The notes under the pieces are model-generated. The model saw nothing but the letters and a program-made list of their open reading frames with translations, made no database searches and had not been told where the DNA came from. The translations under genes were made by a program, and so were the position numbers. From NCBI GenBank assembly GCA_015143295.1, contig CM026551.1, positions 47,542,034-47,606,033 of the forward strand: DNA of 64,000 bases, read 5' to 3'. The stretch is from Tetracentron sinense. Lineage: Eukaryota > Streptophyta > Magnoliopsida > Trochodendrales > Trochodendraceae. Positions within the stretch are counted from its first letter, which is position 1. Every line of letters starts with the position of its first letter. Shown piece by piece: positions 1 through 64,000 of the stretch.

Positions 1-235
1 AATGTTTACCAAAGGAGAAAAACCTTAAAATAAGTGAATAAAAACTTGTGAAGATGTGAAAGAGGGATGCCTTTATATAGGCACCATCCCATCCCTTCAC
101 AAAAGACATGACCAATGTAACACTAATGGTTCCCAAGAGGTGCAACTTATGGAAACATTAAGCTTCCAAAGGGTGTGACTAAATCCTTTTTCAAAAGACA
201 ATTTGAATCTCAACAAACAATAGAAATACAGCAAC
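1..235. repeat. ~235-bp direct repeat, left copy
   Basis: This segment matches 4629-4862 almost base for base over its first 150 positions and with small gaps afterwards. Both copies contain the phrase TTTATATAGGCACCATC and then GACATGACCAATG. The pair brackets the decayed copia element. The copies could be LTR fragments or the ends of an older repeat into which the copia element inserted; the left copy may continue beyond the window. I see no coding content. Confidence 0.7.
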
Positions 236-724
236 CCCAAATGATTCAAATTTTAAAAACAAATTCGGGTTAAGGTGGAGAAGAAGTGCATGGCTGCCAG
301 TGAACAATCTTAACTGTAATTTAAGAGTAAACAAGACAGGTTTACAAGAGTTAAGTGAACAGAATCTTAACGTCTCCTTTTAATGTAAAAAGGCTATACA
401 TGTCACTCAGACAACTGTAGGTTGTTCTGCGATTTGGTACGTTTTGGCCCTACACCAATACCTGGATTTCATGAGTACTCTAAAGGATTGACCTCTATTT
501 TCATAGGAAGCAGCCCCACTTCCACTCATATATGTGAATTCCATTAAGTGTACACCACAGCTGGATACACCACCAATTTATGGTGTAATGGATTCATTAT
601 GAGTTCTAAGACTCGTCCTTGTTGCTACATGCACTGCCTACACCATCGAAGGGGCACTATAAATGCTCCCGAGTGTCTTGTTGTTTACCCATTGAACCTA
701 TTTCATGGGATATCCACTGGGTTG

Positions 725-1778
725 CCGACAATGGTAACTCATACATTAGGCTGAGTTGGTACTTCTTTGACCTCACAAAATCTACTTCGAGTCCTCCTGG
801 ATAATTGACTCTAGTTATTTTGAGCATATGACTAGTATGCCCTCTTTGTTTTCTACTTATTCTGTTTATTTTGGTAGAGATAAAGTTTGAATTGCATATG
901 ACACTTTCTCTTCTGTCGCTGGAAAGGCCCACCTGACTTTAGCCTCTGTTCTTCATGTCCCTGATTTTGCAGCAAATCTTCTATTTGTTAGTTCTCTTAC
1001 AAAAAAAATTGAATTGTAGTATCACTTTCTTTCCTTCTTACTGCATTTTTCAAGACTTGGTAACGATGAAGATGATTGGTACGGGCAGTAAAGCTGTCAG
1101 CCTCTATTTATTGGATGCGACTTCCACTGTTCTTCGAGCATTTCAGTCTTATAATAGTAGTAGTGGTAGAAGTGTCAATAAAGAGAGTGTCCTGTGTTGG
1201 CATGCCCGTCTTGGTCATGTTTTCATTCAATACTTAAAGATTATGTTTCCAAACTTATTTGCTTCTCTCTCTATGTCCGATCTCTGTTGTGAAGTGTGAA
1301 TTTGCAAAGCATCATCGTGCTTCTTTTTCTCCTGGTAATAAAAGTTCTGATGTGTTTGATATCATTCATACTGATGTTTGGGGACCTTCACCTATTACCT
1401 CTATTTCTGGTTATCAATATTTTGTATTTTGTTGATGATTATTCTAAATATACGTGGATTTATCTCATGAAATCAAAAGATGAGGTTTATACTATTTTCA
1501 AACACTCCCATATATTAATTCAGACACAATTTGAAAAAATGATCAAAATTCTTCGATCTGATCAAGGGAGAGAGTATACATGTGGGGGGTTGACCAAATA
1601 TTTGATTATAAACGGGATAGAACATCAGTATTTTTGTTCGTACAACCCTCAACAAAACGGTGTTGCTAAAAGAAAAAATCATTTGTTGGAGGTAACTCGC
1701 GCTCTCCTATTACAAAGTAATGTTCCAAAGTTTTTTTGGACTGAAGTTGTCCTAACTGCTGTGTTTCTTATTAGTTGA
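725..1778 (+). pseudogene. Ty1/copia pol fragment: GAG-pre-integrase and integrase
   Basis: Read across frameshifts, this stretch gives the usual copia order. A protease-to-integrase linker (ASVLHVPDFAANLL, about 940-980) is followed by the integrase zinc motif (CWHARLGH, then CEVCEFAKHH) and the catalytic core (FVDDYSKYTW near 1425-1455, LRSDQGREYT near 1550-1580). The third acidic residue of the DDE triad is lost: the expected NGVAERKN reads NGVAKRKN, with AAA at 1668-1670. Frameshifts near 900 and 1290, a stop codon after 1778 and this substitution show a dead copy. Upstream, 240-725 has short non-coding or unreadable pieces. Confidence 0.85.
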
Positions 1779-1931
1779 TTCCCCTCTTGTGTTTTGCACT
1801 TTCAGTCTCCCTCTCAGCCCTTAAAACCTAAGAGTCCTCTGTTTCTTATTCTCCCCAAAGTCTTTAGTTGTGTTTGTCATGTGCATATCTTGGGCTCTAA
1901 CAGAACTAAGTTCCCCCAAGGTTCTTAAGTG

Positions 1932-2252
1932 CATAGTTACCAACCACCCAAATTATACCCGTATAATACTTTTGGGGGGTCGCCGTATAAAACTACATAT
2001 TTTTGCCATGTTACGTATTATATGTACCGTCATATAATACCCGAATTACGTATTAAACGCATATTTTAGCAATACTTTTACTTGTTAAATGCATATTTCA
2101 TATTGAATTATTGTTATTAGTTAATATCATGATTTATAATTATTAATTTTTTTTTAATTTCCCGTACTTTACCATGCTTTTGTCGTATAACACCCGTACT
2201 TCCCGAACGGATCATTGTCGTATTATACAAGTACTAGTACTTGGTAACTATG
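1932..2252. mobile_element. hAT-like MITE inserted in the copia element
   Basis: The 321-bp AT-rich element has perfect 12-bp terminal inverted repeats (CATAGTTACCAA and TTGGTAACTATG). It is flanked by an exact 8-bp target duplication, CTTAAGTG, at 1924-1931 and 2253-2260. An 8-bp duplication is typical of hAT transposases. It encodes nothing, so it would have been moved in trans. It sits between the integrase and reverse-transcriptase parts of the copia element and is therefore younger than that element. Confidence 0.85.
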
Positions 2253-2599
2253 CTTAAGTGTATCTTCCTTGGGTATTCCTTTCATCATAAGGGATACAAA
2301 TGTTATCATCTTCTTTCTCGGGAAAAATTTGTCTCTACGGATGTTACATTCTGAGTCTATTCTCTTCTATTTTTATCATTCCTCTATTTAGGGGGAGAGT
2401 GAGTGTGAAGGAAGAAGGATTTCATTGCCAATTCTAATTATACCTCCCTCATCATTGACTCTTGATCACTCTGTTACTGCTGCTTAAGAGGAGAATGTTA
2501 GAAAATAGGGAGAGATTCAAGTCTACCAAAGAAGGGCGAAAACAAACACGGACTCGAATCAAATCATCTCCTCGGATGATCCAAGTAAAACCCTTCCTG

Positions 2600-3015
2600 T
2601 AAGTACTTCTTTGCCTCCAGTGTCTATTGATGAATCTAATATTCCTATTGCTCTCAGGAAGGGTAAGAGGTCTTGTACTCAACATCCTATTGCTAACTAC
2701 ATCCTACAAAGCGTTGTCTCCGTCTTACAAGTCGTTTGTGTCTTCACTATCATCCATTTCCATTCATATTATGTCACCAATGTTTTAAACCAACCAATGT
2801 GGAGAGAAGCAATGATAGAAGAGATGAATGCGCTCGACAAAAATAATACTTGGGTATAGATCTTCCTCAAGAAAAAACTCTTATGGGGTGTAAATGGGTA
2901 TTCACAGCCAAATACGACTACACTCAGACTTATGGAATTGACTATCAGGAGACATTTGCCCCAGTAGCAAAGATGAATTCAATTCATATAATCTACGGTA
3001 TGCAAACTTCACCTC
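2600..3015 (+). pseudogene. Ty1/copia reverse transcriptase, N-terminal part
   Basis: The translation resembles the start of copia reverse transcriptase: NQPMWREAMIEEMNALDKNN, then a frameshift, then GCKWVFTAKYDYTQ and GIDYQETFAPVAKMNSI. These are standard copia RT landmarks. The coding sense stops at about 3012, where the continuation of the gene appears on the opposite strand (see the inverted segment at 3018-3730). Confidence 0.85.
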
Positions 3016-3017
3016 AG

Positions 3018-3730
3018 ATGAGTTATTCCCTGATAAAGTGATGATTTATTTCAATGTGTTTGGATCTATCGTGTAACACTGGGTTATGACCTATAATGAT
3101 TGCTGCCTTGTTGTAATAGTATAAACTCATAGGTCCTTCAACTGGAATTCCCAACTCCTGAATGAGGATCTTTAGCCACAGTAACTCACATATACCATGT
3201 GTCATTGATCGAAATTCTGCCTCTGCACGCAACCACTGCTTATTTTTTACTGCGTCATGTGACCAAATTACCTCCAACAAAAGAGATCTAGGATGTACTT
3301 TGTTTGAGATATAAAGATGCCATTAGGAGATTTAGCAACCTCTATTCCCAAGAAGTACTTAAGAACACTCAGATCCTTGATCTCAAACTCATTTGCTAGA
3401 TACTTCTTCAGTTGTTCAATCTCTGTCATATTGCTTCCTGTGGCAACTATATCATCTACATACACGATAAGAACTGTACTGTCATCCTTGGTGTGCCTCA
3501 CAAATAATGTATGATCAGCCTGACTTTGTAAGTATCAACTTCTCTTTACAACAACAATGAACCTTTCAAACCAGGCTCTAGGAGATTGCTTTATGCTATA
3601 TAACATCTTTGGCTTGCACACCTTCTTTTCACTTCTTTCAAGGTAAAATCCTAGAGGAGCCATATAAACTTCTTTCTTCAAAGTATCATGGAGAAAATCA
3701 TTTTTGACATCAAGTTGGTAAAGTGGTCAC
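3018..3730 (-). pseudogene. Inverted RT and RNase H segment of the copia element
   Basis: Read on the minus strand from 3730 down, it begins with YQLDVKNDFLHDTLKKEVYM. It continues through KPKMLYSIKQSPRAWFERF and the catalytic motif VLIVYVDDIV (near 3450-3480), then reaches the RNase H portion RAEAEFRSMTHGICELLWL and HIEINHHFIREK. This is exactly the part missing between the plus-strand RT start (ending ~3012) and the plus-strand RNase H tail (from ~3731). The middle third of pol has therefore been inverted in place. Confidence 0.85.
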
Positions 3731-3868
3731 AACTTATTTGCTGCTAATGATATGAAGACTAATGATCAACTAGTTGATGTTCTTACCAAGGCTGTTAGCA
3801 ATGCTCGGTTACTTGAAATGTTAGGCAAGTAGGCATGATAAATATATAAGCATCATCTTGAGGGGGAG
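3731..3868 (+). pseudogene. Copia RNase H tail and polypurine tract
   Basis: The plus strand reads NDMKTNDQLVDVLTKAV, the C-terminal copia RNase H signature. It is followed near 3857-3868 by GAGGGGGAGTG, a typical copia polypurine tract directly before an LTR. It resumes the reading that stops at the inverted segment. Confidence 0.8.
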
Positions 3869-4092
3869 TGTTGACAAGGGTATTTATGGTTTTTCATGTT
3901 ATTAGCTAGACCGTGTGTATTACGTGTACCGTATCTAATATACGTAGTACACATAAAGGTAAAAGTGTAATTCTCGTCTTTAGTAATAATATATAAAGAA
4001 AATGAGAGACATGAATTATTCATGCTCTCTAACCATAATCACTTCTCTCTTTCTCTTCTCTTTCTCTATTCTCTACCTCTTTCTACTCTGTG
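3869..4092 (+). mobile_element. Copia 3' LTR (remnant)
   Basis: It starts TGTTGACAAGG directly after the polypurine tract. It contains AATAATATATAAAG as a TATA-like stretch and a CT-rich tail (about 4030-4090), as copia LTRs commonly do. The right edge is estimated. I found no matching 5' LTR in the window, so the element is truncated on its left. Confidence 0.6.
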
Positions 4093-4628
4093 GGGTACCA
4101 AACAGCCAGATGAAAAGGTAGATTAGGCCTAAAGTGTCAAGACTGTAAAAATGACCTCACCAAAAACCTACCATTGTTATCCAGAGGCCAAACCCCGACA
4201 ATCCCGACCACAGGGTCAAGGAGTTACTTGCTGCAATTGAGATAATAATCTCTCCAAGTCCTGAACCTCACAGTCAAAAAGATTGCGCCTTAAAATAGGA
4301 GTCCAAGAGGGCACCTCATCTCTCAATTTTAAATACTCGGCCACATAGGACTCTTTGTTTGAGGCTAACAGGAAGAGGTGGCCAAACACTTGCCGAAGCG
4401 GGCAAGGACCACACCAAGGATTGTGCCAAAAGCTGATCTTTGCTCAATTACCCACTTTGAACCAAGTCAATCTAGAAAATTCATCCCAGCTATAACCTTC
4501 CACACCCCGACACCCAACCTCTAGGATACAACGACTATTGCCTAATCACAAGTGTGTACACACTGAAACAGGCCCGAACAATCATATAGGATAACCCGAA
4601 TGAAATTAAATAATTGAGGACAAAACAA

Positions 4629-4862
4629 ATGTTTACCAAAGGAGAAAAACCTTAGAATAAGTGAATTAAAGACTTGGGAAGATGTGAGGGAGAGGATGCG
4701 TTTATATAGGCACCATCACACTCCTTCACGAAAGACATGACCAATGGAACATTAATGGTTCCCAAGAGATGCAACCTATGGAAAAAAAGTTTCCAAAAGG
4801 TGTAACTAAACCCTTTTTAAAAATACATGATTTGAATAACAACAAACAATAAAAAAATAATA
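4629..4862. repeat. ~235-bp direct repeat, right copy
   Basis: This is the second copy of the sequence at 1-235, in the same orientation, diverged by scattered substitutions. The stretch between the copia LTR and this copy (4093-4628) shows no coding potential that I recognise and may belong to the same outer repeat. Confidence 0.7.
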
Positions 4863-5205
4863 TGCATTACTAACTCGGGAACTCCAATAGTTAAATTTAG
4901 GTTCTCACTTTTCCTAGCTTTTGCTGTTGAAAGGAAAGAAAACTTGGTAACTCAGTCAAATTGACTCAACAAGGCATTTGGTAAGGGGCTGAATCCTAAA
5001 TTACTCCCTATGTGATGGTTTTAAACTCCCCCCCTGTTTCTGTGGAGCTCATAACCAAGTCAATATATATATATATATATAGGTGAGGAAGTAAAAGTGA
5101 TAACAAAGGGAAGCAGAGCTATGTTCACAACGTCATGTAGAGAAAAAAGTCGAACAATTACTTTTCGGTCATACCTCAACACTGGGAATGCTTTTCTTGC
5201 ATGTT

Positions 5206-15971
<10,766 letters not shown>

Positions 15972-16085
15972 TTCTGCGATCTGCTGCTGCTGTTTCAGAG
16001 AGAGAGAGAGTGTTGGCTGGGTTGGTTTTAGAGAGAGAGAGAGACAGAGAGGGCCTTTCAGGCTTTCACGGTTTCATCTTAGGGG

Positions 16086-16130
16086 TTTTGGCGGGAAGGA
16101 GAGGAGGATCAGTTGGTTTTGGCGCCAAAA
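16086..16130. promoter_or_regulatory. Two E2F-type sites upstream of MCM3
   Basis: TTTTGGCGGGAA (16086-16097) and the perfect palindrome TTTTGGCGCCAAAA (16117-16130) match the E2F consensus TTTSSCGS. They lie 115-160 bp upstream of the MCM3 start codon. Plant MCM genes are known E2F targets expressed at G1/S, so these are the likely cell-cycle control sites. The stretch between them and the ATG holds CT/GA-rich leader repeats (15998-16050). Confidence 0.85.
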
Positions 16131-16214
16131 AATATAAATGAAATGATATGCAAATGCAAATGCAACTTCGGCATTTCATTTGCAGCTTCGGTTAAACCTT
16201 TCCAGTTGGTTACA

Positions 16215-16458
16215 AAAACGGGAGATAGAATCCAGCCAATCGCGATTGATCGCACCCAATAGGGTTAAAATTTCTTAACCTTAGGGTTAAATTTTTTTCA
16301 ATATTTTTTCCTAAAAACCAAGGTTAGATTTGTAGAACCCTAAGGATTAGTGAATCTTAACCACGGTTAATAGGGATTTAAAAGGAACACGTGTTGACCT
16401 ATGGCTGTGATTGAACTCTTTGAATTTAGTAACGATTGGTTGTGATTCATTCTCCAAA
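16215..16458. mobile_element. Fold-back MITE remnant upstream of MCM3
   Basis: Its words GCCAATCGCGATTG, ACCACGGTTAATAGG and GTGATTGAACTC match the element at 8541-8908, with the left arm shortened. It lies ~90 bp beyond the E2F sites. Confidence 0.65.
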
Positions 16459-16569
16459 AACAGATATTAACTATGAAGAGGAGCTCAAGTTGAATAGTCA
16501 ACCCGAGCAACCTAAAAAAATTCCTTGGAAACAGTCAACCGGTTGAACATGACATATTTGGAAAATAAT

Positions 16570-17420
16570 TACCTCTTCGGTCAGTGACGCGAGGAGGGGC
16601 GTCTCGGCTTCCTTTTCTTGCCATGTGTCCCTCTTTTAACTCTCTTTAATTGTCGTTCAAATTCACTCACCCCTAAGGTTCACCTATCTACTCTTAGCTT
16701 TTAGAAAAATGAAATAAAATAATTTAACCCGAGTTTATGGTGAAGGGACAGTGTTGTGAGAGTGAGGAGCAATAGTTCGTTGATCAAACTATTTTTCTTG
16801 TGCGGCCCTTGAAGGTAGGGGTTTTAGGGCCTCACCCCAATGTATGAGAGCCGTTATCCGGTAAGACCTAGGCCTAGCCAACACTAATAGTAAGGAATTT
16901 GGATTTTAGGGTAGAATTTGTGATTTTTATTAGGGGGGAAACTAATCCAATTTTAAGCAGCCGATGATAGTAATTTGCTTCGTTCAAAGGCCAGTTCAAA
17001 GCTTTTTGAAAAAGGGTAAGAGTAATGCTACGTCCACTTTTCGGTCATCCACTCTCTTCTATTTTTATACAATAACACAAAATAGTATGACACTTTTTAG
17101 GCTTTTGGCACCTTAGGGTGCCCTTAGGTCTATTGTGTGCGTAGCGTGTTACTTGATACCCTTCCAACAAAAAGAAAAAAGGTAATAATCCCCTCTCCCT
17201 TTTCTCGCGCTACGTGCCCCCTTTTAACTCCATTTAAATTTGATTTAAGATTCACTAGCCAGATTTCATAGTTCTAACATTGGTTTTTAGTATAAAAAAA
17301 AAGAGCCCTGGTTTAAAATATTAACCACAATTAAAAGAGGTTACTCATATTTAAAAAGGCACATGAAAAAGAAAAAGGAGAGAGACGTCACACCCACGTG
17401 GAGCGAAACTACTGCTCTTT
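16570..17420. repeat. Decayed fragments of the fold-back MITE family
   Basis: Pieces near 16615-16710 and 17200-17370 carry the family words CCATGTGTCCCTCTTTTAAC, AAGATTCACTAGCC and GGTTTTTAG. No complete arm pair or target duplication can be defined. No gene is visible here. Confidence 0.5.
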
Positions 17421-18002
17421 TCAAAAGCACCTTTAAGTTGAAAGTGGGGGGCATTTTTTATTAAATCAAAAAAACTATTTGAGGCGTTTTTTGTCATTCA
17501 TAAGCCGAAACTAACGCTGGTTAACAGAAATACACGCAAAGTCTTGAAATTTTGGGTTTGATAGAAAATAGTTTTTATTTAGAGGCACATGTCCGTTCAT
17601 TTTACAATAAGAATTGCCTACCAATACATACAAAGTTGGTGTATTCCCTGAGTCATTCAGTGGGATTCCTTTGAAAAATACTCAACAAGGATATTTACAA
17701 AAGAATGTGAAGATTTTGATTACTATTTCTCCAAGTCCTATAAAGAAGTCTCTTGGAATGTATTTAGAGAAGAAAGTGAAGGTTTTGATTACTCTTTCAT
17801 TTGTACTATGTATGCATTGTAGAATTTCTTTATTTATGCACTCGTTATCTTGGTTGGAGGAAACCTCCAACAATATCTTTTGGCTTCTACTACTCCAAAA
17901 TTGGTTTGAGATTGGGCGTGATGTTATTTGATCTGAGTAGAAACAAGGGAAGACCTTGCCGCCATTGCTGCACCAAGCAGCAGGTCTTATTCCTTAACCC
18001 TA

Positions 18003-18139
18003 TGTTTGGTTGCTGAGAAAATAAGCCAAAATATGGAAAAGAGTAGAAAATCAGACAAAACAAAATTAAGAATTGTATTAGATATCTTTAATTTTCTTTT
18101 CTTTTCCATGTTTTTACCTATTTTCTCAGCAACCAAACA
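18003..18139. mobile_element. TA-flanked 137-bp MITE between MCM3 and KAS I
   Basis: It has perfect ~20-bp terminal inverted repeats (TGTTTGGTTGCTGAGAAAAT and its complement), flanked by TA on both sides (18001-18002, 18140-18141). The TA duplication is compatible with a Tc1/mariner-type (Stowaway) or short Harbinger-type element. It is non-coding and lies ~550 bp downstream of the KAS I stop codon. Confidence 0.8.
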
Positions 18140-18684
18140 TAGCATAAAGGTTCTTAGGATTGCCAATTATGTGGAAATGAATGTGTCATCTGCATCACTA
18201 CACAAAACAAAGCCCCCCATTCTAGAGTAAGTTAGCTTTGCCGCCGATCTAAGAGGCGACGTATAACTGTTTATGGCTTTTGGAATATAAACTAACTTTT
18301 AGGCTACATTTGCGTTGCTGGCATAAAATACAACATGCTTCAACTAATGATGCAAAGTCATGCTACAGATCTCTCAGAAAAAATGCCAAAATATGCTTTT
18401 CCATCAACTACATATTGTTCTCAAAAAAAAAAAAAACTACATAACTCCAAAACTGAACAAAATGTTACATTATTAACATCTTATATTCCAATTTTCCTAA
18501 TGGAAAAAATTGCAAGTCATTGAGCTAGAGTTCCACTTACAAATTATTCATAATAACCATATATGGCTGTAAGCCCGTGTGCAAGAGCCCAAAAAGTAAG
18601 AAAGATGAAATAGCCTCTATAAGAAACCGGATCTTGGAAGAGAAAGATCTCGTTGTTCTGCAAAATTTGCAGATAATTGGATGA

Positions 18685-19814
18685 TCAGGGCTTGAAGGCT
18701 GAAAACACCACGACAGAGTTGTGTCCTCCGAACCCAAAAGAATTTGAAATGGCTGCAAATAATAGAGGGATATGAGTTTTTTTAGTGTTGATGATTGGAT
18801 TTCAAGAAATTCAAAAAGGAGACATGGGGTTCGGCGCCTCACCAACATTCACTTCATGCTGCTGCTTTTTATTTGCAACTGTATCGAACTCTACCGAAGG
18901 CTCTGGATTCTGCAGTTATGGAAAGAAAAATCGAACACCAAATCAGTTAGGTAAAATTATCAAACTATTTAATATCAAATTTAAAGTTTAAAAAAAACTG
19001 TAAATTTAATTGTGATGTCTATGGTTTTGACAACAGCAGTTATAAGTGCAAATTATAGTGTTGTGACGGTTTAGATAAGGGCAGAGGGAATTTCCAGTGG
19101 AGCGGTGAAATGCATAGAGATCATAAAGAACACCAACGGCAACAGCATTCTGCTGGGTGACACTGAAGAAAGCTAAAGGAGCGAATGGCATTTGATACCC
19201 ATAATATGATTAGTCCGGCATGGGCTACGTGAGCCCCTTTTAGTTTACAGGACAAATAGATGTCGGGCATTCTCGGCCCAACAAGCAAGCCAGGCAACCT
19301 ATGCTTTGACCTGCAAAAAGCACTCAGCACTCGGTTGGGATCGTCACAGATCAAAAAAGATTGCAATCAGTTTTCAAGTCAAATATAAGGAAGAGTTTTC
19401 TTATAAAAAATAATTGTAAGAAATTAGCAAAAAGAATCCAAACGGCCATTAACAGCCATTATAACCATTATTAAAGGACCTTGTAACCATTATAATGTTG
19501 AGAAACAGACAAGTTCCACCACCATTACCCCCTGCGGTCCTATTTCACCTTCATTTCATGAGTTATTATGTTATATAGCCCAAAATAAGTAGGAGAATTC
19601 TCTCAGAAGTAAAACGTACAAATTGGTTTATAGTAGGATGCAGCCACCCTGTAGTTATCGCTTTCATTGTGGCAATGGCTTCTAAACCCCCAGACGCACC
19701 GAGGCAGTGACCTATCATTGACTGAGGACAAACAAAAATTAATGCATGCAAAATATATTATTCTGTTTATGGAGAGGAAATACTACAATCTAAAACTGCT
19801 ACAATTTGGAGGCT

Positions 19815-19870
<56 letters not shown>

Positions 19871-22800
19871 ACCTTGGTCGCATTAATTTTGATTTCTGAA
19901 GTGTTCTTGAATACCTTTTTTATAGCATTCACCTCAGCTAGGTCACCAGCAATTGTCGAAGTGGCATGTGCATTTATATAGTTAACCTGGAAAAAGAAAA
20001 GGAAAATAACACACTTAAAATTTCTTTTTAGCGAGTAGAATAACCTAAGATGGAGACAAGAAGTAATCACATATCTGGGCGCTAATTCAAGGGACGAATG
20101 TCTTAAATTAAAGGGGCATTAGCATATAATTGCCATTGGCTATTGGGGACCATTTCTATATTCTCCATCTAATTGCAATCACAGCACGTGTTTCACCTTA
20201 TAAACCACACAACACCACAGCGCACCTATGAAAGTGCTGGATAAGGAGTGGAAGACTCTTTGGAGATGGGGATGCCTTTTTGAGAATACAAGAGCCTTTG
20301 CCTCAAGTTATGGCTTTGACCATAACTTAATGAGGATGGATTCCATAGAACTCTCCTTGGTTGCAGTTGTGGCTTTTGATAGAATAGAATGGTGAAATAG
20401 GATTCGTGTTGCGGATGGGCCATAGTAACAAAATTTTATGATTTTTTCAAAGAGTCCTGAATAATTCGCGATTTTTTCATCTAACGCTTAATTCACGAAG
20501 TATTCTCGATTCATTTTTTAAAAAAAATTGCGACTTTACAAAAAGTCATGAATTTAATGAATTAAATGCAAATTATTCACTTTTTATATTAAAAAAAAAA
20601 GTCCAGAACACATATGTAATATAGGAAATAAATTTGTTTATAATTTTACACAATCACTAGTCTTATTTAAAATTTTCTCATATCTTGCATAACATTTTCT
20701 CGATTTGTTTTCCCTTTTTTTACCAAATTTTTTCTGAATTTTACCCTATCCGTATGATTTCCGAACTCCGACTTGGTGACTACGGTGGACCGGGCCCTAT
20801 ATCGTTGGAATAAGGTTTTGGTGACTGATGATGATGATGATTCGTTGGACTCTTTGATGCCTGCTGAAACCGAAACTGAGGGTATTCCCTTCAGAATCCT
20901 TCATGGTACTCCCAACTAGACCTGGATTACCAAGAGAACAACCATTGAAGTTTAGCTTTATAATATCAGGAATAAGCTTCTTCCAACAAGGGCTTTATGA
21001 GATCTTGTGTTTCTGAATTGCAAACCAAAATTTCCTTCAACCAGATTCAAAAGCTGACATTCAAACCTCTTTAAATTCTATTAGGATAGAGGAACTTGGT
21101 ACATGGCAACACCAGAACGTCATCTTGGGATTTATATTGGTTGCCAATTTCTTTCCAGTCAACGACACCAATAAAAAGCAATGGGAGGAGCATCCAAAGA
21201 GTTTTTCCCCAATCCTTCAACCTTCTTGGGTGCCACCCATATTAATGTCCTCTATTTATGCCAGCAAGATCCATTCAGGATTTGAGGGTTCTAATCGTTG
21301 TTTCATGTGCCTTCAAGAGGAAGAATCGGTGGACCATATGCTTATGCAATGCCCTTCCACGAGCGAGATTTAGGGGTTCTCTCTCTCGAGTAGAAGTGGA
21401 TTGGGTCTTCCCTTATTCCTTTCAAAACTTCTTATCTTGATGGTTTGTGGTAAGTGCGGATGGGGCACGAAATGCGATTTGGTCGGTTCTTCTAGAAATC
21501 ACAACTTGGTCACTCTGGAAAGAGAGAAACAAGAGTCTTTGAGGACTCCCCGTCTTCTACGCATATCCGCTCTCAAATCCGCTTACTTGTTCTTGAATGG
21601 TGCTCCATTAGGCATGATGGGGAGGATGTGGGTGTGATGTTGGGTTGAGTCTTGTGCTTATTCGATCCCTTCAGTAGCCAAGGGGTCCCCTCATATGTTT
21701 TTAGTTTCTCTTTTTCTCTGTTTTTTTCCTTGTCGAATTTACACACTTGTAAACTCCATCTAGCTGTAATGGTTCGCCTTTTGCTTTAGTTTTATACTAG
21801 TGAGAGCGGAACGTGAAAGAGAGGAAGGGGAGAGAGACTGGGATGAGGGACCCTAGTGAGGGCATTTCGAAAACAAAATACGGAATATTTTGGGTATAGA
21901 AACTTGAAGGACATTTTGGATAAAAATAATTGTGAGACCAGTTGCTTATTGAAATACGATGTTGGGACATTTTAAGAACCAAAAAGCTTTAGACATTTTG
22001 GGTATAACAAAGAAAGTTGGCGGGTGGGGCCTTGAGGAGACCGTCTTTCAGAGCATTTTGCCTAGAGAGCAAGGAGACCGGTTACGCCACTGAGTTCGCC
22101 ATGTGTCCCTTTTAACACTACTTAACTGTGATTAAGATTCACCCACCCCGAGGGTTCACTCACTTATCCTTGGCTTTTAGAAAAAATTATGAAAAAAATA
22201 TTAATCCTAGAAGTTAGTGAATTTTAACCCAGGTTTAAAAGAAATTAAATTTTTTTTTTTCTTAAAACCAAGAATAAGTGGGTGAACCCTAGGGGTCGGT
22301 AAATCTGAACCACTGTTGGAGTCATGTTAGTCCCTTGAGGTTGCCATGTCTCTTTTGACACCCCATAACTTTGGTTAAGATTCATCTACCCCTAGAGTTC
22401 ACCCACCTATCCTTGGTTTTTGGAAAAAAAATATTAATTTGTTTTAAACCTAGTTAAAATTCACTAATTCCTAGGGTTAAATTCTTTTTAAATATATTTT
22501 TTTGCTAAAATCCAAAGATAAGTGGGTGAACCTTAGGGGTGAGGGAATCTTAACCACTATTCAAGAATGTTAAAAGGGACACATGGCGACCTCAGTAGCA
22601 TAACCGGACTCAAGGAGTCTGGTTATAACCATAGGGTATAGATAGATAGATAGATGAGGGGTAGTATGGGAATTAAAAAAATATTCAATAAGTATGTCTT
22701 ATATAATGATTATGATAAGGGTAGTTTGGGAATTTTGCAAAATTGCATCTACGTTTTCAAGGGCTCACTATATATAAGATAAGAAAGAGAAGAAGAAGAG

Positions 22801-25800
22801 ATAAGAACAAAGGGTAGTTTTGGAATTTCAAAAGATTCAATCAACGTTTTGAACATGGGGCATCCTCTTTATATTAGTAAGATATCTTGATTATCGATAA
22901 TAAAAGAGAGAGAGAGAGATCCATTCGATGCCGAAGAGGGTAAGAACAAGGCTCCATAAGTACTAGCAATTTGGCAATGTAAAAATAGTAGTTTTACCAG
23001 ATTAAGAAAATGGGTCACATGAAACACATACTAGGAAAGAATTTTTTTTCCTAAAGGAAGATGGTACGCCATAAGGTTTTGTCATGAATCATCGGCCAGA
23101 GAAGTATAATTTTGAAGGAACTGGCATTATTCATAGCGCTTCTTTGCAGGGAAGGTGATGTCATAGTCTCCAATCAACTGAATGGAATGATTTGACAATG
23201 AAGATTTCTTCATTTTGCCAAATGCACTGCCTCTTATTGTGTAGTTCACAAGGGATATGTGAGTTTCTAGCCTTAAGAGAGTCATGGAGGATAGGTATCT
23301 CCTCATCTTTGATGCCTGTTCTGAAAGTAGGGCTATATACAATCGCCTCACCTGTCCCAGCAAAACAGTCTGACACCAAAACTTCTGGATTGAGCCAATC
23401 TGGAGAAGAGCAGGGAAGTCATCTGCGAGGCTAGACCTCCCCACACCAAACACCACTCCAGAACCTCACTCCTTGCCACATCCCACATTCCCACCCTAAA
23501 CAGACCTGCTTTAGGAATTCCTGTAAATGAAGCAAGCACCTTTCCACCACCCCCACCCGCACCCCATAGGATATATTCACTCTATCACAGTACCATTCTA
23601 AGTTAATTGGCTTAGATTTACAAGCAATAATCCCCTTCCACAAGTTTACATCTTCCACCTTGAAGGCTTGAACCTCCAACACCATTTTCCTAAGAGAGCA
23701 TTGTTCAACTGCCTAAAACTTCTTCTACCAATCCCATGTGCCTCTAGGGACATACAGTCTTCTAATCCACTAAATGAAACAAGTCTCTTCATAACTGCCT
23801 TGCCAACGAAAATTCCTTTGAAGCTTCTCTTGGTGCTCTTCTACCGACACTGGTTACATGAACATCAATAAGTGGGAAAATTGGACAAGGCACTTTTGAT
23901 GAGAGCAATTAGTCCGCCGTATGATATGAGTCTCTTCTTCCACAAGGCCAGCTTCCTTTGAACTGTTCTAAGACCAGATTTAAACAGCTTTCTATCAGTA
24001 CGAACTATGAAGAACCCAAGGGCCAGGGGAGGCCCAGGTAAGTTGCAGCTAGGGATTCCAACTTGCAACCAAGATCTATCGCCAGCACTTCCAGATTTGG
24101 GACTTCTCTCACAATGATAATTTTGCTTTTAGAGATTTAATTCTAAACCCAATCCAACATGAAGTATATGATTATATGTCTAAGAGAAAGAACTTAGTAA
24201 AGGGGATCCTTACACAAGATTAGTGTGGCATATAAGAATTGAAGGACTGAGATAAGGATTGTCCAGAGAAATGCGAAAACCTTCAATTAATACTCTTTGC
24301 TTGACCAGTTAGATGATTGGTAAGGCCTAGGTGATGATGATAAATAGAAACAACAAGATCGGATCTCCCTACCACAAACCTCTCGAGCTACTAAAGAAAA
24401 AGAAGGAAACTATTCACAAGAACTGAAAACATGGCAGTCCAGATGCAAATTCATATCAATCTTTTTCACTTGGATCCAAATACTCCCTCCAAGAAATAGT
24501 CAAGGAAAAACCACTCTATGTGGTCATATGCTTTCTCCATATCGATTTTGGATGCTAGAATACCTAGTAAGAATTTGAGTCAATGCATTCATTTGCAGTG
24601 AGAACCCCATCTAGATTGACTGCCTATGACAAAAGCCCAATTCACTTCCTTGATAAGTTATTAAGTACTTTAAAAATAATTATACATGCACTTTTAAGTA
24701 GGCTGATTGGTCAGAAATATAGATGGTCCTCAACTTCTTTGGTATGAGGCAAATAAAAATAGAATTACCATTTCTTTGTAGAAAATCATTGTCTTGAAAT
24801 TCCTTGACCATCTTCGTGAAATCCTATTTTTCCATGCTCCAACATTCCTTATGAAAAGCTAAAGAGAAGCCATCGGGACCTGAAACTTTGTCCCAGCCCT
24901 CAGGATCTCTTCCTCGCCAAAAATTTGATCCCAACCATACTTGCTAATCAACGAATATGGATTTGAATTGGATCCCTCAAGTTTAACCCTGATGCCAGAA
25001 GATGAAGAATAAAGTGATTTATAGTAGTCTATGGCCTCTTCTCTAATATCACCGTCATCCTTGATAATCTCTCCCCGTTCAGAAAGACGATAAATAGTGT
25101 TCCTCCTGAATGGGCAACTATGTGATCTTATCCCCCTCCTTCAGGCATCTAACCCTAAACTTTTGTCTCCGTCTTATTTCTTCCAAAATAAGAACCTAAC
25201 TGTAATCTCTCTCTCGAGTTCAAATCTTCTCCCTATTTTACTTTATGCTAACACCCCGTGTTTCCTGCATTTTGTCAATCCCAGATCTCTTCTAATAGTA
25301 ACCTTTTCTAGCCATTAAGTTTTTGAAGACATCCTTGTTCCAACGCTTGATTATTTTTTTCAGGGCTTTCAGTTTCTTGTAAGAGAATCGCTGGGGTTGC
25401 TAGAATCGGTGAAAGGGGCCAACATGAATCCATCCAAGAGTATAGGATTTAATTGGGTGGCAAAGCTACCTAAGACGATATCCTAAAATTGTCTTGCCCA
25501 ATCTGTGGTAACAAGAAATCGGCACAATACGAGGTTCTTTTGATAGCTGGACCAATTGAATAAGATCAATCAGCTCATCTTATGTACAAACTCAGAGAAT
25601 CTTCTCATTCTTCAGGTAATTCTGCTTCCACTTTTATTCTCGTAGGAGAATTTAACTCTGGTAAAATCTCCCTAGAAAGCATCCATCCTATCTAGATAAC
25701 TAGATCATTGGGACGAGAAGAACCTACTAGAATCAACTTAGACTGGTCTGCAATTGAGTAAAATTGCTCATATACTAAAAATTCCTACTTTATGATTTGA

Positions 25801-28800
25801 TATTAAACTGCATCTCGATCCCAAATTAGAATGATACTTCCAGCCATGCCGTTAGCGGGTAATAACACCATCCACAATGTGGATGTGACCAAATGAACGT
25901 GATAATCTTGTCGTTCACACTTTCCAACTTAGATTCTTGGAGGATATATCACCAATATAAATCTTTCATCTTCATTTTCTCCAACAATTTATGTTACATG
26001 TCAAATATTGGAGCTCCCTGGATGTCTTTGCTCTCTGATCCAAATTATCTTCTTTTCTTCCTCTTAGTCTCCCTCTCCTCCACTGTTTGGAATATATGCT
26101 TTTTTTATCGATAAGAAAAATATTAATGAAAATGAAGGAAATACAAGAAGAGTTCACAGAAAATGAACCAGTTGGGGAAAAAAAAAAAGCATTACAGGGA
26201 AAAACTAAAAAGGACAAACCTCCAACTCATGGAAAAAGATGCAAGATTGAGGTCCTCAAAACCCTCCCTAATCGAACACCACGAAAGCAATAGCTTAATG
26301 ATATATAACCATTTCTAGCGGAAGAGAAACGTTATTGAGCACCCTGATAGAACCCAGAATCAAAGACCACGTAACTGTAGCATACTTAGAAGTTAGAATA
26401 CTTCTTATGTACTGTAGCAGGGGTATTTTATACATTTCTCTTTATTAGTAGAATATATAATAAAGGAGTTAGAAAGAGATCATTAATCTCTATAATCTTT
26501 CCCTAATCTCTTTTCTTCTTCTTTCTCTTCACTTTCTAGGTTTCTCCAAAACCCTAATCCATAAAACCTTAGATCTAAACCCTAAAACCCTACCTATTCA
26601 AACCAACTTGGTATCAGAACGAAGGATCCAGTAAGGGAGTTCATCGCGGAGTTCGAGCTCTCGTATCACTGTTGACGTTTCAACACGGAGTTCGAGTTCT
26701 CATATCACTGTTGACGTCAACCGTATGGGCATTGTAGTGGCAACTGCAAATCTGGATTTCTTCACTAGGTGATAGATCATGATTTATCAAGAATTATAAT
26801 TATTTTCTAGGATTTTTTGGAGCTTGGAGATGTGTTTTTGATGAATTTCTTTGAAATTTTGAAAAAATTCAGTTTCTGGAAACTGCGTGGTGTGATAGAT
26901 TGGGAAGTTGTTGGAAGGTCAATCTGTTATTGATTGGACCGTAGGAAAATTCTTGATTGTTTGAAAAAGTGCTATGAAGAACAGAGGAGATTTGAAATCT
27001 CGCTGATGATTTCCTCCCCCTACCTTACCTTTTTTCATTGTTCATCACCATTTTTTTGTGTTCTTTGATTAAATCAGTCTCCTACACTGTTAGATGAATA
27101 TGAGAGGGTGTGGTAAGATGTTGTGGTGCTGTTTTGAATGATTGAAGCCTCTTTATTGACTCTGTTAGGTGGATATAGGGTTTTGGAAAACTAATTTTGT
27201 GTTTTTGGTGTTTGTGAAGATTGGTGGTGGTATATTTCTAGGTCTGATTTGTGTAGATCAGCCTTGTGTGAAGCTCGATGGATGAGTCAGAGGTTAGCCA
27301 ATCCTCTAGTGTCCCTGTAAATGGGGGAAGAAGTATAGAGGTGAGACTTAAAAGGGATGAGTACTCAGTGTATTTTCTTAGTTTTTTCCCCTCAATATTT
27401 CTACTCTTTTGGGATCTAATATGATGTGGTTATTTCTCTACAAAAGCACTAGGTGACGATCGGAGGTCTTTTAGCTATCATAAGGCTATTCTAGTGATTG
27501 AAAAATTGCCTTTCAAAATTGAAAGCATAGACCAGGTCAAACACCTGCCAACGATTGGAAAGTCAATGCAGGATCGTGTAAGTAAACATGCTTAGGTTCA
27601 AATTAACAATGTTCAGCTTTTGTTACCTTCATTGACTAACTGACAAGTCATATTGGGTTGTACCTTCTGAACTTGTTTGTCATGCCGATCATTCTGTGCA
27701 GGGATATGCAAAATTCAAGCTTCTTTGTTCATAGTAATGTAGCAAATTTGTGTTTTTCATGAAGGTGTGATCTTCTAGGGTATTTTGTTCTTTTTCCATG
27801 AGGGGGATTCCTTATATTACTAATTATATCCCAGTTGGAAGAGTACATGCTGAGAAATGAGGAGTGATTTCTATTCAGTTCTCCCTACTGTCCAGTCTTT
27901 TATTTATGCCAATATCACATGTTCTTCTGTCATCAAAGAATAGGCCAAGGTTAATAATTTAAATGCTAATAAACGTGAAGGTAATAAAGTAGTTTCTAAG
28001 CCTTAAGATGCCAATATAAAAGAAACAATGTAATTATTGGAAAACTTTATGCCACAAGGTATCGGAATAGCAGTTCCCAAGATGGTTTTTCTTATAATGA
28101 TCTTGAAAAGACAAATGATGCCAGTGATGTTTACATGCAGATTCATGAGATAGTGACTACTGGGAAGTTATCCAAGTTGGAGCACTTCGAGACAGATGAA
28201 AAGGTGTTTCAAGGTTTTAGAAAAAATTTCAATATTATTCGTCAATTTACACAAAGTTTTCGCTTCGTATACCGATAGAGGGCTCTTTTGCTACTTTTCC
28301 ATTTACTCCTCTTGGCTGGTATGTGAATACCATCTTTAATATGGACTTGGTTTGTTGACTGTGATCTTCACATTGGGGAATAGTTCAGGCTCTAATGTTT
28401 GTAATGATTTTTACCAAAATTTTGTATTTTATAATTTCTTTTTTGGAGCTTTGATAGTTTTTAAATGACATCTGAAGATACATTATTGGATTTTAAAGGA
28501 TCTCTGTTGTGTTTTCTAATGATTTCATCTCTCTGATGTCCTAATATTTCTTCACTTTCTTTTTGAAACTTTGCATTTTTGAACTATCATATATAATTCT
28601 CTTAATGTTCGGCACAGTTAAGATTCTTCAACTGTAGTTAGTATAATATTGTAATTCACTGACAAAAGGTCTATTAGTAAGGCCCTTTTGCTTGAGCATA
28701 GTACAGCGTGGAATGGAGGAGTTTGAAACCATACTCAGCGGCAAAAGCATGAATTTCTCTACTTGTAAATGCAGTGCCTCTGTTAGAAGTATCAGAGGTA

Positions 28801-31800
28801 AGAACTGAGCCATCAGCTGCATCAAGGGCAAAGGAAAGATGGCCTATCTGACTGATGTCATCCCTACTTCCACCCTTAGGCTCGACCTATGCCAAGTGTG
28901 AGGCTGAGAATGCCATCATTATGTTCTGGCTTCTCCATTTGATGCATCCTGATATTACTAGAAGCTATTTGTTTCTTTCCATTGCTCGAAAGACAAGGGA
29001 TGCAGTGACACAGACATGTTCTGAAGTTGGGAACACTGCGAGTGTGTATGAGTTGTGTCAGAGTATCTAGCAATTGAAGTAATGGGGTGAGTCTATACCC
29101 GCATATTCTCTTCGTAGACTCTAGGAAGAGCTGGATCACTATCAGAATTTCCCGGAAAATATACGGGTACTAAATGAAAACAGTTCAAAACAATATTCAC
29201 ATGCAAGAAGTTATGCACGAGAGTACAAAAAGAGTACCTCCTCTGGTGACACTCCACTGTCTTCAAGGCTTCTTTCGATGCATGATGAGACACCAAGTCC
29301 GTCAGCTCTAGGATCAGTCATATGATAAGCATCACAGTTAATTGCACCTCCTAAGTACTCCGCAATAATTGGTGCACCACGTTTCATTGCATGTTCCAAG
29401 CTCTCCATTACCTATCAAGAAAATCACAGATATTTTTAAACAACAAGATCTGAGACCCCATTACATAATGTAACATCCAATGTCATAAGGACTGGAGATG
29501 ATGCATTCAACAGAAAATTAGGAAAAAAAATTAATCCAAGGTGCAGTTCCAATCATGCATCACTGGAATAGTAAAAAATCAAGACCAAGAAGTGAGAACA
29601 ATAGTTATAAGACTCGCAATCTTGTGAAGCATCAACCTGACTGTTGGACGAAATAAAAAATAAAGAAACAACTCAAAACATTTAAAAGCCACAAACTTTG
29701 TAACTTCCCCATAGTTAACCGAAGGGTATCTCAGTGAAACTCCATACCAGTGATCATCTAACAAGATCTGAGACTTCATTACATAATGTAACATCCAATG
29801 TCATAAGACTGAAGATGAGGCATTCAAGAGAGGATTAGGAAAAAAAAATTAATCCGAGGTGCAGTTCCATTCATGCATCAACAGGATAGTCAAAAATCAA
29901 GACCAAGAAGTGAGAACAATAGTGATAGGGCTTGCAATCTTATGAAGCATCAACCTGATTGTTGGACAATATAAAACTTAAAGAAACAACTCAAAACATT
30001 TAAAAGTCAAAAGCTTTGTAACTTCCCATAGTTAACCGAAGGGTATTTCAATGAAACTCCATTCCAGTGATCATCTACACGATGTTGCAACTATAAATTC
30101 TATAAGGTGAGTATTTTGTTTTAGAAACTACACAATCTGATGTGATGGCCTGTTGAGCCTACTTAATTAAGTTCATAATGCTATTTTCAGCTATCTTTTC
30201 TATTCTACATCTATTTTAGCTCGTGAGATTGTAGAATGTGTCAGACTAGAGTGGCAACAGTTTAGTCTTTTAAACTATTTATTTACAATAAAATGATAAA
30301 TATGAGTGTGCAGACCATAACAGTACGGTCAACACGTCTCTTCTTTCTTCTACTCCATTCCTAGAACTAGGGCATCAATTTCTATTTTCTAGTTGGTATC
30401 AGAACGGGTAACTCTCCAAAAATCATCAGAAGCTTCAAGGTGAAAAATAAGAAGAAAAAAGGTACAGGTCTGATGCAATCAAGGGCTGATGTCATCCAAC
30501 TGTACTACTCAACAGTCGTAAAGACAGGCTCCTAAACATGGCCTCTACACAGGTGCCTCCTACGTGGTGAAAAAATTTATACGAAGAGAGAATAATTTTT
30601 GGGTATTTGTAGTCATTTTTCTGGATTTTTTTTTTTTTTGAAGGTGTTGAGACCACTGTTACAAATCTCCCAAGAAATACCCAATTTTTCCCGAGAAAAA
30701 CATTTAAAGTTTAAAACTCAGTTTTTATCGCAATATTTTAAAAATCTCGCGAGAAATATAATTTTCTCTTTTTATCAAGTATATATCGCGAGACTTAACC
30801 GATATATTAAAAATATCATGAGAAATACACAATGTTGTTGGTTTTATGAATTTATAACTTGGAGATATTTATTACTATCTTATGTAATTTCAATCTATTT
30901 TTTTAATCACTCCCGAAATTTAGGCGAAAAATACCCGAAAAAAATTCAGATTTGAAAATCTCCTGAGAAAAACTTCGGCCCATAAAAACCCGATAACGAG
31001 ATTTGTAACACTGTTGAGACCACCGAATTTAAACCCTAAAAAAACCTAATATTTGATCAATCAAAAAAGTGAGATGAACGGAGCAATATTTTCCAAGACT
31101 GAATGGTAGTTTTTATAAGTTCCAAAATTCCATAGAGATTAAAACTGGTTTCGTGAAATTATGTCGAGATTTAAGAGCGGTGATGATTTTTTCACCACTA
31201 TATTGTTGCTCCCTTGTCGTAGTTAAAGTTTTTGGGCTATGCAGCCACGACACTTTGGAAAACTGATCTGGAGTGGATCAGCTACAGTAGTAATAAGACT
31301 GATTTGTGTAAATCGACTAGTTGTTCCCTACAAGGTGTTTGTGTGCAGCTAGTGGTCCTAACGTTTCTTTCATAGACCCAAGTGTACTAGAAAGTAGAAA
31401 CTGACCTAAATCTGTAGTATGTTTGGAATCAGTGGTATCCTGGGGCTATTGCATGGTTCCTTTGGAAAGAAAGGAATGCACAGGTGTTTGATGATATATT
31501 TACCCCTCCCGCTATCCTATGTTTGAGGATTAGATACAAACTTTTATCTCAGTGCTCAATTCAGAAGGATGGTGAGGACTTGGGCCTAATCTTGTGAGGT
31601 AGAGGGCAAGTTAAGATCCTCGCTCTTGGAAACATTGTGCTTAGGGGGGTACTGTGCTTTTATTTTCATTTATTGTGCTTGAGTTTACACACTTGTGAAC
31701 TCCCATTGTATGTGCTTTCTTATTTATGATTTAGTTATGATATGAATCACATATTACAAATCAAAAATGGCTAAAACCATGTAACCAACTAAAAACTCAT

Positions 31801-34800
31801 TGTATATAGACTACCTCTTATATAGACCCCTCAAATGTCAGCCTCGATGCATCAGGGGTAAGCCTTAGCTGCTAAGCAGCCTCGCTCAACTACGGTGTAC
31901 CATGCTCATCCCCAGAACCACACATTGAAAAATAATGTGATTGATGAACAGACAGCAACCAAACAAGTAAAAAACAGATCACAAATTCTACCCCAAACAT
32001 ATGAACATATTCCTCTATAACTTACCAACACTCCAGCCCCTTCACCCATAACAAAGCCATCTCGATCTTTGTCCCACGGCCTTGAAGCAGTTTGTGGGTC
32101 ATCATTTCTCTGAGATAAAGCTCTACAAGCGACAAAACCCCCTAAGCCAATGGGAATAATTGCGGCTTCAGTTCCACCAGCAATCATTAAATCAGCCTCA
32201 CCTCGCCGGATGTGGTTGGCAGCAGCATAGAAGCAATAATTGGAGGTAGCACATGCAGTTGATATTGAATAATTTGGACCCATAAAACCAAGTTCAATTG
32301 CAAGCAAGGCGGACCCCATGTTTGTTATAGCGTAAGGAATGAAAAAAGGAGTTATTCTCCTGTAACCTTTCTCTATTAGAGACTGGACACCGTCCGAGAA
32401 CACTGAAAGACCACCCATGCCTGTTCCAACAAGCACCCCAGCTCGCTCCTTATCAATCTGCAAATGACAGACAATAGCAGTGAGTCAAAAAGTAGAGTCC
32501 AGAAAGAATCAAAAGACATGTTGATTACATCAAGTATAAGGCATCAAAAGACAATAATGCTCCAATGCTTGAGCCAATGATATGATACTGATTTCAGTTT
32601 ACAAATTATTTTGAAATAAGTCAAATTAAGAGTATGAGATTTTGCCTACATATTTTTAAGGACGGACAAAATCTTTACACTTGTTAGCTTTACAAACAGA
32701 AAATGGAAGCTACATATTAATAATCTTGGAAAATATAAGACCAGAGGTATTACATCCAAGAAATTATATCATCATTAGAAACTTTTATTGCAGATGTATA
32801 CCAATGTGCTCATTGTATACACCCAATGCATCCCTTCTATTGACTCTGCACTCACCTCTGGAGTTTTCGTATCTGCTCCAGGCCTGGTAGACCTGGAAGC
32901 AATGGGTGGAAGGCTAGTCAAGTGATGCAGAGCATCCTCACTTGACAGAGCACAAGCCTACATATTCAAATCTAGTACAGGAGGATGGAAATGAAACTGA
33001 ATCCAATTGAGGCATAATTATTATCCAATAATTTAATGGTTTCTATTATATTTTTTATTTTAGTAATTACAAAGCATTTTTAAAGGGCTACACTTGAGAA
33101 GTCTTTAGCAGATATAAGTTAGTAAGAGCTTAAACTAGTGGTGATGGGTTTATTAGTTCTGGGAAGAAGGTAGGACACCAAAACAACTTGCTTAGGGAAC
33201 CCTTGATTTTGGTAGGTTACTCAAGATGGATGTCTAGGATTAGCAAGTGGTTAGAATCTTATGTAGACTAGTAACAAGCATGAAGGTTGGATGCATGTAT
33301 TCATTGAGGGATAGTGGAGACTGGTGAGTGTGCAGTGCATGAACACAATGCAAGGAGCATGCACAGGGTAGAAGCAACTGCAAAAAAGTGGTTGATCAAG
33401 TTTATTCACTCAACAACCTTTAGGTTGAGGCGTTGAGCACATCAACCCCTTTGAATGGATGATATATTACTATTAGACACATGATCCTTCTCTCTATTTC
33501 CATTTTTTCGGACATTCGGGTTTTAATTTGCAAGGTGTCAAAAATCAACATGTTTCGGTCAACTTCAGACAACAGGGGTTGTTTCGGTGGTGTCCTAAGC
33601 TAAACCCCCAATAAATATTACATGATTTCCTAAAACGTTTTAGTAAATGTCGTACAATTTCATATAACTTCAGTAAACGACGGTCAAAATTATTAAAATA
33701 TAGTAATAAATTTACTTAACTTCAGTTGAAGTTAACTGAAGTGTACCATTTCTCCTTCCATTTACACAATAAGCCTATAAAAGCTTATTTACATAAAATA
33801 TCTTAAGTAAGATATTTAAATGTAAATAAGATTATACCGCCATTTGAATTCAATAAAAATTATCCTATATCCAAATTCCTGAAGAATAAAAAGTCGACTT
33901 TCCAGTTCAAGAACAAAATCCTTTTTTTAGGGATTATGTCAAAATTTCAACTTTCAAATGTTAAGGTATTCTCAAATCATAAAATTTCATAAATTCTATT
34001 ATATAAAATCATTACTAAAACTCAAAAGTCTGGCAATAAAAGTCTCATATTTTAGTATTCAAAAATATTTTCATCTATAGGATCTAAGTTCGACAGCAAA
34101 AAGATTAACATTCAATCTTTACAAAAATTTTATAAGCATATGATGGGTATCCCTTATTTAAATTCATTAAAAATGATCTCAAATTTAAATTTCAAAAGAA
34201 TCATAGTCCAAATTTCCAGTTCAAGACTCAAATTCAGTTTTTAAACATCTAGCCAAATTTCAACTTCCAAATTGCCAGTCTTTTTTAAGTCGTAAGGGCC
34301 CAATTTCACACATTGGCTTCTATCTGGGTTACATTTATGAATAGATTCCACAACTCTCAGATTTACAGTAGACGTAATTACGTAAATATATATGTACCCA
34401 TCCACATACCATGTTCACATGAGTTGGCCACATTATTGTCAATATATTTGGCTCACTTATAATGTATAACTTTATTCAATTCCTAAGCCCACACCGTTCG
34501 AACTGACATGAAGCTCAATGTGGTATTGAGCTTGTATCATAGATGTAATTTTCTTTCTGGTTGTAATTTAATACTTTTTAATTTAAATTCATTGAATATA
34601 AGGTTTTAATATCTAGATTGTATAGCCTATATTCAAGAGTATAATAAATGACACCACAATTATATGTCGCGGGCTCAGTATTGCTATTACCTAGAGCAGC
34701 AACTAGGTCAGCCTCTTCGCAGAGACAGGGATGATGATTTTGAGCCATATCGGAGCTCTATGTGGTTATGACTCATGAGTTGGGACTTGAGTGTTCATGG

Positions 34801-37800
34801 GTGTTATCTTGTCATATTTCTCCTTCTTTTGGGATGTATTGTTGTATAAAATTCTCAGTCGTGCATATTTGGCTTCATAGTTAAGACAACGCATTTCATA
34901 TTTGATGCTATACATACTTGCATTTTGTTATGTAATGAATTCTAGATGTGTATTTATGCTTATATTTTCAATTCCTAAAGTATCATTTTAGATTTTCAAC
35001 GTTTCCTTAATGTTTCTCAAGTTTCTTTAATTTTTACATGATTTCCTTGGACTATCTTAAACTTCCACAATACGTGTCAACTTGCTTAGTGACTGCCCGA
35101 AGTTTAATACCTTTCTAATTTGAAAACAAGAACATCTATAGTGTCTGCATGAAGTAGACCCAAAGTTTTTCTTTTTTGAGTAGGTAGATAGTTAAAGACA
35201 GGTTTTGAGTCAGGTCTATGATATTCACGCACATTGCACATATGATATATGTGTAAGAGATGGGATACACCATTCGAAGATTCCCATATAGGAGATCTAG
35301 CATACCCAAAAAAAAAGTGAATGGTTTCTACGAAAGCCAAATTGATGTTGAGAAAAATAGACAATCAAAATCAACAGGTAGATGCAAGACTTGTAATTTG
35401 CAAAGGAATTAAAACAAATGCATTTGCTGGTTTCTAAACTTGCGCCAAAATGAAAACCATTAGAATTTTAGAAGTACTCTTAATGTGCATGCTATAGAAA
35501 GTTGATATTAGTTCCTAGTTGATGCAATAGACACCTTTCATATTGACATTGTAAAGGATGTATACATCAAAAATTTGTTGGTTCATTTGTCAAGAAAGAA
35601 GACATTGAGGTTTGCATATTTGAAATACTACCTACTGGTTGAACAGAATCCCCTTGCTTATTTACCAAGTTAGGCGCACAACTATTATTAGTGGGCTAGG
35701 AGAAATCGATGTTATTAAGCCTTTTCTTTATTCATTAGTCAATTCATATGTGATTGAATCCTATATCATATCAACTATCTAGGCAATGCTCTACTGTTTG
35801 TCTATGTCAATGATATTGTGACGAGGAGAAATGATGTCAATCCTTTAACACCCCCCACCCAAAAAAAAATGATGTCAACTTAATAGTTGCTATACAGATG
35901 CACCTAAACCAGGATTTTCAATAAATTTGTGCAAGTATAGTGTGTATTTAGAATGGAAGTGACTACCCGGAAGTGCTCTTATGCATCAACCGGCAAAGCA
36001 TTATCCAATGGATGGGGGTGCTAGTTATATTAAATTAAATATTCTCACTAGCTTGTACAACTTTTTGTACTATTTCATTTTGTAAGGTAAACTCTCGGTT
36101 GAGTAGTTGACAAATTCGATGGTGTTTGAAACAGAACACGTTATAAATTCAACAAAAATTAAAACCTGTATCCAACAACAACTCACACTTAAACAAACCC
36201 AATTCACTAAAAGAATACTGAACTGATAGAATTCAATGGTTTACCATTGCATCTTATACCATCCCAATTCTAATTAAAAATAAAAATAAATAAACAATAG
36301 AATAAAATATTGGGCCATCCTAAAAAATCGCAGCATGCTATGGTGACAAGCAAAGTACAATGTTTTTACATTATACTGAATAATACAACCAAAACTCAAT
36401 AACCTCAATAAAAAATAAAAATAAAAAAGGTAAAGTAAAGCTAATAAAACTGATGTCCAAGAAAAATTCAATGCATTCAATCAACTCTAGAAATGGCTAC
36501 TGTGGAATTTCAGTTTCATAATAAAAATTGTACCAGAAAAATCAAAATAATCCAAATCAAAAAAGATTCAATCCAACAGAATCGTCGAAAATACGAGAAG
36601 GGTCACCCAAAATTTTTCATGGAAAGCAATGCAACAGCTTACATGAAGGATACGCTACCTTTGCAAGAGCAAACAAAACACAACCAATCAGGCAGTTGAA
36701 ATGTTAGTGTATGAAACTGTCACATGGCCTAAATATTCCTAGAATGGGAAAAAGAGAGTGTGCCACATGTGAGGTTAAGAGACACCTCTAAAAAATTATC
36801 TGCTCAACAGCTAGACGGAATGTTAGCCACATCTCAGCTAAAGAACTAACGGGCGTAATGAATAAATGAACAACAATACAGCATTCAAATAAACTGACAC
36901 ATAGTTGTTAACTTGTTATCAATCATGAATATTATTAGTTGTCTCGGGTTGCTATTTCTTTCATGCAACTCTATCACTGTATGCTTGTAATGGAACTTAC
37001 CTAATGGAGAAAAAGTAAGTGCACTTTTAGAATTACACTTAGCTGATATCCCCAGAGTATTCTGCTCAACCATCCATGACTGTTCACTTGAACTGTCAAA
37101 AGACGCTCTTGACTTAACTTTTACTTCATATTCAGAGAACTGCCCTATAACATTTCATTTTGCTGCTTACTTGTTGCCTGCTTACAAACCCGTCTTACCC
37201 GTTTACGAAGACTTCTGCTACTTAGTCACCAAGAAAGACACATTTCCATGACAAAGGAAAGCTACTAGATATACAGACACTTCAGAATTGGGTTAGCTGG
37301 AAAACCACCCAAACAATCTTTCCAAAATTCTTGATGGATCCACCCAGCAGACTGCCACCACCATTGAGCTTAAACCCACTGAGCATAATAGACTGCCACC
37401 AACTCAAGATGGTAAATATATATATATTGCTGCCAAATGGTGATTACTTAACCCAGAATGCCAAAGAGCAAGACTAGGACCACACATTATCCATCCATCA
37501 ACAAATAAAAAAGATGCAGAAATTCACCAGTGAAAGCAGGACGCAAATGCACATAAAGGACTCATTTGATCGATAGTAGCTCAAGGTATTTGCTCTTCAA
37601 GTCTTGGAAAACATTAATACAAGTTGGAACCAACATTCGATTGCCTGAACTTGCTAAATAATGTGGTTTGGTCATTTATTCACCCTTTATAACATCACTC
37701 AAAAAAATTCTATTCTACTAGTTGGTTGCAAATGTGGTTAAGATGAAGCACACAATTAGGAGCAGCAAAACTGATGATTAGAGATGAAAGCAGTGCCGTC

Positions 37801-40800
37801 TAGAAGGCTTATACTTAGAGATGCAGAATGAAAAATTTTACATTGTAACACGCCAACAGCAAGAAAAGTAACAAGTATCATTATCCAATCTACATTAAAA
37901 AAAAAATCACCAATATCATTTGATTTGCCAGTGGCCCTCACAAGAAACTTGACCTCTGAAGGAGCTCATCATTTAAAACCAACATAAGAAACTACCAATT
38001 TAACAGGTTGCGGATCAATTACAGACGGTTCATACCACCCATTGTCCTTCAGATAGTTACTATTTGAATAGTCTTAAGAAGACGCCAAACTCTCAAGGAG
38101 CTAGATGTCCCTACTGCTGTAACCTCTCCATGTCTACACCTACTTAAACATAGATTGTTCAGAAGAAATCATGTCTCATTACTTTCTGAAAATGTAGTCA
38201 CAACGTTGCTTTACCAAGGTGACTGCTTCGCCTACCAGGGACCCATAGCAACTACATTGGGGCCTAGATATGCGCTATTAAGACTCAGTACCTAGTGGCA
38301 CCTAGAATCATTGTGCAACTGCTAAATAGTTAGTGACAAATGTAGTTGCTCTAGACACGCATAAAGTTAGACATTACTTACAAAATAAATGAAATAAACA
38401 AAATAGATTTACTTGATATTAAAGTGTATAAATTATAAAAGGTTTCCTTAATGCAAATAAAACTGGAAAAATAAAAATTTTAAAACCAAATGTCAAAGGT
38501 TTGGGGAAATTTTATCAGGGAACATCTGGCTCTCAATTAATGAAAAAGGAGAAGTTGAATCCCCTTCCATCCTCCCTCTCTATCTTTCTTTCCTTTTTTG
38601 ACACTAATTCACTGAAACATTTCCTCTTCATATTTATTTGGCACATATTACTTCACTAGGGTAGGTCCTAAGTCCTAACTTATAATTTCTATGTCAATAA
38701 TACATATATGTATATATATAATTGGTTGCCTAGGAGTCACCTAAGCAACACCTAGGTGATGCCTCGCCTTGGGCTTGGGGACCCCCATCACCTATGCAAT
38801 GGCTGGAGATGCTTTGGTTACACTGCTTTCTAACCCAGCACCTTCATTAATTTAAATCCTATAGTTCCTTTCTATTTTATTTCCGTGTTTCAAAAAAAAG
38901 TTGTCAGCTCCTTAATTTCAGAACACAGTTGTCGCTTCAACTCAACCCAACTGTAAGTCAAGTATCTTAGATAACAAGATAAGAAAAACAGTGAAAGGAA
39001 AAAACTAGGTTCCTATATCAACCTTCCTAAGTGCTTCAGCAAGTAGTTTTGGTCAAGAATCAAGTCATCAGGTATATTCATCCCAAGTAGCAAACCCTTT
39101 ATCCTCCGTTTGTGCAGGCTTCTCCTCCTAAATATCGGTAGTGAAACAATAGGATTTACAGGTCAAAGCAAGCATTACCTCAACCATTCGATTCCTCCCA
39201 GTTATGGAGATGAGATCTCATAAGTCTAAAATTGCCTAGACTGGAAGACCATGAGCATCCATTCTATGGACTTCTTTTTGGGATTCTGCCAAACTCTAAA
39301 ATGTTAAACGCAATAGTTCATATGGCTGCAATTATTTGATCGCATAGATTTTTGGTGAAAGGGAGATTCTTGGTGTGAGATTCCCTTCTACCTTTGCCTT
39401 GTGCTTCAGTTTAGTATGTTGAAGAAAGCAAATAACTTCAAAATTATTTCTATAGCTAAATCAGATAATGAAATCACAAAAGATGGTCTACCCAATTCTT
39501 TTGTAGGATCATGTTTACGGTACAGGGCCAGAGGAGATGGCAAAGGGGCAGCTGGTTCATTGATGCGGCATGCTCAAGAAACCAACCTACCCTCAGGGAT
39601 AGAATGAAACTGAACACCCATCCAGCAACCCAATGAATAAATTTTTTAACCCAGTCATCAGTCTCATTTCTTTTGTACTACCTTTTGACCTTCCATAAGA
39701 CGATTAAAAATCTTTTGCAAGTCTTTGCTCAAGCAAATTATTTAGGGATGCACCAATTTAATAATTTGTATGCTGTTTGAAAGGTAAAATCCTTTTTCAA
39801 GTCTCTGCTGATTGCAAAACTCAGAAAATGAACAACACTTCAAGCTTGTCTGCAGTAAATGTATTTAGTTAGATTATTTATGAGTTTCTGATGAACCTAA
39901 AAGACAGAAGAAAAGGCGCTGTAGGTAAATCAGATTAAAAAGATACTGGTGACGATTTAATTTGAAGCTATCAAGAAGTTAAGGATATGGTATGTCCAGA
40001 GCACCTCTGTAGCGGGAGTGCTCCAAATCGAATTATACTCTTAGGTCCAAAGCACCTCCAGAGAGTTTGTGTGCATGTGTGTGTGTATAAAATATAAATA
40101 AAGTATGTTTAAACATTATTAGGAACACTTTCCAGAAATATACATTGTCCAATTGAAAGACTAGATGAAACTAAGTTCATGGTCTAAAATATAGTATCTA
40201 TTGAATTTTTTGTTCATTGACTAAGCCATTCAATAAATGATTCTTTTGAATATGAAAGATGATCTCATGTGATTAAACGATTAAGATTGATAGATACAAA
40301 CTATATAAATATTTAAATAGTCATCTAGAAACTTATAAAAAACTGAGATACAAATACAAAATGAAACTAACTGTGTTAGTTTTAAAACATTCCCTTTTCA
40401 TTGATTTTTTTACCAACTTTCGTTCCACTTGATAAATTAATGTTCCATATTCATAAACATATTGTAGTAATTTTTAATTTTTTATTATGATAATTTTGGT
40501 AAAATTAAAAAATTTGCAACTCTCTTTTATAAATTTGATTTGATTAGTTAATATAAAATTCTTCAATAGATATAAGAGGTTACATGTGAAACTAAATAAG
40601 TGGTACGGTAATTATTTCAGTGTAGTTAAAGCATCTAGGTGATACTTCTGGGGGTTCCTTAGGCAAGTCGTTGCTTAGGTGAAGCGTAGGCGACCAAACT
40701 CTACCCTTTTTTTGTTAAAATTATAAAAATTTATCAAGTGCCCACTAAATCATGATTAGGTGATAGGGGTTTTAATTAGGCAAGGCGTTGCATATGAGAC

Positions 40801-40910
40801 ATTTTGACTACAGTGAATTATTTAAATAAACACTTGCTGCAGTGACAACATAAGCACCTTTAATCTCTCTTTCCTCCCTATGGGATGACAAAACATGTAT
40901 ATTTGTACCT

Positions 40911-40947
<37 letters not shown>

Positions 40948-41206
40948 AGGCTGCCAATTTACTATTTTTGATTGGTAATAGAGATTTATTTATATATCTC
41001 TTTTTCATCTAAAAAAAGCTTTCAATTTATTGAGAGTGCCAACACAAATTGGACAGCGCTATTTAAAATATGGGAGTGTTTTGGTCCTTTTGGAGGTGTT
41101 TTCACTTCCAAAATGTGGAAGTGTGCTCTAGAGAGGGAAAGACACCCTTTGTAGACAGTTTCAATCAGGAAAGATAAATCAACACGACCAAGAAAACAAA
41201 GAGGGT

Positions 41207-41241
<35 letters not shown>

Positions 41242-44200
41242 CTAGTAAAGAAGAGAAAAAGGATATGTAGATCCATTCTATATAGAGGGAGTGGTTGAAG
41301 GAGATAGAGAGTCATCAAAGGATCACAAACGATCCGAGACCAAGAGTCGCCGGAAGCATAGTAACAAAGTCGGAGTTCGTGAATATTTCGGTGGGGGTCT
41401 AGTTCAAAAAAATTGGCAAAGTCGGAAAAACTTCGGGGAAATTAAAAAGAAAAAATAAATTTAATATTATAAAGAGAAAGTAATTATTAGTCTAGGAATT
41501 ATACAATATTTACCAAGTCGGAGTTCAAGAATTATTCGTCTAGGAAAAATTTCAAAAACAATTGGCAAAATTTATAAATAAATCAGTAAGACATCGTGCA
41601 AGATATTAAAAAATATTAAACAAGATTACTAATTATTAAATTATAAGCAAATATATATATCATATATTAGATATTTATTCGGGACTTTTTTAAAAAGTCA
41701 TGGATAATTCGTCACTTTTTTAATAAGTCATGAATTTTTCAAAAAGTAATGAATAGTTCAAGAATTAATCGTTTGACGAAAAAATCACGTATTATTCAAA
41801 AAAAATATATATTTAATCAAATAACTTTGTTACTATGGCCGGAAAGCATGGGAGAGGGAGGGAGTGTTATAGATGCGTCGAGTGAGGTGCAAAGGAGAGT
41901 TTGTTTAAGTTATTGTTACATTGAAGAACCACATCAGTAATGACGTTGAATTCACTCAAATTTTGGAAATTCTTCTCGTAATTCTAGGACCATCCCAGCC
42001 TATATGGTACCTAAGTATCTATTGAACCCATTAGTTTGAAACCCGAACAGCTCTCTAACTTGGAAAATGTGGCGGTTCCAGTTTAACAATTCAAACATCT
42101 GGGTTGACCCATTGAACTCTGATAATCAAGGTTTTAATTAATGATTTTAGTTTATGTAACGGGTGTAACCGAAACCTTTACGTAACGGCGTAACATAACA
42201 GTTTTGACTGTTACAACTTGCCTCTACCGTTTTGCACATAAAATTTTAAACTTAAGGAAAAATTTGTTTAAATTTAAGAAACAAACAAAAACAAATGCAT
42301 ATTATGCATAAAAATACTAATGTATCATAATTAACATGTAATGAGATAAAAAGGAAAGTGTATAACCCCAATCATCATTGATTCATTGATTTCATTTAAA
42401 ATTCATGAATCTATGTTCTAAACTTGCTAATATGGATAAACTAATAAACAATGATTTGAAAAGGTTGAGAAATCTTACCCGATCAAAAAGCCTCGAGTTG
42501 ATTTTTTTTTCAAAAGTAAGTTGTAAAGATTCAAATCGTTGATTCAACACTTAGATCTTGTTTATGAACCCAAAAAAAGATGGGGTGAGTTTTTTTTTAT
42601 CGATAATCTAGAAGAGATATTAATCAAAAAGAGGTACAACAAAAAAAAGGGAATTTACAAGAACATTAACTCAAAAACAGAAATGGAGAAATCAAGTATG
42701 TAGAGGTCCCATTTAGGTGAGAGAGGCAAGGGCCACTAAGCCAAATTCAACCCAACAATTCACCCAGGTCCACCCTATCATGTCAGATGGAAACCCATTC
42801 TACAACCAGTAACTGGATATGCGAACGAATGCGAGATAGAAAAGAGGTAGAATCCTCGAAGACTCTCTTATTTCGTTCTTTCCATATTGACAATAAAATA
42901 GCTCCAGGGAGAACCGACCAAATAGCCCTCCACATACTATCCATACTTACTAGAGACCGATAGGACAAAAAGTTCTGAAATGAAGAAGAGAAGGCTCAAG
43001 CCACCCCTACTCGGGAGAGGAAGTACCCCCCAGATCACACCCACAACAGGGTAGTTCAAAAGCAGATGATCCACCGTCTCTTTTGCTTAAAATCATAAGA
43101 AACAACGATTAGTCATCCTCTACCATTTTTTTTTAAGTGATCACAAGTAAAAATCTTATTCAACGCCACATTTCACAGGAAGAAAGATACATTTGAAGGA
43201 ATACCTAGATTTCACACAATTCTATGAGGAAATGATACGTAAGATGTTGACCCAAGTGATTGAAGTAGTGATCACAATGAGAATCGACCAGCGTGGCCCC
43301 TAGACCAAATTCTACAATCTCTTCCCTCAAGACTCAGAGGGGAATACCCAAGCGTAATAGAAGGCGACTCAAATCCTCGATTTTCCAATCGTTCAAATCT
43401 CACCTCAAAGTCGAACACCACACCACCCCCTCAATGGAAAGAAAGTTAAATTTCAAAAGAAGTGAGATTGAATGAATTTATAAAACTCATGGTATGTAAT
43501 ATAACATCAAACGTTTTGTAACAGTCATAAGTAACTTAACGTGGTTCATATCAGTTCAGGTATTACGAAAACCTTTACGTAACATTTTGTAACAGTCATA
43601 AGTAACTTAACGTGGCTCATATCAGTTCAGGTATTACGAAAACCTTTACGTAACGGTTGCTTCGTAACGATTTCGGCGAAATTTATTACCATGATGATAT
43701 TACATTTATTTATCTATACTAGCATGCATGTTATCATTCCCTTCACTTAGTTTTATTTCTCGTCTTTTTTCAAACCATCTCTGACACACGTTCACCTAGT
43801 TTTACATCTTATCGTCTCTTTAGTCTTTTCAAACCGACTCTGGCATACGTCCACAATTGTTCAAACCCAGCAATGCTAATGGAAGTAAGAACATGACACA
43901 TTTCCAATTTCTATATACCAGTTATAATGACATATTTTAATTTGAAATATGTACTGGTTTGAATCTCATTTGTCAAATCTTGCATGAATGCATGTATATT
44001 ATACATAAAATGCATATCAACAAACATCATAAGAAAAATCACATCAAAGAGCATCAGGAGATAGTTTCTAGCAATGCGAAGCAATAAGCTTCCTTATAGT
44101 CAGAACAACTGCAATGAGTCTGTTTTACTTGCCTTTCGAATATGCAATGTTTGTATTAAGGTAGTAGTTCCACCGAAAAACATAAAGAATTTCCTCAGTT

Positions 44201-44959
44201 TAGCAAGAACCAACAGACAATGACAACCAAAAACAAGCTGTTAACGAATTTAATTCTTCTATGCACGGTTACTACCACAAATTAACAGCATAATCACGTT
44301 TGTATCTATTATTTAAATCCAAATTCAGATTCAGTAACACAATTGGATCTAAGAAACGACAGATCGTCCTCCAGAAACAAATGCATGATTAGGAAAACTC
44401 ATCATGCTCAACAATAGAATCAACAACAACCATAAATGAACGCTAAAAGAAGAGAATCGATCATCGACACAATAAAAGTACCAGGAAAAAAAAAATAGAA
44501 ATTAAAAACCTTAGAGAGATTATCGCCACCAAGAGCAGCATCCTCAAGGGCCTTCTTGCCAGCAACAAGGCAGTAACGGAGACAATCATCGAGGCGACGG
44601 TCATTCTTCCCATCAATGTAACCTTGGGAGGCAAATCCCCGGATCTGGCCACCAAATCTGGTGGGGAATTTGGAAGCGTCAAAGCGGTCGATTAGGGTGA
44701 CACCGCTGTCTCCGGCGAGGAGGCGGTCGTAGTAGGTGTCGACGTGGTCGCCGAAGACGGAGACCAAACCCATTCCGGTGATGACGACCCTCTTCTTGGG
44801 ATCCTTTTCTCGCTTGGGAGCTGAGGATGGGGTTGAAGCTGAAGCGGAAATGAATGAGATCTTGTTGGGGGTTTTGAGAGTGGTGAGAGATGGGCACTGT
44901 TTGTGGAAATGCTCCAATGGCGAGACTCCTCGGAGTGTTGGGGTTTGGAGAACCTGCAT
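18685..44959 (-). CDS. KAS1: Plastid 3-oxoacyl-[ACP] synthase I (KAS I), 7 exons over 26 kb
   Basis: KAS I condenses malonyl-ACP with growing acyl-ACPs (C4 to C16) in plastid fatty-acid synthesis. Exons on the minus strand: 44959-44510, 32457-32026, 29411-29238, 19986-19873, 19721-19620, 18909-18843, 18752-18685. All borders are GT..AG and the exons join into 1407 nt, 468 aa, close to other plant KAS I. The first ~45 residues (MQVLQTPTLRG onwards, Ser/Thr-rich, up to SASAST) look like a transit peptide. The core begins at KKRVVITGMGLVSVFG. The catalytic Cys-His-His triad is complete: Cys219 in STACATSN, His359 in NAHATST and His395 in MIGHCLG. The protein ends NSFGFGGHNSVVVFSAFKP. Introns 1, 2 and 3 are about 12.1, 2.6 and 9.3 kb and full of transposons; the remaining three are 90-710 bp. 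The intact frame argues for a working gene; transcript data would settle the long introns. Confidence 0.95.
19815..19869. repeat. (TA)n(GA)n microsatellite in KAS I intron 4
   Basis: About ten TA units run directly into about seventeen GA units. On the gene strand the CT run begins just three bases after the GT of the intron 4 donor (19872-19871), in an intron of only 151 bp. Confidence 0.95.
20421..20784. mobile_element. MITE with CATAGTAAC ends (decayed copy)
   Basis: It begins CATAGTAACAAA and ends in a decayed complement (ACTCCGACTTGGTGACTACG). The interior words AAAAAGTCATGAAT and TTCTCGATT match the element at 41357-41837 in the opposite orientation. The target duplication is not recognisable here. 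Confidence 0.6.
20890..21780 (+). pseudogene. LINE 3' end with zf-RVT region
   Basis: Three overlapping frames give the C-terminal region of a plant L1-type LINE. The zinc-binding segment NRCFMCLQEEESVDHMLMQC (near 21290-21350) is followed by VDWVFP, then AIWSVLLEITTWSLWKERNK (21470-21530), the usual end of these ORF2 proteins. Frameshifts separate the parts. The 3' untranslated end (TTTACACACTTGTAAACTCC near 21740) resembles that of the LINE at 31430-31740. It is in KAS I intron 3, antisense to the gene. Confidence 0.75.
21797..22020 (-). mobile_element. Helitron-like terminus (3' end on the minus strand)
   Basis: On the minus strand the segment ends CGCTCTCACTAG at 21797, followed by T. 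CTAG next to a T matches the CTRR terminus of Helitrons. The adjacent ~200 bp (GGCATTT and TTTTGGGTATAGAAACTT words) match 57955-58470, also ending in CTAG in the same orientation. Two related copies sharing this end support a transposable family. The other terminus was not found. Confidence 0.55.
22070..22640. repeat. Two abutting decayed fold-back MITEs
   Basis: Two ~250-280-bp palindromic units (about 22075-22320 and 22325-22625) carry the family words CCATGTGTCCC, AAGATTCACCCACC, GTGGGTGAACC and GGCGACCTCA. The outer arms (GACCGGTTACG, and CCGGACTC..GGTTATAACC at the right) suggest one copy inserted into another. Confidence 0.6.
22641..23110. other. Repeat-like AT-rich stretch, no gene
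   Basis: It contains a short GATA run (22637-22655). The phrases GGGTAGTTTTGGAATTTCAA and TTTATATTAGTA recur in the minisatellite-like region at 60985-61505. No coding region seen. Confidence 0.5.
23127..25860 (-). pseudogene. Decayed L1-type LINE ORF2 in KAS I intron 3
   Basis: On the minus strand, from high to low coordinates, LINE words appear in the right order. KKLKALKKIIKRWNKDVF is near 25370, then REEAIDYYKSLYSSSSG near 25030, then GPDGFSLAFHKECWSMEK near 24850 (RT domain entry) and EWFFLDYFLEGVFGS near 24490. WKKRLISYGGLIALIKSALS follows near 23920 and SLADDFPALLQIGSI near 23400 (zf-RVT region). Many frameshifts and stops make it inactive. No poly(A) tail or target duplication was located. 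Confidence 0.8.
25893..26340. other. No gene seen
   Basis: Short open frames on both strands lack any recognisable domain. The sequence may be the 5' region of the LINE or an unrelated insertion. Confidence 0.4.
26345..26620 (+). mobile_element. LTR with adjacent tRNA-Met primer-binding site
   Basis: A ~256-bp LTR-like segment starts TGATAGAACCCAG and ends CCTATTCA. It has a TATA-like AGAATATATAATAAAGG and a pyrimidine-rich tract. Beyond it TTGGTATCAGAACGAAGG (26609-26626) matches the primer-binding site complementary to initiator tRNA-Met used by plant LTR elements. It is the 5' end of a plus-strand element whose gag pieces appear at 27280-27345 and 28876-29085. Confidence 0.7.
27280..27345 (+). 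pseudogene. Copia-type gag N-terminus
   Basis: The frame starting at the ATG at 27280 reads MDESEVSQSSSVPVNGGRS, like the N-terminus of copia Gag proteins. It breaks off into an unrelated sequence (the polymerase lambda fragment) within ~100 bp. I infer it belongs with the LTR at 26345 and the gag fragment at 28876. Confidence 0.5.
27447..28203 (+). pseudogene. Captured genomic fragment of DNA polymerase lambda (two exons and intron)
   Basis: Exon A (27447-27577) reads ALGDDRRSFSYHKAILVIEK, then LPFKIESIDQVKHLPTIGKS; exon B (28141-28203) reads IHEIVTTGKLSKLEHFETDE K. These are consecutive in plant DNA polymerase lambda, in the 8-kDa helix-hairpin-helix region that follows the BRCT part. The splice signals are kept: AAAAG before exon A, GTAAGT after it, TGCAG before exon B, GTGTTT after it. 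Because introns are present, the copy was taken at DNA level, not by retroposition. No palm (catalytic) domain follows, so it cannot make an enzyme. It lies inside KAS I intron 3 between gag fragments of a copia element, antisense to KAS I. Confidence 0.85.
28640..28840 (-). pseudogene. Ty3/gypsy-type integrase core fragment
   Basis: In one minus-strand frame it reads NRGTAFTSREIHAFAAEYG and FKLLHSTLYYAQAKG. This is the integrase core segment of plant Ty3/gypsy elements (canonical STPYYAQANGQ). The flanks carry no LTR. The overlapping longer open frame in another phase is a shadow. Confidence 0.75.
28876..29085 (+). pseudogene. Copia Gag core fragment
   Basis: The frame gives KCEAENAIIMFWLLHLMHPD, then RKTRDAVTQTCSEVGNTASV and YELCQSI. 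It matches the conserved Gag region of plant Ty1/copia elements (WLLHSMxPEI and WDAVxxTYS). A stop follows at once. It ends 153 bp from KAS I exon 3. Confidence 0.8.
29446..30077. repeat. 318-bp tandem duplication next to KAS I exon 3
   Basis: Two copies (29446-29763 and 29764-30077) begin AGATCTGAGAC and end near AGTGATCATCTA, with ~95% visible identity. On the gene strand they sit directly before the exon 3 acceptor, starting ~35 bp upstream of it, so the branch-point region may fall in the duplicated unit. Confidence 0.9.
30656..31013. mobile_element. Mutator-like MITE in KAS I intron 2
   Basis: It is the opposite-orientation copy of the element at 9644-10006, with ends CTGTTACAAATCTC and GAGATTTGTAACACTG. 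It has a perfect 9-bp target duplication, TTGAGACCA (30647-30655 and 31014-31022). It encodes no protein. Confidence 0.85.
31430..31740 (+). pseudogene. LINE 3' end fragment
   Basis: The plus strand reads WYPGAIAWFLWKERNAQVFD and then a short tail to a stop near 31598. The 3' untranslated sequence contains TTTACACACTTGTGAACTCC, shared with the LINE at 20890-21780. It is the last part of a truncated L1-type element in KAS I intron 2. Confidence 0.75.
32458..35100. other. KAS I intron 1, first part: no gene recognised
   Basis: Sequence from 33480 to 34640 has an LTR-like composition (repeated ACTTCAGT and TTTCGG words) but no defined ends. I see no conserved domain and no terminal repeats. Confidence 0.45.
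35640..36050 (+). pseudogene. Possible copia RT remnant
   Basis: Near 35790-35840 the plus strand reads LLFVYVNDIVTRRNDVN, close to the copia RT motif YVDDIVITGND with Asp to Asn at the first catalytic position. Near 35965 it reads SALMHQPAKHYPMD, like the downstream RT to RNase H linker. The intervening sequence is too decayed for a firm call. Confidence 0.4.
36051..38720. other. KAS I intron 1, middle part: no gene recognised
   Basis: Only short open frames without domain similarity. AT-rich, with short A runs. Confidence 0.45.
38724..38825. repeat. Relative of the CCTAGGCAA element
   Basis: TTGCCTAGGAGTCACCTAAG and the terminal word GGTTACACTG relate this to 7606-7733 and 40618-40815. 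It is truncated on its left. Confidence 0.45.
40618..40815. mobile_element. MITE with CAGTGTAGT ends
   Basis: It starts CAGTGTAGTTAAAGC and ends ATTTTGACTACAGTG, imperfect terminal inverted repeats of ~15 bp. TTAGGCAAG-type words inside match the element at 7606. It lies in KAS I intron 1 and is non-coding. Confidence 0.55.
40911..40947. repeat. Compound (TC)n(AC)n microsatellite
   Basis: About ten TC units are followed by about eight AC units. A (GA)n run of about fourteen units lies nearby at 41211-41238. Confidence 0.95.
41357..41837. mobile_element. hAT-like MITE with CATAGTAACAAAG ends
   Basis: Terminal inverted repeats CATAGTAACAAAG and CTTTGTTACTATG (one mismatch or less) bound a 481-bp AT-rich element. 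The flanks GCCGGAAG (41349-41356) and GCCGGAAA (41838-41845) are an 8-bp target duplication with one mismatch, as for hAT elements. The ends resemble those of the MITE at 1932-2252. A decayed copy is at 20421-20784. Confidence 0.75.
42680..43095 (-). pseudogene. LINE 3' end fragment in KAS I intron 1
   Basis: On the minus strand, ETVDHLLLNYPVVGVIWGVL (zf-RVT region with the Cys replaced by Tyr) is followed after a frameshift by MWRAIWSVLPGAILLSIWKE and RNKRVFED. These are standard C-terminal words of plant L1 ORF2. It is in the same orientation as KAS I. Confidence 0.75.
43514..43655. repeat. 71-bp tandem duplication
   Basis: Two copies of a 71-bp unit beginning TTTTGTAACAGTCATAAG and ending ACCTTTACG differ at about two positions. 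The unit resembles single words near 42170-42200 (GTAACGG, GTAACAGT). Confidence 0.85.
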
Positions 44960-45030
44960 GGTGGCGCTGCTACTGCTCGGACGGTGGTGGTGCTTTTCGG
45001 AAGTTGGAGATTTATTAGGCTTTGGTTCTA

Positions 45031-45038
45031 TTTCCCGC
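45031..45038. promoter_or_regulatory. Possible E2F-like site upstream of KAS I
   Basis: TTTCCCGC, 72 bp upstream of the KAS I start codon, fits the E2F consensus on either reading. A single 8-bp match is weak evidence, and no TATA box was identified nearby. Confidence 0.3.
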
Positions 45039-45158
45039 TTGCAAATGGTTAGTGGTAACGTCTCCTGGTTTTAATAGTGGTACGGACGAGGGGAGGACTC
45101 GCGTTCCACGTGTGGTTGGCTGCAGGACCACATGACCTAAGGTCCTAAACCTTTCTTA

Positions 45159-45534
45159 GGTGCCAAATCATCTCCAGTGATAACCGGATGTGGCACATCC
45201 GGTTATCACCCCTAGAGGTCGCCACGTGTCTCCTTTGACACCCCTTAACCATGGGTAAGGTTCACCCACCTATTTTTGGTTTTTTTTTTTAGATATTAAT
45301 TCTATTTTTAAAATTAAAAAATTATTTTTAATATTAAAAAAAATTTTAAAACAGTTTTTTAATTTTAAAAATAGAATTGATATTTAAAAAAAAAAACCAA
45401 AAATAGGTGGGTGAACCCTAGGGGTGGGTGAATCTTACCCACGGTTAAGGGGTGTCAAAGGAGACACGTGGCGACCTCTAGGGGTGATAACCAGATGTGC
45501 CACATCCGGTTATCACTGGAGAGGATTTGCACCC
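45159..45534. mobile_element. Fold-back Mutator-type MITE upstream of KAS I
   Basis: The whole 376-bp element folds on itself: arms of about 170 bp around an A/T-rich centre, with outer words GGTGCCAAATC and GATTTGCACC and the strong internal palindrome GATGTGGCACATCCGG. It has a perfect 9-bp target duplication, CCTTTCTTA (45150-45158, 45535-45543), the mark of Mutator-type insertion. Close relatives are at 62229-62621 and 53200-53525. It starts 200 bp upstream of the KAS I ATG. Confidence 0.9.
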
Positions 45535-45939
45535 CCTTTCTTATTAGTGGCAATGGTATTACTAAGCAACCCGTGTCATGTACAGAATATCATCTTTTTC
45601 TTCTCGTCTTCTCTACTATAACCTAATTTTTCTTTCCATCGATACAATATACTATAGAAATATGATGCCTAAGTGGCATCCTCTTTAATCTCCATTTTAA
45701 GATTTGTAATGTCACGTCATCACATAGTGAGAGTTATAAATATTCTCTCTTAACTTCCAATTTTCTCTCTCCATTATTAACTCTCTCTCATATCCCAACA
45801 GATTCTTCTACTCAACAAAGACCTCTTCTCTCTCTCCAAGTCTCAACTCTACTTAAGTAGGACTCATAAATACTCTCTCTTAACTACTCACTTTATACTT
45901 TTTTTTTAATATGAAAAAAGAATTAATATTTTTTCTAAA

Positions 45940-46075
45940 AACTAAGGATGAGTGGATGAACCCCAGGGGGTGGATCTTAACCATAGTTAAGGGGTTTCAA
46001 AAGGGACATGTCGCGACCTCAGGGGTGATTACCGGATTTGCCAAATCCAGTTATAACTGTAGAGGATTTGGTCTC
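45940..46075. repeat. Half arm of the fold-back MITE family
   Basis: GAGTGGATGAACCCCAGG, CATAGTTAAGGGGTTTC and GCGACCTCAGGGGTGATTAC match the right arm of the element at 45159. The left arm is missing. Confidence 0.6.
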
Positions 46076-46829
46076 TTAATATTTTTGTTTTATAGTTTAT
46101 ACCAACTGAATTTCATAGAAGATGAAAAACCTTATAATTTTAGAAATATACTTTATCAATTTTGATTTTTGAAAAAATCAGATTTTTCATTCATTTTTTC
46201 CCTGTAAACTATTTTCCTAAATTTGCACTATTCTCTTACAAAGTTTCAGATTTTAGATTTTAATTACAAATTTTTGGGGATGCTTGATGATTTTTGGGGT
46301 GCTTGATGTTTTGGTTTTAAGGTTTATATACCAACTAAAGTTTCAGATTTTAGATTTTAATTACAAATTTTTTCTAATTTTTTTTCCATTTTTGCAAGTG
46401 GTTGGAAGATTACATTGGATACATATAGAGTTCATGATTCTCCGGTTAATGTATTTTTCGTTTCATATATCATCAGTTGTGATGATTTTCCTTCCTTGTC
46501 TTCCACACGCATACAAATACACATATCTTAAAATATATGAGATGCATGTTTATCTCATTCTACTTTGTACTCGTCAATTGCACAGGGGTTTTGTTGGTTC
46601 CTAAATTATCCTTATATACAAACCTTACAAATCCTTTAATTTCATGTGTTTACTTAATTTGCAAACTACCCTTTTCTCATCTATAATCTACTAAACTACC
46701 AATTTCTCAAACCGTGCCTATTTTTGATAAATTCTCTATTTTTGACAAATTCTCAAACTACCCTTAAGACAAAACCTTGATTTAATATTTCTTAATTCCC
46801 AAACTACCATTTTCTCATCTACATCTTTT

Positions 46830-46965
46830 GACACTCCTTAACTGTGGTTAAAATTCACTCACCTCAAACTACCTCTTTCTCATCAATTGCACCCACAGGT
46901 TAACACTTGTCCCTTTTGACACTCCTTAATTGTGGTTAAATTTCACTCACCTCTAGGGTTCACCC
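46830..46965. repeat. Two short arm fragments of the fold-back MITE family
   Basis: TTTTGACACTCCTTAA followed by TGTGGTTAA occurs twice about 95 bp apart (46828 and 46916). The element is otherwise lost. Confidence 0.55.
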
Positions 46966-46989
46966 CAACCGCTCTCCCCCACCCCTCTC

Positions 46990-47040
46990 TCACGTGCATC
47001 GAACTGTACACACACGTGCAACGCGCGTGCCTTCCGCTAG
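46990..47040 (+). mobile_element. Helitron-like 3' terminus
   Basis: A GC-rich potential hairpin (CACGTGCAACGCGCGTG) lies ~10 bp before CTAG at 47037-47040, which is followed by T. This is the standard plant Helitron 3' end layout. The 5' terminus was not found, so the extent of the element is unknown. Confidence 0.6.
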
Positions 47041-50000
47041 TATTTAATAAAAATAAATTGTAATATGAAATAGTTTAAAATAAAATAATTCTTAAAAATA
47101 AAAATGTAAACAATATGTTCTTGAAATGGTAAGAAAATTTGAAATTCTATAAAATATGGATTGATTTATATTTACATATTATCGTTTCCCTCATTAAATT
47201 TAGTATAATAATGTTGAATTAATTCACCGTTTATTCCTTATTTTTCAAAAGCTTAAATAACTCAACTAAAGAAAGACTGTATCATAGAAGTCATAATTTC
47301 ATGATAGAATAATTACATGTAATCACATAAATGAAAAGGAAAAATAAAAAAATATTGAAAACAATTATATATAGATTTTTTATTAAATTCTTGAAATGTG
47401 TATCATTTTCAGTAATGAGAATTATAATATATCTCAGGTAGGATTCATTACGTAGGATGTTTGCTATAGAAAGTAGGTGTATCGAAGAAATGTGTATTGA
47501 AAATCATAATCAAATCTATATTATATTTCATTTGATTTAATTAACAAAATACTCAGCATGATATAATGGTGGTATAACTTTAAAATATCCTATAACAGAT
47601 AGTGTGTTAAGGATTTAATTTGTACTTTTTTTTGTATTGTGATTTACTTTATAATTTGATGAGAAACGCGTAAAGAATTTCTCAATAGGTTGAAGATTGA
47701 TGAATCTCTTGGGATGTGGTTAGTGGGATACTCACTACACTAAACTAACATCTACTATAGATGAATGATGTTTGTACTTTAAAAAAAAGAAAATAATGAA
47801 ACAAAAGTGAAATATCGACAATCGATGTATCTCTTCATCCACTGTAGATGAATGGGAACGGCGGAATGTGCTAGCCCAAGTGTTTTTCTCTTCCACAAGT
47901 TTTATACGAAACCAACATTTGTCCAAAAAAAAAAATTACTGTTGTAATGGGTTAAAGGCTTAAAGCTTCAACATTACTTTATAATTTGAAGGAGTGGAGA
48001 AAAGTGGAAAAACTTGGCAACTATATAGAGAAAGTGATCATAAGAGAAAAACTTTTGCATTCTCCATGTTGTGAATTATAATAGGATAGGAAGGCTTGAA
48101 AGCACAACCCATTACCTATTCTCAAAGGAAACCATTAACTCTTATATCACATAGACTGAAAGATGAAAGAGATAACCAAACAAAAACAACAACTCAAGGT
48201 AAGATGTAACATGCAAACTTAGAGAATGATAAAATAAGTGAAGACCTCTTCGAGGGGCCCAACCTCTCCTCTCATTAATGCTAATAGGTGTGGCACAGTA
48301 CAAAAAAACCCCACTTTTTCTTCTCCTTCACTCCCTCGCATCCCACAAACCAACACATGCCGGCGTCATTGCCTATCAATGGATACCACAAACATGTTAA
48401 GAATCAATTAAATGGAGATTTTGTTAACGGAAAAAGCAGTTGAAATGCAGATTCATGTAGAGATATAAACACAATTAGGGTGAAATATTAAAATACCTCA
48501 GTTATTTGAAATAATGTCAATTGGAACATCAAAGGTAGCAAAAATTTTCTCAGCCAGAAATCATCTAAGAATCTTTTTGAATTTCTAAAAAGTCTACTGG
48601 TACTTTTCCCTCACAATTGGACGGCGTTTCATTTGCACTAACAGAATCTGGACATAAAGAAAAGCCAAAACACATAGAAGCAAGATATATATCAGTGAAC
48701 CCCAGCTTACCTTCCAAAAATATATGTATATCAATGATTCTAATTAGAGCAAAGAACAATATCTACCCATTCAAATGAAGGAATATATTGAAGAAAAGCA
48801 TTATGAAATACAAATCCATATGGAAATAGAAAACAAACGACTAAGACGGAATCCATCCACTTGAATATTCATTTCTCTCTAGATTGAAACGTACTGTGAA
48901 ACACATAAAAGCTGAAACATCGTGATAGGTGTACCTAAGCTTCTGTGCTTATTTAGTGTGATGGGAACCGAGAAAAGATTATGTTTGACACAAAGTTGAA
49001 CCCATTATATAGTGATCAACAACATCAACTGAAAGGACATGTTGGATCAGCCTCAACAATCATTAATCGAAAAGAACGATTCCGAGCAATTTTAACCGTC
49101 ATAAGTAGAAGGATGCATTGGATCAATCTCTCAGCAAATGAAAAGGAGTGTTGGATCAATTGAGACATAGCCTAGGGGTGAGTCGGTTGGGTCTCAACAA
49201 ATCCAACGTTCTTGTCTCTCTCTCTTAACCCTCTCGTGGGAGCCTCTAAAATAACTCATTCCTTTAAACGGGGTTTCGAAGGGTCGTCTAAATCCCGTGT
49301 TATTTGATTGATATTTAAAAGAGGGAAGAGGTAAGAGAGGAAACATCTTCTAGACAGATACAACGGAGGGTGGAAAGACTGAAGAGATGATGCAATGAAA
49401 AAGCGGAGGCATACGAGTGTGTGTTGCTACTTGCTACAGGTCTGCCACATGATCACTTAAAGGGGATGAAGAGGTATGAATAGAAAAAAGTGTCTTTAAT
49501 CATAATGGTTCAGTTACTACACTCATAAACTGCCAAGTGGACTTTCCCGTCCCTGGCTTTCATTAGTAGTAATAATAATCGTCTCCAAAGGTTGTAAATT
49601 GTAACGGTAATCACAGTATATTCCGAACGGTTGTAACCACCCAACAATTACTTGATTGGTTTGACAAAGAGTTGTAACGCTTTGAAAAACTAAAAAGAAG
49701 ATGTGAAAAGTTGGACATTTAAGAGTTTTACATTGTTTCATAAATTGTGAAGTCTAAAACTCATTTAAATTCCATAAACCGTCTCCTAAAATCACTCCCC
49801 GGCCGCCATGTAGATCTCCCCCGTCCCCGGCTTTCATTAGTAGTACTTAAACAACAACCCGGAGAGGCCCACGTTGCGTCTCAAGAGCGTTTTTAGGAGG
49901 TTGGGATAAAAGATGTAATGAGTTCCCGTCATCTCTCTTCTTTTTTTGGGGTTGCAACTCTTTAATTTTGTTTGGCTTTTTGAGTGGGTACACATATCTT

Positions 50001-50209
50001 CAATGTTTTGGGGAGGCTACACAACTCTTTAAAAAATTTGGGATTTGGGGTTGTATGGGGAAGAAACTCTTGGTGCATAAGAGTTTAAGAGTTAAAACAG
50101 TGACTCTTCACCCTTCACAAGAAATTCTCTCTCCTCATTTCCAAGTGTTACAATGGTTCAAATCCTCAATGTCTCTTCAATCTTCATGTCCTTACTCCTA
50201 ACCCTAAAT
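47041..50209. other. Intergenic, no gene recognised
   Basis: Only short, unrelated open frames. A phrase CCCGTCCCCGGCTTTCATTA occurs near 49548 (one base shorter) and 49820, marking a diverged duplication of ~270 bp. I see nothing else that I can name. Confidence 0.5.
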
Positions 50210-50218
50210 TTAATTCAA

Positions 50219-53045
50219 GGGTTTTTTCCCTATATACACCCAAGGTTTTTTGAGAAACCCAAAATACACCTTATTTTCAAATTTTTACTTTTATACACCC
50301 AAATACTTTTTCAGGACATTGATACGAACCCTTTTCTAATATCAGCAAATAAAACAAGTTACTTGGGAATTTGGTTCTCTTCGAGGGGAACCGAGACCTC
50401 CTTTTGGATTCTCTTCGAGGAAAATTCTTCCTCCAAACCTTTTTTACAAGGTAATTTCTTAGTCAATCCATGTCTCTAGATTTCATTAATTCAAGTATAA
50501 ATAGAGTACAAATAACTGAAATGAACCAACTCATTCAACCCATGTTTACTACTCTCACTAAGTCATGTAACCACCCACGTAACCACTACTTCCTAAACTT
50601 CATCTAAAACTAAACCACAACTCCTAAAAACTAGTCTTTCTCTTAACCGTGTAACTACCCTTAGGAATTACTACCCTACTACTAATATGCATGAGATACC
50701 ATGAAAGACAATATGCACGTATCAAACCACCCCTCTTATAACAACATTGTCCTCAAGGTTGAATTGGATATCGATCCACAATGGAAAAGAATGGTATCCA
50801 AGTAGTGTCATCGAGAGGATAGCCACACCAATATATCAGCACTCCACTCACTATCCGGTTGGCACACGTGCTCTGCAGGTCTAAAATTTGTAGCATCTCT
50901 TTGATGACTTGTTCTATGGACACATTCTGGGATCGATCCACCGGTCTCTCTTCCGACCTAGCAACTAACTCTTTACACATGATCTTCTCACCATTGTCCA
51001 CCATCACATAAAAATTATCACTTGATTGAACATCCACCCCTATTTTCTTGATCAATGATGAATCAACAAAATTGTGTATACTACCGTTGTCGATCAAGAT
51101 GATAACTGGTAACTACCCTTAGGAATTACTACCCTACTACTAATATGCATGAGATACCATGAAAGACAATATGCACGTATCAAACCACCCCTCTTATAAC
51201 AACATTGTCCTCAAGGTTGAATTGGATATCGATCCACAATGGAAGAGAATGGTATCCAAGTAGTGTCATCAAGAGGACGGCCACACCAATATATCCGCAC
51301 TCCGCTCACTGTCTGGTTGGCACACGTGCTCTGCAAGTCTAAAATCTGTAGTATCTCTTTGATGATTTGTTCTATGGACACATTCTAGGATCGATCCGCC
51401 AGTCTCTCTTCCGACCTAGCAACTGACTCTTTGCACATGATCTTCTCACCATTGTCCACCATCACATTAAAATTATCACTTGATTGAACATCCACCCTTA
51501 TTTTCTTGATCAATGATGAATCAACAAAATTGTGTGTACTACCGTTGTCGATCAAGATGATAACCGGTTGGGATTGAACCACCCCTTTGACACGTTGAAA
51601 GCTTCGACCTTCATCTACTTCTCCTTTCTCTTTGATGATAATGTCCACCAATTAATCAAGCTTGCTCTCAAGAGCAATTAATTTTTGGAGAATCTCTTCC
51701 AGGGCTCATAATACATCTTTACCCATCTCTATAATTGAAACCTAGGCTTTGATACCAAATGATACGAACCATTTTCTAATATCAACAAATAAAACAAGTT
51801 ACTAGGGAATTTGGTTCTCTTCAAGGGGAACCGAGACCTCCTTTTGGATTCTCTTTGAGGGAAATCCTTCCTCCAAACCTTTTTTACAAGGTAATTTCTT
51901 AGTCAATCCATATCTTTAGATTTCATTAATTCAAATATAAATAGAGTACAAATAACCGAAAGGGACCAACTCATTCAACCCATGTTTACTACTCCCACTA
52001 ACTCATTTAACCACCCATGTAACCACTACTTCCTAGACTTCATCTACAACTAAACCACAACTCCTAAAAACTCTTCTTTCTCCTAACCGTGTAACTACCC
52101 TTAGGAATTACTACCCTACTACTAATATGCATGAGATATCATGAAAGACAATATGCACGTATTAGACATTTTTGCCCTTATGTCTAAAGAAGAGGTTTCT
52201 TCCTCACCCTAACCCTTTCTCTCCTCATGACTCCCCCATTGTTCCCGTCGGCACCCACCATTGCTTTGGAATATTGTGGAATTACAAGTTTTAAAAAATT
52301 GTATTTTCTCAATAAAAATATTATCCGTTGGTTTATTTAAATTTCCCTCAAGTTTCAATCGCCTGCTTCAGTGTTTGGTAGAATTTTTCCTCTCTTTCCC
52401 TTTAGAGTCAACAATCTATCACACCAAAGCACCAAACTCTCTTATTTTTTGCAACTCTCTCTCATGCGGTCATGCCTATCTCTTGGTTTCATTTTTTTGG
52501 CAAGGTTATGACCAAGCTCGACAAGAAATCATCCATTGCCGGAAAATGACCGGTAAGTGTTTACGTTTATCGGAATACTAGTTGTTTTATGTCGTTTATC
52601 CTTTTTTCTTTTACTTTTAGTTATATGAATTACCAGATATAAAATTCGCTTGTTATCTGTAGTTTTCATCTTTTTATTACCTTCTTTTCAAGTCCTTTTT
52701 AGGGTTTTTCTTTTCGTTTAATCTATTGTTTTCATTTCACTCACTTCTTATCTGAAATTGTACTTATGAGAAGATAAACGACATCTTTGGCATCGGAAAA
52801 GCCGCTTTCTTAGTGGTGATTAATTTCTTTTAGAGCACCGATCACACCGACAGTTTTACAATGAAATTAAACTAAAGAGAGAATGAGGAAGTAGCGTAAC
52901 CCTTTCAAAATCTTACGAACCTCTTCTTTTGACTTAGGAGCAAAAATGTCCTAAATTTTTTTTGGGTGTATAAAAGTATAAAATTAAAAATAAGGTGTAT
53001 TTTGGGTCTTTGAGAGAACCCTGGGTGTATACAGGGAAAAACCTA
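50219..53045. mobile_element. Non-autonomous Mutator-like element, split by an LTR element
   Basis: Long terminal inverted repeats (>110 bp) start at 50219 (GGGTTTTTTCCCTATATACA) and end at 53045 (GTGTATACAGGGAAAAACC). The exact 9-bp target duplication TTAATTCAA lies at 50210-50218 and 53046-53054. The left repeat is interrupted at 50319/50320 and resumes at 52165 (GACATTTTTGCCC), pairing with GGAGCAAAAATGTCC at the right. Without the insert the element is ~980 bp. Its interior (52200-52900) encodes no recognisable transposase. Nine-bp duplications and long inverted repeats are diagnostic of the Mutator superfamily. Confidence 0.9.
50320..52164 (-). mobile_element. Deleted Ty3/gypsy LTR retrotransposon
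   Basis: Two ~405-bp LTRs (50320-50725 and 51761-52164) begin TGATACG and end CGTATCA (right copy CGTATTA). The 5-bp target duplication GACAT lies at 50315-50319 and 52165-52169. On the minus strand the primer-binding site TTTGGTATCAAAGCC follows the right LTR (51760 downwards), matching initiator tRNA-Met. A polypurine tract AAGAGGGGTGG precedes the left LTR. Inside are two tandem copies of a protease-like segment (IDNGSTHNFVDSSLIKK) and a chromodomain-like end (VLIYWCGYPLDDTTWIP), separated by an 80-bp LTR piece. Most of gag and pol is missing, so it cannot move by itself. Confidence 0.9.
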
Positions 53046-53199
53046 TTAATTCAATGGTCGCGCCGGTTCGTATTGCTGCCTATTTAAAAACCCATACATC
53101 TACTTGATCCCCCATGTATAATTCCATTTGTGAAACTCTTTCCATCATTGTTGTAATCTATGAGCAAAGGACAAACAATTAACTTTCTCCAGATTGTGA

Positions 53200-53525
53200 A
53201 ACCAAATCCTCTACGGTCCTTGAGGTCTCCGCGTGTCTCTTTTGACACTCCTTAATTATGGTTAAGATTCACTCATCCTTGGTTTTTAGAAAAAAATATT
53301 AATTATTCTTTTAAAATTAAAAAAGTGTTTTTATGGGTATTTTTAATATTAAATTATTACAAAAATTAATATTTTTTTTCTAAAAACCAAGGATAGGTGG
53401 GTGAACCTTAAGGGTAGGTGAATCTTAACCACAGTTAAGGGGTGTCAAAATGAACACGTGGCGACCTCAGAGGATATAACCGGATTTGCCAAATCTCGTT
53501 GTCACCATAGAGGATTTAGTCTCTA
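53200..53525. mobile_element. Fold-back MITE (diverged copy)
   Basis: The ends CCAAATCCTCTACGG and CATAGAGGATTTAG, with arms holding TTTTGACACTCCTTAA and GGGGTGTCAAAATG, match the family at 45159 and 62229. The target duplication is not clear. Confidence 0.75.
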
Positions 53526-53807
53526 TTATTATAATGTTGTCATAGGTCAGGCCACGGTAGGCCTAGGTTTTACTGGGCTCCGCCCTTATTTACATGGGTG
53601 AGGTCCTTGCCTTTGCCTTTGAATGGCCTGAACTAGCTAGATAGATTCAAGACCTCTCGTTAACCTTTAGGTTGAAAGATTAAAAAAAGTTATATTATGT
53701 TTTTGCAATTTTTTTCTATATTAATTGTTAACCTAACATGCAATGTTCCTTTATTTGGGCTTGTGATCGACAATGCAATGTTTTACCGATTTTTTTCTAC
53801 ATTAATT

Positions 53808-54055
53808 CACTACAAAATTCAAGCTTTTTAGTGGTGGTTCAAAACCGCCGTTAATTACTATAACAGCAGTTTAACACACCGTCGTTATATATCTTGTTGG
53901 GGAAGCCTTTTACGGCAATGTTCATGGCGGTTCCAAGAATCGCCATTGTTGATGTCCTTTGTACCGACGGTTTTGTAGGCCCTTTAACGACAGCTAAACA
54001 AGGACAATTTCGTCAATCCAAGTATGCATTTAAAGGTGGTTTATAACCGCCATTA
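53808..54055. mobile_element. CACTA-like transposon terminus
   Basis: CACTACAAAATTCAAG at 53808 resembles the terminal repeat of CACTA elements. The next 240 bp repeat short words AACCGCC, GCGGTT and CGACGG in both orientations, like CACTA subterminal arrays. The matching TTTGTAGTG end is not in view, so this is a truncated or mis-assigned end. Confidence 0.4.
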
Positions 54056-54114
54056 TATATGTATTATAAAATGTGTTAAGGAACTTTCTTTTACTATATC
54101 AAAATCAATATCTC

Positions 54115-54625
54115 AAACATTTAGAGAGACCGAAATGCTTGAGCTCGAAGAGATCATTGGAAAATCTATTGCAACATTTGAGGTATGTAATAAATACTTC
54201 TTTATATTTTTTTTTTTCTATTTTAAAAATATTATATTTTCTTGTTTAAATGTAGAAAAATATATTGATTGTTTTTTTTAATAAAATTACCATTTTAAAG
54301 CAACAATCTTGGAAAATTTTAATGCAACTAAATCATGGTATAATGCATGCAAAAGATGCAATACAAAGATAATTGTCAAAAGAGAAGGAGTTGAGTGCAA
54401 AATTTGCAACATGTCCAAAGGTAATGATATGAAATTTTCAAATTATATACATATAAAATATAAATTTATTTTTCTTAATTTAATTGATTATACATTTTGT
54501 GTAGTTAATGTTAAGGTTCAGGGTTAAAATGCAGCAACACAAAAATTTGTGACTGTTTTTTATGATACAAAAAAGTTTATTAGATATCCTTTAGATGATC
54601 TTTTACGTCTCGAAGAAGAGGTAAT
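54115..54625 (+). pseudogene. RPA1-like (replication factor A C-terminal) relic
   Basis: Three exon-like pieces read LEEIIGKSIATFE (ending at a GTATGT donor near 54183), then ATILENFNATKSWYNACKRC and CKICNMSK (54297-54418), then KFVTVFYDTKKFIRYPLDDL (54542-54620). The CxxC..CxxC zinc pattern and the order match the C-terminal OB-fold of RPA1-like proteins. Many such copies in plants are carried by Helitrons or are their decayed cargo. The N-terminal domains are absent. A Helitron-type end at 57457 supports that origin. Confidence 0.55.
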
Positions 54626-54919
54626 ATTTTTACTATATTATTTATATTTTAAAATTATATATATGTGAATAAATTTTAACATTTGTTTTAATATTATTGC
54701 ATGAAAAAAAATAAATTATTTGATCAAGTAACAGACTGTAGAGGAAAAATGTATATATTTCTTATCAATTTGAAAAAAAAAGATTGACATTATAACAAAT
54801 AATTTTAATGTACATAAAGTGGAAGAGGACATTGATTGATGAAACTGGTTATTCTGGCGATGATCAATTGTCCAAAAAAAAAAATATATATATATATATG
54901 AAGAAATTGAAAGGTCAGT

Positions 54920-57111
54920 TGTCACGACCCAAAATACCCCCTAGTAGTTAGGGTATTTTGACTTAACATGACATATCAACCATCCTGTACAATACAAGGC
55001 ACAAACTACAGTGGAAACTAAAACATTTAATATACATGACTGAAGTATTCCAAGATTTACTAAACTTAAAGTAAAGAGCAAACATGCTTGCTTACAAAAC
55101 ACTTATATACATCAAAAGTTTTCCTGTTCACGTCTCTCAAAAATTAGCCTTATCCAAGTCCATAGTCTCCATCTGAGGTTCTATCGAATGCTTCTCCTCA
55201 TCGTAGTCCTCCTCAATTTATGGACCGAGCGCACATATATCAAAACCTGCACCTGCCAAGATAAAATGTACGACTGAATATGAAATATTTCGCTAGTACA
55301 AACCAATAGCTAACAATAGATAATAACATGACATAGCTTGCATGAAAATTAAAACAATATCATCATGATGCATGCATGAACTTGATACTTAAACAATTAT
55401 TTTCGTGCCATTTTAAAACATGTTTGTAACTCATGGTTCTTGTCGTGTACTATGTTTTTATAAAATCATACAGCATTGTTCTTGTTCTTGTCTTACGTGA
55501 ATAATGGTATTTCACTTGCCTTTTCCTGTTCTTGCTTGAATCTCTTCTATACATGCATGAAGCTGCGAGTTAGAACCTTGACATGGAAACAGCCATGAGA
55601 CTGTCTTATTATAATAAATATATATATATATATATACACACACAATGTCTGGCTTAATCATTGTTTTTGATAACTTGAAGCCTAAGGAAATAGATTTAAA
55701 CATGTCTTTCATAAACCATTTTCGTTTCATTTTTTTTAACTCAAGAGAAAAAATTGTATAACATGCTTTCTTAAAACTGAAATCATGAAATGCATGCATG
55801 AACAACATGTATTATAAACATAAGAACATGCTTGAGGAAATTTATATACTATTAACATCGATGTAATATTCATGGTTACTCACATATTCAATAACAATTA
55901 TCCATAAGCATGTATTCAGCATATCAATTTCAGAATTATATCTTCAAGGTAAGCTAGTAGAATGTACTTACAATTATAAGCTTTGATCATGATCTTTTAG
56001 AAATCAAAAGCGACGGAAGAGATTCTAACTTGATCCTGTAGATCAAGCCTTGTGGTAAACCGCCCCTTAGGACATACACATAGGTCAATGTATTACCCCT
56101 TATCATAAAAATATTCTAAACACTTTAAATCACTCATATGGAAGCTGAATTAAGCTTCTCTGCTCATCTGCAATCAATCACAGCATCTATCGCCACGACG
56201 ACCGATCGCCCACTTCCAACAATCGATCGTCCAGATTACCCGATTTTTGCAATCCCAATGATCGATCGTCCAAACTACCCGATTTTTGCAATCCCAATGA
56301 TCAATCGTCCAAACTGCGCAGAATATAACATCCAGATTTTTCTCGAGGCTACCACCTTCTACTCTTCTCATACAACCCATCCCCACTTCATATATCATTT
56401 CCATACAATATAACAGGGTCTCAGACCCATAATTCAACCATTCCATACACTAATAACTCAAGAACATGAAAATTCACCTAAGAACTGTGAAATGGAGAAC
56501 ATGAGGAAATGTTTTACCCTCTATATGCAATTACACGCTTCTGAGGTTGAAAATAATTCTGGAAATGGATTCAGAGCACTAAAAAACATTGCGGGTAATG
56601 AGCCACTCTCACTACCTTACTTTCTCTCTCTAGAAACCTTTATCTCTCTCTAGGATGAGCTTCTCTCTCTACAATATTTTGTCTAGCAGTTTCTATCTCT
56701 CTAAAATGAAAGAAATAAGCTGTTTGCTCATTTATATAGTCTTTAACACATGTGAGACACTTGCCTCTTGAAAGACAAGTGTAAATGTTGGTTAGTGGAC
56801 ACATGGCACACATGAGTGTGACCACGTGTCTGTTTGACTGTTGACTTCCAGCATTTTTCTACATTTTTTCGCTCGTTAATTCATAACTAAGTAATCATAC
56901 GCGCGAAAATTACGAAACTTCAAGAGACTCCAGTCTGACACCTACTGTAAAAATTTCGAGTAAAAATACTGAGTTCTAAGGTTAAAAAGTAAGTTCGGTA
57001 AAATACTGACAAACCCACAATTTTTATGATTTTAAACAAAATACATTGTATACAAATACCATTCATATATATTATATAAAATAATAGGAATCTCATTTTC
57101 GAGGTCTTACA
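54920..57111 (-). mobile_element. Long solo-LTR-like element (2.2 kb)
   Basis: It begins TGTCACGACCC and ends GAGGTCTTACA, the TG..CA ends seen in long LTRs of plant Ty3/gypsy (Tat/Ogre-like) elements. On the minus strand a TATA-like GACTATATAAATGAG lies at 56730-56745. The 5-bp flanks (TCAGT, TCGGC) match at only three positions, so the boundary is tentative. It shares words with 58514-60886 (CCAAAAT, ACCATCCTGTA, GAAATGTAC-like). It splits the RPA-like/Helitron unit. The interior has a tandem ~39-bp repeat at 56210-56320. Confidence 0.6.
56205..56320. repeat. Tandem ~39-bp repeat with CGATCGTCCA words
   Basis: Three imperfect units contain ATCGATCGTCCA or ATCAATCGTCCA, then ACTACCCGATTTTTGCAATC. 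On both strands this gives artefactual repeat peptides (RPNYPIFAIPMI), not a real protein. Confidence 0.85.
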
Positions 57112-57424
57112 TCGGCAAACATATTATTTTATATTCTAGACTTTTTACTTATTTTAGTTTGGTTTTGAAGAACAATAGCTTACGTTTGAATAAATACGAA
57201 GTTTAGTTATATTATTATCATTCTTTTTTTTTATTAACATAATTTTTCTTTCTTTAGTATTGATTAGCATTAGTTGCTTAGTCTAATATTCTTGTTTACT
57301 GTTTTAGCAACCTTAAATATCACCCCAAATAATTGGAATGACTTTCATGTCTTTGAAAACTTCTGAAAAAATTATAAGAAATCCGTAAATTTAGTATTTT
57401 AATTTTTTCATATTATGAAAAGAA

Positions 57425-57457
57425 AAATTACGGGCATTGCACGTGCATTTTTACTAG
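57425..57457 (+). mobile_element. Helitron 3' terminus
   Basis: TTACGGGCATTGCACGTGCA, containing a self-complementary TGCACGTGCA, is followed by TTTTTACTAG and a T. This matches the plant Helitron 3' end: a hairpin ~10 bp before CTRR, inserted between A and T. With the RPA-like relic at 54115 it defines the right end of a probable Helitron broken by the long LTR. Confidence 0.65.
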
Positions 57458-57477
57458 TGAAACCAAATGCTTGCACA

Positions 57478-57790
57478 TGTCCCTTTTAACCCACCTTTTA
57501 ATTATTATTAGGCTTAACTAAATTAACTATATATATATATTCTAAAACAGAGATTGGATGGATGAATTCTAAGGGTGAGTGAATCTTAACCACAATTAAT
57601 GAGTGTTAAAAAAGGGGCGTGGAGCCGAATACACGATCCACTATCTATTTCCCTATTTATAATTGACAAAAGGCGATCTGACCTTGGTTTTTTTTTCAAA
57701 ACAAAAATATTAACCTTAATTTCCTTAAGCTTAACCATAGTTAAACGGGTGTTAAAAGGGACACAAGGACACGACATTTGACTACATAGT
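57478..57790. repeat. Decayed fold-back MITE family fragment
   Basis: GTCCCTTTTAACCCACC, GTGAGTGAATCTTAACCAC and AACGGGTGTTAAAAGGGAC are arm words of the fold-back family in diverged order. Confidence 0.55.
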
Positions 57791-57954
57791 CAAATGTTTG
57801 GTGGGCTAATTATTACCCTTTTTAATAAAAGTAGCAATCTATCTATTTCCCTATTTATAGTTAACAAAAAGCGATACTCCATAGTTTCCTAATAAAAGTA
57901 GCAAATAATAGATGATCTATACCAATTAAACTTTTGTGAGAGATTTATACGTAA

Positions 57955-58470
57955 CTAGTGGGTCACACATGCGATGCACGTGAGAGAGAATCGTGAGGGA
58001 GCGGGATTGAGAATAGGGACCCTAACATGGGGCATTTTGGTAAAAAAAAATTTAAGAAACATTTTGGGTATAGAAACTTACTGGACATTTTGAGTAAAAA
58101 ATTTGTGAGGGTTATGCTAGGTATAGAAATATGATGTATGGTCATTTTGAGAACCAAAAAGCTTTTAGGGGCATTTTTGGCATAGAAAAAATGAGGCCTT
58201 TTTCGGTATATAAACTAAAGGGAAATTTTACAAATAAAGAAAATGAAATATAGGCAAACTTGATGAACATTTTGGGTTAAAAAATTTGTGAGGGGCATTT
58301 TGGGTATAGAAATTTGGCATAGGGGCATTTTGGGTACTAACAAAATATTTGGGACATTCTAACCATAGGAAAAATGTTGAAGGCATTTTGGGTATAGAAA
58401 CCTAATTTAAAGACATTTTGAGAATAAAAAAACTTTAGAGATATTTTGGCTAAGAAAATTAAAAAAATAT
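57955..58470 (-). mobile_element. Helitron-like family member with iterated GGCATTTTGGG words
   Basis: On the minus strand it terminates CACGTGCATCGCATGTGTG, then ACCCACTAG and TT, with a hairpin before CTAG. The body holds about ten imperfect iterations of a 40-50-bp unit containing GGGCATTTTGGGTATAGAAA. The first ~200 bp match 21797-22020. No protein is encoded. Confidence 0.6.
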
Positions 58471-58513
58471 ATATTTTTAATGGTAAAAGGAAATGATCCA
58501 ACTGGACCGATCG

Positions 58514-60886
58514 TGTCGCGCCCCAAAATCCCCCTTAGGAGTTAGGTGGAACTTTAGGTGTGATTATACATAACCTGTCAAACCATCCTGTAATAAACAA
58601 GACAATAACATAGTATGGTGAAGACATTATACAGAGTGTGGAAACTAAATAGTGCGGAAGCATGACTAAATTTTTCCTTTTTCTAACATGTATTCCAAAT
58701 TCTTATACAAAACATAAACTGTAAAGGTGGACATGCCCACCTATCAAAATACAAAATCATAAATGTTTTTTTTTCTCTCTCCATAAAACCCTACTCACAA
58801 TAGTCTAGATAGGGCCACCTATCTAGGTCTCTATCATCCTGAGGTTGTAGTGGAATAGGCACCTCCTCCTCGATGTACTCTTCCTCAACCCAAGGCTCAG
58901 GGTTGAAGGTATCCACCAGACCTGCCGACATGAAATGTACTGCTGAGTATGGAATACTCAGTGAGTACAAGCTACTAGTTACCAATAGTAATAACGAAAT
59001 ACAATAGTGACAACTAATTTCGATTCATAGCATCAAGTTTAAAGCAATACAATGATCGTGACATGCATGTAACAAATGCGAAAACTTCGATAAAAACCTG
59101 TGTTTATTATCCATACTTATTCTTGAAATTATCTTTTCGTGTTTTTCAAAACTTGTTTGTCGTATTTAAACTTGTTATTGTCTTGTGGGAATCATGCATG
59201 TCTTGTCTTGTTCTTGTTCGAAATCACTTGTCATGCTTGTCATGTCTTGACTTACCTTGTCATGCTTATCTTGTGACCGAGATGTTAGTGCCCTTGTAGT
59301 GATTTGTGAACCGAATACGTAAGTATCTTTCAGCGAAATAGAAAAGCAATTTGTGAGCCGGATACGTAAATATTCTTCAGCGAAATAGAAAAGGTGCACC
59401 AACATCCTTAACCGGCTCTCTGTCCGGCATTACCATTCTTGTCTTGTTTTCTTGTGAGCCAGGTATGATATATCCTGGGATATGCCCTACCCTTGACCAA
59501 CCCAATGTCTGACTTTATCAATCTTGTGTGTCTTGTTTTCTTGAAGCTGGATATGGCATATCCTTGGATATGCCCTATCTTTGACCGGCCCGATGTCCGA
59601 CTTTATCATTCGTTTCGTAAATCACATTTCATGTTCTTGGTTGTTTTCTCATATACATATACTAGGAAATCACGATTCATGCCTGCATTCATGCTTGTGT
59701 GAAGCAATTGTGGTGATCATGATGACATGAGAGATTCAAGGAATAACACATAACATTTTAAAGCTTCTATAGTCAAATGAGAAATTAATAAAACAGATGG
59801 AGTAAAGCTCAATTTCACATTTAGGAAAACTCACAAGTTATACTTTCATAGTCTTCATTACATTCATTAATTCCTCATTCATGCATTTCATCAAGTACTT
59901 AGCATTCATCATTTACATCGTTAGTAGTTTTCCATTTTTTTCCTGGTCACACATTTCATCAAACATCAAGAGTGTGTGTATTATGCGTACATTGCCCTTC
60001 CATCATTTTCCATCACACACCATTCCTCACAATCCACATGGCATCTAATCGCCTCAACCATCCACACATAATTACTTAATTAGTTCATCTTATACATTTT
60101 TAGGGAACCTTAGTTCATTTCAAAATTTGAAAATACAAAATCAAAGCATAATCATTTTTCAAGGAAAAACCTAGGTTATTACTAAGTTAACTAGGAAGGG
60201 TGTACTAACCTTGAGGATAACTCCTACTATTGAAGAAACCCTTTTGATTTGGAAATCCCCAAGCTTGAGGAAGCCACACCACCTTGGAATGGGAGAATCC
60301 TTGCTTGATGGGGAAGATCCACCTTGACTTGAGCTCCCTTGATCTTCAACCCTCTTTGGAATTTTCCCCAATCTCCTCTTCCCTCTCTTCTCAAACACTC
60401 CTTTTAGGTTTAGGTTAACCCAAAACCCCAAATGGATCCCCTATTTATAGGCAAAGGGTTAAAAACCCTTAATTCCAAAATCTGGCGCCCACGTGCGATC
60501 AATCGCACACCAGCTGCGATCGATCGCAGCCTGCAGTGCGATTTATCGTACTCTAGCTGATCTGTCGCACTTTCACCTGAGACTTTTTGTCAATTTTCTC
60601 CTATGTGCGATCAATCGTACACCATCTGTGATTGATCGCACTTGCACCCGAATATTTTTTGAAATTTTGCTTTGACTGCGATCAATCGCACCTTACCTGC
60701 GATCGATCGCACACCCCATTTTCTGGATTTTCACCTACAGACCCATTTTTGGGTGCTTCCAACTTGTTTATATCATTTTTAGGACAATAATCCCCCTTTC
60801 ACCTACTACACGATGGCTGGTACTAACCATTTCTCTTTAATTTAAATTCCAAAAATACGAGAAAGGGCTTTTGGCCATGAAGGTAT
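58514..60886 (-). mobile_element. Second long LTR-like element (related to 54920-57111)
   Basis: It starts TGTCGCGCCCCAAAATCCCC, has AACCATCCTGTAATAAAC at the same offset as the first element, and a similar block at 58840-58980 (CATGAAATGTACTGCTGAGT). A minus-strand TATA-like CCTATAAATAGG lies near 60440. The right edge is uncertain. It contains the cluster of TGCGATCGATCGCA-type palindromes at 60487-60712. Confidence 0.5.
60487..60712. repeat. Cluster of TGCGATCRATCGCA palindromes
   Basis: Seven to eight copies of the 14-bp palindrome or one-base variants occur within 226 bp (for example near 60494, 60514, 60536, 60604, 60628, 60676 and 60697). Spacing is irregular at 15-65 bp. Confidence 0.85.
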
Positions 60887-60984
60887 ATTTCATCACTATG
60901 CACAAAAGTTCTAGAGTGCTACCAGATCGAACCGGGAAACAGTCACCCAGCCGGTTTGACGACCGGTCCAGTTATGAAAACATT

Positions 60985-61505
60985 GCTTTATATATTAATA
61001 AATGATAGTTTTAGAATTAAATTAAATTTCAATCAACTTTTTAAGTCTTCTATATTAATAATGCTAAAATTAGTAAATTACAGGTTTTTAAATTAAGCTA
61101 AAAATTCAATCAACATTTTCAACCCGGTCATTCTCTTTATATTAGAAATAAGATAGATATATAATTAAAAGATAATTTTGGAATTAAGATAAAAATCAAT
61201 AAATCTTTTAAATATCATTCGCTTCATATATTAGCAAATGGATAGTTATTAAAATATCATTGTTTTTATACACGAGTATATGGTGGTTTTAGAATTAAGG
61301 AAAATTCAATCAATGTGTTGAAATCATGTGTGTAAGGACAGTTTTGAAAATATGAAATTCATTAACCTTTTGAACCTATATGAGAAGGGAAATTTTAGAA
61401 TTAACTAAGATTAATTCAATGTTTTGAATCCATGTAAGTAAATGGTAGTTTTGGAATTTAAAAAACTTCAATCAACTTTTTGAACATGCCCTATTTATCT
61501 TTATA
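60985..61505. repeat. Minisatellite-like array, ~70-80-bp unit
   Basis: About seven diverged units contain TAGTTTTGGAATTAA followed by TTCAATCAACTTTTTGAA and TATATTAGTA-like words. Similar words occur at 22660-22890. It is AT-rich and non-coding. Confidence 0.65.
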
Positions 61506-62228
61506 TTAGTATAGAAAGAAGAAAATTTTGCATACATTTATTACTCTAGCTCTTCCCTTGCCTGCCCCAAGGCTACGCCTTGTAGTAACAAGTATTTTTT
61601 TCTTTCAACAATTTAGAGGTCCATGTGGCTCCGCCTGTCTATACTTGCATCCTCAACCTGAGTTTAGGTATTTTTGTATAGAGTTCCACCAAGGTTTGAA
61701 GTCGGATTGGGATTTCACGAAATCCCGGTTTCGTCCAACCCCCGATATATCGATATGATAAGGATTTTGGACGAAATTTTGGCTAAGATTAGAAATTTGA
61801 TTTTAAATAGTTTTTTTATATTAATATTTCAAAATATTCCAAATTTGTTTGATATTTTTACCGAAATTTTGTGAGATTTCAGGAATTTATATATTTATTT
61901 TAAAAATAAAATAATAATATTAATATGAATATATTAAATTTTAATAAAATATTATATTTTGACATACAAATTTTCGATAAATAAAATATATATTTAATAA
62001 ATCAAAATTCTGAAATCCCACTGAGATTGTCAAAATGTTCAAATCAAAATCTTGGTAAGGATTATCTTATGATGATATTAATTCAGTGTAAGAAAGCTTA
62101 CTTACAAAATTCCTCAATGCGATATTTATTTAGGCGAAAATAAAATAATTGTCAGCAGTGGATACTAATTTCGTCCTTATCTAAAGCTTTGGTAATGAGA
62201 AGCCTGTGCTACTACCCAAAAACAAACG
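61506..62228. other. No gene; AT-rich repeat-like sequence
   Basis: From 61690 to 62045 the words GGATTTCACGAAATCCCGG, GAAATTTTG and AAATCCCACTGAGAT recur in both orientations, suggesting another decayed MITE. No ends were fixed. Confidence 0.4.
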
Positions 62229-62621
62229 GGTGCAAATCCTCTCCAGTTATAACCGGATGTGGCACATCCGGTTATAACCCCTAGAGGTCGCCACGTGTCT
62301 CCTTTGACACCCCTTAACCGTGGGTAAGGTTCACCCACCCCTAGGGTTCACCCACCTATTTTTGGTTTTTTTTTTTTAAATATCAATTTTATTTTTAAAA
62401 TTAAAAAATTGTTTTTAATATTAAAAAAACTTTAAAAACATATTTTTAATTTTAAAAATAGAATTAATATTTTTAAAAAAAAACCAAAAATAGGTAGGTG
62501 AACCGTAGGGGTGGGTGAACCTTACCCATGGTTAAGAGGTGTCAAAGGAGACACGTGGCGACCTCTAGGGGTTATAACCGGATGTGCCACATCCGGTTAT
62601 AACTGGAGAGGATTTGCCACC
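62229..62621. mobile_element. Fold-back Mutator-type MITE, second good copy
   Basis: It is closely similar to 45159-45534 along its length: outer GGTGCAAATCCTCTCC and GGATTTGCCACC, the palindrome GATGTGGCACATCCGG at both ends and an A/T centre. The flanks (AAAACAAAC and AAAACAAAA) look like a 9-bp target duplication with one mismatch. Confidence 0.85.
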
Positions 62622-63580
62622 AAAACAAAAACAAAAAAAATGAGAAGCCTCTGCTTCTAGTTCATGACACTTTTCACATAATCACTCACACTCTCTCTCT
62701 CTGTGCTGTAATTTCTTCTCCGTCTCCTCTGTTTGCACCACCGTGCTGGGATCTTGCTTGGATTTTCACCCCTGCAAGATACTTATTTTTGATGGACAGG
62801 ATACTTATTCAGTAAAAAACAATTAACTTGGTTATGATCCAACGGTGGATAATTATCCTTTGAAGCCGCCCTTTCGTCCAACTTAATGAGCTCTTGCCGA
62901 TGAAGAAGAAAAAGGAAGCGAAGAAGAGAGTTGATCCAACGGTGGATACTGATGATGAAGTTTCAGTTGTTGCAGAGAGAGAGAGAGAGAGAGAAAAGAA
63001 GATAAATTAAACTGATCCATATAATCTGGACACCAGAACCCCTGCCATTCTCGTTGTCGGAACCCCAAAAGTCGCCGGAGTTGAATCCCTTGTCTGTAAA
63101 CAGCATTGAAGTCGGTATCGTATCGTTAAACAAAAGAGTTAGGCAGATAGAAGATTCAAAAGTTTCGTTCTTTTTATATGTAGGACAGTACGAGTGAAAA
63201 ACATTTCAAACCTGAAAAGCAACAACTACCAGAAATCAATCCAATTAAAAAAAAAATCAAAACTAAAAGAACAAATCTAGCAAATGTCACCATACCCATT
63301 CACTGATTTGTGCATCTCAGAAACCCCAATTGGATTCCTCTCTCAGAATCAGAATAACTCTCTTACACATCCACAAAAGAAACAGAAATTGTAGGTTTCT
63401 ACAAAACCCAGTCAAATACGGAAGGGAAGAGCCGAACAGCCAGTGAACCAACGGTTAGATAACGCGTACGTTTTGAAATGCAGGAGAGAGCTGGCACTCC
63501 TAAAAAAATGAAGGGTAATGCAATCTCCAGAAATGTACGGCTCCCCTTGTTTCTCTCTCATCACTTGTTTCTCTCTCTCG
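62622..63580. other. Upstream region of the CHX gene, no other gene
   Basis: It holds a CT run (62691-62702), a GA run (62974-62994) and two copies of GATCCAACGGTGGATA (62837 and 62932). No open frame here resembles a known protein. Confidence 0.5.
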
Positions 63581-63692
63581 CTATATATGTCTTCTTTATA
63601 GACTACTACTAAATCTCTTATCAGTTTCCTTGTTCTAGCTAGTACAAACTACGTACACAGAGGTAGAGGTGGTGGTGGTGGTGGTGGTGGTG
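63581..63692 (+). promoter_or_regulatory. TATA box and GGT-repeat leader of the CHX gene
   Basis: CTATATAT at 63581-63588 is a good TATA box. A start ~30 bp downstream would give a leader of about 95 nt. That leader contains a run of about eight GGT triplets (63668-63692), ending 19 bp before the ATG. Confidence 0.6.
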
Positions 63693-63711
63693 CTAAAGAT
63701 CTTAAGACAAA

Positions 63712-63960
63712 ATGGCTAAACCTGGCTCCGATGCAGGATTTGATTATTTCAAGGCTAAGAATACTACAGCAAACAGCTTCGATATGGCCTGTTACGAACC
63801 AACCGTGATTTCCACTGCGGGCATCTGGCAAGGCACTAGCCCTTTGCAATATAGTTCCATCCTCTTTGTCGTGCAGGTAACCCTCATTGTCGTCATCACT
63901 CGCTCTCTTGTCTTCCTCCTCAAACCTCTCCGCCAGCCTAGAATCGTCTTCGAGATCTTA
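63712..63960 (+). CDS. Cation/H+ antiporter, CHX family (first exon, partial)
   Basis: CHX proteins are monovalent cation/H+ exchangers of the CPA2 group in endomembranes or the plasma membrane. The 83-codon exon begins MAKPGSDAGFDYF. It contains the family N-terminal phrase GIWQGTSPLQYSSILFVVQV, the first hydrophobic segment (LFVVQVTLIVVITRSLVFLL, about residues 50-70), and KPLRQPRIVFEIL just before a strong GTAAGT donor at 63961. In other CHX genes the next exon starts with the conserved GG(I/V)xLGPS segment of transmembrane helix 2. The rest is beyond the window, so the subgroup cannot be set. Frame, start context, TATA box and donor all agree. Confidence 0.85.
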
Positions 63961-64000
63961 GTAAGTACCTTCTCCTTCTTTAAATAATTTTAAGGATTAG

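What the first reader, a model, noticed from the sequence alone, without database searches (positions are those of the whole stretch)
27447..28203. DNA polymerase lambda gene fragment carried, with its intron, inside KAS I intron 3
Two adjacent polymerase lambda exons with intact splice sites lie between gag fragments of a copia element (27280-27345 and 28876-29085). The intron shows DNA-level capture, not reverse transcription. The neighbouring gypsy integrase fragment suggests repeated insertion or filler repair. Gene-fragment capture is usually credited to Pack-MULEs or Helitrons; here the flanks are LTR-element pieces, which is less usual. If spliced into KAS I antisense transcripts it could also yield chimeric RNA.
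Basis: partly seen in the sequence, partly recalled or inferred. Interest (0 to 1): 0.75.

Follow-up and report, generated by a model that had tools for sequence, protein, structure and literature searches.

The report
Repair-patch polymerase lambda fragment in intron
A 1.3-kb piece of this plant's own DNA polymerase lambda gene, introns included, sits inside an old, broken retrotransposon in an intron of a fatty-acid synthesis gene, most likely copied there as a patch during repair of a broken chromosome, which is a known kind of event in plants.

Summary
Window 27334-28675 is a colinear copy (97.1% over 27334-28679) of part of the same genome's polymerase lambda gene at C4:46987254-46988599, minus strand. 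It carries the last 7 nt of one exon, an intron, exon 27447-27577, a second intron, exon 28141-28203 and part of a third intron. It interrupts a copia element: the same copia relatives match on both sides, with about 89 bp between in L041. A 120-bp antisense gypsy integrase piece and a 28-nt linker follow.

The copia looks like the target, not the vehicle. It carries about 4-6 times more private change than the pol lambda copy has gained since capture (changes before insertion count too). Two donors plus a linker, overlaps of 3-5 and 4 nt at two joints, loss of about 89 bp and no second copy found fit double-strand-break repair with templated filler, described in plants (PMC7935947, PMC3445842, PMC3503983; passages read). 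A splice from gag into the first captured exon meets a stop two codons on.

Verdict: a well-resolved new example of a known process; low interest.

The parts
26390..27338 (+). Left half of a degenerate copia element: LTR part, leader, gag start codon at 27278 and first 21 codons
   Evidence: 71-77% to copia copies L041, L042, L043, L046, L047; LTR part also matches the second LTR of L041; one of four L041 pieces gave RVT_2, below its cut-off
27334..27340 (+). Last 7 nt of the preceding pol lambda exon; 3-5 nt overlap with copia at the joint
27341..27446 (+). Captured pol lambda intron (donor GTGAGA, acceptor AAAAG)
27447..27577 (+). Captured pol lambda exon (HHH_8 domain, first part)
27578..28140 (+). 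Captured pol lambda intron
28141..28203 (+). Captured pol lambda exon (HHH_8 domain, end)
28204..28675 (+). Captured part of the next pol lambda intron; the next exon (fingers domain) is not included
28672..28791 (-). Gypsy integrase piece, antisense to copia and pol lambda; shares TATT (28672-28675) with the pol lambda end
   Evidence: 92.5% to C1478:688481-688600 and C359:616103-616222, 85% over 85 bases to C6:10128113-10128198; rve domain in the source repeat
28792..28819 (.). 28-nt linker of unknown source; TCAGAGGTAAG resembles 27287-27297 (10 of 11)
   Evidence: a 26-nt pattern covering 28789-28814 occurs once in the genome with up to 2 mismatches
28820..29159 (+). Right half of the copia gag, three in-frame stops in an 86-codon stretch
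   Evidence: 74-83% to copia copies
29238..29411 (-). Beta-ketoacyl-ACP synthase exon that precedes the host intron (19987-29237)
   Evidence: borders read

Best explanation
A double-strand break occurred inside an already decayed copia element in the KAS-gene intron. About 89 bp around the break were lost. The ends were repaired with templated filler, by synthesis-dependent strand annealing or microhomology-mediated (pol theta-type) end joining: about 1.34 kb copied from the polymerase lambda gene on C4, 120 bp from a gypsy-type repeat, and a short linker. The result is a gene fragment with introns and no evident function. Shown: the donor and its borders, the split copia, the overlaps, the unequal divergences, no second copy found. 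Inferred: a break as trigger, the repair pathway, that copia was dead first, and one event rather than two.
For: Contiguous DNA-level copy with introns from one donor locus. The same copia relatives resume on the far side after about 89 bp (L041 4176 to 4266). A gypsy piece is joined directly in antisense. Overlaps are 3-5 nt at the copia/pol joint (simulated random joints reach 3 or more in 6.4%, 5 or more in 0.7%) and 4 nt at the pol/gypsy joint (4 or more in 1.3%). Copia carries more private change than the captured piece: 28 of 312 columns (leader) and 9 of 155 (gag) against 20 of 1261 derived in the window copy; Fisher 2.6e-9 and 0.0026. The gag has three in-frame stops in 86 codons. No second locus joins copia to pol lambda among the listed matches (40 of 708 candidates scored, 3 of 3). 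No direct or inverted repeat of 10 nt or more abuts both borders.
Against: No empty-site allele or related species was available; the state before insertion is inferred from other copia copies. Private copia changes include those that arose before this copy inserted, since no relative of useful length is closer than about 80%. L041 has the same stop at one of the three gag stops and another stop at the same codon as a second, so nonsense sites may predate this copy. An imperfect 11-nt direct pair (27287-27297 / 28792-28802, 10 of 11) lies 36 nt outside the left border and at the gypsy end. The gypsy piece is 7.5% from its nearest match against 2.9% for pol lambda, so it may be an older filler. 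The copia/pol overlap is only 3 nt, reached by 6.4% of random joints, unless the ancestral copia read TATAG.
Confidence: 0.83

Rival explanations
1. The copia element captured pol lambda pre-mRNA (and gypsy RNA) by abnormal template switching during reverse transcription and inserted into the intron as a chimera.
For: Pol lambda lies in the same sense as copia, as an RNA template would, and unspliced pre-mRNA would keep introns. Such switching between RNAs is described for plant LTR elements (PMC13317346, passages).
Against: The gypsy piece is antisense. The copia part is more diverged than the captured part (pre-insertion changes count too). The gag is decayed. No second copy of the chimera is listed.
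Confidence: 0.07
2. A Pack-type DNA transposon or Helitron carried the fragment in.
For: These are common carriers of gene fragments in plants (recalled; Pack-type elements also in PMC13317346 passages).
Against: No inverted or direct repeat abuts both borders; the borders lie directly in copia and in a gypsy piece. No dedicated Helitron search was made.
Confidence: 0.02
3. Two separate repair events: an older gypsy filler, then the pol lambda piece, both in the same copia.
For: Gypsy piece 92.5% and pol lambda piece 97.1% to the nearest sources.
Against: The gypsy match is a family member, not a proven donor; the two pieces are joined directly with a 4-nt overlap.
Confidence: 0.08

Closest known systems
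Gene fragments copied as filler DNA in plant double-strand-break repair (SDSA / NHEJ; Wicker et al. 2010, recalled; model cited in PMC3445842 and PMC3503983, passages)
   Same: DNA-level copy of part of a gene with introns at an unlinked site, short overlaps at joints, no element termini, more than one donor, loss of bases at the site
   Different: No transposon insertion is seen here as trigger; the acceptor is a decayed copia inside an intron
Dispersed, fragmented pseudogenes of plants (PMC7935947, passages: 13,007 pseudogenes within introns in five species)
   Same: Gene fragment in another gene's intron; that paper also invokes DSB-repair filler for dispersed ones
   Different: Here donor locus, joints and relative divergences were worked out for one case
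Genes captured by LTR retrotransposons (PMC3726574, passages: rice and sorghum)
   Same: Gene sequence between LTR-element parts
   Different: The element here is truncated, has no second LTR in the window, and seems to have decayed before capture

Membership tests
Filler-DNA gene fragment (DSB repair) | Contiguous DNA-level copy of an unlinked donor, introns kept | tested here: met
   97.1% over 1347 columns to the C4 locus
Filler-DNA gene fragment (DSB repair) | Short overlaps (microhomology) at the joints | tested here: inconclusive
   4 nt at pol/gypsy (random 1.3%); 3-5 nt at copia/pol (random 6.4% to 0.7%); the third joint has an unexplained linker
Filler-DNA gene fragment (DSB repair) | Empty site in an allele or relative | not testable with these tools
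   No relative held; the C17 KAS copy matches only from 29225 on
LTR-retrotransposon gene capture | Two LTRs and target-site duplication around the captured gene | tested here: not met
   LTR part has no second copy in the window, only a 24-base match at 4042; target-site duplication at the element's ends was not tested (looked for repeats of 40 nt or more only)
LTR-retrotransposon gene capture | Element and captured piece equally diverged | tested here: not met
   Copia 28/312 and 9/155 private changes against 20/1261; changes before insertion count too
Pack-MULE / Pack-TIR element | Terminal inverted repeats and target-site duplication at the borders | tested here: not met
   No pair of 10 nt or more abuts both borders; an imperfect 11-nt direct pair lies 36 nt off the left border; duplications under 10 nt were not searched for
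Helitron | 5' TC and 3' CTRR ends with a hairpin (recalled) | not tested
   No dedicated search; borders of the piece read TATAG and CTATT and the flanks are copia and gypsy
Processed pseudogene | Introns lost | tested here: not met
   Introns present

The most novel reading that the evidence does not exclude
A transcript from the copia LTR region could run through the captured splice sites and give RNA homologous to part of the polymerase lambda gene, feeding small-RNA control of the very gap-filling polymerase whose gene was the template. No evidence here shows any transcript.
Probability: 0.02. Interest if true: 0.5.

Novelty: new member of a known kind. Interest (0 to 1): 0.2.

Why it matters
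It is a clean example of filler repair moving a gene piece between plant chromosomes, with donor, joints and likely order of events worked out inside one genome. It also warns that a gene fragment found between LTR-element pieces need not have been carried by the element. It changes no general picture.

Tried and rejected
Mis-assembly: rejected, since 37 substitutions lie spread over 1.35 kb and fall on both branches (20 derived in window, 12 in the donor, 4 without a polB base, 1 three-way). The last of the 20 (28676) lies past the pol/gypsy joint and should be left out, giving 19 (and 36 in all). No reads were available to check the assembly directly.

Second pol lambda locus (polB, C4:47.318 Mb) as parent: rejected. 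Window and donor share 81 states against polB; polB lacks most of exon 28141-28203 and has one in-frame stop in the exon matching 27447-27577. A polB translation was one base out of frame and its stops are void; one search replaces it.

Linker: a genome-wide pattern search with 2 mismatches found only the window. Its resemblance to 27287-27297 is reached by 10 of 200 shuffled linkers, so it is weak.

KAS copy on C17 as empty site: C17:22404000-22423999 matches only from window 29225 on, so it says nothing about the intron.

Copia identity: two gag pieces gave no Pfam hit; of four L041 pieces, one gave RVT_2 below its cut-off. Rfam found nothing in the window at gathering scores.

Rows dropped: in the gag comparison L018 (half length) and L042 (other sequence inside) were left out of 8 rows; L012 and L015 were matched but not aligned, and L014, L019, L020, L022 are the same places as L047, L041, L043, L046. 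The leader comparison is given with and without L047.

A guess by size only.

Literature: searches listed 11 of 11, 15 of 72, 12 of 62, 10 of 59, 12 of 12 and 8 of 200 papers; no listed title or abstract opening names a polymerase lambda capture. Wicker et al. 2010 is not held.

Full report
What is there. The window lies at C1:47542034-47606033 of a 1.16-Gb genome. Searching 26500-29200 against that genome gave 76 matches, 40 of 708 candidates scored. The segment from 27334 matched C4:46987254-46988599 on the minus strand at 97% and a second C4 locus at 92-93%; the flanks matched copia copies at 65-83%. A search with 27400-28300 alone gave only the window and the two C4 loci (3 of 3 candidates scored). 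Local alignment gives 97.1% identity over 1347 columns, 37 mismatches and 2 gaps.

The donor. Stop-to-stop frames of C4:46971000-46999000 show exon-like stretches on the same strand before and after the copied part, including the pol lambda fingers domain next to it. A PF14792 (palm) match of 41 bits lies further along the same strand, and other stretches read like C-terminal exons (my reading, untested). So the C4 locus is a larger gene and the window holds a middle piece. The second C4 locus is a partial, broken duplicate. With it as outgroup, 20 changes are derived in the window copy and 12 in the donor over 1261 three-way columns; one of the 20 lies past the joint. Two of the window changes replace amino acids (P to L, H to R), and the donor itself carries one replacement (E to V); too few to test selection.

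The joints. On the left, copia and pol lambda overlap by TAT, or TATAG if the ancestral copia read like L046. On the right, pol lambda and the gypsy piece overlap by TATT. Simulated random joints reach 3 or more in 6.4% and 5 or more in 0.7% (copia/pol), and 4 or more in 1.3% (pol/gypsy). The gypsy piece ends at 28791 and copia resumes at about 28820; the 28 nt between are of unknown source. In L041 about 89 bp separate the two copia parts. An imperfect 11-nt direct pair, 27287-27297 and 28792-28802, is the only listed repeat with a copy near each side, and it does not abut the left border.

Order of events. Where the other copies agree, the window copia differs at 28 of 312 leader columns (41 of 475 without L047) and 9 of 155 gag columns; the captured pol lambda is changed at 20 of 1261. 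The other copia copies show private rates of 5-23% (leader) and 6-10% (gag), which suggests an old burst. The window gag has three in-frame stops in 86 codons, but L041 shares one of them and has a different stop at the codon of another. This supports, and does not prove, that copia was dead before the pol lambda piece came, because changes before insertion are counted too.

How it works. The best reading is break repair with copied filler (confidence 0.83). Plant papers describe the same kind of event: filler DNA by SDSA carrying genes (PMC3445842, passages; PMC3503983, passages), and dispersed fragmented pseudogenes explained by NHEJ-SDSA, with 13,007 pseudogenes inside introns in five species (PMC7935947, passages). 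Template switching by an LTR element (PMC13317346, passages) is less likely because the gypsy piece is antisense, the divergences differ and no other copy is listed. Genes captured by LTR elements are otherwise common in rice and sorghum (PMC3726574, passages).

Consequence. The piece lies in a 9.25-kb intron of a minus-strand beta-ketoacyl-ACP synthase gene, on the opposite strand. From the gag start codon, a splice at the captured donor into exon 27447 gives one codon and then a stop; unspliced, the frame ends after 48 codons. Nothing seen here suggests a product; expression was not testable.

Noticed in passing
L044 about 2982-3120 (C1478) and L045 (C359): The integrase frame of the best-matching gypsy repeat breaks off near the point where the window piece ends, and the bases after it (CCTTACTAATA) are shared; the source repeat looks chimeric itself.
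   Followed up: partly
L024 (C4:47.318 Mb): A partial duplicate of the pol lambda gene about 0.33 Mb from the fuller one; one in-frame stop in an exon and most of another exon missing.
   Followed up: partly
window 19050-19180: Looks like a decayed plastid 16S rRNA piece (recalled resemblance); no Rfam hit at gathering score.
   Followed up: partly
window 30654-31013: A repeat of about 360 bp, 87-91% alike at 39 other listed places (40 of 2324 candidates scored).
   Followed up: no
window 29442-30077: Tandem duplication with a spacing of about 318 bp, pieces 88-96% alike, upstream in the same KAS gene.
   Followed up: no
C17:22419306 onward: Related KAS gene copy that matches the window only from 29225 on; its downstream exons were not found in the 15 kb fetched beyond.
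   Followed up: partly
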